This document shows positions 1 to 64,000 of a stretch of DNA of 64,000 nt, in pieces. Position numbers and translations under genes: made by a program. Every line of letters begins with the position of its first letter. Position 1 is the first letter of the stretch. The stretch is from positions 54,720-118,719 of IMG/VR virus record IMGVR_UViG_3300010354_000051. One strand, 5' to 3'. This DNA is from a virus. The notes below the pieces were generated by a model that was not told the DNA's origin, did not search any database, and was given only the letters and a program-made list of their open reading frames with translations.

Positions 1-2920
1 CATAAGAAGATATTGCGTTTTGCTTAAGATTTATTAAAGTTATAAGGTTGAGGTTAGTTCTTATACTAAAAGTACCGGATAGCCTACAATTCTCTGCACT
101 GAACGAGGTTAGTTTAGTGTAGCCAAGGCGGAACCAGTTCGATATGTCAATTGACGATCTGGTAAAGTACAAAGTTGATGGTAAAGTGCCAGGTATATCC
201 GCACTTATAATAATCTCCGTGCTGGTTACTGACATTACTTTGGCTAATTCTGGGCCAGTCTCACTCGCTCTTACCGAATCATAAACCATCACTTTTTGGT
301 TAAGGGCGGTAGGCCCGGTTAGAGAGTATACGGCATCGTCGGGTGAAGAGGCCGGTACTTTTCTGGTGATTGAGAGACCGGTTAAGGCAGTGCTGGGTTG
401 TCTGCTAAGAACGCAAGCTCCTCTTAGCGATTGGACTCCCCAATCAGACCGGTAAACACTAGGCAAAGAGTTATCTAACTTTACAGAAACTACAGGGGTC
501 TCTGTAACACCTTCGAAAGAGGGCAATAATGCTCCGCCTCCACTCGGATTACAGTTATCTGCAGTTATCCTAGTTATATCTCTAGAGAAATACTGGTTAG
601 ATGTTGTAATGGACAGCGGGCTAATATCATAAAATCCTGACGAGTTTATGGTTATCGCCACATCTTTTCTCTCGGTATCTGGGAAATACCGAGAAGGGAA
701 AGTTGGGAAACGGCCGGTGAAGTTAGATTGCCTGACATCTATCGTATCTAAATAATGTAAGTTAATAAGGTCATTTTTTCTAAACCGGTAAGGGTTTGAA
801 GAGAACCCAAGTGATAGGGTTTTTAAGTTGTGTTGGTTAACTGGGCCTCGGGCCGGAGCAAAAGTCACCGGTAGGAAGAAGTCTACTCCGTTGTCAGTTA
901 CGGGGAGTAGGTTGTCGCAAGCTCCCAAGTCTAATGTAACTAAACTACCAGTTTCAGTTGCCGGATCTGTACCTAAAGACGGAACTTTACCTTCTGTAAA
1001 AGAGCTGCCAAGGGATAGAGTTGTTAACTTAGGTGCTTTTATGGAGGACGATAACAGGTCGAACTTCACCCCTCCTCTTGAGGCCGGTGCTTCAAGTGTG
1101 ACAAGAGAATCCCATTGGCCGTTTTGCAGATTTACAAAAACAGAAGTTCGGGTGAGTGAAATGCTGACCGAGCTGCTTCTCCATGCTGACCAGTCTTCAC
1201 CTACCGGGTTGTTTATGTATCCGGTCGATTCAAAAAGTGAAGCACCGCTTCTTGTAGTGCCTATGTTAAAAGACACTATACGGTATTTTGATATATGGCC
1301 GAAGTTTGTCGGGTCTGTCGAAGTACCTATTTGTGTAATATCTCCTTTGCCGCCTGAGTTATAAATATCGTAACTTATAAGAGACCCGTTATTGTTAATT
1401 TTGGGTAGATTTCCATACAAGAAGCGGGAAAACGGACGGGTCAAGTCTCTATTAGACCATGTCAACACTCTAAGGTTAGGAAATACATCATCGAGTCGTG
1501 GAGAATACCCTTTAAACCTGTCCCCTAGTACCAGCTCTTCCATCGAGCTAAATTGTCTATAATCGACATTAGCTACCCGACCAGACTCATTTAAGACATA
1601 CTTTCTAAACAGTGCGTCAGACCAGTCGTTACCTGCCTCGTTTACAAAAATTCCTTTTCTGGGTACGGTTAGATAGCTGACCGCAGTGCATTGAGGGGTA
1701 GAGGCAGAGGGTAAAAGAGTTGGGTCTCTGTAGTCAAACCAGCCCATAACTCCCGACTTCCAGACATCCCCTGACTTGCTCAAGTCTAGCCTTCTAAGTT
1801 TATTTTTTAAAGTCTTGAGCCAGAGGGGTAGTATAGTCATCGACCCGCCGACCATTGTAAAACTTTCTAGGTTATCATATCCAATCAGGCCCAGGTCTTT
1901 TCTATCCTGAGTCTCCCTTATATCTATACCTGAAAACTCAATAGCTTTTACTTTTACCGGATTGACATAGAGGTAGAGGTATAGGTCATAGATTGTTTGA
2001 TAACCTGTTGCTGTAATGTCAATATTTACCGTGTACTGTAAAGATCCGGAAGCCTGAGCTACGGACACCACAGGGAGAAAGTCGACTGCGGGTGAATTGG
2101 GTCTTTTTTGCAGAGGTTGGATCTGGAACCCGTAGAAATACGGGCTGTTCGAGTCGGTGAAAGTGAACTTAATTGTCCCGGTGGACATTCTGCAAAGCAC
2201 TTTCAGCGGTGTATTTTTAGTCGAAAGTAGCTTGAGCGGAGTACTAGTCCCGGAGTTGTTGTCGATGTACATGTCCAGAGAATGGCTAGGACTTTCCACT
2301 ATCTCCGGACGCGGCAATACACTGTTTAGAGGTAGAAAGATTCTATTTACATGAGATCTTCTGCGAACTCTAACACTTCCAGCATAACTTGCATTCTTAA
2401 AATAGCCCAGGTTGACCGGATCTCCTTCCGAGTTAAACAGGCTGTTTCTAGAGGTCGATACCGCTACTAGTTTTCTAACCGGGTTGCTAAATATCGTGTC
2501 CCCTATAGTATTAGTCAGATACTGAGCACCTTCGCACTGAATGGACCCATTGAAAATAATGACGTTTGGGTAGTTTACATACGGAGAACCTTCGCCGCCT
2601 AGTGGCAGAGACGGGGAATAATAATCCTTTGAATCGTATAAACTAGTCGGAATCTGATACACATATATTTCACTTAACTGCTGAAGAGCGGGTAGCAGAG
2701 TTTTTTCTAACCCAGAACAGAATCGAAAATCCTCTCTATCACTTAACTGCCCACTAAGACCGTACAGCGAGTCCAGAACCTCCGGGCTCAGCCCCATATT
2801 CCTAAGTGCTGTCCTTTTGTCCGACTCAAAAATCTCTGACAGGTTCTGGAACCCGTCTGAAACCAGTCCAATATCCGGACGAGCTGCTTCTCTAAAAGTA
2901 AAAAAGGACTGTTCGGCCAT
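1..2920 (-). CDS. Leucine-rich-repeat-like tail or adhesion protein, C-terminus outside window
   Basis: The minus strand stays open from an ATG at 2920 to the window edge, about 973 residues with no stop. The second half holds irregular leucine-rich-repeat-like stretches such as LKTLSLGF and APKLTTLSLGSS, spaced among beta-rich, Ser/Thr/Asn-rich sequence. This composition is typical of receptor-binding or surface proteins (inference). It is the last gene of the large minus-strand adhesion block. A late-promoter-like motif, GTTAAAAGC, lies 18 bases before the start, which supports the ATG although no clear Shine-Dalgarno is seen. The plus-strand reading frames inside it look like antisense shadows. 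Exact role and full length are unknown. Confidence 0.7.
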   Translation of the reverse strand, partial: MAEQSFFTFREAARPDIGLVSDGFQNLSEIFESDKRTALRNMGLSPEVLDSLYGLSGQLSDREDFRFCSGLEKTLLPALQQLSEIYVYQIPTSLYDSKDYYSPSLPLGGEGSPYVNYPNVIIFNGSIQCEGAQYLTNTIGDTIFSNPVRKLVAVSTSRNSLFNSEGDPVNLGYFKNASYAGSVRVRRRSHVNRIFLPLNSVLPRPEIVESPSHSLDMYIDNNSGTSTPLKLLSTKNTPLKVLCRMSTGTIKFTFTDSNSPYFYGFQIQPLQKRPNSPAVDFLPVVSVAQASGSLQYTVNIDITATGYQTIYDLYLYLYVNPVKVKAIEFSGIDIRETQDRKDLGLIGYDNLESFTMVGGSMTILPLWLKTLKNKLRRLDLSKSGDVWKSGVMGWFDYRDPTLLPSASTPQCTAVSYLTVPRKGIFVNEAGNDWSDALFRKYVLNESGRVANVDYRQFSSMEELVLGDRFKGYSPRLDDVFPNLRVLTWSNRDLTRPFSRFLYGNLPKINNNGSLISYDIYNSGGKGDITQIGTSTDPTNFGHISKYRIVSFNIGTTRSGASLFESTGYINNPVGEDWSAWRSSSVSISLTRTSVFVNLQNGQWDSLVTLEAPASRGGVKFDLLSSSIKAPKLTTLSLGSSFTEGKVPSLGTDPATETGSLVTLDLGACDNLLPVTDNGVDFFLPVTFAPARGPVNQHNLKTLSLGFSSNPYRFRKNDLINLHYLDTIDVRQSNFTGRFPTFPSRYFPDTERKDVAITINSSGFYDISPLSITTSNQYFSRDITRITADNCNPSGGGALLPSFEGVTETPVVSVKLDNSLPSVYRSDWGVQSLRGACVLSRQPSTALTGLSITRKVPASSPDDAVYSLTGPTALNQKVMVYDSVRASETGPELAKVMSVTSTEIIISADIPGTLPSTLYFTRSSIDISNWFRLGYTKLTSFSAENCRLSGTFSIRTNLNLITLINLKQNAISSY

Positions 2921-2938
2921 GAGCAACGAATCTATATA

Positions 2939-2947
2939 GCTTTTAAC
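2939..2947 (-). promoter_or_regulatory. Late-promoter-like motif variant GTTAAAAGC
   Basis: On the minus strand GTTAAAAGC is followed by TATA and TAG, 18 bases before the ATG at 2920. It has one mismatch to the recurring G(G/T)TGAAAGC element. Confidence 0.4.
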
Positions 2948-2954
2948 GCTCTGA

Positions 2955-5900
2955 TTACTGTTCTGTGTAATTCAGTGAGAGGTAGATCTCATTGTCTGAC
3001 CCGGAATGGTTAGTTAAAGATCGAGCTATGAAGAATGTCGCCAGATTGCCCTCGTCATCATTTATGATGCTCTCTGCAGAGATGTTAAAAATATCTTGTA
3101 AGTTGATTTCGGTAGAGGTATTGGCTGAGACGTAGTAGGTGGCTAGAGAGTCTCCTGAATCAGAAGTCAGCCAACGAATCGGGTACTCAGAAGGGGTGAA
3201 TATGCCAGCCGAATTGGCTCCGCCCGAAGTTAAAAAACTTCCACATTTTTTAGGGGAGTTGTGGATAGATTTGCGCGTGTTCAGGCTGTCCTCTTGCGGG
3301 TCTATAGTAGGGGCGGTAGACAGACCGAATTTGTCCTGGGCTGTGTAAGTTCGGATTGCTTTTACCACGCCATCTGTTTCAGGAACAGAGGCCCATTCAC
3401 CGTGAGAATCAACACCGGTATCGGAGATAGACAGCGTGCAGCGGTGGGGGGTAAACGGCTCTACTTTTATCCCTTCTGAGGTCTTTTGACCGATCCAAAC
3501 CCCGCCCAGACTAGCTCCTTGCCTACCCTGCAGAAACACTCGGACAAAGGGCAATGAGCCCGGAGCTATCTTTGATGTAATGATGCTGGTGACATTCAGA
3601 TCTCTATTTATGTGACCTATGTATATTGTTCGGTAAGACACACTGACTAGTGAACTGGTGGTTATGTTTGCCGGTAATGTGGTTCCTATGGGCAGTAAGA
3701 ATTGGGTGACATCTCCCACCACTCTAACAACACCACCAGTAGTTGTGACATTGCGTACAAATGAGCCCTGGGTTATAGTAACCACATAAGTTTGTGACCC
3801 GAGGTTGGGCCAGGGTGTCGCATTATCACTCAGGTAGTAGGTTGTTACAGAGGTGGCCGGATTGACTTCGGAAATAATGCTGATGTTGTCCCTGATTTCC
3901 CTACCTGCTCTGCAATACAATCCTCTGCAAGTACCTCCATCCACACCAGGAACTGATGGATAGGTTCTATCCAGCTCCGTGTCAAAATTATACCCGGAAA
4001 GCTCTCTAGTCTCGAAATTGAAAGTGTTGCGCAGTAGGTATATAGAAGTCTCGTAGTAAATTGAGTTATTGCTGTAGTCGAAGGCGAAGTCATAAGGTAA
4101 GCCCTCGTAGTAAGTTGACTGCTGGTCGTAAGTTGGTGAACTTTCAATTCCCCAGCTATTGGACAGGGTAGTAGCATACAGCGGGCTGGATACGTCTGTA
4201 CTCGGCCAAGCCAAACCAATCCTCAGCGATGAAGAGTGAGCTGGTACGACAGTAGTATCCATGTCACCCCCGGTCCAGAAAATATAAAACTCACTACTAA
4301 CCACATCTATCGTACTGAGCAAGATTTGATCTCGTCTGAAATAGTCAAATTCTATATCGTAACCGTCAGAGTAGTTGTCAACTAAGGGGAAAGTGAACGG
4401 CAGATAGACTCCATCCGGGCTGGGTAGTTGCTTACTGCTGGACAAATTTAATATCCCGCTTTTATCTCTGGTCAGTTTAACAGTTACGTTGTCTTGGCCG
4501 AAATCTTTTTGATTATCAGCACACAAGACAAACATATCTTTGCCCAGCGCTCTGACGGACTGCCCGCCTATACTCGTCCAGTTATTACTATCAAACGGGC
4601 TCCTGAAATTACCAGCGGAAGGACCGTTGTAAGTAGCTATTGCCGTATGAGTTCTGCCGTCATCGGATGCAATACCTAGTTCGGGATAGTCCAAGGTATA
4701 AAACGGAGTGATTGCAAACTTACCCCTCATACGTCTTTCTTCGGGCAAAGCATCCCAAATATACCCTTCCTGGTGAGAGAAAGCCCACTCCGGACAACCT
4801 CTTTGCCGAACGATTTTAATCTCACAGTCCTGTTGGCTCCTGACCATGAGCTTGTCGGGGAAAATCTCCTTCTTATTGAAGAACTGGTTTCCAAACCGGT
4901 TAATAATGTATTGCTTGGGTTTTATACCCAATACGGTAACCCAGTCAATAGCGTTTATGTTGGTTTTTATTTCGCTAAACTCAGGGCTGGGCAAATAACG
5001 AACACGAGACTGAGCATTTAAACTATATAAAGTCCCCTTGTCATAGCCGTCGATGTAGTAAGACGCACCGTACTTAGACAGGTTTTGATTTACCCTGATC
5101 GTGGATGAATCACTTACCTTCAGTCGATATTTGAAGTAGAAGAAGGGGTCGGCTAGACACGGTCTGCCTAATTGGTTCTCTATAACCAAAGTGTGCATAG
5201 TTACCCATCTACAATCTCCGCTTCCAGTGGGCACATACGCATAGAATCTCGCCCCGATAGCACCGTACCAGCCGAATTCAATCTTGTACATGGTAACCGT
5301 ATCCGGGTTCAGGAAATAACCACTTTTCCCCTCTCCACTAAGGGGATCACCGTTCATATACTTTTGCTCGATTACAGTCTCGTACTGAGTCAGACCGTTT
5401 ACCGTCACAGCCTTGGTATTAGCCGCATAGTTTGCATTAGCTAAGAACTCTGTACTTTCCAGGGGCACGGTAGACCGTCTGACGATAGAGAACAGTGAAC
5501 CGTTTGTCAGCCTGAACATGTAAGAATCGGTAAGATTCTCCACACCGAATTCGAGCACAGTTCCTGGCCCAGCCCCTATCTCACTAACCTTTACGCCATA
5601 AGTAAATCCGCTTATGCGCCCTGGCTGGTATCTAAAAGCCCTGATTGATTTTATAGTCACCTCACTGCTTATACCCTCTATCCCGCCTATTTTGTTGTTG
5701 TTAGTAGGCAGGTTGATTTGCTGACCGAAGGCTTGAGAAGGCCAGAAGTTGGTGAATGTGTTGTTGATTTTGTCCGGGACTAGGGGGGTGTCCAGAACAA
5801 AATACGGTAGTTTCAGGTCTTTCTCTACCTGGGTTATGGTAGACTCGTTGGCATGGACGGTAAATTCCCAATCCTTTAGATCAGATCTAATTTGAGACCA

Positions 5901-6983
5901 TCTCAGGCCGTGATAAGACGACCACAGATCTGGTGTCGGGTTTGTCTTAATCTTAAAATGACCTGTGTTCTCTGCTAAGTTTTCAGGAAAATACGTCCGG
6001 GTCGTGCTGAAAAAGAAACTGTCCCAGGATACATTGAGATCGACAGGCAGTTTGTTGGTGGACTGGTTGATAATTACTGTACTGCTGCCCCAGAGGGCTG
6101 GATTAGCTCTCCAGTTAGGTATAGTAACGTTTTTGAAGTTATAAGCTCTGCCGCTGGGTATAATGGGGTAGTCCTCGGACGATCTACCAAAACGTGACTG
6201 TTTAATGTCTAGCCAAATACTATCCCAGTAGACCCGATTGAAGACTTTTGTACCATTAGGCCCTGGTATAGTCGGGTATTTAGCCAGCAGCGGGATTAGA
6301 TTGTAGTTCAGTAGCTGCTTCTGGTCAAAGTTATTTACCATATACTCGATTAAGTACATGGCTACCAGAGTGTTTAAATACTGACCCCAGTCGTTATTAG
6401 ACAGGTCTGTAGTAGATCCAGTTAGCTGATCTTGAAGAGCAGGTCTGGTCGGCTCTAGAAAAGGTGTCGGGTATGTCAGAATAACAAGGGCGGAATTTTT
6501 CTCGTCCTCAGTGTACTTTTCAGGGAAGTAGTTGCCACCAGCCGCAGGCCTTCTAGTCCACCATAAATTTGCTCGGTCGTCACGCCCAAAAAATTCAATC
6601 TTCCAATCCTTAGAGTCTAAGCCGTAAGAAGAAACATTACTGAACAAGCTTTGCTGGGTAGTCCGTCTGTCGATACCTAGCAAAGACCGGGACGTTTCAG
6701 ACTGCTCAGGAAACTGCTCGACTATAGGTAGAGCAGCCGGGCTACCTTTACTGAAAACGTTTAAGGTGCTTTTTGCTGTGAGCAGATACGATTCGGGGTC
6801 GACTGTAACACTCAAAGCGGATTTTGAAGAGTATTCGGACGACAAGTACGAATCTTTTTCCGTCACCAGAGGCGAACCTTGCTCGGTGGACAGGGGGAAA
6901 CCCTTAACGTCCACCATCTGCTCTGTAACCTTAGTTGTTCTCGGAGATACTTTCTCCGCCCTTAGACTCTTATCGCTGGACAT
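2955..6983 (-). CDS. Giant virion structural protein, paralogue of the next upstream gene
   Basis: This 1342-residue protein is beta-rich with no membrane segment, as expected for a tail or tail-fibre component. Its middle contains FRYQPGR, then KIEFGWYGAIGARFYAYVP and KYGASYYIDG. The same landmarks occur in the same order in the gene at 6987-10043, so the two share a large domain. From memory, such motifs also occur in structural proteins of cyanophages. A strong Shine-Dalgarno (GGGAGGAG) lies 9 bases before the ATG, and the gene starts 3 bases past the previous stop, as in an operon. The N-terminal ~150 residues are Ser/Thr-rich and unlike the paralogue. Exact position in the virion is unknown. 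Confidence 0.75.
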   Translation of the reverse strand: MSSDKSLRAEKVSPRTTKVTEQMVDVKGFPLSTEQGSPLVTEKDSYLSSEYSSKSALSVTVDPESYLLTAKSTLNVFSKGSPAALPIVEQFPEQSETSRSLLGIDRRTTQQSLFSNVSSYGLDSKDWKIEFFGRDDRANLWWTRRPAAGGNYFPEKYTEDEKNSALVILTYPTPFLEPTRPALQDQLTGSTTDLSNNDWGQYLNTLVAMYLIEYMVNNFDQKQLLNYNLIPLLAKYPTIPGPNGTKVFNRVYWDSIWLDIKQSRFGRSSEDYPIIPSGRAYNFKNVTIPNWRANPALWGSSTVIINQSTNKLPVDLNVSWDSFFFSTTRTYFPENLAENTGHFKIKTNPTPDLWSSYHGLRWSQIRSDLKDWEFTVHANESTITQVEKDLKLPYFVLDTPLVPDKINNTFTNFWPSQAFGQQINLPTNNNKIGGIEGISSEVTIKSIRAFRYQPGRISGFTYGVKVSEIGAGPGTVLEFGVENLTDSYMFRLTNGSLFSIVRRSTVPLESTEFLANANYAANTKAVTVNGLTQYETVIEQKYMNGDPLSGEGKSGYFLNPDTVTMYKIEFGWYGAIGARFYAYVPTGSGDCRWVTMHTLVIENQLGRPCLADPFFYFKYRLKVSDSSTIRVNQNLSKYGASYYIDGYDKGTLYSLNAQSRVRYLPSPEFSEIKTNINAIDWVTVLGIKPKQYIINRFGNQFFNKKEIFPDKLMVRSQQDCEIKIVRQRGCPEWAFSHQEGYIWDALPEERRMRGKFAITPFYTLDYPELGIASDDGRTHTAIATYNGPSAGNFRSPFDSNNWTSIGGQSVRALGKDMFVLCADNQKDFGQDNVTVKLTRDKSGILNLSSSKQLPSPDGVYLPFTFPLVDNYSDGYDIEFDYFRRDQILLSTIDVVSSEFYIFWTGGDMDTTVVPAHSSSLRIGLAWPSTDVSSPLYATTLSNSWGIESSPTYDQQSTYYEGLPYDFAFDYSNNSIYYETSIYLLRNTFNFETRELSGYNFDTELDRTYPSVPGVDGGTCRGLYCRAGREIRDNISIISEVNPATSVTTYYLSDNATPWPNLGSQTYVVTITQGSFVRNVTTTGGVVRVVGDVTQFLLPIGTTLPANITTSSLVSVSYRTIYIGHINRDLNVTSIITSKIAPGSLPFVRVFLQGRQGASLGGVWIGQKTSEGIKVEPFTPHRCTLSISDTGVDSHGEWASVPETDGVVKAIRTYTAQDKFGLSTAPTIDPQEDSLNTRKSIHNSPKKCGSFLTSGGANSAGIFTPSEYPIRWLTSDSGDSLATYYVSANTSTEINLQDIFNISAESIINDDEGNLATFFIARSLTNHSGSDNEIYLSLNYTEQ

Positions 6984-6986
6984 GGA

Positions 6987-9900
6987 TCACTGCTCCTCCC
7001 AGGTTAGGGAATTTACAACAGAGAGCTGAGACGAAGGTTGGATAGTGGAAGATGTAGACTCCCACATTGCGTATACACAAAGTATATCTACCTCGTTTGT
7101 TAGCGGGTAGGAAATATACTCTTTGTTGTAGGAGAAGTAATCAGTCAGGTCAAATTGAGAACCTCCGTTGTTGCAGTACAGGGAGAAGATAGTATTGCCC
7201 GTATTGGCCACTGGAGACAGCCTGAAGTCCTGAGAAACCGAAGCCCCGGATAGCTGAGCTACGGATTCAAAACTACCTACTCGATCAGACTCGTTCCACT
7301 TTTTCTGGTCCTCGTACTGGCTATGGGTAAACTGACCAGTGAATAGGGTTGACAGACCGGCATTACTAAATGTGTACATTCTGACCGGCATTAGGTTACC
7401 ATACACATTATATGGTTCTACTTGAGGTTGGTAGTTTTGGATGTAGATCTTAGTGCCTTTTTTGAAGAATCTGACCAGAGCGGGGACTTCTAGTGCATCG
7501 GGGACAGAACCAAACCCGCCCGAAGGGACGGATTTTGTAGGTAGACTTCTCATATAGCAGAAGAAGTAAGACCCGGAGTTCGGCAACAAAGCACTTAGCG
7601 AGGCGTAGTTGCCACTGGTGATGTTAGTTCCGGAGACAATTTCTTTCGGAGCTGTCCCCGAACCGAGATTGAACCCTAGCCCTTGGTTAGAGCTGAGGGT
7701 GTAGATAGGATAGGAGTAGGTCTGGGACAGAGTACTATTGTCTAGGTTATTAGTAATAAGCAGAGGATTTTTAATGAAGTTTATGGTAAGGATATTGCTA
7801 TATGATGTCGAATCTACCACGCCGATGCCAAACTTAATCGGATATAGCTGGATCCGGTTTCTGATCGGGGTGCCGGAAGAATTGCTTACTTCGTCTTTAG
7901 CCCTGAGAGACATTACCGACCTTTGTTTCCTGGGAACAATCAGGTCTATAGAATCGCCATTAGAAAAGCCGCTAATCGCCCCGTTGAAGTACAGCCGGAT
8001 TTTGTCCGTACTTTCATTCTCGGCCCAGATAACTTTTAGTGTAACGTTATTCTTCAAATAAGACCCAATAAGTAGATCTTTCTCGGCCTGAGTAATGCCA
8101 CTGGAAGTGGAAATGCAGAAGTAGTTGGACAAAAGCGGAGTTGTTACAGTGGTTTTTATACCACTGAAAGCCACATTCTTTGAATAGTCTGAAGACTTGG
8201 ACAGCAGTTTAACCGTGCCTTTATCCCCACCATCAATATAATAAGATGCACCGTACTTAACCAGAATACTCTTCTGGCTAGGCAAACCGTTACTCAGGCC
8301 GGAGTGAGTTAGATAAGTAATTGGCAGTGTAGCATTACCCAACGAGGCCACATCGTGCTGGTTAGAAGATCGCATGTGGTGTACTCTGACCCACCTCGCT
8401 TCTCCACTAGATACAGGGACATAACAAAGGAATAACGCACCTACCGCACCATACCAGCTAAACTCGATCTTCCACATTGTCACTTTAGAAAAGTCAATGT
8501 TATAGACAGAAGTATCGGTCAGAACTTGGTTGTCGATTGTTACCGGATCTCCAGGTCTCTTAATGCCAGTATCTGCCGGGTCTACGTTTGCAGTGGATAC
8601 GTCGCTCCAGCGTAGAGTGTTTACTTCACCATTGAGCTGGTCGCCGCTGAACATAGCACGAACCGGACGCCACTCGTACACCATTCTGTACTGCGGAGGG
8701 ACGCAGATCTTGAACCACTCCTTCAAGGTGATGTTTTTTACGCCAGGAGTGGTGCTGGAGGGGTTATAAGCTACGGTTCGGTGGGCGGTTGGGAAAGCAG
8801 CATTATACTGAGCGCTGGTAACTTGGCTACTACCCTGGACCGATACTAGCAAGTTCCAAACTTTCACTCCACTATAAGTTTCACTAGGAGAGCTGTCATA
8901 ACCAAATCTGGAATTAGTATCGTCTACATCCAGAATTGTCAGATCGCTGCTGGTAACCACATTGATTTCCGAACTGAAGCCCGTTCCGCCGCCTCTGCTT
9001 AAGTTGGTCACAAGATGCTCCCATTTACAGTGAGCATCAAGTCTAATATATTCAGATTCGGGCTTGAGGAAAGAGTCGTTGGCTTTCCAAGTATTATAAT
9101 CGCTTAGGTTATAGGTTTCCTTTTGATCGAAAGGGAATTCGTATTGGCGATTCAGCAAGTGCTCTATCGAGTTGCCAGCAGAGTCTATATAAGCTAGTCT
9201 TACAGCATAGCCCTCATTAAAGGTATACTCTGACAAAGTGCTTGGAGACGCTTCTATATTCCGCACGTCATCAGGGCTGTAACAAAGGCTTGGATCGTAA
9301 ATTGCTGCAGCGACATAGCACAAGCCATTTCTATAAATTACCGGGTCTACACCTACCACGCCCCAGTTACCCTCTTTGATGTTGCTAACCCCGGCTGCAG
9401 TATCCCCAGTAACCGCATTCCATCTTTCCGGAGTGGCTTCAATACCGCTGGGTTGACTAGGAATCAGGGCCTGGGTACGTCTGACACAGTGGAAGTCATT
9501 CTTGTCCCCGCTATTAAAAATTTCAAAGTAATACCCGTCATACTTATCAAATATGCCCCACTTTTTGATAGTAGGAGCGCCTTTCATTATATTTCTGCTA
9601 GGTGTAGTATTTGAATAAGTTGAGCGGGTTTTATTCATCTTCACACCCATGGTAGAGGCTGATACTCTACCAGGCTGATAGCGGAAGAATCTCTTAGAGG
9701 TTAAGATGGCAGTTCTGCCACTCGACGCTACTATCTCAGCTCCGGCTTCTTGAGGGATATGGTTTACCCCGGTGCCCGTGGTAGGGTCATTCTCAATCGG
9801 GAATTGGGACCATTCGGACGGGTTTACATCATAAGTATTTACGTCAGCAAAAATACCCAGAGCTACTTCAGCTCGGGGTATACCCAATAGAGACAGAGCA

Positions 9901-10043
9901 ACTTCAGACTGAATCTTATTCTGTTCTTCTACAGGTAACGGAGCCTGATCTTCTGCGAATACAACAGGCAAAGAGTTTTGGGCCTTTTGCTGACCAAGAG
10001 GTACAGCAGCAGTTTTACCGATTATGGTCTGTCTGTTAGCCAT
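6987..10043 (-). CDS. Large virion structural protein sharing the FRYQPGR...YGASYYIDG domain
   Basis: A 1018-residue beta-rich protein. It carries RFFRYQPGRVS in the N-terminal fifth, then WKIEFSWYGAVGALFLCYVP and KYGASYYIDGGDKGT, matching the gene at 2955-6983. This suggests duplication of a virion gene followed by divergence of the flanks. N-terminal text (PLPVEEQ, ALSLLGIPRAE) also resembles the paralogue's LLGIDRRT region. It lies between the beta-helix tailspike gene and its paralogue, on the same strand. I infer a tail-surface or fibre-associated role; the sequence alone does not identify baseplate or fibre. Confidence 0.75.
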   Translation of the reverse strand: MANRQTIIGKTAAVPLGQQKAQNSLPVVFAEDQAPLPVEEQNKIQSEVALSLLGIPRAEVALGIFADVNTYDVNPSEWSQFPIENDPTTGTGVNHIPQEAGAEIVASSGRTAILTSKRFFRYQPGRVSASTMGVKMNKTRSTYSNTTPSRNIMKGAPTIKKWGIFDKYDGYYFEIFNSGDKNDFHCVRRTQALIPSQPSGIEATPERWNAVTGDTAAGVSNIKEGNWGVVGVDPVIYRNGLCYVAAAIYDPSLCYSPDDVRNIEASPSTLSEYTFNEGYAVRLAYIDSAGNSIEHLLNRQYEFPFDQKETYNLSDYNTWKANDSFLKPESEYIRLDAHCKWEHLVTNLSRGGGTGFSSEINVVTSSDLTILDVDDTNSRFGYDSSPSETYSGVKVWNLLVSVQGSSQVTSAQYNAAFPTAHRTVAYNPSSTTPGVKNITLKEWFKICVPPQYRMVYEWRPVRAMFSGDQLNGEVNTLRWSDVSTANVDPADTGIKRPGDPVTIDNQVLTDTSVYNIDFSKVTMWKIEFSWYGAVGALFLCYVPVSSGEARWVRVHHMRSSNQHDVASLGNATLPITYLTHSGLSNGLPSQKSILVKYGASYYIDGGDKGTVKLLSKSSDYSKNVAFSGIKTTVTTPLLSNYFCISTSSGITQAEKDLLIGSYLKNNVTLKVIWAENESTDKIRLYFNGAISGFSNGDSIDLIVPRKQRSVMSLRAKDEVSNSSGTPIRNRIQLYPIKFGIGVVDSTSYSNILTINFIKNPLLITNNLDNSTLSQTYSYPIYTLSSNQGLGFNLGSGTAPKEIVSGTNITSGNYASLSALLPNSGSYFFCYMRSLPTKSVPSGGFGSVPDALEVPALVRFFKKGTKIYIQNYQPQVEPYNVYGNLMPVRMYTFSNAGLSTLFTGQFTHSQYEDQKKWNESDRVGSFESVAQLSGASVSQDFRLSPVANTGNTIFSLYCNNGGSQFDLTDYFSYNKEYISYPLTNEVDILCVYAMWESTSSTIQPSSQLSVVNSLTWEEQ

Positions 10044-10070
10044 GGAAGATTAGTTAGCTAGGGTAGAAGT

Positions 10071-12326
10071 TCAATCGCCAGAGTGAACAATAACGTTTCC
10101 GTCTGCGATAAAGTAGTCCGATCTGGCAATTGATAGATTGCCACCCAAGAACTCCACTTCTTGGGACAGGTTTTGTACTTGGGAGATGACAATAGAGTTG
10201 TTGTCAACATCAATGCCTACTATCTGATAGTAGCTATTCGGGTTTAATCCGGGCAGATCGGTATTGGTAAAGCCTGATATTTGTATCCGGTCATTAGCAG
10301 TAATATCTGCAGTGGAGGAGATGCCGGAGTAGATTTGGAAACTGAGCATGTCGCTCGAGTTTAACAGCTTAATCGAGTTGTACTGGACTTGGTTAATAGT
10401 GGTAGAGGATATGGAAAGTACTCTGAAGCTGCCGAATACCACCGTGCCTTTAACTTCATACATATACCCGTAGGGATTATTCAAGTTGCCTGTTGCAAGT
10501 ATAGTTTTAGAGTCTGCGCTTAGGTTAGTCAGACCTCCGGGTAAAGTAATTGAGAAAATACCTGCACTTAGTTGGTCGGCTGTCTGCAAAACCTTAAACG
10601 AGCCGGCCAAAGCGCTCTTAGTTTTACTTAAGTCGAGGGTATAAATATCGGCACTTATGCTATTTTTGGCAATTCTGACTGATTCGCCTGCGTATGACAC
10701 GGTCATGAAGATCGGGTCTAGAGCAAACCCTTTCCGAACCTCAATAGCCGCTCGGCTGTAGTTGTTATTATACGTGTCAATAAAATCGATTATTGAGTCG
10801 TTGTCGCTATAAGCAAGGTTCCCCTGAGCGTTCCACTGGAAAGAGCTTTCCAGTATCAGACCTCTGTCCCCACATGCTCGGATAATGTTGGAGTTGATAA
10901 GGCTGAAGTCAGTCTGGGTTATTCTCGGGCTGGTTGTGGAGTGCTGGAATATGTTACCTTGAATAATAGCATTTTCGCTTTGGCTAACTAACAAAGGGCT
11001 CACCTGCTCTTCGTAAGCTCGGCCAGACCTTAGAATTTTATTAGACAGGATAGTAGGGTTATTAGAGTTAATTATTACAAGTCCGCTATTCCCATTGTCG
11101 TAAATAGTGCAGTCTGACACAACAATATTGTCCGCATTGCTGAGCTGTAGTGTTACTTCAGACGCCGAGGGGGAATTTAAGGAGAAAGACTCGTTTCTAT
11201 TACCGTTAAAGGCTAGGGATCTGATCTTCACCCCGTAGATTCGAGGGTTTTGTGACTGTCCTGAGAAGTTTAATAGACCGGGGTAAGAAGTGTTAGACGG
11301 GCTACATGGCAACCTTTTAATGACCGATCCGTCGCCCACCCCTCTCAAGGTTATGTTAGAATAGTCAATCCCAATATTGCTAGAGAAATATGTATCGCGG
11401 ATTGAGTAAACTCCGGCCGGGAAGAAAATATCCTTAATCCCGCCACCGGCCGCAGTAACAACTGCTTGCTGGAAGAATTTAGTATCGTCTATGGTAAATT
11501 TTATCTGATCGCCTGCTGACAAGAGGCTGGACTGAGATAGACCTGAGCACTGTATGAAATTAGACTGAGAACCGACAGGAAGGGGAAGTATTTCCAGAGT
11601 CTCTTTGGCTTTGAGTTTTTTAACTAGGGACGCATCACCACCACCGACTGAAAAAATATCAAACAGGAACGAGGGCAGTACCGGATCGTCTTCCCAACTG
11701 GCAATTTCAGTGTTGCCCAGATCTCTAAACTGTGCAGATAGGGAAGTATAGCCTACCTTGTTATTACCTATAACGCCTAGGAATTTAAAGCTAGTACCCC
11801 ATTGTCTGAATATGATTGGAAGGACAGAGCCAGAAGTACGGGTGAGATTTAGCTGAACATAGTTATCAATATCCCAAAGGTTAGGGTTTAAAATGCGGGA
11901 GTTTTCAGCTTCGGCAGGTTTAACTACATACTCAACTTTTGAGTTAGGTACAATACCTTTAACTTCATCCAAACCGAACACAATATATTTTAACTGGGCA
12001 AGGTTGGAGTTAGGAGCGGTTGAAGTAGAATAGTCTACATTCCCACCTATTAAATGGCTAGAGACTGTGATAGAGGGAGATTCGGCAGGCGGCAGAGAAT
12101 TATATGCAAATGTTCTTAGTTGAACTCCCGGTTTCAGATAGTCTGTAGCAGACCCTACTATATCCCCCAAGGTAACAATACCACTCTCATCAATACTCAG
12201 GACATTAGCAGTAAACTCCACATCCCCTACCCCGCTAGCCCCAACATTTTTTATGTTAATGTAGGAGTTTTTGTCCTCAGGGACCTGAGTAATTACATCT
12301 GCTGTTAGTTGGGGGATGTAGTGCAT
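10071..12326 (-). CDS. Right-handed beta-helix tailspike / pectin-lyase-fold protein
   Basis: A 751-residue protein with the hallmarks of a phage tailspike. About residue 300 is the typical helix entry IKDIFFPAGVYSIRDTYF (sugar-lyase style 'fPaGvY'), then GVGDGSVIKR. A run of short rungs rich in Asn, Ile and Val follows, such as SNADNIVVSDCTIYDNG and NNPTILSNKILRSG. Such parallel beta-helices bind or cut host surface polysaccharide. Catalytic acids cannot be assigned by eye. The start ATG overlaps the stop of the upstream gene at 12329, implying coupled translation. Polysaccharide depolymerase is a likely activity but is inferred from the fold only. Confidence 0.75.
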   Translation of the reverse strand: MHYIPQLTADVITQVPEDKNSYINIKNVGASGVGDVEFTANVLSIDESGIVTLGDIVGSATDYLKPGVQLRTFAYNSLPPAESPSITVSSHLIGGNVDYSTSTAPNSNLAQLKYIVFGLDEVKGIVPNSKVEYVVKPAEAENSRILNPNLWDIDNYVQLNLTRTSGSVLPIIFRQWGTSFKFLGVIGNNKVGYTSLSAQFRDLGNTEIASWEDDPVLPSFLFDIFSVGGGDASLVKKLKAKETLEILPLPVGSQSNFIQCSGLSQSSLLSAGDQIKFTIDDTKFFQQAVVTAAGGGIKDIFFPAGVYSIRDTYFSSNIGIDYSNITLRGVGDGSVIKRLPCSPSNTSYPGLLNFSGQSQNPRIYGVKIRSLAFNGNRNESFSLNSPSASEVTLQLSNADNIVVSDCTIYDNGNSGLVIINSNNPTILSNKILRSGRAYEEQVSPLLVSQSENAIIQGNIFQHSTTSPRITQTDFSLINSNIIRACGDRGLILESSFQWNAQGNLAYSDNDSIIDFIDTYNNNYSRAAIEVRKGFALDPIFMTVSYAGESVRIAKNSISADIYTLDLSKTKSALAGSFKVLQTADQLSAGIFSITLPGGLTNLSADSKTILATGNLNNPYGYMYEVKGTVVFGSFRVLSISSTTINQVQYNSIKLLNSSDMLSFQIYSGISSTADITANDRIQISGFTNTDLPGLNPNSYYQIVGIDVDNNSIVISQVQNLSQEVEFLGGNLSIARSDYFIADGNVIVHSGD

Positions 12327-12328
12327 GA

Positions 12329-12724
12329 TCAGATGTCGTAAGTAGACAGAGGACTGTGAAGAGTGTAGGATAGTACAGCACTTAGTGAATTAGCTGTAGC
12401 GCTGCTATGCCATACATACAACTTATCACCTTCCTTAAGGATAATTTTATTGCCGGTGATTACATCGAAGGAGAGGTTAGGGGGGATATTCTGGCCGCTC
12501 AGGAGAAAAGCTGAAGTCGTACCATTGACTATTTTCGCTGATACAGCCAAATTAGTGCTGCTTCTGTTACAAAGAACTAGAGAGGTTACCAAAGCGAAAT
12601 TTTTCTGGTAGTCGTAATCAGAATTAGCTGAAACCGGAACTTCTAGCATCAAGCCAGCTACTGACTGCTCGATGTTGTTAGGAGATGCAAAACTATTAGT
12701 AGAGTAATTGGATGGTAAAAGCAT
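12329..12724 (-). CDS. Small virion protein, related to the gene at 27562-27888
   Basis: 131 residues, predicted soluble and beta-rich. Landmarks such as SLVLCNRSSTNLAVSAKI and the later KIILKEGDKLYVWHSS resemble TLSVCNRGASATFRVAV and ATDVVTVYSSTS of the 108-residue protein at 27562-27888. I therefore take both as one small structural family that accompanies a spike or adhesin gene; here it sits directly upstream of the beta-helix tailspike. A cap, adaptor or chaperone for the neighbouring fibre is possible, but no motif proves it. Confidence 0.55.
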   Translation of the reverse strand: MLLPSNYSTNSFASPNNIEQSVAGLMLEVPVSANSDYDYQKNFALVTSLVLCNRSSTNLAVSAKIVNGTTSAFLLSGQNIPPNLSFDVITGNKIILKEGDKLYVWHSSATANSLSAVLSYTLHSPLSTYDI

Positions 12725-12728
12725 CTAT

Positions 12729-13037
12729 TCAGCTCCAGAGCAAATTGTTGATGAAAGAAGAGGCGTAGAGATTTACGAGATCTACTCTGCGAATAGCGGA
12801 GAAAGCGCTGGCGGGCTCGCTCTCCACTTCGATAAGGTTTGAGGTAAGAACCAGAGGGGCAGACGTTCCAAAGCCGTCCTGGACCCGGCCCTGGTCTCTC
12901 AGGGCCATATTTCCGGTTCTGCGGGCCGGAACCACGGCGGTAGGTAAACCGTCTGTATCCGGCTCGCCTGTTACATTAGTCAGAACAACATTTCTATACG
13001 TTTTAGAAATGTCGAACTCTGATACATTCTGCGCCAT
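12729..13037 (-). CDS. Small protein of unknown function, first gene of the minus-strand adhesion operon
   Basis: 102 residues with no recognised domain. It has mixed composition, no signal peptide or membrane segment, and the sequence AVVPARRTGNMALRDQGRV in the middle. It is the first gene of the unit that runs leftward through the tailspike and giant virion genes, starting 21 bases after a late-promoter-like element at 13059-13067. Position suggests a small virion or assembly protein. The ATG at 13037 is the first in frame. Confidence 0.55.
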   Translation of the reverse strand: MAQNVSEFDISKTYRNVVLTNVTGEPDTDGLPTAVVPARRTGNMALRDQGRVQDGFGTSAPLVLTSNLIEVESEPASAFSAIRRVDLVNLYASSFINNLLWS

Positions 13038-13058
13038 GTCGAGGTCAAACTCTAAAAA

Positions 13059-13067
13059 GCTTTCAAC
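13059..13067 (-). promoter_or_regulatory. Late-promoter-like motif GTTGAAAGC (leftward)
   Basis: On the minus strand GTTGAAAGC is followed by TTTT and TAGAG, ending 21 bases before the start at 13037. With the plus-strand copy at 13092 it forms a 9-base inverted pair (CTTTCAACG / CGTTGAAAG) serving divergent genes. Confidence 0.5.
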
Positions 13068-13091
13068 GCCATTACTCTTTTCTGAAAAACC

Positions 13092-13100
13092 GTTGAAAGT
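13092..13100 (+). promoter_or_regulatory. Late-promoter-like motif GTTGAAAGT (rightward)
   Basis: Plus-strand GTTGAAAG lies 17 bases before the ATG at 13118, with AAGGAG in between as ribosome binding site. It is the divergent partner of the element at 13059-13067. Confidence 0.45.
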
Positions 13101-13117
13101 AGGGAGAAGGAGACAAC

Positions 13118-13264
13118 ATGGACAAAAAGGATCTGGCTATGCTAATTGATGCTTATGCCGATGCGAAATCGACAAAGAATCAATACCTAATCAAAACCAT
13201 CGGGTCTCAACTTGAGCAAGTTTTAGACCAACTCTTCCCCGAAATTGATGGCGAGCAACAATAA
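13118..13264 (+). CDS. 48-residue hypothetical protein
   Basis: A short plus-strand gene starting MDKKDLAMLIDAYADAKST and ending DGEQQ. It looks like a compact helical peptide with charged termini. Real coding is supported by AAGGAG 5 bases before the ATG, a late-promoter-like element 17 bases upstream, and a 17-base overlap with the next plus-strand gene starting at 13248. No function can be assigned. It sits as a two-gene rightward unit between two leftward structural operons. Confidence 0.55.
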   Translation: MDKKDLAMLIDAYADAKSTKNQYLIKTIGSQLEQVLDQLFPEIDGEQQ

Positions 13265-13583
13265 AATATCTATTTATGTACTAAGGAAAAATCTAGACCA
13301 GTTCCCCAAAAGAGACTCGTGTAGTCTTGGGGATACTGTCATATTGCCTAGTGGGGATATGCTGGTCTGGACTAACTTAAACTGGTTCTTATTACCAAGC
13401 AGGTTCATCACTGTAGACGAGCTAAAAGAATTCATCAGGTACATTTCTTCTGGCTGGCCTGAAACCTCTGAGTTGTTTTTGGAAGATCTGGCCCCTCTGA
13501 TCTCCAATAAGGATTTCCTGGCCAAAGCTTCAGAGGTTTGTTCCCTTATCCGGCAGACAGATCAAATCGCTGAAACCGTCTGA
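13248..13583 (+). CDS. Hypothetical protein, second gene of a small rightward unit
   Basis: About 111 residues from the ATG at 13248 inside the end of the previous gene (MASNNKISIYVLRKNL...). An in-frame TTG lies one codon earlier. No recognised domain, signal or membrane segment. Its last 54 bases overlap the end of the convergent minus-strand gene at 13530-14270. An 83-codon antisense frame covers the same DNA, but upstream signals favour the plus strand. Function unknown. Confidence 0.5.
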   Translation: MASNNKISIYVLRKNLDQFPKRDSCSLGDTVILPSGDMLVWTNLNWFLLPSRFITVDELKEFIRYISSGWPETSELFLEDLAPLISNKDFLAKASEVCSLIRQTDQIAETV

Positions 13584-14270
13584 CAAAGACACCTGATCAC
13601 AAGAAGCTGATTTTATACACTTGTTCGGCTTGCCATTCTCCACACATACGACTCTTTTCCACGAGCTAACTTCCGGCGGGTTCAAAGCTATTTGATCTGC
13701 AGGTACGTTGGCAATAGCCAAAAACATGCAAGTTAAGTTGCCACAATCCGAATCAAACAGTACTATTTTCCCCGAAGAATATGAACTGGCATCAGGAGAG
13801 TAATATGGGTATTTACTGATCAGACTCTCGTAAGTATACAACTCAATCTGTTCCGCACTATCTATCGAACACACCTCAGACCATTTTGACGGATCGAGAT
13901 CTCCTGGCAAAACTTCAATATTACTAACAGCCTCATAAACGGTCAAGGTATGGCCATTGTTACTCAGGTATAGTACTTGAGTACCTTGGGGATAGCTATA
14001 CGTCGCTACAAATTTAGCAAATCCCCACCTCGGATCCTCTGATTCGTCCGTCCAAGGGACGGAACTTTCCCCCCACTTTGTATAAAACTTTCTAAGGGGG
14101 TCGTACAGTATAAGGTTAGGATCAGAAAGAACTTCTTTAACTGTCCTGCCACAGGTATTATTAACCCTGCACTTAGTACTCTTAACCCCCTCTTCGTCCA
14201 CACCGATGGACTCCAAGGCAGTAATTTGCCCTGGAGTTAAACATCCACCGGCATAGATCCTAGACCCCAT
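13530..14270 (-). CDS. Hypothetical virion-associated protein
   Basis: 246 residues, Cys-containing and beta-rich, with no family I recognise. The N-terminus reads MGSRIYAGGCLTPGQITALE. The middle has repeated aromatic, Ser and Pro-rich stretches such as YPYYSPDASSYSSGK. Its ATG overlaps the stop of the tail-tube-like gene at 14270-14698, so it belongs to that leftward operon after portal and tube. A tail-completion or fibre-attachment role would fit the position, but that is inference only. Confidence 0.55.
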   Translation of the reverse strand: MGSRIYAGGCLTPGQITALESIGVDEEGVKSTKCRVNNTCGRTVKEVLSDPNLILYDPLRKFYTKWGESSVPWTDESEDPRWGFAKFVATYSYPQGTQVLYLSNNGHTLTVYEAVSNIEVLPGDLDPSKWSEVCSIDSAEQIELYTYESLISKYPYYSPDASSYSSGKIVLFDSDCGNLTCMFLAIANVPADQIALNPPEVSSWKRVVCVENGKPNKCIKSASCDQVSLSDGFSDLICLPDKGTNL

Positions 14271-14698
14271 CAGTTGTAAGTAAAGTTGTCCATTACAAAG
14301 GTCATCTCAATGGTGCTCGGAGCACCACTGGTTCTGTCCACCGTACCGAAGTTCAGGGAGGTGAATTGAGCGTCGGGGATAATGATGGTTCTGGAACCTA
14401 GGGGTTGAGGGTCTTCGCCGCAGGTTACAGGAGTGATGGTAATGGTTACAAACTCACAACCACTTGACTTCCAGAAGTCGACCATATCGTAGTGAATACG
14501 GGGGTCGAAGGGGGTCATGATAGTGGCTTCTTGCAGAGTTTTTACACCCTTGAGCTGGAATACTCTTTGACGGATGCCGTCAGCGTATTGAGAGTTGGCT
14601 GCGGTGTCTCTGATGCCAGAAAAAGAAGTGAAGTAGTGACTCCAGGGTGAAGCCTGTACCCAGAATTGGGATTGAGTTGAAGGTCTAATCTGTAGCAT
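14270..14698 (-). CDS. Probable tail tube protein
   Basis: 142 residues, matching the usual size of contractile-tail tube subunits. The layout is typical: an N-terminal RPSTQSQFWVQASPW strand, a mid-region on a mixed effect (FDPRIHYDMVDFWKSSGCEF), and C-terminal strands ending STIEMTFVMDNFTYN. This alternating beta pattern resembles gp19-like tube proteins, though I see no signature that proves it. It lies next to the portal gene and has its own late-promoter-like element 31 bases upstream, as expected for a highly expressed subunit. The alternative is another small beta-rich virion protein. Confidence 0.5.
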   Translation of the reverse strand: MLQIRPSTQSQFWVQASPWSHYFTSFSGIRDTAANSQYADGIRQRVFQLKGVKTLQEATIMTPFDPRIHYDMVDFWKSSGCEFVTITITPVTCGEDPQPLGSRTIIIPDAQFTSLNFGTVDRTSGAPSTIEMTFVMDNFTYN

Positions 14699-14729
14699 GA
14701 TTTGTGAGAGGTCGGTCTACACCTACTCA

Positions 14730-14738
14730 GCTTTCACC
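14730..14738 (-). promoter_or_regulatory. Late-promoter-like motif GGTGAAAGC (leftward)
   Basis: GGTGAAAGC, then TGAG and TAG on the minus strand, sits 31 bases before the tail-tube-like ATG at 14698, between it and the portal gene. Confidence 0.5.
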
Positions 14739-14739
14739 A

Positions 14740-16674
14740 TTACATATAGTACGGGGCAAATGAACTCCAGTAACCCATTTCTTCCGTATCGATAACTACA
14801 CACTCCTTGTGAACCGCTACTCGGTTTAGTCTGAACGCCTTGGAATAAAGGCCGATTAGGAGAGAGACTTGGTCAGGAGTAAACCACTCATCTCTGAGGG
14901 CTTGAGACTCGTAGGTTGCCAAACTCATGTGGATTTTGTTTGCCATGTCGCAATGTTCGCCACAAGGACGGGGAATCATCTTGATTTCGTCCAGTAGACG
15001 TTTTGCAATGTAGATAATGTCGCCTGGAGAGGTGTACTCGTCCACGACAATACGGCTAGACTCAGCATCGGTGTTACTAATCCCAATAGCAACCCTCTCC
15101 CAACCAACTTCGTCAATACCCCCGTTATTAAACCGTTCGGAGATGAGCTTAGACACTCTGTCTCGGACAGATTTGTCCTTAAGATCTCCTTGCTCATCAA
15201 ACTCGGAAAAGTCGAGATTTTCATGGGAGACAGAGGCCTGATCGGACAGTAGTTTACCAATCGCTCTTTCTCCAACAATCGATTCGGAGGCTTCTGTAGT
15301 GCGCTGCTTAGTGGCTGGTTTTTCAGACATTCCTCCGGGCATTTCAGGAGGTTCGCCTTTAGCCAGCGAGGGAATTTCCAGCTTATCTCTGATCCAGTCC
15401 AGATCCGTTACATCAAAACCTAGCGCTTTAAGCTGAGACATTATCTGCACAACTTTTACCGGATCTTCTCTCTGCTCCAGGTCTTCAAAGTTACGACGAA
15501 GTCTGGGTACAGAAGCCCCAGGATAATTCAGTTCGACTATCCAGCGAATTAAGGTAGCATTGATCGTTTCATCAAGCTGTTCGCTAAATGCCTTGGCTTT
15601 GCGCATTCTGACGCTATCAGCTACGCTATCCCTAGCATAAGAACCTGTAGAGCCCGTATCCTGACCTACTGTCGATTCGCCATTAATCAAGAATGAGATC
15701 TGCTGATCGATATAGCTGATCATGTTCTCGTAAAGCTCAGGTCTGCCTGCTCCGCCTTCTAGCCACTTAACATCCATCTCATCAGGAATTACTATGGCTG
15801 TTTCTTGACCTAGTCGCTGCAAAGCAGAGAATAGAGAAGTCACTTCTTCGTCTGGAGTACCCAGGCTAAACTTACCAATAGCGGTAGGAGTGGTATGTTT
15901 GTCTGCGTATTGCAGCCAGAATGACATAAGAGTTCGGCGGAACTCGACCAACGAGTATAGTTGTCTACCTAGACCTGTACCATACGGGTCCATTGTATTA
16001 CTATAAGCCCAATGCCTATGGATTATCATAGAGCGTAGAGGTATAGCGACACCCTCTACCGGAGATTGAATAGTGACCACTCTCGGGCTCAGAGAGCCGT
16101 CCATATTTAGTACGAATTGAAAACGTCTCGGGTCTCTTAGTTTAATCTCCGCCGGAACGACATAATCTCCCTGCCTCATCCAACATATCTCGCCTACGCT
16201 AATACCCAAGATCAAACTTTCGCACATCCCTCGCACAAAAGAATTGAATCCGGAGTTAGATGAAGCTAGCATATCTCTACCACGGCTCTGCCTGGTATTG
16301 CTGCCCATGTGGTAAATAACTTGTCTGACAAACTCCGCTACCTCTTCATCCCTATCCGAACCGGAGACAGGAAAAACTTCCCATTTTCTTTGTATAATTT
16401 CCCCTACCAGTTTCTCCCAAGCTGAAATAACCGCATTGTCATTAAAAAGACGGGCGTAATGCTCAATTGCTCGAGCACCGCCCCCGCCTTCTTCGATGAG
16501 AATGTCATCTCTTCTGGGGAGGATCGTACCAGCTATGGCGCTGGGTAATCCACCCCAGGTATACGGGTCGGATTTATAGCCTGCCAGACTCCCCTGGTTA
16601 ACGCCTAATCCGTACAACCTGTCATTGTAACCAGTCTTTACGACTCGTTTAGGGGACTGTGCAGAGCCGACCAC
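14740..16674 (-). CDS. Portal protein (DUF935, Mu gp29-like)
   Basis: 644 residues with clear similarity to the DUF935/Mu gp29 portal family, which forms the dodecameric DNA channel at the capsid vertex. Support includes NAVISAWEKLVGEIIQRKWEV near residue 85, the central IHRHWAYSNTMDPYGTGLGRQ stretch, and the late FLINGESTVGQDTGSTGSYA region followed by the long KAFSEQLDETINATLIRWIV helix. The start is GTG at 16674. A late-promoter-like element lies 26 bases upstream, inside the preceding gene. The portal is on the opposite strand and about 21 kb from the protease and capsid genes, an unusual arrangement. The C-terminal ~170 residues are an extension of unknown role. Confidence 0.8.
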   Translation of the reverse strand: MVGSAQSPKRVVKTGYNDRLYGLGVNQGSLAGYKSDPYTWGGLPSAIAGTILPRRDDILIEEGGGGARAIEHYARLFNDNAVISAWEKLVGEIIQRKWEVFPVSGSDRDEEVAEFVRQVIYHMGSNTRQSRGRDMLASSNSGFNSFVRGMCESLILGISVGEICWMRQGDYVVPAEIKLRDPRRFQFVLNMDGSLSPRVVTIQSPVEGVAIPLRSMIIHRHWAYSNTMDPYGTGLGRQLYSLVEFRRTLMSFWLQYADKHTTPTAIGKFSLGTPDEEVTSLFSALQRLGQETAIVIPDEMDVKWLEGGAGRPELYENMISYIDQQISFLINGESTVGQDTGSTGSYARDSVADSVRMRKAKAFSEQLDETINATLIRWIVELNYPGASVPRLRRNFEDLEQREDPVKVVQIMSQLKALGFDVTDLDWIRDKLEIPSLAKGEPPEMPGGMSEKPATKQRTTEASESIVGERAIGKLLSDQASVSHENLDFSEFDEQGDLKDKSVRDRVSKLISERFNNGGIDEVGWERVAIGISNTDAESSRIVVDEYTSPGDIIYIAKRLLDEIKMIPRPCGEHCDMANKIHMSLATYESQALRDEWFTPDQVSLLIGLYSKAFRLNRVAVHKECVVIDTEEMGYWSSFAPYYM

Positions 16675-16676
16675 GA

Positions 16677-16919
16677 TTAATTCATATCTTCTTCTCTTTT
16701 GCTTTCAACGACATTTTTGCCTTTAAACACGACTTCTAGATCAAGGATCGAGTTGTAAAGATCAGACCGAGAAATCTGACCTTTTTCGTACATGTCAATC
16801 ACTTGTTCTGCCCCTTCTACATAGACTCCGTGCTTGGAGTCTGTGAGGATATTGATTCCTTCCACGCCCTTTGGGCCATTCTCATTCTTGTCTCTATCGA
16901 TTTTAGATTTTTTTGCCAT
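16677..16919 (-). CDS. Small hypothetical protein upstream of portal
   Basis: 80 residues from the ATG at 16919 (MAKKSKIDRDKNENGPK); a TTG at 16964 would add 15. The N-terminus is very basic and charged. The C-terminal half (EQVIDMYEKGQISRSDLYNS) is helical and resembles small helix-turn segments of assembly proteins. It overlaps the preceding gene's end by about 100 bases and carries the portal promoter-like motif within its 3' end. Neither start has a good Shine-Dalgarno, so the start is uncertain. Function unknown. Confidence 0.5.
   Translation of the reverse strand: MAKKSKIDRDKNENGPKGVEGINILTDSKHGVYVEGAEQVIDMYEKGQISRSDLYNSILDLEVVFKGKNVVESKREEDMN
16701..16709 (-). promoter_or_regulatory. 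Late-promoter-like motif GTTGAAAGC (leftward) before portal
   Basis: GTTGAAAGC on the minus strand, 26 bases before the portal GTG at 16674. The following bases (AAAAGAGAAG) fit the TAG box poorly. It lies inside the upstream gene. Confidence 0.4.
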
Positions 16920-17635
16920 AGGAGGAGTTGCGGTGGTAGATACTGAGGCCAGATCTTTTTCCAATGTTCGAGATTTTCGGGAGCTAGACCGCTAGGCGGG
17001 TTGTTTTTGAACTCTCTCCGCAGGATGTAAATCCCGGACTGGACAAATTTCTGCCCTTGTTTATTATACACATTTTCAAAGTCTCTAAGACTTATGTGTG
17101 GATAAGCTTTTGCGAATTCGGCAAACAGTGGGGAGTTGACCGCCCGGAAGTTTTGTTTATCCCTTAGCAAACTGACCTGTTCGGCTATAATCCGCAAGTC
17201 CAGTCCTTCAGAAATAGCTTCATCGCTAGCAGATAGAAAATCGGCAGGGTCGATTTTGTCAACCAGATTAGCCATGTCTTGCCGGATGGATTTAATGGCC
17301 GATTCGGCGTCTCGGGCGTTTGGCCATCTGTCCAGACGTTGACCGCACCAAGATGTGGTCAGGAAGAAAGCCTGTAGTTCGCTTTCTCCGGCCGTTGCAG
17401 AAGCCCCTGCAGCCACCTTAGACTTGGCTATGAGGCCTTCATGGCTAGAAGTACAGACCCCGCCTGAAGTGCTCTTGTTAAAGTCTGAGAGTATTTTACT
17501 ATTCGGTGACGATTTTTGTTTCGTCGACCTCATCTCCTCCAGCTCTCGCTCGTGCCGATGGTTTTCTAGAGTTTTCCACCGGTCGTGCTGTATCAGGTCC
17601 TGAACTATCTGGCTCAGCAGGCTTTCGAGGCTCAT
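16817..17635 (-). CDS. Hypothetical protein with charged N-terminus
   Basis: 272 residues from ATG 17635 (MSLESLLSQIVQDLIQHDRW); a TTG at 17656 would add 7. The first 60 residues are strongly charged (ENHRHERELEEM). The remainder is helical and Trp-rich towards the end (LEHWKKIWPQYLPPQLLLW). It overlaps its upstream neighbour by about 137 bases and its downstream neighbour by about 100, which is a lot even for a phage. Location just before the portal suggests a DNA-packaging or head-assembly accessory, but no terminase motif (Walker A) is visible. Confidence 0.5.
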   Translation of the reverse strand: MSLESLLSQIVQDLIQHDRWKTLENHRHERELEEMRSTKQKSSPNSKILSDFNKSTSGGVCTSSHEGLIAKSKVAAGASATAGESELQAFFLTTSWCGQRLDRWPNARDAESAIKSIRQDMANLVDKIDPADFLSASDEAISEGLDLRIIAEQVSLLRDKQNFRAVNSPLFAEFAKAYPHISLRDFENVYNKQGQKFVQSGIYILRREFKNNPPSGLAPENLEHWKKIWPQYLPPQLLLWQKNLKSIETRMRMAQRAWKESISSQTPSTESM

Positions 17636-18032
17636 GGCGGAGAATAGTGTGGACAACCCCTGTAATGTCTCTGTAATTCCAGGAGTGGGTGATACAGCTC
17701 AGGGAGGAGGAGGGGATGCGCCCCTGATCCATACCTAAGAATAGCACGGAATTGATCTCGCGCTCGACCGATTTCCCCGGTTCGTCAAAAAGGATAATTT
17801 TTTTCTCCGAGTCCAGAGCGAGGTGGATTGCTGACAGGGTGATGTGGTCATACCCACAAAACACCAGAACATCCGAGCCTGAGAACTTGGGGAGTGAGGC
17901 TTTGGTCAACACTTGTCGTTTGGCTTGTACGCCCTCGATCTCGTTCAAAACCTTTTCAAGATGGTCAGACATGATTGACATGTCCTTCTCAGAAAAAGTT
18001 CTTTCCGTGCCAAAAATTGAAACTTTAACCAT
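17499..18032 (-). CDS. Hypothetical protein, possible Rossmann-like domain
   Basis: 177 residues. The core (SDVLVFCGYDHITLSAIHLA and KKIILFDEPG) alternates strands and helices like a small Rossmann or TIR/LOG-type fold, but no catalytic signature is certain. The last 45 residues are Pro/Arg-rich and probably disordered; this tail is encoded in the region overlapping the next gene. It is the first gene of the leftward portal operon, beginning 20 bases after a GGTGAAAG element divergent from the 18099 gene. Confidence 0.5.
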   Translation of the reverse strand: MVKVSIFGTERTFSEKDMSIMSDHLEKVLNEIEGVQAKRQVLTKASLPKFSGSDVLVFCGYDHITLSAIHLALDSEKKIILFDEPGKSVEREINSVLFLGMDQGRIPSSSLSCITHSWNYRDITGVVHTILRHEPRKPAEPDSSGPDTARPVENSRKPSARARAGGDEVDETKIVTE

Positions 18033-18052
18033 AGCTATTTTAGTCTATTGTT

Positions 18053-18060
18053 CTTTCACC
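18053..18060 (-). promoter_or_regulatory. Late-promoter-like motif GGTGAAAG (leftward)
   Basis: Minus-strand GGTGAAAG, 20 bases before the ATG at 18032. With the copy at 18069-18077 it forms a perfect 8-base inverted pair separated by 8 bases. Confidence 0.45.
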
Positions 18061-18068
18061 GTAATAAG

Positions 18069-18077
18069 GGTGAAAGC
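18069..18077 (+). promoter_or_regulatory. Late-promoter-like motif GGTGAAAGC (rightward)
   Basis: Plus-strand GGTGAAAGC, then TCAG and TAGAG, 21 bases before the GTG start at 18099. Confidence 0.5.
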
Positions 18078-18098
18078 TCAGTAGAGCATTAGGTCGAA

Positions 18099-21000
18099 GT
18101 GGAAGTTTCTAGCCTTGTCGAAGAAAGGGTTAGCCTTATAGTTACTCGGGCTTTCGACAAGTACAGCAAATTCAATACGGGAGAGGAGTATAAAAATTTG
18201 TACTCGTCCACTGTCAGAATGACTTTGGAAATAAATAGCCGGATTAGAGATAAGAAGATACCGACAATCTTACCCCTTAAGACTGAAATACTTAAAGCGG
18301 CTTATACATTCAATTTTAACATCAGCTCGTTAAGGGAAATTTTTTCTTTGGTGGCTGAGGAGGTTTTTGTAGAGGCTGGAGCAGACTATTCAGCTTTATT
18401 TAAGGCTTATGTAGATAGGGTGATTGAGGGAATTTCAGACCTAGATCAGTTTTCTCGAACAAGCATACTAGAACACTTGCTACAGCTTGAGGCTTATGCT
18501 CCGTCTGACAGTCCGTCTCCCAGGGCAAGAAGTTCCAAGACCAGGCTGAATAAACAAAATAGACAAACCGCCAGTCCGGTTTCTTCTCGCATAGCCAAAA
18601 AATTCAACAGCATCTACTCAGAGAAAGTAGACCTTAAGATAGGGGATATTTCTAACTCGTATAAGGATATTAACTCAATAACCTCTGATTCTGTGGTAAA
18701 AGAGGACGAGATCGAGCAAACTGACATTGACTTGCTCGGCTCTACTTTTGCTGGCGAGGGAAAGTCAATCTACCAAGAATTAATAACTCTTTACAATGCT
18801 GTAGTAGAATTTAGCGGGTTTCAAGGCTCTCTGTCAGATTCGGTCGAGTACTTTTCCACCTTTAGCGAATTCATCTTGGCCATGGCCTACGGTAAAAAGA
18901 TAGAGAGTGGGATATTAGATGACCGGTTTGGTAAGTTTAACCTAATCTACGAGCAGGACGAGCTATCCGGGTTAAGTTTCCTAAACAGCTTGTTCAAAAC
19001 TCAATCAGCTAATCAAGATGGCAATTTGCATGAGAGATTTGCCAAGGGTGTGAAGAATAGATATGTAAGAGCAGATCAGGAAGTTGGCATGGCATGTTTA
19101 GTTCTTGAATCGATATATTCTGAGTGTTTGAAGATCGGGGACAGCATTCAGTCTTTAATAGCTGATCCTTTGCCAGGGATAGGAAATACCACCTATTTGT
19201 TATCAATCCTGTCCGGCATATTCCCTCCGTCTCTAGAGGGTAGAAGTAGAGAGAAAGGGTTTACGGCCGGAGTCTATAAACTTCTGCTTTCATATAGGAA
19301 ACTACTGGGCTTGTATGGGTACGAGCCAAAGCTGCCCGAATTGACGGATAACTTGGTCAAGATTTCCTCTGTACTGTTAGAGTTTTCTAATACGGTCAGA
19401 TCGGCCGGGTTTAGAGAAAGCAATTCTGCCATTGTACCGAATTTAGCGCTAACTTATTACGACCCGTCTAAAATTGGTATTAGACAGAACTTGTTAAGGG
19501 CAGGGTTTACTGAGCCCGAAGTTGAAGAGATACTGTCAGTAAAAACTTTCCCCGAATTGGTAAATAAATTCGCCCCGATTACCGATTCACAAGACGTGAT
19601 CTCTTTCTTCAGAGCTTATGAACTTACCAAACTAATTTATGAATTTGGGGGTCAGGAAGGAGTAGATGCTTATATTTCTTTCTTATACGGTACGGATAAG
19701 TCTGTTATTAGGCTACTTGGTTACTTGACCAAGAACCGGTCTTTAGCTTCTACTGTTATTGCTAGCGACTACCCCAAATTGGTAGGATATTTAATCACTC
19801 TTACTTACGCTGTTAATCCTGCCGAATTAATCAACCTGGAAAAAGTGTTGAGGAATAACAGGCTTAACTTACTAGAGTCTGTGTCTTATCTGTTAAGCAA
19901 AGGTGAAAACTCTGTCCTGAAATCTAAAGAGGATATTGACATGCTGAGCGCTGTTGCTGCTCAGATGGTTACAACGAGCAGCCTAGATTATTCTACTCAT
20001 AAACCAATGTGGAATAGGCTAATTGAGGAGTCGGCAGGCAATGCAAAGAGAGAAGAATTAGAAGGGGTGTATAATAGGTTGAGTGGAATAATTCCAGAAG
20101 AGTTGAACAGTATTCTCCACACTCCATCAGCATTCTCCCCCGTAGGGAAATTAATTGATGGGGTTAGAGGGGGCAATTTTACTTCGCTACTGCGTTACTG
20201 CAATATATTTGGCTTGCTTCATTCCCTGTCCCCATACAGAAATTCAGGGCAGTTGGTAAATAATCATGTTTCTAATTATGGCCGGATGGTTGATTTTCTA
20301 TCCAGCCTGGACAAATTATCTGAGCGTTTGAAGTTAAGCGGTGCCTTGTTGGAGTCTTATATAGATGAGACCCCTGTCACCGATATTGTATTAGTTCAGA
20401 ACAAGAAATTTTCTGCTTTTGTAAAACTAATTGACGGCACTTTAACTTCTGCCGGTAACGAGGCTATTATGCCCTCTCCGGGAATAGGGAACTCCAGAAT
20501 ACCTAATGGGGTCAGAGTTGATAACTCTCTCACCCCAGAAGAAGCCCAGGTAGTTCAGACTAAGGGGGCTGGATTAGGGCTATTCTCTCAATCTAACAGA
20601 AACTCCGAATTTAGTTCGTTTATTCGTTTCGCCCAATCAAATATACTTAGCATGGCTAATTTGTCCCAGTCCGAATTGACCGCTTTGCAAAGCACTTCGC
20701 CACAACCTGCGGGCAGTTCTGCCTCTACAGAAATCTACCCGAAAAGTGTGGACTATTCCGACACTTACAGTCCGTCTACTACCTCAGCAGTCTCTTTGCT
20801 AAACCCGCCCCGGTTTAACTCAGCAACTTCTTGCAAAAGATTTGGTGGCAGTTCATGCCCGAACGAGTCCGCATCAATATGTCGAACAGGGTATAATAAA
20901 GCTCTTGAGCCTGAGGAGGGGTATGGCAGCACTCCCGGACTAGGTTTGTCCGGTGTACCTATTGATCGACCACTAGGGGCAAAAATATCATCGGCCAGGT

Positions 21001-21233
21001 CGTATCCCGCAATTAGCCCGGACCATCCTCAAGCCTCATTTAGCAAAACCGGTCTGGTTAGTAGGATGACATCTCGATCCGTATTCAAAAACTCCGAAAT
21101 ACTTTGTGCGTCATTAGAAGACCCGTTTGATTACAGCGCTTGTATGTCACTTCTAAAGTGCAAGAGGTATGGTAAACTGTCCGGTTCGCTGAGTTTTTGT
21201 CCCGAGACTTTGATAGGAGGCAGGCTAGAATGA
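18099..21233 (+). CDS. Very large hypothetical protein (1044 residues)
   Basis: A mainly helical protein with no family I recognise. The first ~800 residues are alpha-rich with regular Leu/Ile heptad-like stretches (YSECLKIGDSIQSLI, AAQMVTTSSLDY). The last ~200 are Ser/Pro/Asn-rich, low in structure and contain several Cys. It has no membrane segment. The start is GTG at 18099; no ATG with a better site precedes the first conserved helix. It heads a three-gene rightward unit with an LRR protein and a coiled-coil fibre-like protein. A long helical protein in a tail cluster could be a tape-measure, but it lacks the usual transmembrane segments, so this stays a weak suggestion. Confidence 0.6.
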   Translation: MEVSSLVEERVSLIVTRAFDKYSKFNTGEEYKNLYSSTVRMTLEINSRIRDKKIPTILPLKTEILKAAYTFNFNISSLREIFSLVAEEVFVEAGADYSALFKAYVDRVIEGISDLDQFSRTSILEHLLQLEAYAPSDSPSPRARSSKTRLNKQNRQTASPVSSRIAKKFNSIYSEKVDLKIGDISNSYKDINSITSDSVVKEDEIEQTDIDLLGSTFAGEGKSIYQELITLYNAVVEFSGFQGSLSDSVEYFSTFSEFILAMAYGKKIESGILDDRFGKFNLIYEQDELSGLSFLNSLFKTQSANQDGNLHERFAKGVKNRYVRADQEVGMACLVLESIYSECLKIGDSIQSLIADPLPGIGNTTYLLSILSGIFPPSLEGRSREKGFTAGVYKLLLSYRKLLGLYGYEPKLPELTDNLVKISSVLLEFSNTVRSAGFRESNSAIVPNLALTYYDPSKIGIRQNLLRAGFTEPEVEEILSVKTFPELVNKFAPITDSQDVISFFRAYELTKLIYEFGGQEGVDAYISFLYGTDKSVIRLLGYLTKNRSLASTVIASDYPKLVGYLITLTYAVNPAELINLEKVLRNNRLNLLESVSYLLSKGENSVLKSKEDIDMLSAVAAQMVTTSSLDYSTHKPMWNRLIEESAGNAKREELEGVYNRLSGIIPEELNSILHTPSAFSPVGKLIDGVRGGNFTSLLRYCNIFGLLHSLSPYRNSGQLVNNHVSNYGRMVDFLSSLDKLSERLKLSGALLESYIDETPVTDIVLVQNKKFSAFVKLIDGTLTSAGNEAIMPSPGIGNSRIPNGVRVDNSLTPEEAQVVQTKGAGLGLFSQSNRNSEFSSFIRFAQSNILSMANLSQSELTALQSTSPQPAGSSASTEIYPKSVDYSDTYSPSTTSAVSLLNPPRFNSATSCKRFGGSSCPNESASICRTGYNKALEPEEGYGSTPGLGLSGVPIDRPLGAKISSARSYPAISPDHPQASFSKTGLVSRMTSRSVFKNSEILCASLEDPFDYSACMSLLKCKRYGKLSGSLSFCPETLIGGRLE

Positions 21234-22003
21234 AAAATAGATCAATGTGTTCGTTTTTCAAGACGAGCGGAAATGTAAACCTTTTGTCGTTTGGCACGTA
21301 TGGGGATTTTAACGGGGCGTTTGGGGAATCGGTCCGCAGATGTCATATTGACAAAGATTTTAACGACTCTTGCAAGGTTCATATTGAACTGGAGAATAGT
21401 GAGCCGATCGACCAGTTCAAACTAACCAATCAGAACTTGCTGACTTGGGATGACTATTGGATCGATTCAGATAGTGGGAAAATAATCGACCCGATGATGA
21501 AGTCGGTTAATTTACAAAGGAACGATTTAGTTTATGTAAATATGAGCTTGCACAGAGACAGCCTTGAGTCACTGAATCTGGAGGGGAATAACTCCCTACA
21601 GCATTTATACATTCACTCCGCTCCCAAGCTCTCCAGCCTTATTATTGACAACTGCACGTCACTCAGGTATATTTGTCTAGGGGAGAACAGATCTTTAACC
21701 CACATCAGTGCTAAGAATTGCGGATTGAGTTCGGATGCGTTAGAGCAGCTATTAAGGGATTTCCGCCCTACTATAGCTTATACCAGGCCGATAACAGGAG
21801 CAGGCCTATTTCGAAAGGCTCCGTCGACTCTTCTAGACCTGAGGGGGAATGTAATAGACTGGTCTAATCGTAAAATCTCCAGCAAAATCAGGCTACTCTT
21901 GACCAATCATTGGGAGGTCAGATGGGATAATCCACCCCCGACAGACATAATTCCGCTCCGCATGTATTCTTTTCCAGTTGAAAGCAGAATAGCATTAAAC
22001 TAA
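21230..22003 (+). CDS. Leucine-rich-repeat protein
   Basis: 257 residues from ATG 21230, which overlaps the stop of the 1044-residue gene as ATGA (coupled translation). Residues ~100-180 carry irregular LRR units: DSLESLNLEGNNSLQHLYIH, APKLSSLIIDNCTSLRYICL and NRSLTHISAKNCGLS, then LLDLRGN. LRRs form curved protein-binding surfaces; in tailed phages they are usually found in host-recognition proteins. It may share ancestry with the LRR-like C-terminal half of the gene at 1-2920, which has AENCRLSG. No signal peptide. Confidence 0.65.
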   Translation: MKNRSMCSFFKTSGNVNLLSFGTYGDFNGAFGESVRRCHIDKDFNDSCKVHIELENSEPIDQFKLTNQNLLTWDDYWIDSDSGKIIDPMMKSVNLQRNDLVYVNMSLHRDSLESLNLEGNNSLQHLYIHSAPKLSSLIIDNCTSLRYICLGENRSLTHISAKNCGLSSDALEQLLRDFRPTIAYTRPITGAGLFRKAPSTLLDLRGNVIDWSNRKISSKIRLLLTNHWEVRWDNPPPTDIIPLRMYSFPVESRIALN

Positions 22004-22009
22004 CATAGC

Positions 22010-22909
22010 ATGGCCGATCTGCGAGCTAGATTTCTTGAAGATTATGCTGGCGGATTGCTAAATGTCGCCAGACAAGAACTTTCTAGCACGGGAGAAGTAC
22101 TGGCTCAGGATGGGTTTGTAGACGGGTTAACTCTTTTCGTAGAAGACGGTAGAGGAGTTAAAAGCGGCTTAAAACTAGGGGCGGGGTTGGTAGAGTGTAT
22201 CGACCCTGAAACTGACTCTGGCGTACTAAACTTTAGAACGGCAGAAAGGACGTTTGCAAAGGTACGAGACCTGAAAACGTTTTCTACCGCATTGGCTTCG
22301 GCCCAAGCCGCTCTTTCTGAGTCAGTGGCAGAGTCGATCAGCAACCTGGAAAGCGCATTCGAATCTTTGGAATTTGACTTTCAGTCTCAGCAAAACCAGC
22401 TATCATTGTATTCCGACAGTACTAACTCGTCACTAGAAACGATTAACTCAACGCTGACCACTCTTCAATCCGACTTATCAGAAACCAAGTCGGAACTCTC
22501 CACTCTAACTTTTGAAGTAAACTCTATAAAGGAAGTGATTAATAAAAAGGGATTAGAGACACAAGAGCAGGTTATTTCTAGCACTAGCCCGGAGATAAAT
22601 AATGACGCCCACTCTAATCTAGAATTGGTAATGAGCAGATATTACGGCTTGTTGTATGTCACTACCAATGTTCCGGCCTGGGTTACAATATACACATCAC
22701 CCGCCGCTAGAGATCTCGATACCCGGACCTCAGTTACTACGGCAACAGGAGTTGTAGCTGATATTGTAACTAGCTCGGGCAATCTTATTAAACAACTGGC
22801 TCCGGCTCTTGTTGGTTACAGCAATTCGTCTACTGTCTATCTCCGTGTTCGTAACAAAAGCGGAGTTAGCAGCAAAATCTCCACAGAACTTCGTTACATT
22901 AATCTGTAG
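22010..22909 (+). CDS. Coiled-coil tail-fibre-like protein
   Basis: 299 residues. The N-terminal ~90 residues form a globular virion-attachment-like region. Residues ~95-190 are a long coiled coil (SISNLESAFESLEFDFQSQQ, LQSDLSETKSELSTLTFEV). A beta-rich C-terminal tip follows (YYGLLYVTTNVPAWVTIY...). This head-stalk-tip layout is typical of trimeric phage fibres. It begins 6 bases after the LRR gene and ends 11 bases into the convergent gene at 22899. Its role is inferred from architecture only. Confidence 0.6.
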   Translation: MADLRARFLEDYAGGLLNVARQELSSTGEVLAQDGFVDGLTLFVEDGRGVKSGLKLGAGLVECIDPETDSGVLNFRTAERTFAKVRDLKTFSTALASAQAALSESVAESISNLESAFESLEFDFQSQQNQLSLYSDSTNSSLETINSTLTTLQSDLSETKSELSTLTFEVNSIKEVINKKGLETQEQVISSTSPEINNDAHSNLELVMSRYYGLLYVTTNVPAWVTIYTSPAARDLDTRTSVTTATGVVADIVTSSGNLIKQLAPALVGYSNSSTVYLRVRNKSGVSSKISTELRYINL

Positions 22910-23294
22910 AAGAATCGGATAAGGACTCCATAACAGACTTTATAGAGGAGTCTGTCAATCTAACAGCAACAATCGGACCGATTTTTCTAAAGATATAAAA
23001 CAAAATTCCCGCTTCTCTCTCTTGTTCGGTTAAGAACAGTGAGCGGAAAGTTTTTGAGTGTATGTCCTCTCCGCCCAGCATGTCAAAAACTGTAGATTTA
23101 TCGAAAATCCAAGAGCAGGAAGATCGGTCCGCAGTCGCTATGTACAGGGCGAAGGGGTTTCGGGTATCGAGAACGTTCTGAAGGTTTTTCAGAATCTGTT
23201 CAGTTTTCCCGGTCCGCTTAAGGGTTCGGGCCAGGAGATTAGTCTCGGACGAGTTGTCAAACACGAAACGATCTGGATGGGGAATTGGGGTCAA
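22899..23294 (-). CDS. Hypothetical protein
   Basis: 131 residues with no recognised domain. It is mixed alpha/beta and ends in a Ser/Asp-rich tail. The start appears to be TTG at 23294 (no ATG nearby and only a weak purine-rich site), so the 5' end is uncertain. It overlaps the end of the upstream gene by 38 bases and forms a two-gene leftward unit with it, downstream of a late-promoter-like motif. YIFRKIGPIVAVRL near the C-terminus is hydrophobic but too short for a membrane segment. Confidence 0.45.
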   Translation of the reverse strand: MTPIPHPDRFVFDNSSETNLLARTLKRTGKTEQILKNLQNVLDTRNPFALYIATADRSSCSWIFDKSTVFDMLGGEDIHSKTFRSLFLTEQEREAGILFYIFRKIGPIVAVRLTDSSIKSVMESLSDSSTD

Positions 23295-23562
23295 AACCGA
23301 TTCTTTCGGCGATTGACCGGTTCATTAACCTTTGAATTTTTTTATCGTCAGAGGTAAGGATCACCCGATTGCTTTTGAATCCGGGGCGAGTCTTGATTTC
23401 AGGGCACCCATCGGATTCTTCTGCAGCTTTGACAACCTGTTCCTCTGATAGGTCGCTGGACTTCTGCTGTTCGGGGCAAGGGCTGCTCTTTGAGTTGGAC
23501 AGACTGTTGTCTTCTTGCCCATTCGTGCCAGGCTGCGATTTGCGATTTGCTGAAGTTGGCAT
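23257..23562 (-). CDS. Hypothetical polar protein
   Basis: 101 residues, Ser/Glu/Lys-rich and probably disordered over the first 60. A basic segment follows (DDKKIQRLMNRSIAERIGFD). It starts with ATG at 23562, 25 bases after a GTTGAAAGC element. An antisense frame on the plus strand (23369-23566) covers the same DNA but lacks supporting signals. Function unknown. Confidence 0.45.
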   Translation of the reverse strand: MPTSANRKSQPGTNGQEDNSLSNSKSSPCPEQQKSSDLSEEQVVKAAEESDGCPEIKTRPGFKSNRVILTSDDKKIQRLMNRSIAERIGFDPNSPSRSFRV

Positions 23563-23587
23563 TTGACATTCTGATACGGCTTACCTA

Positions 23588-23596
23588 GCTTTCAAC
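23588..23596 (-). promoter_or_regulatory. Late-promoter-like motif GTTGAAAGC (leftward)
   Basis: GTTGAAAGC, then TAGG and TAAG, 25 bases before the ATG at 23562. It overlaps the 3' end of the glycosyltransferase gene. Confidence 0.45.
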
Positions 23597-24659
23597 CCAG
23601 TTCATACCAACCATTGCCATACAAGGAATGGGCCTGTTTGAAGATTTTGGAATACTTCTGACCACAGACCTCCAGGCTATATTTTGACCGAGCGATATTG
23701 GCTATATTACCTCGGTCCAGATCACTGACTTTCTCAATAGCCTCTAGCCAATCTGCTAACGTATGACACCTGAACCCCATCCCATCTTGAACAGTTTCAG
23801 TCATAGCCCCGTAATCTACACTAATAACAGGAGTGCCACACAACATAGCCTCTACTGACATGCCACAGAACGGCTCGACAAATATAGAAGGGGCTAGCAG
23901 AGCTTTGGCAGAACCGAGAAAATTACTCCTGGCTCTACCACTTATAGGTGGCATATAAGTTATGTTGGGGTGTTTCCACCTATCCAGATTACCCTGTCCA
24001 CAGACAACAATAGGGACCGAGCTGTTATCAGCAATAGCCCGGATTGTGTCAAAGCCTTTAATCTCGGTTATCCTTCCCAAAAATGCCAGATAATCACCGT
24101 GGCTGGTGTTGACTTTCCAGTCATCTAAATCGTAATAATTCGGGACTACCCATTCAAAATTATGTCCGTGCCTTTTCTCCATGCCAAGATGATAGTGCAT
24201 CCAGGCATAGGACTCATAGATTTTCAAGCTAGTGGGCATTAAGGTAGTATAGCCTATTCCTGTTTCTATGTGTAGGTTATTGGGGAAAATTTCCAACAAG
24301 GTCTGATGAGCATGACCGAATGGGTGACAGATTATGTCCTCTTCCTCTACCCTGCCTATCATCTCCCTAATGAGTTTTTGCTGAAAAAGGGTGTGACCTG
24401 GACTACCAATATTAGCCCTATCTCCAAAAAACTCCTGTTCAGAATTTAGGCCATAGAACTGCCTAAACTCGTCTTCTGTCAATATCTCAATTTTCTCTTC
24501 AGCTCCTGATTCCGATCCAGCATTGCTATACTCGATGACTTGATGACCGGCTCTGGCCATCATTTTCGGGAACCTGAGAGCTTTCCCTGTGAAAGCGCAA
24601 TGGGAGTAGGAGCTGGAGTGGACGGTATGAAAAATACCGATTAGGTGGAGTTTTGGCAA
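23592..24659 (-). CDS. Glycosyltransferase, GT-B fold (GT1/GT4 type)
   Basis: 355 residues of a typical GT-B retaining glycosyltransferase. The C-terminal half holds DYLAFLGRITEIKGFDTIRA (nucleotide-sugar domain entry), VPIVVCGQGN, and the E-x7-E signature in EPFCGMSVEAMLCGTPVI, followed by DYGAMTETVQDG. The N-terminal domain opens MPKLHLIGIFHTVHSSSYS. It would transfer a sugar to an unknown acceptor; phage DNA, virion proteins or host glycans are all possible. It sits at the end of the leftward DUF285-adhesin operon, so glycosylation of a virion protein is an attractive inference. Confidence 0.85.
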   Translation of the reverse strand: MPKLHLIGIFHTVHSSSYSHCAFTGKALRFPKMMARAGHQVIEYSNAGSESGAEEKIEILTEDEFRQFYGLNSEQEFFGDRANIGSPGHTLFQQKLIREMIGRVEEEDIICHPFGHAHQTLLEIFPNNLHIETGIGYTTLMPTSLKIYESYAWMHYHLGMEKRHGHNFEWVVPNYYDLDDWKVNTSHGDYLAFLGRITEIKGFDTIRAIADNSSVPIVVCGQGNLDRWKHPNITYMPPISGRARSNFLGSAKALLAPSIFVEPFCGMSVEAMLCGTPVISVDYGAMTETVQDGMGFRCHTLADWLEAIEKVSDLDRGNIANIARSKYSLEVCGQKYSKIFKQAHSLYGNGWYELG

Positions 24660-24670
24660 TGGTTTAAGGG

Positions 24671-24853
24671 CTAGTCAATACCTGTTCCCAAGAATTCTAC
24701 CGCTTCAGTTTTAGAATCGAACCATCTCCATCCGCCAACTGGATATTGGTATGTGTCGTGGAGGTCAGAGAGCAGATTGTAATCAGCGTGGGATACTTCT
24801 GTAGAAGCGTATAGGAGTACGCCTTGGTCAAGTTTATAAAAACCGGGTTTCAT
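24671..24853 (-). CDS. Small conserved-looking protein, 60 residues
   Basis: A compact protein, MKPGFYKLDQGVLLYASTEV, ending with GGWRWFDSKTEAVEFLG. From memory, peptides of this pattern (KPGFYK..., YPVGGWRWFDS) are common near fibre genes in cyanophages, though their role is not known. It lies between the adhesin and the glycosyltransferase with 11-12-base gaps, as part of one operon. No membrane segment or metal motif. Confidence 0.6.
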   Translation of the reverse strand: MKPGFYKLDQGVLLYASTEVSHADYNLLSDLHDTYQYPVGGWRWFDSKTEAVEFLGTGID

Positions 24854-24865
24854 TGGGGGATAGGG

Positions 24866-27562
24866 TTAGAGGACCAGAGCCCAGTTTTTAAGTAGGGCAT
24901 TGGCCGTATCCAGGGTGCGGAAAGACAAGCTGCTGTTGGAGGCAGTGCTGGCGCAAGGTGTGCTTAGTGTTATGGATACGTTCGGGTTAATATTAGTAAT
25001 GTAGTTGGCATATCTGACCACTACTGTGCCGTTACTGCCAGTTAAATCTATAGCGGCTCCGTTCAAAGTAAGGGATATTTGGAATGTGTCGGCGGTTGAG
25101 TTAACAACGTAGTAAGGAGTCCAGGTACTGATGCCTGTCGTAGTACCTATTGATGAAAAACTGACCACGGTTCCGTTACTAAGACCGTGGCTGGTGTATG
25201 TAAGTGTATCGGCTGTTGTGCTAGAAGTAGCGGATATGCCAGTAGTTATACCGGTTCCAGTGCCAGAGTGTAAAATCATGCCAGTGCTGAGTCCGCTAGT
25301 ATCGCTAAGGCTTATAGTGCTAGATCTTAGTGTTAAGTTTGCTGTTTTAGTTGTTAATGTACCTACCCCATAATTACTCGCGATGGTGAGAGTTTGAGAA
25401 GTGGTTACGGTAGGCAAGTTAGAAAATACTTCTTCTAGAGCGGTTTTAGACAACCTGTTGCCTACTAAAGAGAAAGAAAAACGGAAATTTTTTGCTTGAA
25501 CTCTGCCATTAGAGTTACAGGTTAGGACAAAGTTTGTAAAGTTTGCGCTGGAGGAAACTGAAGTTACAACTAGAGCTGGGATAGAACTTAAAGATGTACA
25601 TCCGCTAAACATAGAGTTTACCGTAGTTACAGAAGAAGTATCTAGCAGAGGTACTGTTCTTAAGAATGAGCAGGCACTGAACATGCTAGCCATAGTGGTA
25701 ACTAGAGAAGTATTGAATAGGGGTACACCTCTTAGGCTTTGGCAGAAAGTGAACATATTATTCATAGCAGTAACCGCCGCAGTATTGAATAAAGGGACAG
25801 ATTGCAGCCGGTAACAGTTCTGGAACATGCTAGCCATAGAGGTTACCAAGGCTGTATTAAACAATGGTACGGATTCAATTTGAGTACAGCCAGAAAACAT
25901 GCTGGCCATGGTGGTGACTAAAGCCGTATTAAACGCTGGTATTGATTTCAAGGAATAGCAGGCGTTGAACATGGAAGACATGTTCGTTACCGATACTGTA
26001 TTTAATAACGGCACAGATTCTAATTTACCACACCCGCTGAATGTACTGGCCATAGTTGTGACCAAAGGAGTGTTCAAGGCAGGTATAGAGCGAATGGAAG
26101 AACATCCGGAAAATGTGCTAGCCATAGTGGTAACCAAAGAAGTATCTAGTTCTGGTAGTTCTAATAGGCTATTACAGTTCTGGAACATGCTAGACATATC
26201 AGTTACTTTTGAAGTGTTGAAACAAGGTATATAACTTAGCGATCTACAGCCCAAGAACATGCTAGCCATAGTAGTAACTTCAGTAGTATTGAAAAATGGG
26301 ACTGATCTCAGGGCAGTACAGCCATTAAACATACCACTCATATCCGTAACCAGACCCGTGTCAAAAAACGGGCAAGTGGTTAAGGAAGAACATGCTGCAA
26401 ACATATTCTTCATAGTTGTTACTTTGCCGGTTTTAAATTGTGGAACGTAAGACAGAGCTGACAGAACAGAGCTAGAGCAGTTAAACATGCCCTCCATTGT
26501 CGTGGCGTTTTGCGTATTGAATTCGGGCACTGTCACTAGTGAATAACAGTTAGCGAACATATTGCTGAAAATAACCCCAGATGAAGTATTATAAGCCGGA
26601 ACATATTTTAAAGGGGCACAGCCCGAGAACATAGATTGGAAATTAGTTACTGAAGACGTGTCAAAAAACGGTGCGTAATTGATCCCAGATACAAAAAACA
26701 TATAACTTACATCGGTAACATTTTGAGTGTTAGCTTCTATAGATACCGACCTTAAAGCCGGGCAATTCGCGAGTAAATAGGTGAAAGAGGTTATTGAACC
26801 CATAGATAATAGGTTTACCCTTTCTATATAAGTATGCCTTATAGCTCCTAAAGATAATGTATTGATACTAGGCCCGCTAATTGCTAAATCTAACCAGGAC
26901 GTTGTTCGGTTAGCAGCTAGAGTGTTAGACGGGTGAGTAGTGGTAAAATCAACAGAAGTTAAATTCTGTCCGGATTGTGGGGTGATAGTTACTGTTGCTA
27001 TTTTATAGGGGAGTAGGGAGGCTGAACCATTAGTGGAGAAGGTTATGACTGATCCGCCCTCTTCTAAAGAGATTTGAAATGAGCTAGAAGTTGAGTTTAC
27101 AACATAGTAGAATTGATCCTCTGTAATATATGTCGCTGTTACCAGTCGATAGAATCTTACTCTATCCCCATTAACATATCCATGCGACGCTCTCTGTACT
27201 GTACTGCCAGCACTATTAAATGTTACAGTAGCGTCATACAGATTAGCGCTATTAAAATTATATTCGTAGTCTCTTTGAACTCCGGCGGAGACGTTAGCCA
27301 CAGTCCCATCGCCTTGGTCAATTGTATAGTCTCCAGACACCAGGACCGAGAAAAAGTTCCCCAGGCCGGTAGTTCCGTCCCCTGGCAAAACAGCATAGAG
27401 TCCGGTTACGGTTTGAGAAGTAGGGTCTGGTTGAGTTAATACCGGCCAGGCCTGATTTCTAACCCAGGTATTCGTGGAGTCTATTGAGTAGACATAGTCT
27501 TCATAGCCTTTTCGTAGGTTTCTTGAATGTACTGTTAAGCCTTGAACATTCCTAGCGCTCAT
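24866..27562 (-). CDS. BspA-like (DUF285) repeat adhesin
   Basis: 898 residues. From ~280 to ~690 run about 16 copies of a 22-24-residue unit of the form 'T..M.SMF.GC..L.S.P.FNT.', for example VTTMASMFSGCTQIESVPLF. This is the DUF285 leucine-rich-like surface repeat found in BspA-type and Mycoplasma proteins, where it mediates adhesion. An N-terminal region (~110-180) and a C-terminal one (~770-850) carry related beta modules with HGYVNGDRVRFY and HGLSNGTVVSFS, plus YYVVNSTADTFQISL. These resemble FCCH-like modules. No signal peptide, as expected for a virion protein. It is very likely a receptor-binding protein (inference). Confidence 0.8.
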   Translation of the reverse strand: MSARNVQGLTVHSRNLRKGYEDYVYSIDSTNTWVRNQAWPVLTQPDPTSQTVTGLYAVLPGDGTTGLGNFFSVLVSGDYTIDQGDGTVANVSAGVQRDYEYNFNSANLYDATVTFNSAGSTVQRASHGYVNGDRVRFYRLVTATYITEDQFYYVVNSTSSSFQISLEEGGSVITFSTNGSASLLPYKIATVTITPQSGQNLTSVDFTTTHPSNTLAANRTTSWLDLAISGPSINTLSLGAIRHTYIERVNLLSMGSITSFTYLLANCPALRSVSIEANTQNVTDVSYMFFVSGINYAPFFDTSSVTNFQSMFSGCAPLKYVPAYNTSSGVIFSNMFANCYSLVTVPEFNTQNATTMEGMFNCSSSVLSALSYVPQFKTGKVTTMKNMFAACSSLTTCPFFDTGLVTDMSGMFNGCTALRSVPFFNTTEVTTMASMFLGCRSLSYIPCFNTSKVTDMSSMFQNCNSLLELPELDTSLVTTMASTFSGCSSIRSIPALNTPLVTTMASTFSGCGKLESVPLLNTVSVTNMSSMFNACYSLKSIPAFNTALVTTMASMFSGCTQIESVPLFNTALVTSMASMFQNCYRLQSVPLFNTAAVTAMNNMFTFCQSLRGVPLFNTSLVTTMASMFSACSFLRTVPLLDTSSVTTVNSMFSGCTSLSSIPALVVTSVSSSANFTNFVLTCNSNGRVQAKNFRFSFSLVGNRLSKTALEEVFSNLPTVTTSQTLTIASNYGVGTLTTKTANLTLRSSTISLSDTSGLSTGMILHSGTGTGITTGISATSSTTADTLTYTSHGLSNGTVVSFSSIGTTTGISTWTPYYVVNSTADTFQISLTLNGAAIDLTGSNGTVVVRYANYITNINPNVSITLSTPCASTASNSSLSFRTLDTANALLKNWALVL

Positions 27563-27888
27563 CAGACAATCTCCGACCCGAATAGACAGAAACTAAGATT
27601 AGACGTACTTGAATAGACCGTGACAACATCCGTAGCAGCTAAAGTTATTCCTAAGGTGAGAAATAACGAGTCATACTGTTCAACATAGTTATCATAAACA
27701 ATGTAGTGTTTGTTAGCCAGAGTTTCGCCAGCCGGCCTAACAGCCACTCTGAATGTGGCAGAAGCCCCTCTGTTACAAACAGACAATGTTGAAATTACTG
27801 AACTGGTTGAAGCCGGTACAGTGTATATATCTGAAGTGGTTGTAGCTGCAGGGGAATTCTGAGCGAGAACTTTGTAATTAATAGCCAT
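27562..27888 (-). CDS. Small virion protein, relative of the gene at 12329-12724
   Basis: 108 residues, beta-rich, with TLSVCNRGASATFRVAVRP at the centre. It resembles the 131-residue protein at 12329, and both lie immediately upstream of a large adhesin or spike gene. The shared stop/start base with the adhesin (27562) implies coupled translation. A dedicated attachment or tip protein is plausible. No enzymatic motif. Confidence 0.6.
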   Translation of the reverse strand: MAINYKVLAQNSPAATTTSDIYTVPASTSSVISTLSVCNRGASATFRVAVRPAGETLANKHYIVYDNYVEQYDSLFLTLGITLAATDVVTVYSSTSNLSFCLFGSEIV

Positions 27889-27889
27889 T

Positions 27890-28285
27890 TTATGCCCCTA
27901 TGAGTAGGAATTGATTTAGTATGGCGTCGGCAAGACCTGGGCCGGTGGGTCCGATAGGCCCGGTGGCACCAGTTGCGCCAGCCCCTGTAGGTCCGATAGG
28001 CCCGGTAGCCCCAGTTGCACCCACTCCCGTAGGTCCGATAGGGCCTGTAGCCCCGGTTATTGACGGGCCAGTAGGTCCGATAGGTCCGGTAGCCCCAGTT
28101 ACACCTACTCCAGTAGCCCCGGCAGGCCCTGTCGGGCCGATTGAACCGACTCCAGTCGGGCCAGTAGCACCAATTAGGTATTCTACTTGGCTAACTCCAG
28201 TCGCACCTAGAAAGCAATTGCTCAGATCTCTGGATTTTCTGATCCCTCCACAACCAGGACCGCTTTTGGGGGAAAATTGACCCAT
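27890..28285 (-). CDS. Collagen-like Gly-X-Y repeat protein
   Basis: 131 residues. About residues 35-120 are nearly uninterrupted Gly-X-Y triplets with [10 protein letters not shown] repeats, the signature of a collagen triple helix. Phages use these as fibre stalks. The N-terminus has a short Cys-containing head ([11 protein letters not shown]), and the C-terminus is a 12-residue tail. The repeat gives a proline-rich antisense frame on the plus strand that should be ignored. It is the first gene after a late-promoter-like motif and leads the operon into the DUF285 adhesin. Confidence 0.8.
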
Positions 28286-28306
28286 CGTGTTAGTAAGCCT
28301 CTAGAG

Positions 28307-28315
28307 GCTTTCAAC
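28307..28315 (-). promoter_or_regulatory. Late-promoter-like motif GTTGAAAGC (leftward)
   Basis: GTTGAAAGC, then CTC and TAGAG, 21 bases before the collagen-like gene's ATG at 28285. The AAGCCTCTAGAGGCTT palindrome directly follows. Confidence 0.5.
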
Positions 28316-28321
28316 AAAACC

Positions 28322-29161
28322 TTAAAAAATTAACACTCTTCTTCGAGAATAACTGTCTAGTATTGTGTCCGTGAAACTGACATAGACTGGGGAGGTATTG
28401 GCGGATAAGATACGGCTTGTGATGAGAGACGGGGCAGTAGCAGATATATTAAAATTAGCGCTGGGCGCACTTATAACCCGGTTAAATATCAAAGTGACAG
28501 AATTGACCTGCACTTCAAAATTTACCGAATTCGCTAGTATTTTTCGGCTTGCGAGAAGAGATTGGTTGGGGGTAGTCAGATTGTAATAAGAGCTTTCCGT
28601 TGTTAGTTTACGTTTGGCTGATAAGCCAATATTCTGCACACTGAGGGTATAACTGGTGCTGTTTGAAAAAAGTCTTCTGCCAGCTAGAATACCTGTAGAT
28701 GTTCCGGTCAGTGAATAGCTTCTCGTATCAGATTTTAGCCTTCTACTAGCTAACAACCTGACAGAGGAGACGTTCAGTGTAAAAATTCCCGGACTCAAAG
28801 ATAGTTTTCTATTTGCTAACAACCTTGAGTTCGACCCGGATAGTGAATAGCTTCTCGTATCAGATCTGAGACGCCTGTTAGCTAGCAATCCGGCAGCGGA
28901 TGTGCCCAGTGCAAAACTCCTCGGGCTCAGAATAATTTTTCTGCCCGCCAAAGTATCAACAGTTCTACCCGTGAAGGTAAACGACCTGACCTCTGCGGTC
29001 ATGGAGTATTGAGAGCCGCCACCAATTCCAACGAAAGGTTGAGCTAGATATGCTATGTCTAAACTCTCGCTACTTAACCCCTTAGATTCAACTAGGCAAA
29101 ACGGTTGGCCTAAGTAGACATAGTCTAAAGTACCTAGGTCATTTTTGCTTGGTAAAGGCAT
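28322..29161 (-). CDS. Virion protein with ~24-residue beta repeats
   Basis: 279 residues. After a 70-residue N-terminal region, eight to nine degenerate units follow with the pattern '(S/A)R(S/T)(F/Y)xLxxxxxxLLAxRxLxS'. Examples are RSYSLSGSNSRLLANRKL and RSYSLTGTSTGILAGRRL. Regular alternation of hydrophobic residues with a basic 'RR/RK' step suggests a beta-solenoid or stacked fibre. No similar named family comes to mind. It lies in the leftward fibre cluster between the collagen-like gene and a 59-residue gene. Confidence 0.7.
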   Translation of the reverse strand: MPLPSKNDLGTLDYVYLGQPFCLVESKGLSSESLDIAYLAQPFVGIGGGSQYSMTAEVRSFTFTGRTVDTLAGRKIILSPRSFALGTSAAGLLANRRLRSDTRSYSLSGSNSRLLANRKLSLSPGIFTLNVSSVRLLASRRLKSDTRSYSLTGTSTGILAGRRLFSNSTSYTLSVQNIGLSAKRKLTTESSYYNLTTPNQSLLASRKILANSVNFEVQVNSVTLIFNRVISAPSANFNISATAPSLITSRILSANTSPVYVSFTDTILDSYSRRRVLIF

Positions 29162-29168
29162 ATACTAC

Positions 29169-29348
29169 TTACACCTCGGGGGTCTCAAGCTCCCTGTTTC
29201 TTACAAACTCCAGAGCTATTTCTTGTATACTTTCCATTGTAGGGAAATCTTCGAACTTAAAAAATACAGACTCGTGGTCTGATATGCAAACACGGGCATA
29301 CCATCTGTTCGCCAGGTCTTGCTCTACAGAATGAACTCGGAAAGCCAT
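29169..29348 (-). CDS. 59-residue hypothetical protein
   Basis: A small minus-strand frame with ATG at 29348 and stop at 29169, starting MAFRVHSVEQDLANRWYARV. It fills the gap between two clear structural genes with 5-7-base spacers, the spacing expected of an operon member. An overlapping plus-strand frame (29149-29334) lacks this context. Composition is acidic at the C-terminus (NRELETPEV). Function unknown. Confidence 0.5.
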   Translation of the reverse strand: MAFRVHSVEQDLANRWYARVCISDHESVFFKFEDFPTMESIQEIALEFVRNRELETPEV

Positions 29349-29353
29349 GGTAG

Positions 29354-31600
29354 TTAAATTTGAGTGATAGTTAGGTCGTCTACCCAGCCAGAGAAAGTTG
29401 TACCTCCCCAGGCTTCTGCCAGTATCTCAACCACACCTATCTCAGTAGGTGTAAAAGAGATAGAAACTTGTTGCCAAGAGTTAGTAGAAGTTGCAAGGGT
29501 TGCTACGTCGTCCGGCACGCCGGAGATCTGACCCCCTTTACAAATTAAACGCAGATTTAGAGAGGCATTATCCCGGTATAGCCATACTTTGACTGTAACA
29601 AGCGAGTTAGCTGAACAAGCCACTTTAGCCAAACTTAAACATACTGGCCGGATCGAGTTTCGAAGGACTGTTGAAGTAGGTTGAAGTTTCCAACTAATGC
29701 CGGAGGGAGTTTTTCTTTGATCTGTCGCACTGGATATTAGCCCGCCGTCCATGAAGATTTTGTGGTTGCCCACTACCCCGTCGTGATTTTGTGAAAATAT
29801 TCTGGTCGGGTTATAGTTAGGAAGAAAAACTTCTAGAGTGTCAGATAGGATACAGTTGTTCAGATAGCAGTCTGTAACAGACCCGGACGCGGATAAAGCA
29901 TAGCTACCGTTATCTAGAAAAGTGATATTGGAAACAGTTGTTGCACCGATGTTAGTTGTAATTCCCGTAGCTGAGCAATTAGCTATTAGAGCGCTAGTCG
30001 AAGATGTAGATTTTACGTTATAGTAAGACTGGTTAAATGATATAGCGTTGGAGGGGATAGAAACAAGTTTATTCGTTATTTCTACATCAAGTGAAAATAT
30101 GGCAGAAGTTGAGTTTATAAAACTTACTAATGACGCCACTGAGGAGTAGTAAAATCCAACACGTAACCTGCAATTGCTAGTTGTGTTGGGTAGAGTCACA
30201 GGCTCGGTCTGAAATGCAGTTAGAGATCCAAAACTAAACTTACAAAAGCTAGCAGTTCCAGGAAAGCTCAACGCCCTGTTAAATCTACATAGAGATAAGG
30301 TTTCTATTTCTACAAACTCTCTACTAGTCAGGTTAAGAGCAAGACCGTTACCATTTCTCCCATCTAGCCATGTTTCTGAAGTCTGTGTGCTCATGTCTGT
30401 ACGATCCCAGCCACCAGAAAATACAATCGGGTTACCATCAGTGCCAGAGTTATTAACTACTTGAGAGGTGGTGGTTGTTGAGGCTAAAGGACCCAGAGCG
30501 ATAGTTTCCCTCTTCCAAGTAGTTATAGTTTCACTGATTCCATAGTAACCTCTGTTATTGGTACTGGTCAGCAGAGTATTAGTATCACAATCCAACATTA
30601 CTCTAGTTCCGTTAATACTTTGAATAGGCCACCAAGATTCAGTCGCTGTATTTTTACCTATTAGACTGGCCAAATTCAAACTGTCCGGAGAATTACTGTT
30701 CTTGCAAGCAATTATATTGTTAATAAGAAATGTCTGTGCGCCATTGTCCGTATTCACATAAAAAGCAATACTTCGTATCGAACTACCCAAATTAACACCT
30801 AAGTTGGTGGTTACTAAAGTCCATCTGCCCGTAGCAGCCAAACCTATAATACTTACAGTATTGACTGCAACTGCCCCAGCAGTATCAGAACATAGTCGGA
30901 GTTCAATAGAGCCCGCAGCACCTACCGTGCCTGCGGTCTGCTTGATCCAAAAAGAAACTTGTTGATAACCGGACAAATCTAAAGTTCCGGTAGGCCAGTA
31001 GGCTGCTAGGCCTGTAGTAAAAGCCGCCCCTATATCAATACTATCTGAATAGCTATGCTCTCTCCAGTCAGCAGTGTTCAAAGCGGTGACTACGTTAGCT
31101 GAAGCTGTCCAAGCAACCCTGTTGGGTCCAGTGCTAGCTATGCTCTGTGTAACAGGCGAGGATAAAATAATTCTTGTGTTATTTCTTAACCTGAGAGTAC
31201 CTCCACTGACTCTGTTACCGCTACCAACCGAACCATTCAAAGTGAATGTGTTAGCACCAGTAACCGTAATTTCCCATGTACCATTAGCTGCTTCATTGCC
31301 AACTACACCGCTTAAGGTAATAGTATCTCCTGTGCTATAGCCATGGTTAGAGGATGTTATAGCGATAGGGGTAGCATTAGTTGCAGCGCTGATTGTTTTT
31401 GTAGCCTGGAGGACACCAGAAGTCCACACCCCATTCACACCCAAGCTGGTAGGGCTAGGGCTAGCCATTATCCTTATAGTATCACCCGGAGCTATTCGGC
31501 CTGACGTAGCACCAGACGTTAGTGTTTTCCATCTGGTGGCGAACGTCGTCCCAGAGTTGGCATCATTACCGTTTTCAAAATCCAGGTAGTAAATGGCCAT
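29354..31600 (-). CDS. Large fibre-like protein (beta-helix style with lectin-like modules)
   Basis: 748 residues starting MAIYYLDFENGNDANSGTTF, an opening often seen in phage and bacterial right-handed beta-helix proteins. Around 75-140 there is an HGYSTGDTITLSGVVGN module like the HGY/HGL modules of the DUF285 adhesin at 24866. The middle is a jelly-roll-like SFWIKQ...GSIELRL region. The C-terminus (SWQQVSISFTPTEIGVVEIL) resembles a carbohydrate-binding jelly roll. A surface-glycan-binding fibre or spike is the likely role; no enzymatic site is apparent. Confidence 0.65.
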   Translation of the reverse strand: MAIYYLDFENGNDANSGTTFATRWKTLTSGATSGRIAPGDTIRIMASPSPTSLGVNGVWTSGVLQATKTISAATNATPIAITSSNHGYSTGDTITLSGVVGNEAANGTWEITVTGANTFTLNGSVGSGNRVSGGTLRLRNNTRIILSSPVTQSIASTGPNRVAWTASANVVTALNTADWREHSYSDSIDIGAAFTTGLAAYWPTGTLDLSGYQQVSFWIKQTAGTVGAAGSIELRLCSDTAGAVAVNTVSIIGLAATGRWTLVTTNLGVNLGSSIRSIAFYVNTDNGAQTFLINNIIACKNSNSPDSLNLASLIGKNTATESWWPIQSINGTRVMLDCDTNTLLTSTNNRGYYGISETITTWKRETIALGPLASTTTTSQVVNNSGTDGNPIVFSGGWDRTDMSTQTSETWLDGRNGNGLALNLTSREFVEIETLSLCRFNRALSFPGTASFCKFSFGSLTAFQTEPVTLPNTTSNCRLRVGFYYSSVASLVSFINSTSAIFSLDVEITNKLVSIPSNAISFNQSYYNVKSTSSTSALIANCSATGITTNIGATTVSNITFLDNGSYALSASGSVTDCYLNNCILSDTLEVFLPNYNPTRIFSQNHDGVVGNHKIFMDGGLISSATDQRKTPSGISWKLQPTSTVLRNSIRPVCLSLAKVACSANSLVTVKVWLYRDNASLNLRLICKGGQISGVPDDVATLATSTNSWQQVSISFTPTEIGVVEILAEAWGGTTFSGWVDDLTITQI

Positions 31601-31604
31601 ACTA

Positions 31605-32054
31605 TCAGGTTACAGTCAGAAGGCCGTTTACTTGGTCGAAGTCAATAGTTAGAGTTTCCCCGTTAAGCAGAGTAATCGAACTGCCATAGTCATAATACCC
31701 AATTAAAGGGTTGGCTGGAGACACCGGAGTGCTATTGTACAAGTACACATACCGGAACGGCCCGACATCACCGTTAGCTGTCAGTACAAGGTCGGAGCAA
31801 ACCAATTTATAAGTTCCGCTAGTCTGATCGCTACTTGTAGTAGTTACGTTTCTAGGGTTAGTACCGCTTAAGTTGGTATAGTCTACTTGAGTGACGTTAG
31901 CCAGAATACACGCAGCGGTAGTACTGTTCGGATTAGTAGACTCGGATGACGGAGCCGTATTGCTCAGAGCAACGACTAGCTGATTGCTGCCCAGATTATG
32001 AACACCTTCGGAGAGATGCTCTACAAACCCGTTGAGTTTATTGAAGATGGCCAT
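31605..32054 (-). CDS. Virion structural protein of a type common in cyanophages
   Basis: 149 residues beginning [20 protein letters not shown] and continuing [18 protein letters not shown]. From memory, this N-terminal pattern is shared by many small phage virion proteins of unknown detail. The C-terminal half is beta-rich ([25 protein letters not shown]). It stands 5 bases upstream of the 748-residue fibre gene in the same operon, so it probably attaches to or assembles with it. Confidence 0.65.
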
Positions 32055-32075
32055 TAGATTTTCCTATAAGGTCGG

Positions 32076-32687
32076 TTAAATTTCTACCGAGACATTGAAT
32101 TCTCGGACAGTGCCTTCTACTTGGGTGATTTTGACCCATAAGTAGTTATCCGGTGGGATAGGCATATTCTGTACTACTATTAATTCACCGGTAGTAGAGT
32201 TGGTTATGGTTTTAGGAACGCAGGCGAGGGTCCCCTGATTCGACCTGTTATTCGAGTAACGAAGTTCAAAAGTTACAGAAGGGTTGGTCCCTCTGACTAC
32301 TCCCAAAGCTTGAGTAATAGTAGTGGGGTACTGGGTATAAAAAAGAGTGAATTCGTCTCCTGCACGGGGTGAATCAATGCTTATGGCTTTGGGCGGTCCA
32401 GGATCTCCTTTAGGGCCAGGGACAAGCAATGAAACCCCATCCGGCCATTGCCCGTTTTCCTTCGGCCCAAATAAATCCCCGGATGACCGATTGATATAGA
32501 AATCTCCATTTTTACCTAAGCCAGGGGTCGGGTCTACTACACCGGATAGCAAAGTCGCTTGTGAAAAAAGCTCGACAGCCTGCTCAAGGATAAGCGGATC
32601 GTTGTCGTCTACAGCCCGTGGCAAATTGACGATACGGCTAGAGCCTTTAAAATCGTAGTTGGTATATATTGGTCTGTATTTTGACAT
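32076..32687 (-). CDS. Tail fibre-like protein with short collagen-like linker
   Basis: 203 residues. The N-terminal half has the fibre-type 'DDNDPLILEQAVELFSQ' opening followed by GDFYINRSSGDLFGPKENG, a common phage fibre module. A short PGPKGDPGPP linker then joins it to a beta-rich C-terminal domain. Its ATG overlaps the stop of the upstream gene at 32687, so translation is coupled. Probably a neck or fibre component. Confidence 0.65.
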   Translation of the reverse strand: MSKYRPIYTNYDFKGSSRIVNLPRAVDDNDPLILEQAVELFSQATLLSGVVDPTPGLGKNGDFYINRSSGDLFGPKENGQWPDGVSLLVPGPKGDPGPPKAISIDSPRAGDEFTLFYTQYPTTITQALGVVRGTNPSVTFELRYSNNRSNQGTLACVPKTITNSTTGELIVVQNMPIPPDNYLWVKITQVEGTVREFNVSVEI

Positions 32688-33385
32688 CAGAGCAGCCTGG
32701 CAAATCCGGATACAGGTGTAGTAAAATATATTATGGTTTGATAGATGCTTGGGTGAGTTACATCCGCATCTATTTCTTGGCCACTGCCATTAAATAGTTC
32801 GACTGAGGGTATAAATCCAAGGTTATGGTTAATGACCCACTCGTCAGAAGGAGCTTGTTGTTGGTGATTAAACCCGGAAGGGTTGGGGTTATTAGTACTG
32901 TAGTTGATCGATTGTAACCATTCTTGCTCCGTACCAACAAACCCATTAGCCACAGCAATCTCATAAGCACTCGCCCCGAACCTATTTGGCGGTACTCCGG
33001 GCAAAGTATACTCTTGATCGGGTATAGAAGGATAAAATCCTACCAGAAGCATTTCTCCCACACCTGGAATATCCTCTCTATTCGGGCGTTCTTTCAAGCC
33101 AGAGGCATAGGACGATGTGGTCAGGTATTCACCAGGCTCTGTCCATTTTTGCCAGCCCCACATGTCCTCAATACCTAGTAGGTGAGGGACCTGGCCCATT
33201 TGGTCGGCATGTCTTGCCCGCAAATTGCGACTAGGGCCGGGATTCACCCTGTTCCTATCCCTCAAATACTCAGCAGAAGATAGCATTTGCCGGGTAAGAG
33301 AACTCATCTGAGTCTCTCTAGACCGGTAGTCAGCAACATCCCTGACGCCGATCCACCTCTCAAATGGGTTTCTCTTGACAGACAC
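32687..33385 (-). CDS. Tail fibre / virion protein
   Basis: 232 residues. The middle holds the phage-fibre module GASAYEIAVANGFVGTEQEW, followed by WVINHNLGFIPSVELFNGSG, which matches common tail-fibre C-terminal domains ('W.i.HnLg..P.v...d..G'). It is the first gene of the leftward fibre operon. A GTTGAAAGC element lies 18 bases upstream, divergent from the tail-chaperone genes. Confidence 0.7.
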   Translation of the reverse strand: MSVKRNPFERWIGVRDVADYRSRETQMSSLTRQMLSSAEYLRDRNRVNPGPSRNLRARHADQMGQVPHLLGIEDMWGWQKWTEPGEYLTTSSYASGLKERPNREDIPGVGEMLLVGFYPSIPDQEYTLPGVPPNRFGASAYEIAVANGFVGTEQEWLQSINYSTNNPNPSGFNHQQQAPSDEWVINHNLGFIPSVELFNGSGQEIDADVTHPSIYQTIIYFTTPVSGFARLL

Positions 33386-33403
33386 TTGATAATCTCCTAA
33401 CCA

Positions 33404-33412
33404 GCTTTCAAC
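33404..33412 (-). promoter_or_regulatory. Late-promoter-like motif GTTGAAAGC (leftward)
   Basis: GTTGAAAGC, then TGGT and TAGGAG, 18 bases before the ATG at 33385. Confidence 0.5.
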
Positions 33413-33433
33413 ATGACGATTCTTGAAAAACTA

Positions 33434-33442
33434 GGTGAAATT
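33434..33442 (+). promoter_or_regulatory. Weak variant GGTGAAATT (rightward)
   Basis: Plus-strand GGTGAAATT followed by TATATG, 20 bases before the ATG at 33463 and divergent from the element at 33404. Only the first seven bases match. Confidence 0.3.
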
Positions 33443-33462
33443 TATATGTTAAGAAGAGGTTT

Positions 33463-33870
33463 ATGGCACTCAGCGCAAAACAAATGAGGGATCTGGAGTC
33501 AGTTGCAACTGAGTCAGTGACTGATTTCGACTTCGGTGAACCGGAAGTATTGAGCGTAGAAATCGCTCCGGGCAAGTTTCTTTCCCTGCAAGAACCTAGT
33601 GCGGAGGACTTAATTGAAATTGGTAAGGTAGAGTCGGCTTTGGGCAAAGAAGGTACGGAGGAAATCGAAGTTACTCTTCGTATCATTTGCATCATGCACC
33701 ACCCTACGGCAGGTCAGAGAAAACTAACCCTCAAAGATGCTAGAAAGCTGCGTTCTAAGCAAATTGCCAAACTAGCGGCGGGGATTAAGGAGCTGATTGG
33801 TGGTGAACAGGATGACGACGACACCAAAAGTGACGACGGCACCGGAAGTGACGACGAAGATAAACTATAA
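33463..33870 (+). CDS. Probable tail assembly chaperone (gpG-like)
   Basis: 135 residues with the usual size and feel of the first tail assembly chaperone: a beta/alpha core (PGKFLSLQEPSAEDLIEIGK, LRIICIMHHP) and a very acidic tail (GGEQDDDDTKSDDG). It lies just upstream of the sheath, as in many contractile phages. The next gene lies in the +1 frame and overlaps the acidic tail by at least 59 bases, the arrangement of gpG/gpGT-type frameshift pairs. AAGAGG lies 2-3 bases before the ATG. Confidence 0.55.
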   Translation: MALSAKQMRDLESVATESVTDFDFGEPEVLSVEIAPGKFLSLQEPSAEDLIEIGKVESALGKEGTEEIEVTLRIICIMHHPTAGQRKLTLKDARKLRSKQIAKLAAGIKELIGGEQDDDDTKSDDGTGSDDEDKL

Positions 33871-34285
33871 CTATACGGTAAGTTGCATAGACTCTAAAAA
33901 CAATGCCTTGGTATTCAGAGACATGCTAGGGTCTGATTTAGAGTTTTTTGACAGTGTAGTTATCAGGAAAGACAACCTACTATCTCTCAATTCGGGCAAG
34001 ATTATAGAAGTATTGCAGAGGCTACTCGTCTCTCCAACAATACGAATCGAGTCACTAACTCCTCGAGCCATAAGAGCAGTCTTCTTGTCCGTTTCGGAGA
34101 ACATAATAAAAAACTACATGCCTAAGGAGGACTGGTTAAGACAATGTTACTCGATTCAGAACGGCTCATTTCAGAATATCGCGCAGATGGAAGAAGTTCC
34201 AATGTCGAAATTTACCGCTATGTGTGTCATACACAAAGAGGCTATGGAGTTAATGAATAATGATAAGCCCGCAGAGCAAATTTAG
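33812..34285 (+). CDS. Second tail-assembly gene, possibly expressed by frameshift
   Basis: 157 residues if translation starts at ATG 33812; the frame is open from 33797. The first ~20 residues (TTTPKVTTAPEVTTK) are the +1-frame reading of the previous gene's acidic tail. The natural-looking protein begins around YNYTVSCIDSKNNALVF. It could be made by its own weak start or by a programmed shift out of the upstream gene. Domain unknown; helical, with no membrane segment. Position before the sheath suggests tail assembly. Confidence 0.5.
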   Translation: MTTTPKVTTAPEVTTKINYNYTVSCIDSKNNALVFRDMLGSDLEFFDSVVIRKDNLLSLNSGKIIEVLQRLLVSPTIRIESLTPRAIRAVFLSVSENIIKNYMPKEDWLRQCYSIQNGSFQNIAQMEEVPMSKFTAMCVIHKEAMELMNNDKPAEQI

Positions 34286-34550
34286 TGACGAGGTTACTAG
34301 CGACGAGCTTCTCTCGCTGATGGTAATTCTCTATCGAATTTGCCTTGACAGGGATATTGTCAACCTGAACCGATTTGTAGTCGTATCATCAAAAATAATG
34401 GGGGTGGAGGATTTTAACAAGCTTTTGAGGACTGTTGTGAGAATGTTGGGCGGTAGTAAGTGCGGAGATTCGCTGTGTTCGGATTGGGTTATGACGAAAC
34501 TTTATGAAATTTATACCTCATACGGGGCTAATCCAGCTCCTGATTTGTAA
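34260..34550 (+). CDS. Small tail-region hypothetical protein
   Basis: 96 residues, helical, MISPQSKFSDEVTSDELLSL. Its ATG lies 26 bases inside the end of the previous gene and is preceded at 11 bases by GGAG, pointing to coupled translation. It completes the three-gene unit before the sheath. No recognised family. A chaperone or hub-assembly role is possible only from context. Confidence 0.55.
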   Translation: MISPQSKFSDEVTSDELLSLMVILYRICLDRDIVNLNRFVVVSSKIMGVEDFNKLLRTVVRMLGGSKCGDSLCSDWVMTKLYEIYTSYGANPAPDL

Positions 34551-34566
34551 AAATCGCAAAAACAGG

Positions 34567-34575
34567 GGTGAAAGC
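34567..34575 (+). promoter_or_regulatory. Late-promoter-like motif GGTGAAAGC before the sheath
   Basis: Plus-strand GGTGAAAGC, then TAA and TAGAG, 35 bases before the TTG start at 34611. Confidence 0.5.
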
Positions 34576-34610
34576 TAATAGAGAGGTCTGTACACTAATG
34601 GAGATCAACC

Positions 34611-37439
34611 TTGGCTAATCAAGTCACCGTTAATGCAGCTACCCTAAATCGTCCGGGAGTTTTTGTTACCCAGACGGCCACTGGTGGTCTGCCACAGCCT
34701 ATCGCAAGCCATGCCGTAGCGTACCTGTTCGGTACTACTGCGGCCGATGAATACTATGAAGGCAATGCGGAAGGCATTTATTCCCCCTACCTACCTTACA
34801 CTCTAACCCAAGTAGCCTCTGAGCAGGATTTTTTGGCTAAGACTGGTGGTAGCAAACCTGTTGGTAGCCCTGGAGCACTAACTACTTACGACTCGGTCAA
34901 AGCATTTTTTGACAACGTAGGCACTAATGGGATCCTTTACTTCAGTAGAGTTACCCCAACCCCCGAAACAGTAATCGATCTGAGCCTGAGCGGTGCTGGT
35001 GCAGGATATAATGCGTTTGCGATCAAGGTAAACGGCAGATACTTCGGCACTCCGATTGGTGTGAACGATGTAGACGGCGATGAGATCAGAGTTATCTCTA
35101 CGACCGCTCTGGACGTGGTAGATAATGCTAGAGACCTTTTCGTTTTTCTGTCCGGTACAGACTCCGATGACTTCTCCAGCTTCTATCAAGTAGAGCAAAC
35201 TGCAACAGAAGCCACTCAGGCCAAGTTCAGAATCTTCTCCAGAGACAATACTCTGCTCCCTGAAGTTGAGAGATTTGTCGCTTATCAGTTTAGCGACACT
35301 TCCTACCTCAACCCGCTCAGCCTCAACACCAGCAACGTAGTAAAACTCTACACCTCGGTAAAAGAGATCAACTTCCGTTGCAATAGCAGAGAGATCGCAA
35401 CGGGTGAAGGCATCCTCTATATCGACGGTTCGGCCCTCAGCCTGTACGTCCAGGCCGCCAACGACGCTGTCTCCGGCACTTACGATCCGTCAGTAGATCA
35501 GTCAGACATTATCGTTGACTATCTGCTCGATCAGGGTGTCTATACCGCTGACACCGCTATTCCCGATGACAAGATTATCGCAGTTAGCAAGGACTTTAGC
35601 TCGGGTGCTGGCAGTGGTGACAAGTGGCTAGACGTTAATGCGGTGTACTGGAGATATGATCTGGGCACGACCACCTTTGCAAAAATCGTATCCGGTTCTA
35701 ATAGCGCTGTTCCCACCGGCTCGGTAACGACCACGGGCGGAGTTACTACTCGCACAGGCTATCTTCCCGACTCGGTTCAGGTGTTCTATGTGTCTGTGGC
35801 TGGAGAGAACCGGGCAATTATTGTCAATGGCGCCACTCCTAGCGAACTAACTGTAAACCTGAAAAACGAGCTTGTAGCTATCCTGGCCGAAAAAGGTCTA
35901 GCTCAGTATTACGACCTGGAAGCAGTAACGACCAATGCCAACTACAGCGGCACTTCCTACGCCCCTAATAATGGCTACGGAGTGAGCAACCTGATCTCAG
36001 TAGCCGGTGCGCCGTTTATCCGCCCGGATATTGAAGAGATTGCACTGTCAGGTACTTTGGCTATTTCTTCCGGTACTGTTACTGGCTCGAACACTAAGTT
36101 CACTGAAGAGCTAGGTGTAGGCAGTGTGTTTGTTGCTAACGGGACCAGATTCACTGTAACTGCCCTTACCAGCGACACAGCCCTGACGGTTACCCCGTCT
36201 ACCGTAACCGTCGCCTCTGGCTCTAGCGCTAGCTTGGACAAGTCCTTAGCCAATGGCTTCTTCTCCCATGACTATGTGCTGCGTGTCCGTATCACGGCTA
36301 AAAATGGTCTGGTAAGCCCGGTTCTGGCTGGTACTAATCGCCAGGGTCTAGTCGACCAGAACGTGGTCAAACTGACCTCGGTTGCTGAGAATGTTGGTTA
36401 TAGCAGCTATAAGCTGACTTCATCCGCCAAAGCTCAGGACTTTGTCTACGGCATTGAAAAGAGCATGACGGATACTTACTATTCGCCAGGCTTCCTGCTA
36501 GCCCCTGAGGCATATAGCTCATTGTCCTACAGCGCTGGTTCTGACATCGCTTCCAGAAGCGAAGGTATGAGAGAAAGACTGAAAGTTACCCAGTCCTTGA
36601 TCTCCGCTGCTGAAGGCCGGTTCGGTTCGACTGAAGGTATCAGCAACACTCAACATGTCGCACTGATTGACTGCGGCGGTGATTCGGAAATCCTTCCTCA
36701 TGCCCAGGAAGAGCTAGATCTGATCAAAAAGAGCGCAGGTTCATTCTATGGCCATGCCTCCTTCTTCGCTCCGTACATCAAAAACCTTGATGATAGATAT
36801 GTACCCGCTAGCGGTTTCGTAGCTGGTATCGCCTGCGGCAGATACATTAACGAAGGTTTCCAACAGCCTCCCGCTGGTGCCAGATACCCGCTACGCGGAG
36901 CTACCGGTCTCAAGTTCAACATTACTGCCCAGCAGCAGGAAGTCACCTATTCCCTAGGTCTGAACCCAATCCGGTCTCTGCCTAACCGTGGCATTGTTGT
37001 TTGGGGTTCGCGAACCCTTTCTAGCAGCCCGCTGTTCCGATTTGTCAATACTCGAGTCATACTCAACGTATTGATTGATGTGATGAACAGAAGCTTTGAC
37101 GACTTGCTGTTTGAGAATATTGATAGCGCGGGTACGGTTTACTCCAGAGTGAAATCGATCGCGTCTCAAGTACTCAACCAGTTCTACCGCCAAGGTGCTC
37201 TGTTTGGCAACAGACCTGAGCAAGCATACCTAGTCGTATGTGACGATTCCAACAACTCCACAACTCTACTCGAACAGGGTACAGTTCGTATGGATGCGTA
37301 TGTGGCTACTAGCCCGACCCTGGAGAGACTGGCTATTACAATTGCCAGAACTCCCGCCGGTCAGGTAGCCCTGTTGGCCGACTCGTTCAGTAGAAACGAG
37401 GAAAGATTTGCTGCGTTCCTGAGCGCTACTAACCTGTAA
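34611..37439 (+). CDS. Tail sheath protein
   Basis: 942 residues forming the contractile outer tail. The N-terminus (LNRPGVFVTQTATGGLP) has the 'PGVYV.E' start typical of sheaths. The C-terminal third has RSLPNRGIVVWGSRTLS, then VNTRVILNVLIDVMNRS, FENID, and the terminal strand in EQGTVRMDAYVATSPTLERL. It is larger than the common ~480-660 residues, owing to inserted domains around ~100-600, one with a GTLAISSGTVTGSNTKFTEE module. The start is TTG with GGAG 8 bases upstream. The codons look well adapted, as for an abundant protein. Confidence 0.85.
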   Translation: MANQVTVNAATLNRPGVFVTQTATGGLPQPIASHAVAYLFGTTAADEYYEGNAEGIYSPYLPYTLTQVASEQDFLAKTGGSKPVGSPGALTTYDSVKAFFDNVGTNGILYFSRVTPTPETVIDLSLSGAGAGYNAFAIKVNGRYFGTPIGVNDVDGDEIRVISTTALDVVDNARDLFVFLSGTDSDDFSSFYQVEQTATEATQAKFRIFSRDNTLLPEVERFVAYQFSDTSYLNPLSLNTSNVVKLYTSVKEINFRCNSREIATGEGILYIDGSALSLYVQAANDAVSGTYDPSVDQSDIIVDYLLDQGVYTADTAIPDDKIIAVSKDFSSGAGSGDKWLDVNAVYWRYDLGTTTFAKIVSGSNSAVPTGSVTTTGGVTTRTGYLPDSVQVFYVSVAGENRAIIVNGATPSELTVNLKNELVAILAEKGLAQYYDLEAVTTNANYSGTSYAPNNGYGVSNLISVAGAPFIRPDIEEIALSGTLAISSGTVTGSNTKFTEELGVGSVFVANGTRFTVTALTSDTALTVTPSTVTVASGSSASLDKSLANGFFSHDYVLRVRITAKNGLVSPVLAGTNRQGLVDQNVVKLTSVAENVGYSSYKLTSSAKAQDFVYGIEKSMTDTYYSPGFLLAPEAYSSLSYSAGSDIASRSEGMRERLKVTQSLISAAEGRFGSTEGISNTQHVALIDCGGDSEILPHAQEELDLIKKSAGSFYGHASFFAPYIKNLDDRYVPASGFVAGIACGRYINEGFQQPPAGARYPLRGATGLKFNITAQQQEVTYSLGLNPIRSLPNRGIVVWGSRTLSSSPLFRFVNTRVILNVLIDVMNRSFDDLLFENIDSAGTVYSRVKSIASQVLNQFYRQGALFGNRPEQAYLVVCDDSNNSTTLLEQGTVRMDAYVATSPTLERLAITIARTPAGQVALLADSFSRNEERFAAFLSATNL

Positions 37440-37441
37440 TC

Positions 37442-39001
37442 ATGGCTCGCAGATTTCGCCAACAACCCGAAATAGTTCTCAACTCTGAGAAGCCCTTGAC
37501 AGAACAACAGCCCAGACGGGTTGTATATGTCGAGATGTTTCGGGCCGGCCCGCAGATCAGTTCTACGGGTCAGAAGATGGTGTTTTCGGAAGAAGACCTT
37601 GATCAGGTAGTGAATAGCTACCGGCCAACCAAACACGAAGCACCATTAATTATCGGCCATGACCAAGATGACAGTACACCTGCTCTAGGTCATGTCCGAG
37701 AAGTTTGGCGGAAGGGCAAATCTCTGTGGGGTAAGGTAGAACTTACCCCTAAAGCAGAAAAACTAATCCGAGACGGGGTGTTCAAAAAGGTAAGTAGCTC
37801 GTTCTACTTGCCCGATGCGGACACTAATCCCACTCCGGGTAGTCTGTCCCTTCGCCATCTCGGACTTGTGTCCATACCGGCGGTAAAAGGACTCACAGCC
37901 TTTTCCGAAACCCTACCCGAAGGCTCGATTACAATAACTCCAAGGGAGTCTTCTATTTCATTTCAAGAAAATCACCCAACTATGGCTAGAAGAAAAACCG
38001 AAGCCCCCAAGCAGCAAGTTGTCGATCACGCTGACGGCAAGGGGATGACCATTAATGTGAATATTAATGGTGTTAAGGCTAATGAGCCGGACGAAGTAAA
38101 CGAAGCCGGCTTTGAAACCCAGAATACGGGCGCTGCTGCTCCGTATGACATGGAATATGGGGATGACATGAACCCTGAATCTCCCGCACCCGGTCAGGTC
38201 GATCCGAGCCTTCAGCGAACCGACATGGTCGAAGGGCCTGATGGTGGCGGCGACATGGGCGATGAGAGCGATGGCCAGGGCGACCCGATTCCGCCCGATG
38301 GCGAAGGCCCGGACGGTGACCAGGGCGATTCCGGCCCGGACGACAGCGGTGTGGACGACATGTCCGGTGACGACGACGAGAAAGTTGCTTCAGATCTCGC
38401 CTCTAAGTACACCGAAGAACAGCTCATTATGGCCCTGTACCAGCTTGCTCAGTCTTCCAGCAATATGGCTGAAGATTGCAACATGCCCGGTTATAGCGAA
38501 GAAGAGCCTGGTGAAGAAGAGGTTTACACGGCGGAGTTCTCTGAGACTCCCGACCCTCTAGCTGAGAAAGTTGCCCAGCTTGAAGAAGAACTAGCCACTC
38601 AAAAGCGTGCTATGAGACAAAAAGAAATCTCTGATTTCTGTGAGACTCTGTACGATGATGGTAAGTTGACTCCCCAGGTTGTTTCCAGTGGCGATCTTGT
38701 TCGCTTTATGGAGACCTTGAACTCCAAGAACAGTGTGAACTTTAGCGAAAGCGGCAAAGTTTCCCAGTTCGAGTTCATGAAGTCTATGCTGGACAGCCTG
38801 CCCTCCATGGTCAGCTTCAGCGAAGTTGCAACTCAAGCCAGTGCTCCGAAGAAAGCTAAGCCGGTTCGGCCCAATGCCGAAGGTTATGTTTACGACGAGC
38901 GCAATTCCGAATTGCACTCCAAGGCTCTGAGCTACGCAGAGAAGAACAATACGGACTATATGTCCGCCCTAAGACTCGTCATCTCTGACGAAATTGACTG
39001 A
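37442..39001 (+). CDS. Prohead protease and scaffold (Mu I-like)
   Basis: 519 residues. The N-terminal ~170 match the Mu I-protein/phage capsid protease family: RRVVYVEMFRAGPQIS, then APLIIGHDQDDSTPALGHV (conserved His), LWGKVELTPKAEKLIRDGVF and FKKVSSSFYLPD (conserved Ser pair). Residues ~220-330 are an extremely acidic Asp/Gly-rich linker, and ~360-420 form a coiled coil, as expected for a fused scaffolding domain. It would cleave scaffold and capsid proteins during head maturation. It starts 2 bases after the sheath stop and precedes the capsid genes. Confidence 0.8.
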   Translation: MARRFRQQPEIVLNSEKPLTEQQPRRVVYVEMFRAGPQISSTGQKMVFSEEDLDQVVNSYRPTKHEAPLIIGHDQDDSTPALGHVREVWRKGKSLWGKVELTPKAEKLIRDGVFKKVSSSFYLPDADTNPTPGSLSLRHLGLVSIPAVKGLTAFSETLPEGSITITPRESSISFQENHPTMARRKTEAPKQQVVDHADGKGMTINVNINGVKANEPDEVNEAGFETQNTGAAAPYDMEYGDDMNPESPAPGQVDPSLQRTDMVEGPDGGGDMGDESDGQGDPIPPDGEGPDGDQGDSGPDDSGVDDMSGDDDEKVASDLASKYTEEQLIMALYQLAQSSSNMAEDCNMPGYSEEEPGEEEVYTAEFSETPDPLAEKVAQLEEELATQKRAMRQKEISDFCETLYDDGKLTPQVVSSGDLVRFMETLNSKNSVNFSESGKVSQFEFMKSMLDSLPSMVSFSEVATQASAPKKAKPVRPNAEGYVYDERNSELHSKALSYAEKNNTDYMSALRLVISDEID

Positions 39002-39006
39002 AGCCT

Positions 39007-39015
39007 GTTGAAGGC
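39007..39015 (+). promoter_or_regulatory. Variant motif GTTGAAGGC before the capsid genes
   Basis: Plus-strand GTTGAAGGC, then TTAT and TAG, directly after the protease stop and 151 bases before the decoration-protein ATG. One mismatch to consensus. Confidence 0.4.
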
Positions 39016-39044
39016 TTATTAGCTGATCAGTGTAACAACGGTTG

Positions 39045-39062
39045 GGGGAGAGTAATCTCCCC
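39045..39062 (+). terminator. Hairpin GGGGAGA-GTAA-TCTCCCC in capsid-gene leader
   Basis: A perfect 7-base stem with a 4-base loop, followed only by TTAT. A second hairpin (CAGATAG-CTGAGA-CTATCTG, 39070-39089) follows. Either an attenuating or terminating structure, or RNA-stabilising leader hairpins for the abundant capsid mRNAs. Confidence 0.45.
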
Positions 39063-39166
39063 TTATCGGCAGATAGCTGAGACTATCTGTTCTGGTTACA
39101 CAGAGTAGTAGAAATACTATCAACTGATCGGGACGATCAATCTAACTCACACGGAGACTTAACTAC

Positions 39167-39880
39167 ATGGCGACTGATCCTCGTTACATGTCGTTCGACC
39201 ACCAGTATGTAGAGACCGTAACCGTCTCTGATGCTACCGCTCTACTTAATGGTGTAGAACGATGCCGGTTTGTTAAGAGAACTGGCGCTTACCCTGTTGC
39301 CGGTGGCTATGCCGCTGGCGTGAACATCTACCGTATTTACGGTCAAGGTGAACTGACTGACAAAGGCTATCAGGTTGTCGAATCTGATATGACCGCTCTT
39401 ACTGGTACTCTGTCTATCAGCACCGCTGGTGTTGTGACCGGAGCCGGTACTAATTTCGATCCGCAAATGCCTGTCGGCACTACGATCAAAATTGGTGCGA
39501 ATCTTTACCGGGTTATGAGTGTAGCTAGCGACACTAGCGCTACCGTATCTCCCGCCCCTGCTACTTCCATTTCCGGCGCTACTGCCTATATCTGGCCTGG
39601 TACTTGGGATGGTAAGTTTAACCCCAGCACTACCCCTAACAAGCCTGGCGTATTCCCGTACCAGGGCCTGATGAGTGTGGTAACGACTGGTATTGCCATT
39701 GTCGAAGTAGATTCAGCTTCTACTTTCGCTGTAGACGACGCTGTTTATTCCACCACTTCCGGTACTGCTTCTAGCACTGCTGGCTCGGGTGTAGTGATGG
39801 GTCGCTGCTTGGATGTAATCAGCGCTGCTGGTGCTGGTCAATACATTCGGGTGAAGCTCGGCAACGAGACTGGCGCCTGA
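39167..39880 (+). CDS. Head decoration / capsid-associated protein
   Basis: 237 residues, Gly/Ala/Thr-rich and beta-rich, starting MATDPRYMSFDHQYVETVTV. The C-terminal part (ASTFAVDDAVYSTTSG, then GSGVVMGRCLDVISAAGAG) matches the DUF2190/decoration-like pattern. The middle has a GTLSISTAGVVTGAGTNFDP module similar to one in the sheath. Placement between protease and major capsid gene is the classic slot for a decoration protein. GGAG lies upstream of the ATG. Confidence 0.7.
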   Translation: MATDPRYMSFDHQYVETVTVSDATALLNGVERCRFVKRTGAYPVAGGYAAGVNIYRIYGQGELTDKGYQVVESDMTALTGTLSISTAGVVTGAGTNFDPQMPVGTTIKIGANLYRVMSVASDTSATVSPAPATSISGATAYIWPGTWDGKFNPSTTPNKPGVFPYQGLMSVVTTGIAIVEVDSASTFAVDDAVYSTTSGTASSTAGSGVVMGRCLDVISAAGAGQYIRVKLGNETGA

Positions 39881-39911
39881 ATCTAATTCTTTTCACTAAG
39901 GGAAAATCATC

Positions 39912-41813
39912 ATGATGAATCTTGATCAGGTAAGGGTAATTGACCCCATCCTAACTCAGCTAGCACAAGGTTAATTGTAGCCGTGCCAAAAAGAAATTTT
40001 TGGTATTATAAAGGGGTGAATTGCTGGAAAGCCTAAATCTCTTTGGTTATGGAAACTGTGTATGAGCAATTTATCGAGCATTGTCGCTTGATAGAAGAAA
40101 CAGATAAAGTGTCTGGGGTCTATATGGAAAAACACCACATTTTGCCCAGACATTCTGGAGGAACAAATGAAAAACAAAACCTCATTTATCTCACCAGAAA
40201 AAATCACATTCTAGCTCATTACTACAGATGGATAGCTTACAACTCTAAACCTGACAGGTTAGCTTACCTTTTTATGAGGGGAGACATAACTGGAGAGGCT
40301 AAGAGAGAAGCTAGTAAACTCGCACAAAAAACCTGGACATTTGAAAAAAGGTCTGCATGCTCTAAAAAAGCCTATCAGACTATGCTTAAAAGAAAATCGG
40401 GGATTGCTGCTAGGGGAGAAACTTGGAGACAAAATGTCTCAAAAGCCTCTAAGAAAAACATCCTCCAAAACAGAAAGAGCAGATTTACGAATAAAACAGT
40501 TAGTCTGCAAAACTGTTCTTTTAGGTTTAAACATGGATCCAGGGTCCTTTTTATAAATCAAAAGGACTTTTCTGACTTTTCAGAAACTAGCAAATACCTG
40601 TGTGTTTTGTTGGGAATAAAAGTTAAGAAAAGTGAGCACTTAAAGTTTATAAGACTAGTGCGCGGCGAAAGAAAAGTATTCCATGGCATCAAAGTAGACA
40701 TGGTGATCAGCAGCCAAGCCGAGAATGGGCAAAGTTTTCTCGGAAGGTTCAGAGACTAGGAGAATGAGTCCCAACAATAATTTCTCCCACGAGTGCCCCT
40801 CAGCCTCAAGGCTGAAGATATAGTCCGAACTTACAGGAAACTGTAAGAAGTAGAAGATAAAGAGCTTCTACGATAACATTCTGTACAAGAACGCTGACGG
40901 TGTAGCTACCTTCTTCGCTCCTTCCGTTTCCATGAACGTTAGAGCGGGTAGAACTTTGGTATTCGGTAAGGAGGCTTTTGCCGCTCAGAACTTCCTACGT
41001 TCTCCCGGCACTAACATCCAGAAGATCCAGAACCAATTCGGCACTCGGAGCTTCGCTCTTCGTCAAGAAGCCATTAGCTGGGAAATTGCCGAAGAAGTAG
41101 CCGCTGAGGCTAAGAATGGTGCTGCGGCTATCGACCTTCGCGCCTATGCCGCCAAGGACGCCGCTAACCGTCTAATGCAGTCTTGGGAAATCCAAGTAGC
41201 TGCTAAAGTCCAAGACATTACTCAGTACGAGACCGGTAACGTACTCGATCTGGCCACTTACAACGGTGGTGCTGATCAGTTCAACAACCCGACCTCTGAT
41301 GTGGAAGTCCTAATGGACGCCATGAGAGAGCAAATTCGTAGCCAGATTGGTTGCTATCCCAACAAGCTCGTTCTCTCTCCCGAAGCCTTTAACGCCCTCA
41401 AGCGTAACAAGCGTATTCGTGACTTCATGCAGCGCGGTATTCTTGTCAACGAGAAGACTCTGGCCGAGATCTTTGGTCTTGACGAAATCCGCGTCGCCCG
41501 TCGTCTGAAGCTGAACCAGAACACTGGTGAACTCGAGAATATCTACAGCAATGTCGCTATTCTGTTCTACCATCCTTCCAGCTCAACTGACGGTTTCACC
41601 CCCGCCCTCGATGCGAACTATGGTAATCCGGCCTTTGGGTATACCTATACCCTGTCCGGCTATCCTATCGCTACTCCCGAGCGCTTTAACGTCGAGCGTC
41701 GCACCTTCACTGGTGACATTCTTGTCGAGCGTTCATTCGAGCTTGTTGGCATGGGCGAAACTGGCCGTTGCGGTGCCGGTGCTGTCTTCCTCAACCCCGT
41801 AGGCACTTACTGA
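39912..41813 (+). CDS. Major capsid protein, split by a group I intron (exons 39912-39971 and 40863-41813)
   Basis: Exon 1 encodes ~20 residues (MMNLDQVRVIDPILTQLAQG) and runs into a stop at 39972. Exon 2 opens as SFYDNILYKNADGVATFFAP and continues through IQKIQNQFGTRSFALRQEAI and LVLSPEAFNALKRNKRI, typical of HK97-fold capsid proteins. Joining at 39971/40863 keeps frame (60 + 951 bases) and gives 336 residues. It places a U at the 5' exon end and a G at the intron end, as group I chemistry requires. AAGGGA precedes the tandem ATGs (39912 or 39915). The gene ends before a strong terminator. Confidence 0.8.
39972..40862 (+). ncRNA. Group I self-splicing intron in the major capsid gene
   Basis: An 891-base intron. 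The first bases, TAATTG after exon GGT, match the start of the T4 td intron as I recall it. GAATTGCTGGAAAGCC at about 40018-40034 resembles the P3/P4 region. AAGATATAGTCC at 40815-40826 is the usual group IA P7 3' strand. A CTTACAG-GAAA-CTGTAAG hairpin (40830-40847) is a likely P9. The HNH gene occupies a loop between these core halves. Exact splice sites are inferred from frame and from the U/G rules. Confidence 0.8.
40049..40759 (+). CDS. HNH homing endonuclease inside the capsid-gene intron
   Basis: 236 residues from ATG 40049. The N-terminal HNH motif is clear: MEKHHILPRHSGGTNEKQNL, then IYLTRKNHILAHYYRW, with the His pair, Asn and final His in place. The C-terminal ~150 residues are Lys-rich and probably bind DNA. 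Such enzymes cut intronless copies of the gene to spread the intron. The gene's coding bias is more A-rich (many AAA Lys codons) than the flanking capsid exons, consistent with separate origin. Confidence 0.85.
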   Translation: METVYEQFIEHCRLIEETDKVSGVYMEKHHILPRHSGGTNEKQNLIYLTRKNHILAHYYRWIAYNSKPDRLAYLFMRGDITGEAKREASKLAQKTWTFEKRSACSKKAYQTMLKRKSGIAARGETWRQNVSKASKKNILQNRKSRFTNKTVSLQNCSFRFKHGSRVLFINQKDFSDFSETSKYLCVLLGIKVKKSEHLKFIRLVRGERKVFHGIKVDMVISSQAENGQSFLGRFRD

Positions 41814-41840
41814 GCCTAGCCCCTAACAAGAGCTAATTAC

Positions 41841-41866
41841 GCCCGCCCTAATAGGCGGGCTTTTTT
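41841..41866 (+). terminator. Intrinsic terminator after major capsid gene
   Basis: GCCCGCC-CTAATA-GGCGGGC followed by six T: a perfect 7-base GC stem, 6-base loop and T-run. It ends the capsid unit and abuts the promoter-like element at 41867. Confidence 0.9.
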
Positions 41867-41875
41867 GTTGAAAGC
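41867..41875 (+). promoter_or_regulatory. Late-promoter-like motif GTTGAAAGC (rightward)
   Basis: GTTGAAAGC, then AGCT and TAGAG, 24 bases before the ATG at 41900 and immediately after the terminator's T-run. Confidence 0.55.
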
Positions 41876-41899
41876 AGCTTAGAGATCTATTTAATAGAT

Positions 41900-42691
41900 A
41901 TGCCACTTTACACTCCACCTCCAGACTCTTTCGGAGTAGCTAACAACTGTACCCCGGCTACAGTTGACTACTTTATAGAGGTGTTCGGGTTTAATGAGGC
42001 TCTTGAGCTATCCAGATTAGAAGACCCGACTGCAAACACAATAAACTATAACAGAATTCAAACAGCGTTAAATGATTCTGCCGTACTGATTAATAACTAT
42101 ATCGAAACTGCTCCGCCCCAGGGGAAACTGCTAATCGCAGGGTCTTACAGAAGGACTCAGGCAACTATTGCCAGATGGTATCTAGACACACTGCGGCCTA
42201 GAGAACAAGTCATATACGCTTACGAAACCGCCCTAAAACAGCTCGAATTATGGTCTAGTAAAGCGTCTCCTTCAGCCGGATTGAAATGGCAAGAGGCTTA
42301 TCGGTACTGGACTGGTGGTTGCTCTATGGTAATGACCAATACCCAGAGAGACCGATCATTCACTGATACATCACTAGCGAGGTGGGAGATGAGATGGGGT
42401 ACTAACAACAGATGGAACCCGTACAAGAGAAAAGACGCTGTGGTTATTGATAATGTAGCTAGTAGACAACCTAGCGGATCTATTGACAGAAAAAATGTCA
42501 CGCTGATTGGTGATTCGACCCTGGCTGTAAACAGACTATTTGACGAATTGGAGACAACCAGGGACCTGGCCTCGTTCTCCGATACTCAAGACGCTGCTAC
42601 ACCGGTCGAAGGAGATGTCCTGATTGTTAAGGACACAGATGGCAACATAACCACTTATGACGGTGGTCTACAAGAATCGGACACTTTCTAA
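41900..42691 (+). CDS. Head-tail connector, DUF1320 / Mu gp36-like
   Basis: 263 residues; the first ~150 match the DUF1320 pattern. It opens with ATVDYFIEVFGFNEALELSR, then INYNRIQTALNDSAVLINNY, then LLIAGSYRRTQATIARWYL and an AYETALKQLELW helix. Mu gp36 family proteins act at the head completion or neck. The C-terminal ~100 residues are an extension with SFTDTSLARWEMRWGTNNRW and an acidic tail. It follows the capsid gene, as in Mu-like order. Confidence 0.7.
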   Translation: MPLYTPPPDSFGVANNCTPATVDYFIEVFGFNEALELSRLEDPTANTINYNRIQTALNDSAVLINNYIETAPPQGKLLIAGSYRRTQATIARWYLDTLRPREQVIYAYETALKQLELWSSKASPSAGLKWQEAYRYWTGGCSMVMTNTQRDRSFTDTSLARWEMRWGTNNRWNPYKRKDAVVIDNVASRQPSGSIDRKNVTLIGDSTLAVNRLFDELETTRDLASFSDTQDAATPVEGDVLIVKDTDGNITTYDGGLQESDTF

Positions 42692-42692
42692 C

Positions 42693-43043
42693 ATGTCACT
42701 TAACCAGCCCTACGGTTACGACCCGTTCAACCCAGCCCAGCCTGGCGGTGCCGGACTGCTAACCATACTACCAAACTCCTCCGGAAGCGCTTGCAGTTAC
42801 AACTCTTCCGGACTGCAAGGACTTAACCATTCCTCATTCGGGGTGTTTCCCGACTCGACTCCTTACAAGCAGTCGGCTAGCGAGCTGCGTCAGTATATTA
42901 TCGCACTGGAAGGGACTAGAAAGCTTAGGGATCTGTCCGATGTAAACTTTACCCGGTCTCCACAACCTGACGACCTGCTAGCGTATAACTACACCACAGG
43001 GTATTGGGAACTGGTAGATTTTATTTCAGGGGGAGAGTTTTAA
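42693..43043 (+). CDS. Small virion protein
   Basis: 116 residues from ATG 42693, one base after the connector gene ends. Pro/Gly/Ser-rich N-terminus (MSLNQPYGYDPFNPAQPGGA). The C-terminus (LRDLSDVNFTRSPQPDDLLA, then YNYTTGYWELVDF) resembles a beta module common in phage structural proteins ('L.DLsDV....p.dgd.L.yn...g.W'). Function in neck or fibre attachment is uncertain. Its end overlaps the convergent deaminase gene by 18 bases. Confidence 0.65.
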   Translation: MSLNQPYGYDPFNPAQPGGAGLLTILPNSSGSACSYNSSGLQGLNHSSFGVFPDSTPYKQSASELRQYIIALEGTRKLRDLSDVNFTRSPQPDDLLAYNYTTGYWELVDFISGGEF

Positions 43044-43439
43044 TTCTTCCCATTTGCCTCCGTCAGTCGAATAATAAACTCTTTTCACACCCGATTCGGA
43101 TATGGCCAGTTGGCATGCCGGGCAGGGCTTAGACAAGCACAACTTATTTGCCTTGTTGACTCGACCAACAATCAACGTGTCGGCCCTTACTCGAGATTTA
43201 ATCAAGGCCCTGATCTCGGCATGAAGAGAGACTCGGTAAGGTTGTCCGACTCTGGCCGCAAAATTAGATTGGATAGGATGTGTCTTACCCTCTAGGTTAG
43301 TAGTACTGACTACTACTCTACCTTTCTTTAGCAATACGCATCCTACTCTCCGAGCAGAGGGTGAGGACATTGCCAACACCCTTACCTGCTCGGACATTTT
43401 GTCAGCTACGAGCTGAACTTTTTCGCTTCGATCAGACAC
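43026..43439 (-). CDS. Cytidine / deoxycytidylate deaminase-like protein
   Basis: 137 residues. Zinc-site motifs are intact: His73-Ala-Glu75 in VSLHAEIRALIK (ligand plus proton-shuttling Glu) and Cys106/Cys109 in KPCPACQLAI. This size and spacing fit a free dCMP or cytidine deaminase; dCMP deaminase would supply dUMP for thymidylate synthesis. Residues VGCVLLKKGRVVVST form the usual first strands. The start is probably GTG at 43439, overlapping the upstream gene by 34 bases. Substrate specificity cannot be read by eye, and an RNA-editing type is also possible. Confidence 0.75.
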   Translation of the reverse strand: MSDRSEKVQLVADKMSEQVRVLAMSSPSARRVGCVLLKKGRVVVSTTNLEGKTHPIQSNFAARVGQPYRVSLHAEIRALIKSRVRADTLIVGRVNKANKLCLSKPCPACQLAISESGVKRVYYSTDGGKWEELKLSP

Positions 43440-43618
43440 AAATTACCCCAGCTAAGAATGTCCTGTTGACGGAAGTATTTTGAGACCGGGACTAGCTTCT
43501 GAAAGACGCATTCGTCTGTCTCAATATCCACCATTTTTAACACTCCGACAACATCGGACTCTTTCTCGACAAAGCAGCGCCACTTTTCATCTAAAGTGTT
43601 TTCCCAAAAGGTGGTCAT
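43406..43618 (-). CDS. Hypothetical protein upstream of deaminase
   Basis: 70 residues from ATG 43618 with a good ribosome site (AAGGGAGA). It reads MTTFWENTLDEKWRCFVEKE and ends in a helical WGNLCLIEAKKFSS. No recognised motif. It forms a two-gene minus-strand unit with the deaminase, embedded in a rightward structural region. It may be a small metabolic or regulatory companion. Confidence 0.55.
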   Translation of the reverse strand: MTTFWENTLDEKWRCFVEKESDVVGVLKMVDIETDECVFQKLVPVSKYFRQQDILSWGNLCLIEAKKFSS

Positions 43619-43653
43619 GATTTTCTCCCTTGCCAATATTTTAACAAAAAACC

Positions 43654-43662
43654 GTTGAAAGC
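43654..43662 (+). promoter_or_regulatory. Late-promoter-like motif GTTGAAAGC (rightward)
   Basis: GTTGAAAGC, then TCGA and AAGAG, 20 bases before the ATG at 43683. Confidence 0.5.
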
Positions 43663-43682
43663 TCGAAAGAGAACGAATATCA

Positions 43683-44627
43683 ATGCTCCTGGAGATTGAA
43701 AATCAGCTTCATAAACGGGTTCATACCGCGCTGGGGCAAAGCGCGGTCGTGCTCCGTCTCGCTGAGGAAATAGACAAATCCGGAAGAGTAGCCGAACAGG
43801 CAATGATAATTGTTTCTTTTGTCGGATCGAATACAGACAACCCAAACAAAGGTGCGTATATCCCGACAGTCAGAAAGCGGACAATAAACTATTCTCTGAC
43901 CCTGGTTTACAAGCAGGCGCAGCGAGAAGGGCACTCGTTCTGTTTACCCATCCTTGACCTTCTAGCGGATACGGTCACTGGCTGGGTGCCTGAAGTACCA
44001 GGGTTAGAGTTTCAAACCGGTTTTGAACTCGGTCCGGAAAAATTTGTCCAGGTTACCAAGGAGTCATCACAATTCATCTACGAGCAGCAGTACAGCATAG
44101 AAGTTCTTTTAGCAGATGGCAGATTCTACTCTCAACCCTGCGCTGCATTCGACCCCATTAAGGTGGAGGATTTCCTGCCTAAGAGAAAGTGCCTGGTCAC
44201 CCCGGAAAATAGGCAGACCGGATTAGCGGTTTGGAGGAGGTTGATTGGGGAGGGGCAGACAGAGACTTATGTAGTTGAGGATGAGAGATGTGGCAGGAAT
44301 GTAGGAGATAACCTCTCCGTATCCTGCACTAATCCGGGAGATGGCACGGCCAGCTACGTGTTTATTCCGATCACTGCTATAAGAGTTGACGGAACTGTAG
44401 ACACGACCAAGACTATTTCCGGCACGCTGAGCAATGTGTGGAAATGCACCAAAGCCGGAGCACTGGACGGAGGTGAAATACCCCCCTGGTTTAAACTGAA
44501 CATCGACATGGGGCTTTGGAGAAATTCAGTGGGGACCGTGCCCAATACTCTTCCAGGAACTAGCAGCCACCAACCTGTTGAAATTAACTTAGAAAGAAGC
44601 TATAATACTGAGAAGTCAAGCCCCTGA
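43683..44627 (+). CDS. Tail terminator/connector, DUF1834 (Mu gp37)-like
   Basis: 314 residues. The first ~165 follow the DUF1834 layout: LLEIENQLHKRVHTALGQSA, AMIIVSFVGSNTDNPNKGAY, INYSLTLVYKQAQREGHSF and PILDLLADTVTGWVPEVPGL, ending FIYEQQYSIEVLL. This family includes Mu gp37, a neck/tail-completion protein. The C-terminal half is an unknown beta-rich extension. It is transcribed from its own promoter-like motif, close to the Mu gp36-like connector, so the two probably work at the same joint. Confidence 0.65.
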   Translation: MLLEIENQLHKRVHTALGQSAVVLRLAEEIDKSGRVAEQAMIIVSFVGSNTDNPNKGAYIPTVRKRTINYSLTLVYKQAQREGHSFCLPILDLLADTVTGWVPEVPGLEFQTGFELGPEKFVQVTKESSQFIYEQQYSIEVLLADGRFYSQPCAAFDPIKVEDFLPKRKCLVTPENRQTGLAVWRRLIGEGQTETYVVEDERCGRNVGDNLSVSCTNPGDGTASYVFIPITAIRVDGTVDTTKTISGTLSNVWKCTKAGALDGGEIPPWFKLNIDMGLWRNSVGTVPNTLPGTSSHQPVEINLERSYNTEKSSP

Positions 44628-44653
44628 CTTTTCAGATTGCCCGCCCCCTACTT

Positions 44654-45070
44654 ATGGAATCCGCTTTTGTAGACGCTCTAACAGCGCAAGTTAATCTGTC
44701 CAGTTCGGCTCAACTAGCCCACTGGAACTGTGAAGGTGAACAGTTTTTCCACTTTCATCTCCTGTTCGAACGAGTTTATGAAACCGCCAGCGCAAAAATT
44801 GATACGCTGGCTGAGCAAGCCAGAGGGCAAGGAGTTGAAATCCCTGCCAAAATCTTCGGCTCGGTAGCTGAGATTGAGTGGGAGACTCTACCCGGTCTGG
44901 CCAAAGAGATCGAGAACCTTGTAGACGAACTAAGCAGCGCTCTTGACTCTTTGCACGAGCAGTGTGATAAAAAGTCTCATTACGGTACTCTGAATGTGAT
45001 CGAGGACATTATGTCCGACTGCAACACTTTGAAGTATCTGCTCGGTTCGGTTAACAAAGAGTTCGACTGA
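44654..45070 (+). CDS. dps: Dps-like ferritin (DNA starvation/iron storage protein)
   Basis: 138 residues, a four-helix-bundle ferritin-like protein. The ferroxidase residues His23, His35, Asp50 and Glu54 have the same spacing (12, 15, 4) as E. coli Dps His51, His63, Asp78 and Glu82, in QLAHWNCEGEQFFHFHLLFE and then KIDTLAEQARGQG. Dps forms 12-mers that oxidise iron with peroxide and can coat DNA. In the phage it could protect host or phage DNA from oxidative damage, or bind DNA in the virion. It is the last gene of the rightward structural unit. Confidence 0.85.
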   Translation: MESAFVDALTAQVNLSSSAQLAHWNCEGEQFFHFHLLFERVYETASAKIDTLAEQARGQGVEIPAKIFGSVAEIEWETLPGLAKEIENLVDELSSALDSLHEQCDKKSHYGTLNVIEDIMSDCNTLKYLLGSVNKEFD

Positions 45071-45092
45071 AAACCCCTCTGGTTAGAGGGGT
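45070..45092 (-). terminator. Hairpin terminator between dps and rlpA-like gene
   Basis: Read on the minus strand: ACCCCTC-TAACCA-GAGGGGT followed by TTT(T), a 7-base stem with T-run. It ends the leftward rlpA-like unit. It may also stop rightward transcripts, but no T-run exists on that strand. Confidence 0.7.
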
Positions 45093-45110
45093 AGACGTTA
45101 GTGCGGGAGT

Positions 45111-45479
45111 TTACAACCGGCTGTAGCAAACATCTGCTGTACCGGACCGCAACGGGGCGATCACTGAGAAAGCCCTCGGAGACAGGTCAAGTATTCTCCC
45201 CCCTACAAACGGACCTCGGTCATTAACCCGGACCGTAACTTCACGACCGTTTGACATGTTCCGAATTGCAATTCGGGTGCCGAACGGTAGTGAGGGGTGA
45301 GCAGTTGCCAATTCCCCAGGGTTCATCCTTTCGCCAGAGGCAGTTCTTTGCCAGGCATACCCGTCTTCACTCGTGCCGTAGTAGCTTGCTTTGCCGCAAG
45401 CTGCCATGGCAGATGGAGCAGAGACGAGTCCGGTAAACCCTAGAGCGGCTACAAGAGCGGTTGAAAAAGAATGTCGCAT
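45111..45479 (-). CDS. RlpA-like double-psi beta-barrel protein with signal peptide
   Basis: 122 residues from ATG 45479. Residues 1-26 are a clear Sec signal peptide (MRHSFSTALVAALGFTGLVS, then APSAMA before ACG). The mature part is an RlpA/DPBB domain: GKASYYGTSEDG, the LPFGTRIAIRNMSNG strand, and VRVNDRGPFVGGRILDLSPR. This domain binds or cuts glycan strands lacking stem peptides; the Asp-Arg-Gly-Pro motif is the conserved face. In a phage it probably helps at the host wall during entry or exit. A longer upstream start is possible (to 45545) but would bury the signal peptide. Confidence 0.8.
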   Translation of the reverse strand: MRHSFSTALVAALGFTGLVSAPSAMAACGKASYYGTSEDGYAWQRTASGERMNPGELATAHPSLPFGTRIAIRNMSNGREVTVRVNDRGPFVGGRILDLSPRAFSVIAPLRSGTADVCYSRL

Positions 45480-45647
45480 GATAACGTTGCAGAGGACAGC
45501 AACAAGAACTCGGTAGCCGGGTAGGAATGATAACTCAGTTCCCATTACCCCGGCTAGGCTCTTGTTGTGACGGGCGGCGAGAACGACTTGTCGAAAAAGC
45601 CGACCGGTTAAGGAGAGTTAGGAGGTGATCTCTCCCCGACAGAACAC

Positions 45648-45908
45648 TTAGGGGAACATTTCATTGAAAAAAGTTTCGGACATCCTGCACAGCAGCAAAA
45701 CAATCTCTTCTTGAGACAATTCGCCCCTCTCAGTAAGGATCTCTTTGGCTAAGAGAAAAGGAGAAGCTGACTCTGAGTCGGGATCGAAGTCGTGATAGGA
45801 CAAAAAGGCAGAAAAGAGGTCAGTCTCCCCTTTCTCTTCCGCCCAGGCAAGAACTTCCCGGTACTCCTCCCCTTCACGTAGGGCTTCCGTGATTCTGGAT
45901 AGTTCCAT
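45648..45908 (-). CDS. Small hypothetical acidic protein
   Basis: 86 residues, helical and strongly acidic (MELSRITEALREGEEYREVL; ILTERGELSQEEIVLLLCRM). Its ATG lies 35 bases inside the end of the polymerase gene, so it is likely translated from the same message. No recognised family. Possibly a polymerase accessory or an inhibitor of a host protein, but nothing shows this. Confidence 0.55.
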   Translation of the reverse strand: MELSRITEALREGEEYREVLAWAEEKGETDLFSAFLSYHDFDPDSESASPFLLAKEILTERGELSQEEIVLLLCRMSETFFNEMFP

Positions 45909-48621
45909 TCCTGGTCTGGAGTCTCTTACCCAAACATTCTAGCACGGGAACAAGGGAGACGATGGTGTGCGCTCTGCCATCCGGCTCGGGATTAGGCTGA
46001 GACACGGTCACAGTGCTGGCAGTAGCCGATTTGCGAAAGATCTTATCGACCTCGATACTGCTGAACCAGGCGTTGGCGTGGGGCATTTCACAAATCCCAT
46101 ATCGGTATCTTAGCCAAGCCCAGCTCCACAAATGGGCAATTTGGTACAGGGCGGATACTAAGTCCGCATCTTCCTCTCTGCACATGTACAAAACACTGTC
46201 ATGTACAGACATGCAGAACCGAGCTGATACACTAAATTTTCTCGTCAAGTACTCCATAGAGGTTAGGAATGCGTGAAGCATTGCACTTCCTGTAGATTGA
46301 ATCACCCAGTTATTTCTCATGGTAAAGAAGTCTTTACCGACTGAGGATGGTCGGAAAGCAGTGGACATTCTCGTACCACTTAAGGGGTTGCAAGGCGTAG
46401 TCATATTGGCTATACGGGCCATTTCGTTGTAGGCATAAGAATCACTACCGCCTATCAGGAAAGTGGAGGTTTTGCTTGCTTTCTTTCCTTTCTTTCTTTC
46501 TATAAGCCTTTTGGCTAGTTTTTCAGCTTCAGCCACCGGTATGGATTTATTACCCTTGCGTATAGTCGATGCGAGAGTTCTTACACCAGCTCCGTACATC
46601 ATGCCATAGTTACAACCCTTTGCTATCGATCTGCTTATACCAATAGTATTAGCGGTGACACTGTGCATGTCACTGCCATCGTCTTTTGATCCGGCCAAAA
46701 TACTATGGCCGAATTGTGTGCTGCCGGAGATCCGGTGGTAAGAGTCGGCAAAGATACTAGCAACTACAGCTTCTTGTCCATCATAGTCCGACGAAATAAA
46801 CGTATACGGGCTGCTAACCTGGACTCGAGTTTTAACCTCTGTCCCTATCTTTTCAGGCTTGGGGTCAGGAACAGTCAGCCAAAGACTTTCCCCTGCCCGA
46901 TTAGTAGCAGTGTTATGGGGTACGGTTTGAGGGACGATAACCGTCAGATCGGAGTCATTAGCCTTCATGGGGAGCTGAGCCAAAACCCTGCTTCTAACCG
47001 AAGTCCAGTAGGAGACTTTAATGGCCAGTTTAATAAGCTCTTTGGCCTGTGGGAGTTCGCTAGACAAAGTACCTGACTCGAAATCGGACAGGAAGTCTTT
47101 ACTCAGTACCCCTCCGACATTGACCCCTTCTCCGTTCACATGTGGAATACGCTCATAAAGGCCCTTCTCTTTGTTGAAGAAAGTCCAGCCCTGATCTGAA
47201 GTATGGACAATAGGTTGTCCTAGCCAAGTCAGCCTTAAGAGCAAGTGGCTCAATATAGTCTTAGTCGTTATAGCCTTTAGTTTAATTTCTCCCGTCTCTT
47301 TATTAATCTCACAGTTTTTCCTATACCACATAGGTACACCATACCATTTGGATTTGGGCTGACCATTCAACTTCAGCGCATAGTTAGCGGTCCAGTCAAG
47401 TTGGTTAAGCCACGGGTCGTTTTCAATATCGACTTCGTCATTTTTCCAGTCCTGAAGTAGCTGCTGAGCTAGCTCGGTGAGGAGTTGACTCTGCCGATCA
47501 ATAGATTGTCTCCAAACACTCTCGCAGTTATTCACCCAATCATGCCAATCTGGAGTGATGGGCAGAATAGAAGAGGTTTGAGCAAAATGTCCATACAGGG
47601 TGGTTAGGGACGGATTAGATTGGAGATACTTGAGGACTAGTATTGAATACAGATCGAAGGTGAGTTTTGCGTCGTTCAGGGCGTATGCGACAAGCTTATC
47701 TCTATCCGGAAGAAACTCCGACATGCTCGTAGCATCGACAAACAAGTTACGGGTCTTTTTTGTGTCTTTTTCTGCCGGGATGAGGGGCTTACAGTGAAAA
47801 TTATACGCATCGATCAAATTGTTCATCGAGCCTTTATCAGCCCAGGCCGGAAGAACCGAATCGTCCAAATCCTTGCTGACAAACAGAAACCGCTGATCAG
47901 AGGCTAATCCGCTCACATTTATATGCGCGGAGAAAGTATCGAACCACAAGTTGCCTGAGGGGGATGTGGGGTGGTAAGGATCGTGGTGAAGATCGTAGGC
48001 TTCTTGAGTGCGTTGTCGGTCAAACCCGACATTATGGGCGATAAGCAGGCTATTCTTTGTATTTAACGGGACAAGTTTAGGGGTATAGGCTATGCTAGTG
48101 TCTGCAAAAGACTCATGCATCCACAAGTAGTACGAATCGGCGGACACGACACTGGCCAAGATTGGGTGGCCGAATATCGAACCTTGTACGAAAGTCTCGC
48201 AGTCAAAAATAGCAATTGGTACATCTTTTAGACCCTTATCGCCAATCCACTCAACCTCGCCATTAAACCCGTACCGGGTCCAGCCAGCCTTGTATACAAA
48301 ACAGTCTGGTGAAGGGGGTTCGGGGACCTCAGCGCTAGAAAAATTTCTGAGCAGTCTTACCTTATCTTCTAGAATTGTTTTACTGATAGTGGCAAAATGC
48401 TGAGATATGTTTTCGCCCTCGATCTCCGGAATATAAAAATCGGGCAAGTTGGTGAATATGCCAGGGTTTTTTATAGGAAAATTAACCCCGAACTTTTTCA
48501 TTTCGTCAATAATTGAGTTGACGTTGGCACGAGGCTTGTACTCGCTGACCGGAGTCTTACCAAACACTCTCTCCGCCATATTGCTGGGGAGAATAGAGTA
48601 TCCGAGAGGGTTCAGAGTCAT
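45874..48621 (-). CDS. Family A DNA polymerase, mitochondrial polymerase-gamma-like
   Basis: 915 residues with proofreading and polymerase domains. Exonuclease motifs: FDCETF (Asp140/Glu142), AHNVGFD (Asp201), YALNDAKLT (Asp317). Polymerase motifs: A with Asp612 in ISSDYDGQEAVVA; B in SIAKGCNYGMMYG (~664-676); C in RFCMSVHDSVLYMCREED (Asp808). The N-terminus (LNPLGYSILPSNMAERVFG) and the region after motif C parallel human polymerase gamma, not E. coli Pol I. Motif C has Ser809 where the family has Glu (HDE). This is presumably the replicative polymerase. S-TIM5 has such a gene. Confidence 0.9.
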   Translation of the reverse strand: MTLNPLGYSILPSNMAERVFGKTPVSEYKPRANVNSIIDEMKKFGVNFPIKNPGIFTNLPDFYIPEIEGENISQHFATISKTILEDKVRLLRNFSSAEVPEPPSPDCFVYKAGWTRYGFNGEVEWIGDKGLKDVPIAIFDCETFVQGSIFGHPILASVVSADSYYLWMHESFADTSIAYTPKLVPLNTKNSLLIAHNVGFDRQRTQEAYDLHHDPYHPTSPSGNLWFDTFSAHINVSGLASDQRFLFVSKDLDDSVLPAWADKGSMNNLIDAYNFHCKPLIPAEKDTKKTRNLFVDATSMSEFLPDRDKLVAYALNDAKLTFDLYSILVLKYLQSNPSLTTLYGHFAQTSSILPITPDWHDWVNNCESVWRQSIDRQSQLLTELAQQLLQDWKNDEVDIENDPWLNQLDWTANYALKLNGQPKSKWYGVPMWYRKNCEINKETGEIKLKAITTKTILSHLLLRLTWLGQPIVHTSDQGWTFFNKEKGLYERIPHVNGEGVNVGGVLSKDFLSDFESGTLSSELPQAKELIKLAIKVSYWTSVRSRVLAQLPMKANDSDLTVIVPQTVPHNTATNRAGESLWLTVPDPKPEKIGTEVKTRVQVSSPYTFISSDYDGQEAVVASIFADSYHRISGSTQFGHSILAGSKDDGSDMHSVTANTIGISRSIAKGCNYGMMYGAGVRTLASTIRKGNKSIPVAEAEKLAKRLIERKKGKKASKTSTFLIGGSDSYAYNEMARIANMTTPCNPLSGTRMSTAFRPSSVGKDFFTMRNNWVIQSTGSAMLHAFLTSMEYLTRKFSVSARFCMSVHDSVLYMCREEDADLVSALYQIAHLWSWAWLRYRYGICEMPHANAWFSSIEVDKIFRKSATASTVTVSQPNPEPDGRAHTIVSLVPVLECLGKRLQTRNGTIQNHGSPT

Positions 48622-48665
48622 GGGTCGAGTAGAGTAGTGAAGTCGGAAGAATAAAAGCGGTAATG

Positions 48666-49313
48666 TTAGTAGTATAGCATGAATTCGTCCCTGTCCGAAT
48701 AATATACACCTACCGCTTCTAATTTAGTCGCATCAAGTATTTTTATGTTCTGCCGGAGATAGGGCAAACCGTAATGGCCGTGGATATAGGTATACTTCGG
48801 GTCGATTTTATGCTTGAGGCGCAGATCATCATCTTTGAACCAGGCATAGCCCGGACCGTACAAGCAGGACTCTCTGTCCTCAGGGTTGTAATAAGCGTGA
48901 GCGACTCTAAATCTCCCATCTAGTTCCAAGCTGCAGGGTGAACTAGCCAACATATTGATGTATTTGACTCGGTCAGCTAGACTAATTTGCTTGAGGCAAT
49001 TCAACGTATACTTAGCTTCCCTTTTTCTAATCTCGGCTTCGGGCAAAATAAGATGTTTAAGGATGTAGTTTTCATTATTGCCAACAACTAAAGTTGCTTT
49101 ACCTGACTGGATCAGAGAGTGAACCAGACTTAGCATGGAGATGGGAGATGTTCTCTTGGTAGTTTTAAAATGGTGCTTGTGATGTAGAATGTCTCCTGTG
49201 AGTACAAAGTGGTAACTGTTGTCTTTATCCCTACTCAGGATAAATTCAAGCAAGCTAGTACGCCCATGCAGATCACCTACAAAAGCGTACTTACGTTCGC
49301 CAGTGTCATACAT
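48666..49313 (-). CDS. Calcineurin-like metallophosphatase
   Basis: 215 residues. Metal-binding motifs appear in order: GDLHGR (Asp14/His16), LTGDILHH, and VGNNENYIL (GNNE in place of the usual GNHE), then YIHGHYGLPYL with the late His pair. This is the PPP/diadenosine-tetraphosphatase-like arrangement. Likely acts on phosphoprotein, nucleotide or nucleic-acid phosphates; the substrate is unknown. The His-to-Asn change in the third motif may weaken activity. It lies just upstream of the polymerase gene and overlaps a 50-residue gene by 8 bases. Confidence 0.8.
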   Translation of the reverse strand: MYDTGERKYAFVGDLHGRTSLLEFILSRDKDNSYHFVLTGDILHHKHHFKTTKRTSPISMLSLVHSLIQSGKATLVVGNNENYILKHLILPEAEIRKREAKYTLNCLKQISLADRVKYINMLASSPCSLELDGRFRVAHAYYNPEDRESCLYGPGYAWFKDDDLRLKHKIDPKYTYIHGHYGLPYLRQNIKILDATKLEAVGVYYSDRDEFMLYY

Positions 49314-49458
49314 CGTAAACCTTAGCGCAAGGTGCCCAGGGATTCTCGCTGCAATATGAGGCGAATCTGTCAGATGTAGGTAGGTTTTTTTGTTGGTTTT
49401 TGAGTCTGGAGATTATTTGTCCAAGCCTGTTGAAGAGGTCAGTTAATGCTTTGCCCAT
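49306..49458 (-). CDS. 50-residue protein with CP12-like C-terminal motif
   Basis: Starts MGKALTDLFNRLGQIISRLK from ATG 49458 with GGAG 5 bases upstream. It ends SYCSENPWAPCAKVYDV. That end resembles the C-terminal GAPDH-binding loop of CP12 (Cys-x8-Cys-x-x-Tyr-Asp/Glu), except that the Cys spacing is 7. CP12 genes are common in cyanophages and redirect carbon flow from the Calvin cycle. The N-terminal half does not look like CP12. It overlaps the metallophosphatase start by 8 bases. The motif could be chance. Confidence 0.5.
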   Translation of the reverse strand: MGKALTDLFNRLGQIISRLKNQQKNLPTSDRFASYCSENPWAPCAKVYDV

Positions 49459-49477
49459 AAAGCTCCAGAATTCCCGC

Positions 49478-49630
49478 TCAGTCTAGCAACGTGCATCGCC
49501 TAGAGTCGACCACTTTCGTCTCATTACAATCTTTTATGACCCATATAGCGTAATGTCCGGAAAAATCCACAATCGTGCTGAGAATAGTGTAGATTTTACC
49601 GTCGCTACAGACTACTTTTCTACCTCGCAT
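49478..49630 (-). CDS. 50-residue hypothetical protein
   Basis: Minus-strand frame from ATG 49630 to stop 49478, MRGRKVVCSDGKIYTILSTI, beta-rich with two further Cys. Its start overlaps the end of the coiled-coil/membrane gene at 49620 by 11 bases, suggesting coupled translation. No own Shine-Dalgarno is seen. It fills the otherwise empty stretch before the CP12-like gene. Function unknown. Confidence 0.4.
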   Translation of the reverse strand: MRGRKVVCSDGKIYTILSTIVDFSGHYAIWVIKDCNETKVVDSRRCTLLD

Positions 49631-50042
49631 GGGGAGCGGAAGGCTGGTCTATTCTTCCCTGATTAAACATTTGGATATTGTCGTAGTAAGCTATAAAGAA
49701 TGAAATGGCCATGAGCACTCCAGCCCATAGCCACTGCTTACTCTTCAACCCGTCTATCTCTTTTGACAGACCATTTACCCTCTGATCTACATTTTTTATA
49801 TCCTCTCCCAGGCTTTTTTCTAACCGGTCAATAACCTGAACCGTAGAATTGTTTATCTGTACAGATCGTTCAATTCTTTCCTCGTGTCGGATAAGAATCT
49901 GAGAAATTTCCCTGGTCGATTCGGAAATTTTTTCAACAGCCTGCTCCAGTTTCTCAAGCATTTGTTTAGATATTTCCTCTTGCGTCTGCTGCTTTTCCTC
50001 AAGCAGAGAGATCCTTAGCTCGGTCTGATTTCGGTTAAACAT
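49620..50042 (-). CDS. Coiled-coil protein with one membrane segment (XhlA-like)
   Basis: 140 residues. Residues ~5-110 are a coiled coil (LEQAVEKISESTREISQILI; RLEKSLGEDIKNVDQRVNGL), followed by one transmembrane helix (WLWAGVLMAISFFIAYY, ~112-128) and a short polar tail. This layout is that of XhlA-type lysis accessory or haemolysin-like phage proteins that work with holins. It has a late-promoter-like element 30 bases upstream, which fits a lysis gene. No second membrane protein next to it confirms the pairing. Confidence 0.55.
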   Translation of the reverse strand: MFNRNQTELRISLLEEKQQTQEEISKQMLEKLEQAVEKISESTREISQILIRHEERIERSVQINNSTVQVIDRLEKSLGEDIKNVDQRVNGLSKEIDGLKSKQWLWAGVLMAISFFIAYYDNIQMFNQGRIDQPSAPHAR

Positions 50043-50072
50043 CTACGCTAAGGGTCGTGACGCAGTCAAATT

Positions 50073-50081
50073 GCTTTCAAC
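50073..50081 (-). promoter_or_regulatory. Late-promoter-like motif GTTGAAAGC (leftward)
   Basis: GTTGAAAGC on the minus strand, 30 bases before the ATG at 50042. Downstream bases (AATTTGACTG) lack the TAG box. Confidence 0.4.
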
Positions 50082-50126
50082 AACCGCCCGTAATTTTTTT
50101 GTTAAAATATAGGCTAGGTGAACTTT

Positions 50127-50723
50127 ATGGCCAGTTGCGATTTAAGCCCAGAGACAATTTCCCACACTCACCACGTTCTCCCTCGGTACAGGGGCGGATC
50201 GGATTCACGCGAGAATACAGTAAAAGTGTCTGTAGCTCGCCATGCCATGTGGCACTACGCTAACTACAGATTGTGGGGTAACTTGGAAGATAGAATGGCC
50301 TGGAAGGGTTTGAGTAAACAGTACACTAAAGAGGAGATATTAAGAGAACTGTCCCCCCTCGGCAATAAACCCAAATATCTAAAGTGGTATCACAAAGATC
50401 ATGGACTGGTAACTGATATGAGCATTAACAAGTTTTGTGAGTTCTATGGTTTAGATAGGCGTAATATTCGCAGGGTAATAAAAAAAGAGCAAAAAAGTCA
50501 CAAAGGTTGGATACATTATACTGAAGAGGGGATATTAAGAGAACTGCCTCCCTCTGTCGATAAGCCCAAATATTTAAAGTGGTATCACAAAGAGCATGGA
50601 TTGGTAACTAATATGAGAATTAGCGAGTTATGTAAGTTCTATAGTTTAAATAAGCGTAATGTCTATAGGTTAATGAAAAAAGAAAGAAAAAGTCACAAAG
50701 GCTGGGTTTTCATCGATTCTTAA
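50127..50723 (+). CDS. Free-standing HNH endonuclease with duplicated DNA-binding unit
   Basis: 198 residues from ATG 50127 (AGGTGA upstream; a GTG at 50118 is possible). The HNH core is THHVLPRYRGGSDSRENT, then VARHAMWHYANYRLW. Two repeats of ~64 residues follow, each with KPKYLKWYH, HGLVT and KSHKGW; each is probably a helix-turn-helix DNA-binding module. At DNA level this is an internal duplication of ~195 bases. No intron surrounds it; it stands between the lysis-like gene and the tRNA cluster. A homing endonuclease role is likely. Confidence 0.8.
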   Translation: MASCDLSPETISHTHHVLPRYRGGSDSRENTVKVSVARHAMWHYANYRLWGNLEDRMAWKGLSKQYTKEEILRELSPLGNKPKYLKWYHKDHGLVTDMSINKFCEFYGLDRRNIRRVIKKEQKSHKGWIHYTEEGILRELPPSVDKPKYLKWYHKEHGLVTNMRISELCKFYSLNKRNVYRLMKKERKSHKGWVFIDS

Positions 50724-50724
50724 A

Positions 50725-50798
50725 CGTTCCAGGAGGGACTTGAACCCCCGACCGACCGCTTAGAAGGCGGATGCTCTATCCGGCTGAGCTACTGGAAC
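50725..50798 (-). tRNA. tRNA-Arg (anticodon TCT)
   Basis: Full cloverleaf on the minus strand: acceptor GTTCCAG paired with CTGGAAC, anticodon stem around loop CTTCTAA (anticodon TCT), and T loop TTCAAGT. CCA is not encoded. It would decode AGA, a codon that is frequent in this phage's A-rich genes. Confidence 0.92.
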
Positions 50799-50820
50799 AA
50801 AAGACAGTCGTGACTGTCAG

Positions 50821-50902
50821 TCGGAAAGACGAGACTCGAACTCGTATGCCTTTCGGCGGCGCATTTTGAGTGCGCTGTGTCTACCAATTCCACCACAATC
50901 CG
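50821..50902 (-). tRNA. tRNA-Leu (anticodon CAA), imperfect acceptor stem
   Basis: A class II tRNA with long variable arm. D region TGGTGGAATTGGTAGACAC is typical of Leu; anticodon loop CTCAAAA (CAA) sits on a perfect GCGCA/TGCGC stem; T arm ACGAG-TTCGAGT-CTCGT. The acceptor pairing CGGATTG/CTTTCCG has two T-T mismatches, so it may be decaying or need tolerance for them. Confidence 0.82.
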
Positions 50903-50908
50903 ATTAGG

Positions 50909-50981
50909 TAGGGGTCGCGAGGATCGAACTCGCCTGTGGCGGATTATGAGTCCGCTGCATTCACCAGATTGCTAGACCCCC
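50909..50981 (-). tRNA. tRNA with CAT anticodon (Met or Ile2)
   Basis: Cloverleaf with acceptor GGGGGTC/GACCCCT (one G-T pair), D arm GCA..TGC, anticodon stem GCGGA/TCCGC with loop CTCATAA, and T arm GCGAG-TTCGATC-CTCGC. The CAT anticodon means elongator Met, or Ile reading AUA if lysidine-modified. The initiator features (C-A mismatch at the end, three GC pairs) are absent. Confidence 0.88.
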
Positions 50982-50991
50982 AAGAGGGGTA

Positions 50992-51144
50992 TTACCCCTT
51001 TCCTTGCCTATTGTACTTCTTCTTCTTGCCGTTTCTGCTGCTGGCAGACCAGTCCGTGTTTTTGCTTCGACCCTGACGAGTCTTCTTGGGCTTGGGCTCG
51101 AATTTCAGAGCGCTGACGGCTGTGAAAGATGGCTTTTTGGCCAT
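50992..51144 (-). CDS. 50-residue basic phage protein
   Basis: Minus-strand gene from ATG 51144 (MAKKPSFTAVSALKFEPKPK) to stop 50992, with GGAGGAA 3-4 bases upstream. It is extremely Lys/Arg-rich, with KKTRQGRSKNT and an end like KYNRQGKG. From memory, small proteins with a 'KTRQG...RGQGK' pattern are widespread in large myoviruses, with unknown role; nucleic-acid binding is likely. A different-frame ORF covering 51008-51199 is a shadow of it. Confidence 0.7.
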   Translation of the reverse strand: MAKKPSFTAVSALKFEPKPKKTRQGRSKNTDWSASSRNGKKKKYNRQGKG

Positions 51145-51162
51145 GGTTCCTCCGGGACCCTC

Positions 51163-51510
51163 TTACCTTAGCACATCGGAGACGGAGTGGCGTCCGCATC
51201 GGAAGTAAGCGATCAGCTCGGCGACAATCCTGTCCGTCTCAACGGCCCCGCACGTAAATATATCTATAGCAGCACTGGAGTACTCAGGCCAGGTATGTAT
51301 AGAAAAATGCGATGTGGTGAGCAGGTACAGAAGAGTAAACCCTCCGTCGAATTGATGACCGGTCTGAGATAAAACTTGAGCGTTAGAGGCAAGCAACAAT
51401 CTGCTGGCGAAAGGTTCAAAAACGGCCATATCGGACAGTGTTGATTTGTCCGCGTCATAGATGTTGAGCAGGACATGGTGACCCATCTCAGGACCGTCAG
51501 AAGTTCGCAC
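51163..51510 (-). CDS. speD: S-adenosylmethionine decarboxylase proenzyme
   Basis: 115 residues, matching prokaryotic class-1B AdoMetDC. The processing/active-site motif is LTTSHFSIHTWPEYSSAAID, with Ser67 (future pyruvoyl group), His72 and Cys87 in place. The usual Glu before the cleaved Ser is Thr here. The enzyme makes decarboxylated AdoMet for spermidine synthesis; speD is a known cyanophage accessory gene. The start is GTG at 51510 (GAGG 9 bases upstream), or ATG 51486. A promoter-like motif lies inside the preceding gene. Confidence 0.9.
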   Translation of the reverse strand: MRTSDGPEMGHHVLLNIYDADKSTLSDMAVFEPFASRLLLASNAQVLSQTGHQFDGGFTLLYLLTTSHFSIHTWPEYSSAAIDIFTCGAVETDRIVAELIAYFRCGRHSVSDVLR

Positions 51511-52324
51511 AATAAAATACCTCAGAGTTTCGGTTGTTAAGGCCGTATTTACTCGGAGCTTTCAACTCGTAGTAGGTACGGGGAGTGAATAGTCTAGCAG
51601 GTAGCAGGTCCTTAGTGAAGGGGATCTCATGACCCCATTTATGGCCTGCAGTACTGACACAGACTTTATACCCGAGTTCGGCTAGCTCACAAACTTGCTT
51701 TTTTACCAGATCGACTTTACGCTTATTCCAAACACATCCACACCCGTATTGGGCAGGCTGAGCCGGAACGTGCAGATAGATTATTGTGTTATCGTCAACC
51801 AGCGAAATAGGGAAATTTTTGAGGCCGCTGTTGTGATATATTAGGTCTTTTGTTTGAAGGCCGGCTTGCCACTCCCTGATCTGTTCAAAAGGGGGTGGGA
51901 TAGGATTGTTAAATTCCATAACCAGCTTTCTTCTGCGGAAGTGATATGAAAACCCTGACTGGGCAAGCAGACAATAATACCTGGCAACTTCTGTCCAGGA
52001 CTTAAATGCCGTGCTTCTAAGTGCGCTACGGATATTAGTAGTTTGAAGTAATGCTATGGCATAGCGCACGTTTCTACCCTGGTCAAATTCATTAACCCAT
52101 ACATCTTTTAACAAGGATAATGAGGTTGATGTGGACAAGAACTTGTGCAGATCGAGAACAAATCTCTCATCGGAACAGATGATTAGCTTGCTTGATGCTG
52201 AGTAGTATGGCAGATAGGAAGATCCGGACTCTACACACAAGTAGTTATGTGAACGGGCTTGAGTATAATCACCCATGAACTGGTCATGGGTGCGCGTATA
52301 CCTGCCGGGCAGTGGTATAATCAT
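51497..52324 (-). CDS. Degenerate Dam-like (D12-class) DNA adenine methyltransferase relative
   Basis: 275 residues whose order of elements follows D12-class adenine methyltransferases. An AdoMet-site-like SGSSYLPYYSASSKLIICSD (~33-52) is followed by a CFNG/R-like centre in YYCLLAQSGFSYHFRRRKLV. The strand TIIYLHVPAQPAQ stands where catalytic DPPY should be, then LAELGYKVCVSTAG and an end NRNSEVFYCANF like 'EvliTNy'. With HVPA in place of DPPY it is probably not a methyltransferase; it may bind DNA or AdoMet. Its ATG overlaps the upstream stop. Confidence 0.45.
   Translation of the reverse strand: MIIPLPGRYTRTHDQFMGDYTQARSHNYLCVESGSSYLPYYSASSKLIICSDERFVLDLHKFLSTSTSLSLLKDVWVNEFDQGRNVRYAIALLQTTNIRSALRSTAFKSWTEVARYYCLLAQSGFSYHFRRRKLVMEFNNPIPPPFEQIREWQAGLQTKDLIYHNSGLKNFPISLVDDNTIIYLHVPAQPAQYGCGCVWNKRKVDLVKKQVCELAELGYKVCVSTAGHKWGHEIPFTKDLLPARLFTPRTYYELKAPSKYGLNNRNSEVFYCANF
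51558..51566 (-). promoter_or_regulatory. Possible late-promoter-like motif GTTGAAAGC-type (leftward) before speD
   Basis: Minus-strand GTTGAAAGC with CTCC and GAG after it, within the 3' end of the preceding gene and 47 bases before the speD GTG. Lies inside coding DNA, so chance is possible. Confidence 0.3.
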
Positions 52325-52728
52325 TCCAATTTATGCCAATTCTTTCCATCATACCAAGAAATTAGGTCTTGAGAGTAGATATGAACAGTACCTACCGGAG
52401 TACCGGTCCTTTTAGACACGATTTTAGGGTCTTCAAACAACACACTTAACTTGTAATCCATGCCTCTTACCGAATTGCATAGCAGCTTGTCGACTTTTGA
52501 CAAGACCTCGTAGTAATAGTGGTAACTTTCTGCAACTAAATTAATGCTGTACACAGGCTCCAGACTTGAATCATCTGAAAACTGTCTGTGGGAGAGCATA
52601 TACCCACCAACCGAAGCATGATCTCTATAAACTTGTAAATTCTTCAGGTAAAGTACAATCTTTTTCTCTGAAGAAACAATCGCATTAACTAACTTTTTAC
52701 CCGAACAAGAACTCTCTGATGTACTCAT
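52321..52728 (-). CDS. Hypothetical protein between bilin reductase and Dam-like gene
   Basis: 135 residues from ATG 52728 (AAGGAG 7 bases upstream). Starts MSTSESSCSGKKLVNAIVSS and ends LISWYDGKNWHKLE. Mixed alpha/beta, Tyr-rich in the middle. I recognise no family. It overlaps the bilin reductase's 3' end by 32 bases and the next gene by an ATGA, so all three are co-expressed. A role linked to bilin or phycobiliprotein handling is possible from context only. Confidence 0.5.
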   Translation of the reverse strand: MSTSESSCSGKKLVNAIVSSEKKIVLYLKNLQVYRDHASVGGYMLSHRQFSDDSSLEPVYSINLVAESYHYYYEVLSKVDKLLCNSVRGMDYKLSVLFEDPKIVSKRTGTPVGTVHIYSQDLISWYDGKNWHKLE

Positions 52729-53320
52729 CTGCAAACTCCTTGCTGAAATACGCCTTCAGTATACCATGGGCCGGGTCGTTGGCGCCCATGTACTCGTTGT
52801 AAGGAGCGTGAAGAGTCCTGTAATCGCCACCTGAGGGCAAATTACCCCCTAACAAGCCGTAATACCGGTCAATATATCGCTCTGCTGCCTCTTTAAACGG
52901 CTCATATATCTCTTTTCCACCCCTCTCATGCCACATTTTGGGCGAAAAGAAGCCATTTAGGTCATAAAAAGCCGATTTTTCGACTTTTCGATCGGGCTCG
53001 GAGGACAAAGACTCCATCACCGGGCCTAAATTACCGCCTATTGGGTGAAAATCAATAACCGCGAGAGATTTTGATGGCAATTCGATGTATTCACAACCAA
53101 ATACGGGCAGTAATTGGCCTACACAAGGGTAAATCACAAGCGTTTCCGCCCTAAATTTACCCTTTGCCTCGAAAACACACGTCCTCGCCCTATAAAAACC
53201 CGCCGATTCACCGTTCCAAGCCTTTGAAATCAGCAAAGCAGGCGGATTTTCTTTCTTTTCGTAGTAGGTTAGGTCGGGTTCTGCCCTTTGGACGAGGGTA
53301 TCAATCCAGTTTTCCTGCAA
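52697..53320 (-). CDS. Ferredoxin-dependent bilin reductase (PcyA/PebS family)
   Basis: 207 residues with the family pattern: LVIYPCVGQLLPVFGCEYIE, then LAVIDFHPIGGN (Asp90 is the likely proton-donating Asp), FFSPKMWHERG, and the end AYFSKEFADEYIREFLFG, like 'FG.ewAeryir.vLFd'. These enzymes reduce biliverdin to phycobilins with electrons from ferredoxin; cyanophages carry PebS, PcyA and PcyX types. Product type cannot be set by eye. It is shorter than usual (~230-250). The start is TTG at 53320, supported by GGAG 7 bases upstream. No heme oxygenase gene is in the window. Confidence 0.85.
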   Translation of the reverse strand: MQENWIDTLVQRAEPDLTYYEKKENPPALLISKAWNGESAGFYRARTCVFEAKGKFRAETLVIYPCVGQLLPVFGCEYIELPSKSLAVIDFHPIGGNLGPVMESLSSEPDRKVEKSAFYDLNGFFSPKMWHERGGKEIYEPFKEAAERYIDRYYGLLGGNLPSGGDYRTLHAPYNEYMGANDPAHGILKAYFSKEFADEYIREFLFG

Positions 53321-53661
53321 ATTACTTCTCCGTTGTCATTTAATCTCCAATTAATTATATCACCGGGAAAGATAGAAAGCGTATCGGATACGACTCGGGT
53401 CAGATTCAGCTTGTAATCCGGCTCGACAAGAATCTCACCGCTGATTCCTGTCTCTCTTCCACCGGATAAATTTTCCAACCCGTCACTCACCTCTTCAAGG
53501 GCCGAATCCACTAACTCTTTCAGGCCGATAAGCAAATTGGCCATTTTATCCCGGTCCAAATTTTCACCTTCCAAGTGGTAAAGGCAGGTGTCGAGAATAT
53601 GGTCGGCAGCGATAAAGAATTTATTCAAATTCTGCTGGAGATCATCTGGAGATGGATACAT
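53269..53661 (-). CDS. Hypothetical protein with AbrB-like end
   Basis: 130 residues. The first 70 are helical (KMANLLIGLKELVDSALEEV). The last 40 (LSIFPGDIINWRLNDNGEVI) look like an AbrB/SpoVT swapped-hairpin strand pattern, but with no basic DNA-binding loop seen. Its ATG lies in the arm of a perfect 10-base inverted repeat (53659-53685). It overlaps the bilin reductase start by 52 bases. Function unknown. Confidence 0.5.
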   Translation of the reverse strand: MYPSPDDLQQNLNKFFIAADHILDTCLYHLEGENLDRDKMANLLIGLKELVDSALEEVSDGLENLSGGRETGISGEILVEPDYKLNLTRVVSDTLSIFPGDIINWRLNDNGEVICRKTGLIPSSKGQNPT

Positions 53662-53685
53662 GGCGGTAAGAGTCCTACCGCCATG
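53659..53685. promoter_or_regulatory. Perfect inverted repeat over a start codon
   Basis: CATGGCGGTA - AGAGTCC - TACCGCCATG: 10-base arms, 7-base loop. On the minus strand the left arm contains the ATG of the gene at 53269-53661. In mRNA the hairpin would bury the start codon; in DNA it could be an operator. Confidence 0.55.
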
Positions 53686-53695
53686 CTAGCAAAAA

Positions 53696-53887
53696 TTACT
53701 CCTTGGTGATTTCCGATACCATTTTGAAGTATTTTTTGGGGATTACTCCACGGCGCATTTGCAGCATCTCGTAGCGGATTGCGATATAGAGCCGGATTTG
53801 GTAAGCTCGGATTTTAACTAGCAAGATCGGAGTTTTGATCAGCTTAAGGTAGAGGTAATCGGCCACGTTTCTGTCAACGTATACCAA
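53696..53887 (-). CDS. Small basic hypothetical protein
   Basis: 63 residues from TTG 53887, MVYVDRNVADYLYLKLIKTP, with a long aliphatic-basic stretch (ILLVKIRAYQIRLYIAIRYE) that could lie along a membrane. No ATG or GTG exists in this frame; the frame stays open upstream to about 53951 without a standard start, so the start is doubtful. Function unknown. Confidence 0.35.
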   Translation of the reverse strand: MVYVDRNVADYLYLKLIKTPILLVKIRAYQIRLYIAIRYEMLQMRRGVIPKKYFKMVSEITKE

Positions 53888-53921
53888 ATAGGTTAAAATG
53901 CCAAGAGCAAGATTGTCCCGG

Positions 53922-54440
53922 TCATAGAATTTCTGTCTCCGTTTCCTCAGCTTTCAACTCTAATGTTTCAATCGGTCTTAACACCTTCTTCGGTACGAAA
54001 TAGGCCGGTCGTCCACGGGCCGGATCAGACCAATACTCTTTCTTCATAACCTCTTCGGCTATGCACCAGCCCCAAATAATTATCGTGCCTTTTTCCACCG
54101 TAATCAGAATCATTTTCTTATCCGGCCTTTCATCTTTCTGAACAATAAGGTCGTAAGAGTGCTTACTCCTGGTCTTTACCTCTATGTCCCCAGGCAAATC
54201 AGAACTTCCACGGACGGAAGTTGTTGCTTGAAAAACCTGATCTTGCAAGTTGAGAAATACCGCAGCGGCCATTTCTCCCATTGCCCCTATCCGGTGCATG
54301 TTGAGAGACGACGGGCCGAAAGCCGGAGCGTTGTTACGACCTAGGAGGTTTTTCTGCTCGTTGACAGTCTGCCTCCTATTCGCCTCTTCTAAAGCCTTTT
54401 TCTTCTGGTCGGGGGTGAGGTAGATGATTCGACCTGACAT
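53922..54440 (-). CDS. PD-(D/E)XK nuclease-like protein
   Basis: 172 residues. Residues ~50-90 fit a PD-(D/E)XK fold: an IGAMGEMAAAVFLN helix with the first Glu, then the core SSDLPGDIEVKTRSK (Asp, x, Glu-Val-Lys), then the strand MILITVEKGTIIIWGW. This is typical of small structure-specific or restriction-like nucleases, including phage recombination and Holliday-junction enzymes. The N-terminus is Lys-rich. It overlaps the topoisomerase gene's end by 52 bases, a repair/replication context. Exact substrate unknown. Confidence 0.6.
   Translation of the reverse strand: MSGRIIYLTPDQKKKALEEANRRQTVNEQKNLLGRNNAPAFGPSSLNMHRIGAMGEMAAAVFLNLQDQVFQATTSVRGSSDLPGDIEVKTRSKHSYDLIVQKDERPDKKMILITVEKGTIIIWGWCIAEEVMKKEYWSDPARGRPAYFVPKKVLRPIETLELKAEETETEIL
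53950..53958 (-). promoter_or_regulatory. Possible late-promoter-like motif GTTGAAAGC (leftward)
   Basis: GTTGAAAGC, then TGAGG, within the 3' end of the nuclease-like gene, 62 bases before the TTG at 53887. Inside coding DNA, so weak. Confidence 0.3.
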
Positions 54441-56161
54441 CTTTTAGCAGCGGAGGTTTTTCTTATCCTAGCGCTTTTTTTGCTGGCCGTCTTCAATTCA
54501 GCCTTATACTTCTCCCAATTTTCCATGATTTTACCTGTTCCGGTATTAGTCCGGATCCATTTATTCAAGCCTCTGCTTGTCATCCCAAGGGTTTTACCCT
54601 CTGAAAAGATCTTTTCCTTCAAGGTTGGGGGTTTTTCAACAACGGTCTCGGGCTGGCTCAGTTCGGCCCAGACGCAGCGAGGAGTAAACTCAAGCTGTTT
54701 TTCGCTAGGCATAGAACTAATGATGTGGTTATCAAGGTCGGGACCGGCAGCGCATAACTTTTCAACACTGGACAATTCGGACTGAAGAGTGTTCAGGCGT
54801 TCGGACACCTTACCGGATTCGGTAGCGATCAAGGTGCGGATTGGTATGGAGAGCAGATGCTGACTAACAACCCTACTTAATTTCCATATCTTTTCAATTT
54901 GAGCAATAGCCGACTCGGAGTCTTTTGCCTTCCGTACAAGTTTTATAAACCTGTCCACATCGGACAATATTGTCTGGACTCCAGACAGCTTATCTATCTC
55001 AAGCTGTAGCGACTCTTTTAATTTTTTGTTCCGGCTAATAACATACTTGACCCGTTCCCCATACCAGGACCGAATTACTTCTCTCACCCCTGTCAGTACG
55101 GGTTTACCGTCAACTCCGACTGTCGTACAGTTAATATTATATATGTGCTTTAAGCCAGTAGACGATAGAAGAGCGGGCAAGATACAGCCCTTTATATCCT
55201 CTGGTGTTTTTGCCACTAGAACAATTCTAATTCCTTCCCGGCTTGAGTGGTCCGAGGCATCGACCAGATTCTGCAATCTGCCCGAATCAGCCAGGTCTCT
55301 GACTTTTTCCAGGAACTTTTCGGAAGAGCCGTAGGCTAGCCTGGTTATGATCAGGGCAGGGCGGGTTGATTTTTTCTTCCAGGCAAACTTCTCCTCTACT
55401 GACCATTCCCCCCAAACTTCCACCTGGCCTTTGCCATGGAGTATTACTTCAGACAACTTACAAGAGTTCTTGTCTACTCTGCCCCCCTGGGCAAACTCCG
55501 GGGGTGAAGAAAACTTGGACAGCAATTGCTTATCTGTTATATTTTTATTTTTTATAAAAGCCCTGGTCGCATTTACTACATCGCTGATTCGGTAAGGCAA
55601 GTGATAACAGGCGTAGCCAGAGGCTATGCCCTGAGCCCCTGTGATAAGTAGTGCGGGCAGCGAGGGAACCATCCTCACCGGTTCGGTTGTCGAATCGTCG
55701 TAGTTAGAGCGCCAGTCCCCCAGAGTCCTATCCAGATCGGCCAGGTAAACTCGCTCAACAAGGGTGGTTGATCTCACCTCTAAGTATCGTGCTGCTGCAG
55801 CCTCATCCTCACTAATGAGCTGACCTATGGCCGGACCGGTTTGTATACTTCCGCCCACATTGCCGTGAATGTCCGTAAGTGTGTATCTGGTTGAAGACTG
55901 CTGCCCGAGGTTAATAATAGTCCCGGAACATCCACCTTGAGGGTGATATTTACCCAGTACGTGCCCTTCTAGCCTGGAGACCTTGCAATACTGGGAGTTG
56001 CTGGTGAGGGATAGGTCTTTTAGGCCGAGTATAGCACGTCTCTGGGCAACCTTTAGCCCGTCGACTATGTCAGGCAAAGCCCGGTTATAAATGGCCGTGG
56101 TATAGGTTAAAAAATCCGAAACCAATTCGGATGTTAACGATACGGAAATACTCTCTGACAT
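54389..56161 (-). CDS. Type II DNA topoisomerase, A (DNA-cleaving) subunit
   Basis: 590 residues of a GyrA/ParC/T4 gp52-like subunit. DIVDGLKVAQRRAILGLKDL opens the winged-helix domain, KYHPQGGCSGTIINLGQ follows (YHPHGD-type loop), and the catalytic Tyr is Tyr126 in AAAARYLEVRST. ITGAQGIASGYACY is the usual tower-region motif. The gyrase C-terminal beta-pinwheel is lacking, as in T4 gp52 (442 aa) and other short forms; a basic tail replaces it (KKSARIRKTSAAKR). The ATPase subunit is not in the window. It acts in relieving or decatenating phage DNA. Confidence 0.88.
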   Translation of the reverse strand: MSESISVSLTSELVSDFLTYTTAIYNRALPDIVDGLKVAQRRAILGLKDLSLTSNSQYCKVSRLEGHVLGKYHPQGGCSGTIINLGQQSSTRYTLTDIHGNVGGSIQTGPAIGQLISEDEAAAARYLEVRSTTLVERVYLADLDRTLGDWRSNYDDSTTEPVRMVPSLPALLITGAQGIASGYACYHLPYRISDVVNATRAFIKNKNITDKQLLSKFSSPPEFAQGGRVDKNSCKLSEVILHGKGQVEVWGEWSVEEKFAWKKKSTRPALIITRLAYGSSEKFLEKVRDLADSGRLQNLVDASDHSSREGIRIVLVAKTPEDIKGCILPALLSSTGLKHIYNINCTTVGVDGKPVLTGVREVIRSWYGERVKYVISRNKKLKESLQLEIDKLSGVQTILSDVDRFIKLVRKAKDSESAIAQIEKIWKLSRVVSQHLLSIPIRTLIATESGKVSERLNTLQSELSSVEKLCAAGPDLDNHIISSMPSEKQLEFTPRCVWAELSQPETVVEKPPTLKEKIFSEGKTLGMTSRGLNKWIRTNTGTGKIMENWEKYKAELKTASKKSARIRKTSAAKRCQVESSTSPPTRRKRL

Positions 56162-56163
56162 TA

Positions 56164-56523
56164 CTAGTCTTCGTTTGTCGCGTATACTCCGTTGTTTCTT
56201 GAGAGAAGGAAATATCCTAGCTCGGGATTGAAGTAGTCAATGTAAGTCTGCTCGCCTTCCAATAAGAAATTGTTGTAGTAGTCTTTAACAATCTCCATCT
56301 CCTCCGGGGTTTGCATCTCGGATGGGAATGAGCTTTTTAAACACAACGTGCCGTCTCTTTTGTCGATCTCAAAGATCTCGATTGTCGTACCGAAGACGGG
56401 GTGTTCCAGAGTTACCTTATAGGTAAGGTCATTTAACTTAATTACTTCGGTGACAATATCGTCCCGCGATGTAAGAAATTCCGCCTCGACGAAAATCTCC
56501 GGGTAGCGTCTCTGTTTCTTCAA
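56164..56523 (-). CDS. Hypothetical protein upstream of topoisomerase
   Basis: 119 residues, mixed alpha/beta and acidic, MKKQRRYPEIFVEAEFLTSR. EFLTSRDDIVTEVIKLNDLT and the terminal FNPELGYFLLSRNN show no known motif. It ends 3 bases before the topoisomerase start and heads that leftward unit; transcription is divergent from the gene at 56617. Possible regulator or topoisomerase partner, but unproven. Confidence 0.55.
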   Translation of the reverse strand: MKKQRRYPEIFVEAEFLTSRDDIVTEVIKLNDLTYKVTLEHPVFGTTIEIFEIDKRDGTLCLKSSFPSEMQTPEEMEIVKDYYNNFLLEGEQTYIDYFNPELGYFLLSRNNGVYATNED

Positions 56524-56616
56524 AAGGATCCTCCTCGGGCCGCACTCTGATTCTACCCCTACTTTAAACGCCAGGAGAAACTTTTATCAACCGGCCGAAG
56601 TTTTGGTAAAATTTAT

Positions 56617-56895
56617 ATGTCCAAATGCTCGGAGTGGTCTATGACCAGCCCCAACAGCCGGCCAAAACGCGAATACTTTGGCCCGGAAGAACCCTTCGTC
56701 CACTGTCACGACGACACGTACTATCGCCAGCAAAATACTGGCCGGTGCGGAGTTTGCGGCAAGCGGACTCACTACAAGTCCCTGTACGCAGCCGAACACT
56801 GCTGCAGCGTGGAATGCAGCAACGAACTCTGGTGCGACATTACCGAACGCATCGCAACATCAACCCGATCCGCTCTAAGAAAAAGAGGTAAGTGA
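56617..56895 (+). CDS. Small zinc-finger-like protein
   Basis: 92 residues. Cysteine pattern C-G-V-C-G (GRCGVCGKRTHYKS) and later EHCCSVECSNELWC could form one treble-clef-like zinc site. Such small fingers often bind nucleic acid. The start is uncertain (ATG 56617 or 56641). Three frames overlap this interval; I choose this one because its Cys spacing looks functional and its stop overlaps the start signals of the next gene (GAGGTAAG before ATG 56898). Confidence 0.6.
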   Translation: MSKCSEWSMTSPNSRPKREYFGPEEPFVHCHDDTYYRQQNTGRCGVCGKRTHYKSLYAAEHCCSVECSNELWCDITERIATSTRSALRKRGK

Positions 56896-56897
56896 CC

Positions 56898-58388
56898 ATG
56901 GCTAATCTAGAAGCGCTTTTAGTCGAAGCCAAAGACTCCACTACGAGCAGAGAAAGGCTCAGAGAGATTTGGGATATGACCAAGTCTTCTCGAGTTAGAA
57001 AAGCTATCAGCAGCAATCCTAATCTCGATGCGAAATTGCTGAAGTTGGCTTCGCGCCTCTACATCAAAGAGGTGGTTACCAACAGCTCGGTAGAACTGGT
57101 TCAGTTGTTTACCGAGGACGAATTCATGAAGAAGATCTACTATGCGTATAACGACCCAGCCAAATTCTTCTCCGAATTCAAGATCAGTAGACTACAGCAG
57201 GTCAGTAAAGTTGAGGATAGAGTGTGCCTGGCCAGAGCCATGCTCATTTCCCCTAAACTCAACAGTCCCACGTTGCTACTGATGATCAGTGGTGCGCTTA
57301 GTACACCTGAATTTACCAGGGAATTCAACATGAATCCTGAGGCGTTCGATCGAGCAAAAAAAATATGCTCGGAGAACGTAAAAGATTTTAATCTGGGCCA
57401 GATACTGAATTTCCAAGATCGCGGATTAATAGGGGAGGATAAAGCCCGAATCGGGGTTAAAAACTCTATAAAGCTGCACTCTTATCTGACCGATGGGACC
57501 TTTGTTAGCTTTTTCCAAAAGAGGTATGAGGGGTGGCTAAAAGGGTCGACCGCAGACTACTCCTATCTCCTGGAGTTTCTGCTGGCTGCTGCTTACAAAA
57601 ACTTGGAGAATCTGGCCAAGGTCAGCAAAAAGAACAAGTTTATTCTTGGAGATGATTGTCTAAAGCTTCTCTCTAATTTGTACAGAGACATGCTGTATGT
57701 AGAAGTAGCTGCAGGGAGAATAGGTTCAGGATCTAATTCTCCTTATTCTTGGATGCACTTTAGGAATCTGGGAAGCCAATCCAAATCCTACTCCCTGTCC
57801 GAGTTGATTTGGAAGATTATCTCGATACGGAACAAAATTACCAAAAGCAGTTCGGTAAAGGATTGGGATTTGGAGTCATTTTATTCCGATATTAAGATGA
57901 TTGGGTTTAACAAGGACATGGGTCCTTGGGGAGGGTATACAGTAATGACCAGTGTGGTAAACACCCCTGATAAATTAGAGGCTCTTTGTCAGAAGCTCAA
58001 CCTGCTTGATGACGAGTCATTAATTTTTTACCTGACAGCTAATCTGGTAAATAGAGAGTACTACTGTAGGAATTCTGGAGGAAGCGAGTATAGTAAGTTG
58101 GTTGACCGTATTAACTTACTCAATCAGCATTCTTTTGAAAAGAACTACGGGATTTTGTATAGGTATTCTAGCCTAGACTCTTATCCAACTTTCTGCTTAG
58201 ATAAGGCCCACCCGGCCATTAAAACCGGGTCGGAAAGGTACACTGTAAGGGGGCAAAAACCCCCCAAGTTGTTGCCTGTAGGCTCGGGCTTTATTAGCAA
58301 GGATGATTTGGGAGGCCTGGTCGGGTTAGAAACCGGACTTTCTTATCCAGAGTCAAAACGGCTGAAAGAAGTTCTATCTGAGCAATAG
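56898..58388 (+). CDS. Hypothetical helical repeat protein
   Basis: 496 residues from ATG 56898 (GAGGTAAG upstream). The N-terminal ~70 residues (LREIWDMTKSSRVRKAISSN; PNLDAKLLKLASRL) look like variant leucine-rich/HEAT-like helices of the 'LRV' type ('vr.ala.Np.lp...l..La'). The rest is a mostly helical globular protein with no recognised domain. Its last 15 bases overlap the convergent gene at 58374. Function unknown. Confidence 0.6.
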   Translation: MANLEALLVEAKDSTTSRERLREIWDMTKSSRVRKAISSNPNLDAKLLKLASRLYIKEVVTNSSVELVQLFTEDEFMKKIYYAYNDPAKFFSEFKISRLQQVSKVEDRVCLARAMLISPKLNSPTLLLMISGALSTPEFTREFNMNPEAFDRAKKICSENVKDFNLGQILNFQDRGLIGEDKARIGVKNSIKLHSYLTDGTFVSFFQKRYEGWLKGSTADYSYLLEFLLAAAYKNLENLAKVSKKNKFILGDDCLKLLSNLYRDMLYVEVAAGRIGSGSNSPYSWMHFRNLGSQSKSYSLSELIWKIISIRNKITKSSSVKDWDLESFYSDIKMIGFNKDMGPWGGYTVMTSVVNTPDKLEALCQKLNLLDDESLIFYLTANLVNREYYCRNSGGSEYSKLVDRINLLNQHSFEKNYGILYRYSSLDSYPTFCLDKAHPAIKTGSERYTVRGQKPPKLLPVGSGFISKDDLGGLVGLETGLSYPESKRLKEVLSEQ

Positions 58389-59483
58389 AGGCTGGTAAAA
58401 AGAGTCATACTCGCCCTTCTTGAGAGAGTTAAACCTTTCAAGAGGGGTTTTATGTTCGGCCTTCCAGGTAAAGAACACTGGAAGTCGATTCACCGTGCAG
58501 GTTTTTCTCAACAACTCTTTGGTCAGATTTTCTACTCCGCCCACCCGGCTCGCCCTCTCCATAAGAATCTTTACCACTTCAGTGTCCTTATACCCGTAGA
58601 TTTTTTTGCATACGTCCGCACAGTAATTTTCAGGGGAGGGCCTGGAAGCCTCTACAATGCGCTTGAAGCGGGTGGTCAGGGACAAGGACTCACGAGGCAG
58701 GTTCAAGGCTGCTTCCAGGCGATCACAGAGGCCGATCAGGAAGGATTTGCCATAAGCGGTTTCCAGAGTTTTACTGGGTTGGGATAGGAGGGAGACGAGG
58801 TCGTTCTCCGGCATGGCCTCGGCAAGCTTGTAACCTTTCTCCCACTGATCTAGTTTTTTTAGAACGGTGGAAGTTTTGGTCGGTCGGGTGTTGTTGGAGT
58901 TCCATCTCAGGCCCTGACTCAAGGCCTGGTTTACTCTTTGCTCAAGATCGGGCGGAGGAGCGGGAGCTGGGGATGAAGCCTGGCCGGAGATTATTCTGGC
59001 CGTAGACTGTGCTATACTTTTTACAGCCATGTGGGTATAGTCTTCTCCCTGGTGGTTTTCGCTATACTTAAGGACCGTGTCGCACATGGTCTGAACAGCC
59101 TGTACGGCAGAAGCCGTCTTATACGCTTCGAGTCTCCGATCTTCCTGCCTGCTGTGGTACTCGGCCAATAGCTGTATGCACTGAAGACTTCTCTGCTGGT
59201 CGCTAAGGTCATTCAGCAGGCTGAATCGGCGGTCGAGGTTTTTCTGGCAAGCGCTGAGCGTATCGGCCAATCTGCTCACGGCAAATTGCTGCGATTTAAC
59301 GGCCTGCAGCAGTTCCTGATCGGTCAGGAGGTGGGCTGGTATGGGCGTGGTCATCACCTGGCCCATGTATACCTCCCACTCCGGGCTAGAGACGACTTCC
59401 GGGCAGTGGAGAGGGTATTCGTTCATGGTTGTGTCTCGGCCCCCGAATTGTAGCAGGTCGAGGTGGGGAATTTTTTCGGCCAC
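58374..59483 (-). CDS. Hypothetical helical protein
   Basis: 369 residues from a GTG at 59483, or 350 from ATG 59426 (GGGGG lies 10-11 bases upstream of the latter). The N-terminal half is a long helical region (LLQAVKSQQFAVSRLADTLS; RSLQCIQLLAEYHSRQEDRR). A Pro-rich linker PAPAPPP is followed by a helical C-terminal half with VLKKLDQWEKGYKLAEAMPE. No known family. It lies just downstream of the repeat-rich region on the leftward side, so a link to replication or its control is a possibility only from position. Confidence 0.55.
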   Translation of the reverse strand: MAEKIPHLDLLQFGGRDTTMNEYPLHCPEVVSSPEWEVYMGQVMTTPIPAHLLTDQELLQAVKSQQFAVSRLADTLSACQKNLDRRFSLLNDLSDQQRSLQCIQLLAEYHSRQEDRRLEAYKTASAVQAVQTMCDTVLKYSENHQGEDYTHMAVKSIAQSTARIISGQASSPAPAPPPDLEQRVNQALSQGLRWNSNNTRPTKTSTVLKKLDQWEKGYKLAEAMPENDLVSLLSQPSKTLETAYGKSFLIGLCDRLEAALNLPRESLSLTTRFKRIVEASRPSPENYCADVCKKIYGYKDTEVVKILMERASRVGGVENLTKELLRKTCTVNRLPVFFTWKAEHKTPLERFNSLKKGEYDSFYQPLLLR

Positions 59484-59628
59484 CCAACTCTAAGCACATA
59501 CAGGCCTTATATACATTTACACTTACCCTTCGGGCACAAAAAAACAAAAGGTAAAATTATGAAATTTATGACGCTGTATATCTGGCGTGGAGTTGTGCCC
59601 ATTTCCGGTTTTGGCGAAAGGTAAACCC

Positions 59629-60020
59629 CTTGCAGCGCAAGGGTTCTCATTTTTGGACAGGTTTGAGACAACGAGATTGACCCCTATTCGGCCCTGTTTC
59701 AGACTGTTTTAGGGGGGGCCTAACTGTAGTTTTGAACTGTGAAATTTATGGAAAAATCGCCCAAATTTGTGGTCGTTTTTGAAAACTACACTTAGGCCTA
59801 TTCGCTGAAACTCGTTGCGCTGCAAGGGATTACAAGGAATACCACAAAAATACCACAAAAACCGAAAATACAGTTAGGCCCTAGCTGCTTTTTCCATAAT
59901 TCCCTGAGATCGCTTCCAGCGCAAGGGATCTGAGCAAAAAACACCTAGGCCTGCGAAAATACAGTTAGGCCTATCGAAAATACAGTTAGGCCCCTAAACC
60001 CATTGCGCTGCAAGGGTTCT
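59629..60020. repeat. Four TTGC-3-GCAA boxes followed by GGGWTYT
   Basis: Boxes: CCTTGCAGCGCAAGGGTTCTC at ~59629, GTTGCGCTGCAAGGGATT at ~59814, TTCCAGCGCAAGGGATCTGA at ~59914, ATTGCGCTGCAAGGGTTCTC at ~60002. The 11-base core TTGCAGCGCAA appears in both orientations while the flank GGGttct stays in one orientation. Confidence 0.65.
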
Positions 60021-60164
60021 CAGAAACTACAGCCAGGCCCCCCTCGAACCAAATTTATGGCTGGAAAATACAGTTAGGCCCCCTGACCGCCATACTTTAT
60101 GGCTGGAAAATACAGTTAGGCCCCCTGACCGCCATACTTTATGGCTGGAAAATACAGTTAGGCC
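59864..60164 (+). repeat. Six copies of GAAAATACAGTTAGGCC
   Basis: Exact 17-base copies at 59864, 59955, 59976, 60064, 60106 and 60148. Related: an inverted GGCCTAACTGTAGTTTT at ~59718 and direct variants GAAAACTACACTTAGGCC at ~59781 and GAAACTACAGCCAGGCC at ~60022. The spacing varies: 91, 21, 88, 42, 42. Confidence 0.85.
60054..60164 (+). repeat. 42-base tandem repeat, 2.6 copies
   Basis: Units at 60054-60095 and 60096-60137 are identical and start TTTATGGCTG; a partial third runs 60138-60164. Each unit contains one 17-base GAAAATACAGTTAGGCC box. Confidence 0.85.
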
Positions 60165-60167
60165 TCT

Positions 60168-60425
60168 TCAAAAAACCTTGTGCCCTTCAAACAAAACCCT
60201 CAATCTGGCATGCTCGGCAAGCCCTTCTACCCCCATCGTGTTCAAAATATCAACAGCCTCTTTCTCATCCATCCACGACATAATTCCATATACCCCCCTC
60301 AGAGCCAAATAAAAAATCCTGTAGTTTCCTCCTACTGTCCGGGTTCCAGAGACCACAATTCGCACCCCGTATTCCACTTCTAAAGTGTTTCTTGTGCTCA
60401 GGGGAAGCCAGGGTTCTTCTAACAT
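60168..60425 (-). CDS. Small cluster protein, last of nine leftward genes
   Basis: 85 residues, MLEEPWLPLSTRNTLEVEYG. The middle is hydrophobic (GGNYRIFYLALRGVYGIMSW) and the end carries the cluster's shared motif as NTMGVEGLAEHARLRVLFEG ('G...l...l...vLF'). Its ATG overlaps the upstream stop (TAAATG). The unit runs toward the repeat region. Function unknown. Confidence 0.55.
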   Translation of the reverse strand: MLEEPWLPLSTRNTLEVEYGVRIVVSGTRTVGGNYRIFYLALRGVYGIMSWMDEKEAVDILNTMGVEGLAEHARLRVLFEGHKVF

Positions 60426-60622
60426 TTAAACAACACCGTTGTTCTTATAATTTCAACTGCTACTTCTGTCGTACAGCCGGATAGTTCGCTAATCCTCACT
60501 TTGTCCCATTCCCACCAGTCAAAGCAGAAAAAGAAATACTCCTCATCCCAACCGGAGTCTTCTATAACCTTACCTTCGTACAACAGGTCTTCGAACTTAG
60601 ATTTGTTGAATTTGCTAGCCAT
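60419..60622 (-). CDS. Small cluster protein
   Basis: 67 residues from ATG 60622, which overlaps the TAA of the preceding gene. It is acidic-aromatic (DEEYFFFCFDWWEWDKVRIS) with the short end-motif GCTTEVAVEIIRTTVLF, the cluster's G...v..Ei...vLF signature. No membrane segment. An upstream TTG/ATG would give a longer form but would run deep into the neighbour. Confidence 0.55.
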   Translation of the reverse strand: MASKFNKSKFEDLLYEGKVIEDSGWDEEYFFFCFDWWEWDKVRISELSGCTTEVAVEIIRTTVLFKC

Positions 60623-60623
60623 A

Positions 60624-60881
60624 TTAATCCGTCTCAAACAGAAATTGATATAGAAGGGTTTGAGCGCAGCATTCTGCCGATCCGGCTCTAAGCATTTCCT
60701 CATACATGTAATAAACAGTGCTATATAGACATGTAGAAGTTGCTAAGTGGGTTATTTTTACACAACAAACACGCGAGTAGCTTATCTCAGCACGTATACC
60801 AACTTCAGCTAAAGCCGGAACTAGCTCTACTTTCAAGATCTGACAGAGTTTTTCAAACTCGCCATCGTACTGCGACTGCAT
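60624..60881 (-). CDS. Small cluster protein
   Basis: 85 residues from ATG 60881, just after the previous stop (a GTG at 60923 would add 14). It has VELVPALAEVGIRAEISYSR and Cys-rich VCCVKITHLATSTCLYSTVY, ending GSAECCAQTLLYQFLFETD. This matches the cluster's C-terminal 'G...l...ll..Fl F' pattern. Role unknown. Confidence 0.55.
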   Translation of the reverse strand: MQSQYDGEFEKLCQILKVELVPALAEVGIRAEISYSRVCCVKITHLATSTCLYSTVYYMYEEMLRAGSAECCAQTLLYQFLFETD

Positions 60882-60883
60882 GC

Positions 60884-61222
60884 TCAAAAGCTCATCTCCA
60901 AAATCACTACTTGCAGAATACACTTCTCTTGAGTCAGATCATGTCTTCTTTCAGCAAGATATATCAAGTCAGACTTTGGGAGTATGCAGAGCTGAGGTGA
61001 AAAAGTTAGCACGGTCCAAGCCTCACACAAAATATGGTCGATAGATTTATTTTCGTAAGCCTTTCTATCCAGCACTTTTACGGGAGTTGTTGAGTGATAG
61101 TATGTACTATCACCCTCTAACCAAAAGATAAAATGGTCGCTGGTCACACCAAGCCTCAGGCCGTATTTTTTCTGGGCTGCTGACCTGAGCCTACGGGTTC
61201 TGAAAAGTCGGTCGAAGATCAC
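60884..61222 (-). CDS. Small cluster protein
   Basis: 112 residues from GTG 61222, overlapping the upstream TGA (GTGA); a TTG at 61240 is possible. The N-terminal half is basic (MIFDRLFRTRRLRSAAQKKY), followed by a strand pair (GVTSDHFIFWLEGDSTYYHS) and the motif SIDHILCEAWTVLTFSPQLC. The latter two elements recur in the gene at 62217 as LLFWIDGKG and NEVHTLLVFSPA. Paralogue of that family. No transmembrane helix. Confidence 0.6.
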   Translation of the reverse strand: MIFDRLFRTRRLRSAAQKKYGLRLGVTSDHFIFWLEGDSTYYHSTTPVKVLDRKAYENKSIDHILCEAWTVLTFSPQLCILPKSDLIYLAERRHDLTQEKCILQVVILEMSF

Positions 61223-61716
61223 AGGGCCAGAGCTAGACAAAGCAAGCCTAGCACGGAAACCAGGCAGTAGAAGGGCAGGTGGTTGCGAGGCATGATCACC
61301 CGGTAAATGTTACTACCCTGATTTCCAAAAACCACTTCGAGCAACAAATCGTTATAAACAGCATTGACTCCTCGCCTCCTAACAGACCTGATCAGTTTCT
61401 TCCTATCCTCCTGGTATACCGGATTCTCCCTATCTGTTATAAAAACACTATGTCGGCAATCTGTCAGCTTCAAGTTATGTTTTCTGAATCTCCACCCTAA
61501 GAGAATTAGATAAATAGAAGGCCTGTTACCTAAAGAGTACAGTAATGACTCACGGCATATACTAATAAAGAGTATTACTAACATTAAGAAAAGTTTGATC
61601 AGGTTGTAGGCTATAATACCGAACGCTATAAGAGTAGAAACTAATACATATAAAAGGCCGACTAAAAAAAGTACAAAGAGGATTAGTAACCCTATAGGGG
61701 TGAGAAATTCAAGCAT
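61219..61716 (-). CDS. Small cluster protein with three membrane segments
   Basis: 165 residues. One or two hydrophobic helices occupy residues 5-55 (LLILFVLFLVGLLYVLVSTL), then a soluble centre with SVFITDRENPVYQ and RRRGVNAVYNDLLLEVVFG (the shared motif), then a C-terminal membrane helix (CLVSVLGLLCLALAL). The soluble part probably faces the cytoplasm if both ends are in the membrane. Paralogue of its neighbours by the shared RG(V)xAV...E/D..vF motif. Confidence 0.6.
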   Translation of the reverse strand: MLEFLTPIGLLILFVLFLVGLLYVLVSTLIAFGIIAYNLIKLFLMLVILFISICRESLLYSLGNRPSIYLILLGWRFRKHNLKLTDCRHSVFITDRENPVYQEDRKKLIRSVRRRGVNAVYNDLLLEVVFGNQGSNIYRVIMPRNHLPFYCLVSVLGLLCLALAL

Positions 61717-61722
61717 GGCTAG

Positions 61723-62220
61723 TTACCTCACCTGTTTAATAATTGTTTTCACTACATAAAAGGCATTTGCAGTGTGTAAGAGCATTGCTAGTGCGAATAC
61801 GCAGGCTAGTGCTAAGTATTTAGCATGGATAAGATTCCATGAGTTGAGTGAAACCATCGTCAAATTAAATATGGCAAACCAGACTTTGTCGTAATCCAAA
61901 TAGCCTGTAATCCCTGCGTTTGAGTAGACAAGAAACAGCTCGTAGTAGTCGATTTCTTCCGTACCCGCATCAAACTCCAGGCAGGTTTTTATCTCGGCTA
62001 GTAATCCGCTAGCACCTGACGTTTGTATTTTCCTCCTCACAAACTGGTCATCCAGTCGGAACTGCCTGTTTACACCATGTGTTCTATAAAATGCAAGTGA
62101 AGATTTGAACTTGTTTGGGCAGTACCAAAAACAATAAGTGTTGCTGACTAAGGCCTTATACATCCTAACTCGGCCAAACCACCTAAAATAAGCATAAAGC
62201 AGCAGGTCTCTAACTATCAT
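61723..62220 (-). CDS. Small cluster protein, membrane-anchored
   Basis: 165 residues from ATG 62220, which overlaps the upstream TGA (ATGA); a longer upstream start is unlikely. LLLYAYFRWFGRVRMYKALV, CFWYCPNKFKSS and LLAEIKTCLEFDAGTEEID parallel the gene at 63253 (VVYAYFRFVYGVRIARM, YMWYEPNRLIS, ASEITTLLHFELDVG). Two or three membrane helices follow (LACVFALAMLLHTANAFYVV). Clear paralogue of the 63253 gene. Confidence 0.7.
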   Translation of the reverse strand: MIVRDLLLYAYFRWFGRVRMYKALVSNTYCFWYCPNKFKSSLAFYRTHGVNRQFRLDDQFVRRKIQTSGASGLLAEIKTCLEFDAGTEEIDYYELFLVYSNAGITGYLDYDKVWFAIFNLTMVSLNSWNLIHAKYLALACVFALAMLLHTANAFYVVKTIIKQVR

Positions 62221-62723
62221 TTCTTTTTCAGAATAAAGCCCGTACAAAATGCTACCGCAAACGCGATTCCCCACCCTATGCAAAGAGATACCAAAGCCCT
62301 GATGAAAGTTTCCCAACCAAAAATAATAAACAAAGCACCCATCAATAATCCAATCCACATTGAATCAAACATTAACGGGTAAGATTGAACAATTTTTATA
62401 TCCGGGCTCACTACCTCATGCTCTTCAAAGACAGCCGGAGAGAACACCAGCAGAGTGTGAACTTCGTTCAGAACAGAATTCAACCCGCGACTTTTTGCAG
62501 CCGCTTTGAGGCCCGCTAATCTAACTGATCTATACCCGATGCAATTTCTAATTCTTTCTCTTATATTCTGTCCTCTCTTCCTCCCTTTGCCATCAATCCA
62601 AAACAGAAGATTCTTCTCCCCATCTACAATTATTTCCCTTACACGAACTTTCTTACCCAGCATAAAGAGAGCGGACCGGATAAAAAGAATTTCCGGCAGT
62701 AGCGGTGAAGAGTTAGTTGACAT
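62217..62723 (-). CDS. Small cluster protein, membrane-anchored
   Basis: 168 residues from ATG 62723. An N-terminal helix precedes KKVRVREIIVDG, LLFWIDGKGRKRGQN, a basic stretch, the motif SRGLNSVLNEVHTLLVFSPA, and two C-terminal membrane helices (MWIGLLMGALFIIFGW; WGIAFAVAFCTGFILKKK). Same order as the neighbours. The stop overlaps the next gene's ATG. Function unknown. Confidence 0.65.
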   Translation of the reverse strand: MSTNSSPLLPEILFIRSALFMLGKKVRVREIIVDGEKNLLFWIDGKGRKRGQNIRERIRNCIGYRSVRLAGLKAAAKSRGLNSVLNEVHTLLVFSPAVFEEHEVVSPDIKIVQSYPLMFDSMWIGLLMGALFIIFGWETFIRALVSLCIGWGIAFAVAFCTGFILKKK

Positions 62724-63015
62724 TTTCAAAAGATAGTCGAAGGATAATGCACTGAAGTAGGTAATCTAACAAAACTTCACGACCTTTTTCGTTTAAAATG
62801 CGGACCAAATCATTATGGTCAAGTTTGTTTAACCATTTGCGTATACCAAACTTCTTCCAGAGGGAATAGTGATCGTATTCATCCAGATCACAAACAGTAC
62901 GATTGATATAAGATATACGACGGTATTCTTCGCAATGTACAAACACTTCAAACGCTGCTATCTCCCCTCTCTCTGTTAAATAATAAGACAAGTTCGTTTC
63001 TTCGTTAATCATCAT
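62713..63015 (-). CDS. Small cluster protein
   Basis: 100 residues from ATG 63015, with CCGGAG as Shine-Dalgarno; an in-frame ATG follows at the next codon. It is acidic and Tyr-rich, with EIAAFEVFVHCEEYRRISYI and DEYDHYSLWKKFGIRKWLNK. The end (EKGREVLLDYLLQCIILRLSFE) carries a version of the cluster motif. No clear membrane helix. Overlaps the next gene by 11 bases. Confidence 0.55.
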   Translation of the reverse strand: MMINEETNLSYYLTERGEIAAFEVFVHCEEYRRISYINRTVCDLDEYDHYSLWKKFGIRKWLNKLDHNDLVRILNEKGREVLLDYLLQCIILRLSFENVN

Positions 63016-63204
63016 TCCCACTCCGGGATAAGAAAAGCAGAGACGGCCTTGCTGCCCATCAGCTCAGTGCCGACTAACAAAGCATGATACGCACTGAACG
63101 CCATCACCTCGATACACTTGAATGATGTACAGACTCGGTAGGGTAGAAGCTCGGCCATCAGAGCTAACCAAGAACAACCCAATCATTCTACCACAATTCG
63201 GACC

Positions 63205-63247
63205 CTGGGGCGGGCGGAGTCCGCCCCAGCCCCTCCCGTTAGGGAGG
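63205..63247 (-). terminator. Paired GC-rich hairpins downstream of the 63253 gene
   Basis: CTGGGGCGG-GCGGAGT-CCGCCCCAG (63205-63229) and CCTCCC-GTTA-GGGAGG (63232-63247) stand just after the leftward gene's stop. There is no T-run, so factor-independent termination is unsure. They may also protect the mRNA end. The rest of 63022-63252 holds no gene I can support. Confidence 0.5.
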
Positions 63248-63252
63248 ACAAG

Positions 63253-63774
63253 TCAAATGTACCAGGGATGCCTAAATCTTAACTGTACTATTATACGAAC
63301 AATCGTTTTCGCCCCGTACACATAGGCTAAGAACCCTAGTGGCAATATAAGACCAGGGACAACATATATTACAGGTATTACTGAGATTACACCTATACAC
63401 CTTAGTAATACCGACCATACCTGGCCAATTTCGTAAAGGTTAATTCTAGCCTTTAAAGTCATAACAGTAGTTTTCCTGTTGACGGAACCAACATCAAGCT
63501 CAAAATGCAAAAGGGTCGTTATTTCACTTGCCACAGCTTTAATCCCCCTTTCTCTTACCTGTTCCCAAAAGCTTATCTCACCAGTAACATAATAAGCGAA
63601 ATCACCTTCTCCCTCAAGGGATCTCTCTGCGCTGATTAGCCTGTTAGGCTCGTACCACATATATAAGACATTAGTATCATACCCTTCCCCTACCATACGG
63701 GCTATCCTAACACCATAAACGAATCTGAAGTAAGCATAGACAACCATCAGTTTAACAAGCTTCATGTCAGCCAA
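63253..63774 (-). CDS. Cluster protein with C-terminal membrane segments
   Basis: About 173 residues from TTG 63774 (170 from ATG 63765); GGAGG lies 3 bases before the TTG and 12 before the ATG, so the start is open. It has VVYAYFRFVYGVRIARM, YMWYEPNRLIS and RERGIKAVASEITTLLHFEL, then two or three membrane helices (IPVIYVVPGLILPLGFLAYV). It is the paralogue of the gene at 61723 and the first of the leftward cluster. A TATAAT box lies at 63876-63881 on the same strand. Confidence 0.65.
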   Translation of the reverse strand: MADMKLVKLMVVYAYFRFVYGVRIARMVGEGYDTNVLYMWYEPNRLISAERSLEGEGDFAYYVTGEISFWEQVRERGIKAVASEITTLLHFELDVGSVNRKTTVMTLKARINLYEIGQVWSVLLRCIGVISVIPVIYVVPGLILPLGFLAYVYGAKTIVRIIVQLRFRHPWYI

Positions 63775-63803
63775 AAGCCTCCAGCTTTATAAAATTAAAA
63801 GAG

Positions 63804-63812
63804 GGTGAAAGC
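63804..63812 (+). promoter_or_regulatory. Late-promoter-like motif GGTGAAAGC (rightward)
   Basis: GGTGAAAGC, then CAGA and TAGG, pointing right. No start codon with a long frame follows within the window; the gene it serves may lie beyond the end, or the site is chance. Confidence 0.35.
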
Positions 63813-63875
63813 CAGATAGGCCCTAATTGTAACAACTCTTAGTAATATTATCAGACCGTCACACAAACGACGCAC

Positions 63876-63881
63876 ATTATA
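63876..63881 (-). promoter_or_regulatory. TATAAT -10-like box (leftward)
   Basis: A perfect bacterial -10 box on the minus strand, about 100 bases before the 63253-63774 gene. No -35 match stands at 17 bases. It could drive the small-protein cluster with host RNA polymerase. Confidence 0.4.
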
Positions 63882-63901
63882 CCACGGCCATCTCCCCCGG
63901 C

Positions 63902-63924
63902 GGCATGGACTCCGAGTCCATGCC
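63902..63924. repeat. Near-perfect palindrome GGCATGGACTC-C-GAGTCCATGCC
   Basis: 11-base arms around one base, in a locally GC-rich end segment (63880-64000) unlike the rest of the window. Possible operator or structured RNA. I see no gene in 63775-64000. Confidence 0.5.
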
Positions 63925-64000
63925 CCATGGCGAAGTCGTCCGGATCATGCTGTAACTTGGCCGGCCACTAAGCTCGGCCTGACCAGACGGGCGGGGGGCC

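Follow-up and report, generated by a model that had tools for sequence, protein, structure and literature searches.

What is a closely packed row of nine small genes in a viral genome made of, and what could it be for? The row lies at positions 60168-63774 of the window, by which we mean the whole stretch of 64,000 nucleotides that was analysed. The original prediction had seen in it a local amplification of one gene and a possible means of host takeover or anti-defence. Among listings and the opening parts of abstracts, our literature search found no account of such arrays.

Layout of the array and its surroundings

The interval is filled by nine ORFs on the minus strand, g1 to g9, all of them leftward as had been proposed. 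ORFs of at least 60 aa on one strand make up 93% of it; in 200 dinucleotide shuffles such ORFs covered 17% on average and never more than 51%. From right to left, g1 (63253..63774, 173 aa; TTG start codon, or alternatively ATG at 63765) carries the array domain followed by C-terminal membrane helices, as judged from the ORF and its hydropathy, and g2 (62713..63015) codes for 100 aa. Then come g3 (62217..62723, 168 aa), where the domain precedes two C-terminal membrane helices, g4 (61723..62220, 165 aa), with a C-terminal membrane helix after the domain, and g5 (61219..61716, 165 aa), in which the domain stands between an N-terminal membrane stretch and a C-terminal helix. The remaining genes are g6 (60884..61222, 112 aa), whose GTG start overlaps the stop of g5, g7 (60624..60881, 85 aa), g8 (60419..60622, 67 aa) and g9 (60168..60425, 85 aa). 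The tight coupling claimed for the nine holds at seven of the eight junctions, which range from an 11-nt overlap to a 6-nt gap; g1 and g2 are separated by 237 nt, and the coupling is therefore incomplete. Rfam gave no match, a promoter scan gave nothing exceeding chance, and the GTGGTANAATG motif upstream of g1 and g2 was not enriched when one mismatch was permitted.

The array lies directly upstream of a conserved gene of 369 aa (58374..59483, minus strand), homologues of which adjoin the arrays of relatives, and the convergent 498-aa gene next to it (56892..58388, plus strand) serves as a synteny anchor. Nine copies of GGCCTAACTGTANTTT occupy positions 59717..60164, between the array and the 369-aa gene, where chance would give 0.12; two more copies, each with one mismatch, are found near the start of a paralogue of the 369-aa gene. 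On its other side the array adjoins an N-terminally truncated remnant of a DUF2201 (VWA-like) gene, of which the last 22 codons and the stop are left (63887..63955, plus strand). The search for DUF2201 remnants missed that of the window (0 matches in G000), which was recognised on reading the sequence by hand; the remnants in relatives are longer.

Probable common ancestry of the nine proteins

Ordinary pairwise comparison reveals clear paralogy only between g1 and g4 (E about 1e-6), the similarity of g1 with g3 and the weak similarity of g2 with g9 being borderline. An unconstrained block search, on the other hand, recovered one block of 22 residues in all nine proteins, toward the end of the soluble part. 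It scores 438. When the soluble cores were shuffled 200 times the score never rose above 50, and among 200 control sets, each of nine other contig genes drawn without replacement, the highest was 91. When each protein was left out in turn, every one pointed to the same block place, with z highest for g1 (7.5), followed by g3 (6.1), g4 (5.7), g9 (5.5), g5 (5.2), g2 (3.4), g6 (2.9), g7 (2.7) and g8 (2.6). Between 0 and 7 of 300 shuffles per protein reached the observed value, g8 being the weakest.

The search thus lands, in nine of nine proteins and above both shuffles and other genes, on the C-terminal motif that had been predicted to be shared. The start YAYFR..RVRM, also proposed as common, is found mainly in g1 and g4 and is not a core of all nine. 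Taken with the models of g9 and of an array B gene described below, the block statistics support the proposal that the nine genes are paralogues, each with a diverged copy of one small domain.

Arrays at the same place in relatives

Upstream of the 369-aa gene, S-TIM5-like relatives hold different arrays, ranging from 1 to 19 small genes, on several distinct contigs. The block scores of arrays A (16 genes), B (16) and D (13), all at this place, are far above those of shuffles; array C (7 genes) exceeds its shuffles by less, and array E (7 genes) reaches a z of 14.9. A profile started from one array B member recruited 28 genes, which came from arrays B, D, E and H, and picked up none of 1128 decoys. 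Profile A5, built on 20 array genes, matched at the array place only, in G015, G020, G051 and G052; it also made three marginal hits within proteins some 1270 aa long, which we take as chance.

Cyanophage S-TIM5 (Aurunvirus), whose TerL is 54.5% identical, has the same 498-aa and 369-aa neighbours in gp004 and gp003 (gp003 being the counterpart of the 369-aa gene by position), and it too has repeats upstream of gp003. It differs in having no block-sharing array there: its eight small genes at this place give a block z of -0.8, and twelve small genes of another relative give 1.5, with no such block in either.

Profile comparison does not prove homology between the window array and most of the other arrays. 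The window block, scored in the genes of the other arrays, gives p values of 0.00017 in L096, 0.0021 in A, 0.00072 in B and 0.08-0.09 in C, D and E. The similarity that hhalign reports for the window array and array B is non-significant (E 0.081 and 0.29), as is the weak match of g6 to a profile of the other arrays (E 0.44). Queried by tblastn or blastn with g3, with g1, with a single gene from each of arrays B and A, and with the full array A stretch, 50,697 phage records yielded no match, and g3 had none in 49 relatives. When viral contigs were scanned, neither g1 nor the 369-aa protein on its own brought up a relative, and one array A gene led only to its two known contigs.

Evolution rate and turnover

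Since no strain close to the window phage turned up, the fast evolution, gain and loss, and chimera reported here are those of a related array, in the strain pair L108/L109, and not of the window's own. The dN/dS of this array is 0.83 over 11 gene pairs, and 0.55 over 14 when three more diverged pairs are added, against 0.15 for 16 flanking genes (array versus flank, Fisher p under 1e-15). The first set comprised 11 of the 19 L108 array genes, the other eight having an identity below 83%, no partner or a chimeric structure, together with 10 flanking genes; the final flank set took 16 of 18 matched genes, two short ORFs in the repeat stretch being excluded. Array genes were gained and lost between the two strains, and L108:15173-15475, the one clear case, is a chimera of two paralogues. 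The idea of local gene amplification is both supported and extended by the relatives, in which separate arrays occupy this position, genes have come and gone and a chimera has formed. All five indels in the array are multiples of three and no stop codon has arisen where 4.9 were expected (P 0.007), which indicates that the array genes are translated.

A dN/dS of 0.83 does not differ from 1 (P 0.39), and not being above 1 it is accounted for equally well by relaxed constraint and by selection for change. The array could be a by-product of duplication-prone DNA near the repeats, in which copies of paralogues arise and then degenerate because constraint is weak, serving no purpose as a set. A dN/dS near 1 would fit this, as would the repeats on one side of the array and the duplicated gene piece on the other. 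We nevertheless regard it as unlikely, since the reading frames are intact, one common block has been kept despite great divergence, and the arrays recur across several distinct contigs.

Membrane anchoring

The description of the proteins as often membrane-anchored fits the window array, where hydropathy predicts membrane helices in four of the nine (g1, g3, g4 and g5), but not the other arrays, where none of 82 genes has one; anchoring is therefore not a property of the locus. The same counts bear on a role in superinfection exclusion or on the cell envelope, in which domains placed in the membrane would keep out other phages or alter the envelope and would be diversified by competition between phages. 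Such competition would likewise favour change, and the four anchored proteins agree with it, but the absence of predicted helices from the 82 other genes makes it a distinctly unlikely account of these arrays.

Predicted fold and family searches

The fold was modelled for two genes out of 91. AlphaFold gives g9 (pLDDT 76.6, pTM 0.68) and b1, an array B gene of a relative (pLDDT 89.3), the same alpha-beta-beta-beta-alpha order. Structure searches with the b1 and g9 models reached best Z values of 4.5 and 3.3, both at noise level, and HicA, dsRBD, CsgE and others from these lists were rejected as family labels on that ground, a rejection that reaches no further than the families listed. Pfam yielded no accepted family for the window nine or for 32 members of set A3, apart from a stray match to PF09859 (E 0.0084); PHROGs gave weak matches only for the window nine (best E 0.019) and no match for A3 at E 0.01. 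For the genes searched, Pfam, PHROGs and the sequenced phages thus bear out the view that the proteins belong to no named family.

The element order of the b1 and g9 models recalls dsRBD and HicA, and HicA chains are among the weak structure matches of b1 (Z 2.9-4.2), which would suit small nucleic-acid or toxin-like factors that bind or cut RNA. These Z values are, however, at noise level, and neither the window nine nor the 32 array members have a Pfam match to HicA or dsRBD. HicA mRNA interferase has a conserved catalytic histidine; among the 20 genes of A5 the only invariant or near-invariant columns are M1, C12 and Y15, with no histidine. We consider such factors very unlikely. That the nine are unrelated small ORFs sharing a chance hydrophobic motif is scarcely credible: most pairs show no significant similarity on their own, but that of g1 and g4 is significant, and shuffles, other contig genes, S-TIM5 and the other relative all lack such a block.

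Discussion

We propose, with about even confidence for and against, that the locus is a multigene-family locus of S-TIM5-like phages that encodes a predicted repertoire of small binding proteins. Its closely packed genes would each code for a single small domain of alpha-beta-beta-beta-alpha order, anchored in the membrane in some members of the window array, and the products would be made together in infection. Their surfaces would change so as to track shifting targets in the host, most probably its defence systems or other proteins whose action has to be blocked, and recombination between paralogues would add, delete and reshuffle members. Against this proposal count the dN/dS of the related array, which does not exceed 1, the non-significant profile comparison with array B, the noise-level structure matches, and S-TIM5, which manages with no such array. 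A host-interaction or anti-defence role is our best guess from the sequences, and the small size, overlapping genes and fast evolution are consistent with it.

If members act on the host, comparison of the array between strains would directly show changing protein surfaces, and the arrays would serve as a catalogue of anti-defence candidates for cyanobacterial phages; to our knowledge, few such proteins are known for phages of cyanobacteria.

Known systems offer partial likenesses. The inhibitor of host dGTPase, gp1.2 of T7, is a small phage protein, as the array proteins are, and appears in the structure lists of b1 and g9 at noise level (Z 4.4 and 2.4); at the head of the viral structure list for g9 stands a protein from another phage that is annotated as a dGTPase inhibitor (E 0.047). 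T7 gp1.2 has no sequence match to the array proteins, however, and is a single gene, not an array. The anti-CRISPR protein AcrIIA4 is likewise small, phage-derived and a binding protein, and its likeness to g9 consists of a noise-level structure match (Z 2.6), with no sequence relation to the array genes shown.

Phages often have variable regions of small genes, but the genes in them are usually unrelated; here the region as a whole seems to be a single family built on one fold, which turns over by recombination while its neighbours stay conserved. The multigene families of African swine fever virus and the gene accordions of poxviruses are tandem diverged paralogues gained and lost between strains, and in this the likeness lies; the viruses and proteins are unrelated, the host here is bacterial and the role putative. 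It is possible, and we advance it tentatively, that the array is a true repertoire locus in a bacterial virus, with one fold copied in a row whose members recombine, are lost and diversify between one strain and the next. Each phage would then carry a different panel of putative blockers of host proteins, and the locus would be to bacteriophages what multigene families are to the large viruses of eukaryotes.

Results

The virus record is 118,719 bases long, with the window as its right end, and its TerL shares 54.5% identity with the cyanophage S-TIM5 TerL, a kinship that suggests a cyanobacterium as host. Three consecutive tRNA genes (Arg, Leu, Met) lie at window positions 50724-50981, and the ribonucleotide reductase gene of the same phage (L003:18456-20000 on contig G000) carries an apparent intein end (HNFYIV..GVLVHNC), as judged by eye.

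Positions 60168-63774 are tiled by nine leftward genes, g1 at the high-coordinate end and g9 at the low one, and seven of the eight junctions range from an 11-nt overlap to a 6-nt gap. Pairwise similarity among the nine proteins is weak, except between g1 and g4, which is why all nine were searched together for the highest-scoring gapless block of 22 columns, with its position left unconstrained. This block scores 438, against at most 50 for shuffled soluble cores of the same proteins and at most 91 for nine-gene sets drawn from the other small genes on the same contig (200 trials each). In every protein it lies close to where the soluble part ends, which is where the original prediction had placed a C-terminal motif. 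When each protein was left out in turn, it was placed on the same block, with z from 2.6 (g8) to 7.5 (g1). All nine thus contain a common module, for which there is strong evidence in g1, g3, g4, g5 and g9 and moderate evidence in g2, g6, g7 and g8.

Relatives were sampled as 80 loci with related TerL genes, fetched from viral contigs. Queries with g1 and g3 found no match outside the window phage. The 498-aa gene that serves as synteny anchor (56892..58388, plus strand) has homologues at 39 loci, and 4 of 49 related records contain a homologue of the 369-aa gene just downstream of the array (58374..59483, minus strand). Upstream of the latter gene, in the same place and orientation as in the window, small-gene arrays were found in relatives with enough sequence there (the G034 contig ends too near the gene): array A with 16 genes called (G004) and 19 in a near strain (L108), array B with 16 (G015), C with 7 (G020), D with 13 (L100), E with 7 (L101), F with at least 3, being cut by the contig end (L096), and single genes in L104 and L105. 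Within their own arrays, the block scores of A, B and D are far above shuffles, that of C is above by a smaller margin, and E reaches a z of 14.9; for B and E the top-scoring block falls on an N-terminal LC..YGL motif instead of the C-terminal one. No shared block appears in either negative control, one being eight small genes from the corresponding place in S-TIM5 (z -0.8) and the other twelve from L115 (z 1.5). In relatives (L092:4170-4358, L096:13972-14139, L104:12958-13137, L105:13066-13245 and L108:13137-13352), a conserved small protein (DIHTAL..VVKPIA motif) marks the 3′ array edge; it was not seen in the window.

Do these arrays form one family? Among 91 genes, including the window's nine and leaving out L105, an iterated profile seeded with one array B gene recruited 28 genes from B, D, E and H and none of 1128 decoys; the next best, below threshold, were c7 of array C, an F gene and c6, with window g6 at E 0.44. 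Array A seeds recruited A genes alone, which fell into three clusters; g1 as seed recruited g4 alone, and g3 no other gene. Compared with decoys, the window block scored higher in F (p 0.00017), A (0.0021) and B (0.00072), and not clearly so in C, D and E (p 0.08 to 0.09); direct profile comparison of the window array with array B was not significant. These results thus establish paralogy within arrays and homology of the B, D, E and H genes. Place, motifs and fold support, but do not prove, a single family spanning every array.

The AlphaFold models of b1, an array B gene product (pLDDT 89.3), and of window g9 (pLDDT 76.6) have the same order, alpha-beta-beta-beta-alpha. The g9 model is not fully independent, since its 11-row alignment included four rows from other arrays and a further three from L096, though the four mostly have no residues opposite the middle strands of g9. 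Structure searches with the array models gave no match above noise. Membrane helices were predicted by hydropathy in four of the nine window proteins, in line with the original prediction, against 0 of 82 in other arrays. Thus the window array has placed its module at a membrane, and the others have not.

Nine copies of GGCCTAACTGTANTTT lie between the array and the 369-aa gene (59717-60164), and two more by the start of a paralogue of that gene, at about G000:31346 (L004:11293-11368). Several other relatives have different, phage-specific repeats at that place, often spaced near 21 bases; none were found between the array place and the 369-aa gene in L100 and L092. The 369-aa protein family is a putative binder of such repeats. 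On the other flank, the 3′ end of a DUF2201 gene (metallopeptidase plus VWA-like) is present as an inverted, N-terminally truncated copy that abuts the array, at 63887-63955 (plus strand) in the window, at L101:16013-16372, and at the ends of G015, G020, L100 and L108. The first 127 bases of G015 are the exact reverse complement of its last 127, within this remnant, and the L108 contig end has 127 bases in common with G009; contigs may break there because the piece is repeated. S-TIM5 gp056 (L136:2964-4112), annotated as an HNH endonuclease, matches DUF2201_N and DUF2201 in Pfam and follows a MoxR-type ATPase gene.

Discussion

The genes make up a tandem family coding for small proteins of one domain each, and in the single strain pair available its members were replaced and recombined more quickly than the genes around them. 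All turnover results come from related arrays; no strain close to the window phage turned up. Between the near strains L108 and L109 (the G004 contig), dN/dS is 0.15 for 16 flanking genes and 0.83 for eleven array pairs (0.55 with three more diverged pairs added), the array value being not above 1 (P 0.39). Several array genes have a partner that is absent or replaced in the other strain, and L108:15173-15475 is a chimera, its bases 3-244 matching the gene at 17198-17527 with 82% identity and its bases 253-303 the gene at 14608-14817 with 94% identity. Matching genes stand in nearly the same order in arrays B (16 genes) and E (7 genes).

We propose that the array proteins would be produced jointly and would act as a panel of host-protein binders, with surfaces that would shift as different hosts are encountered. 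Among candidate roles anti-defence comes first, because small size, overlapping genes, strain variability and absence from S-TIM5 would fit it. A rival explanation is that the array excludes other phages, and another that its genes encode RNA-binding or toxin-like factors. A third rival is the decay of needless copies; the array genes have nevertheless kept their reading frames, since all 5 of their 5 indels have lengths divisible by three and there are 0 new stops against 4.9 expected.

The array genes searched matched no Pfam or PHROG family, in agreement with the original prediction, which had recognised no named family, and no sequenced phage; no description of such phage arrays was found in the portions of the literature accessible to our search. 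S-TIM5 shares TerL kinship with the window virus but is without the array. Variable host-interaction loci are already a known kind, of which a phage locus composed of a single diversifying family is, to the extent of our search, a previously unreported form.
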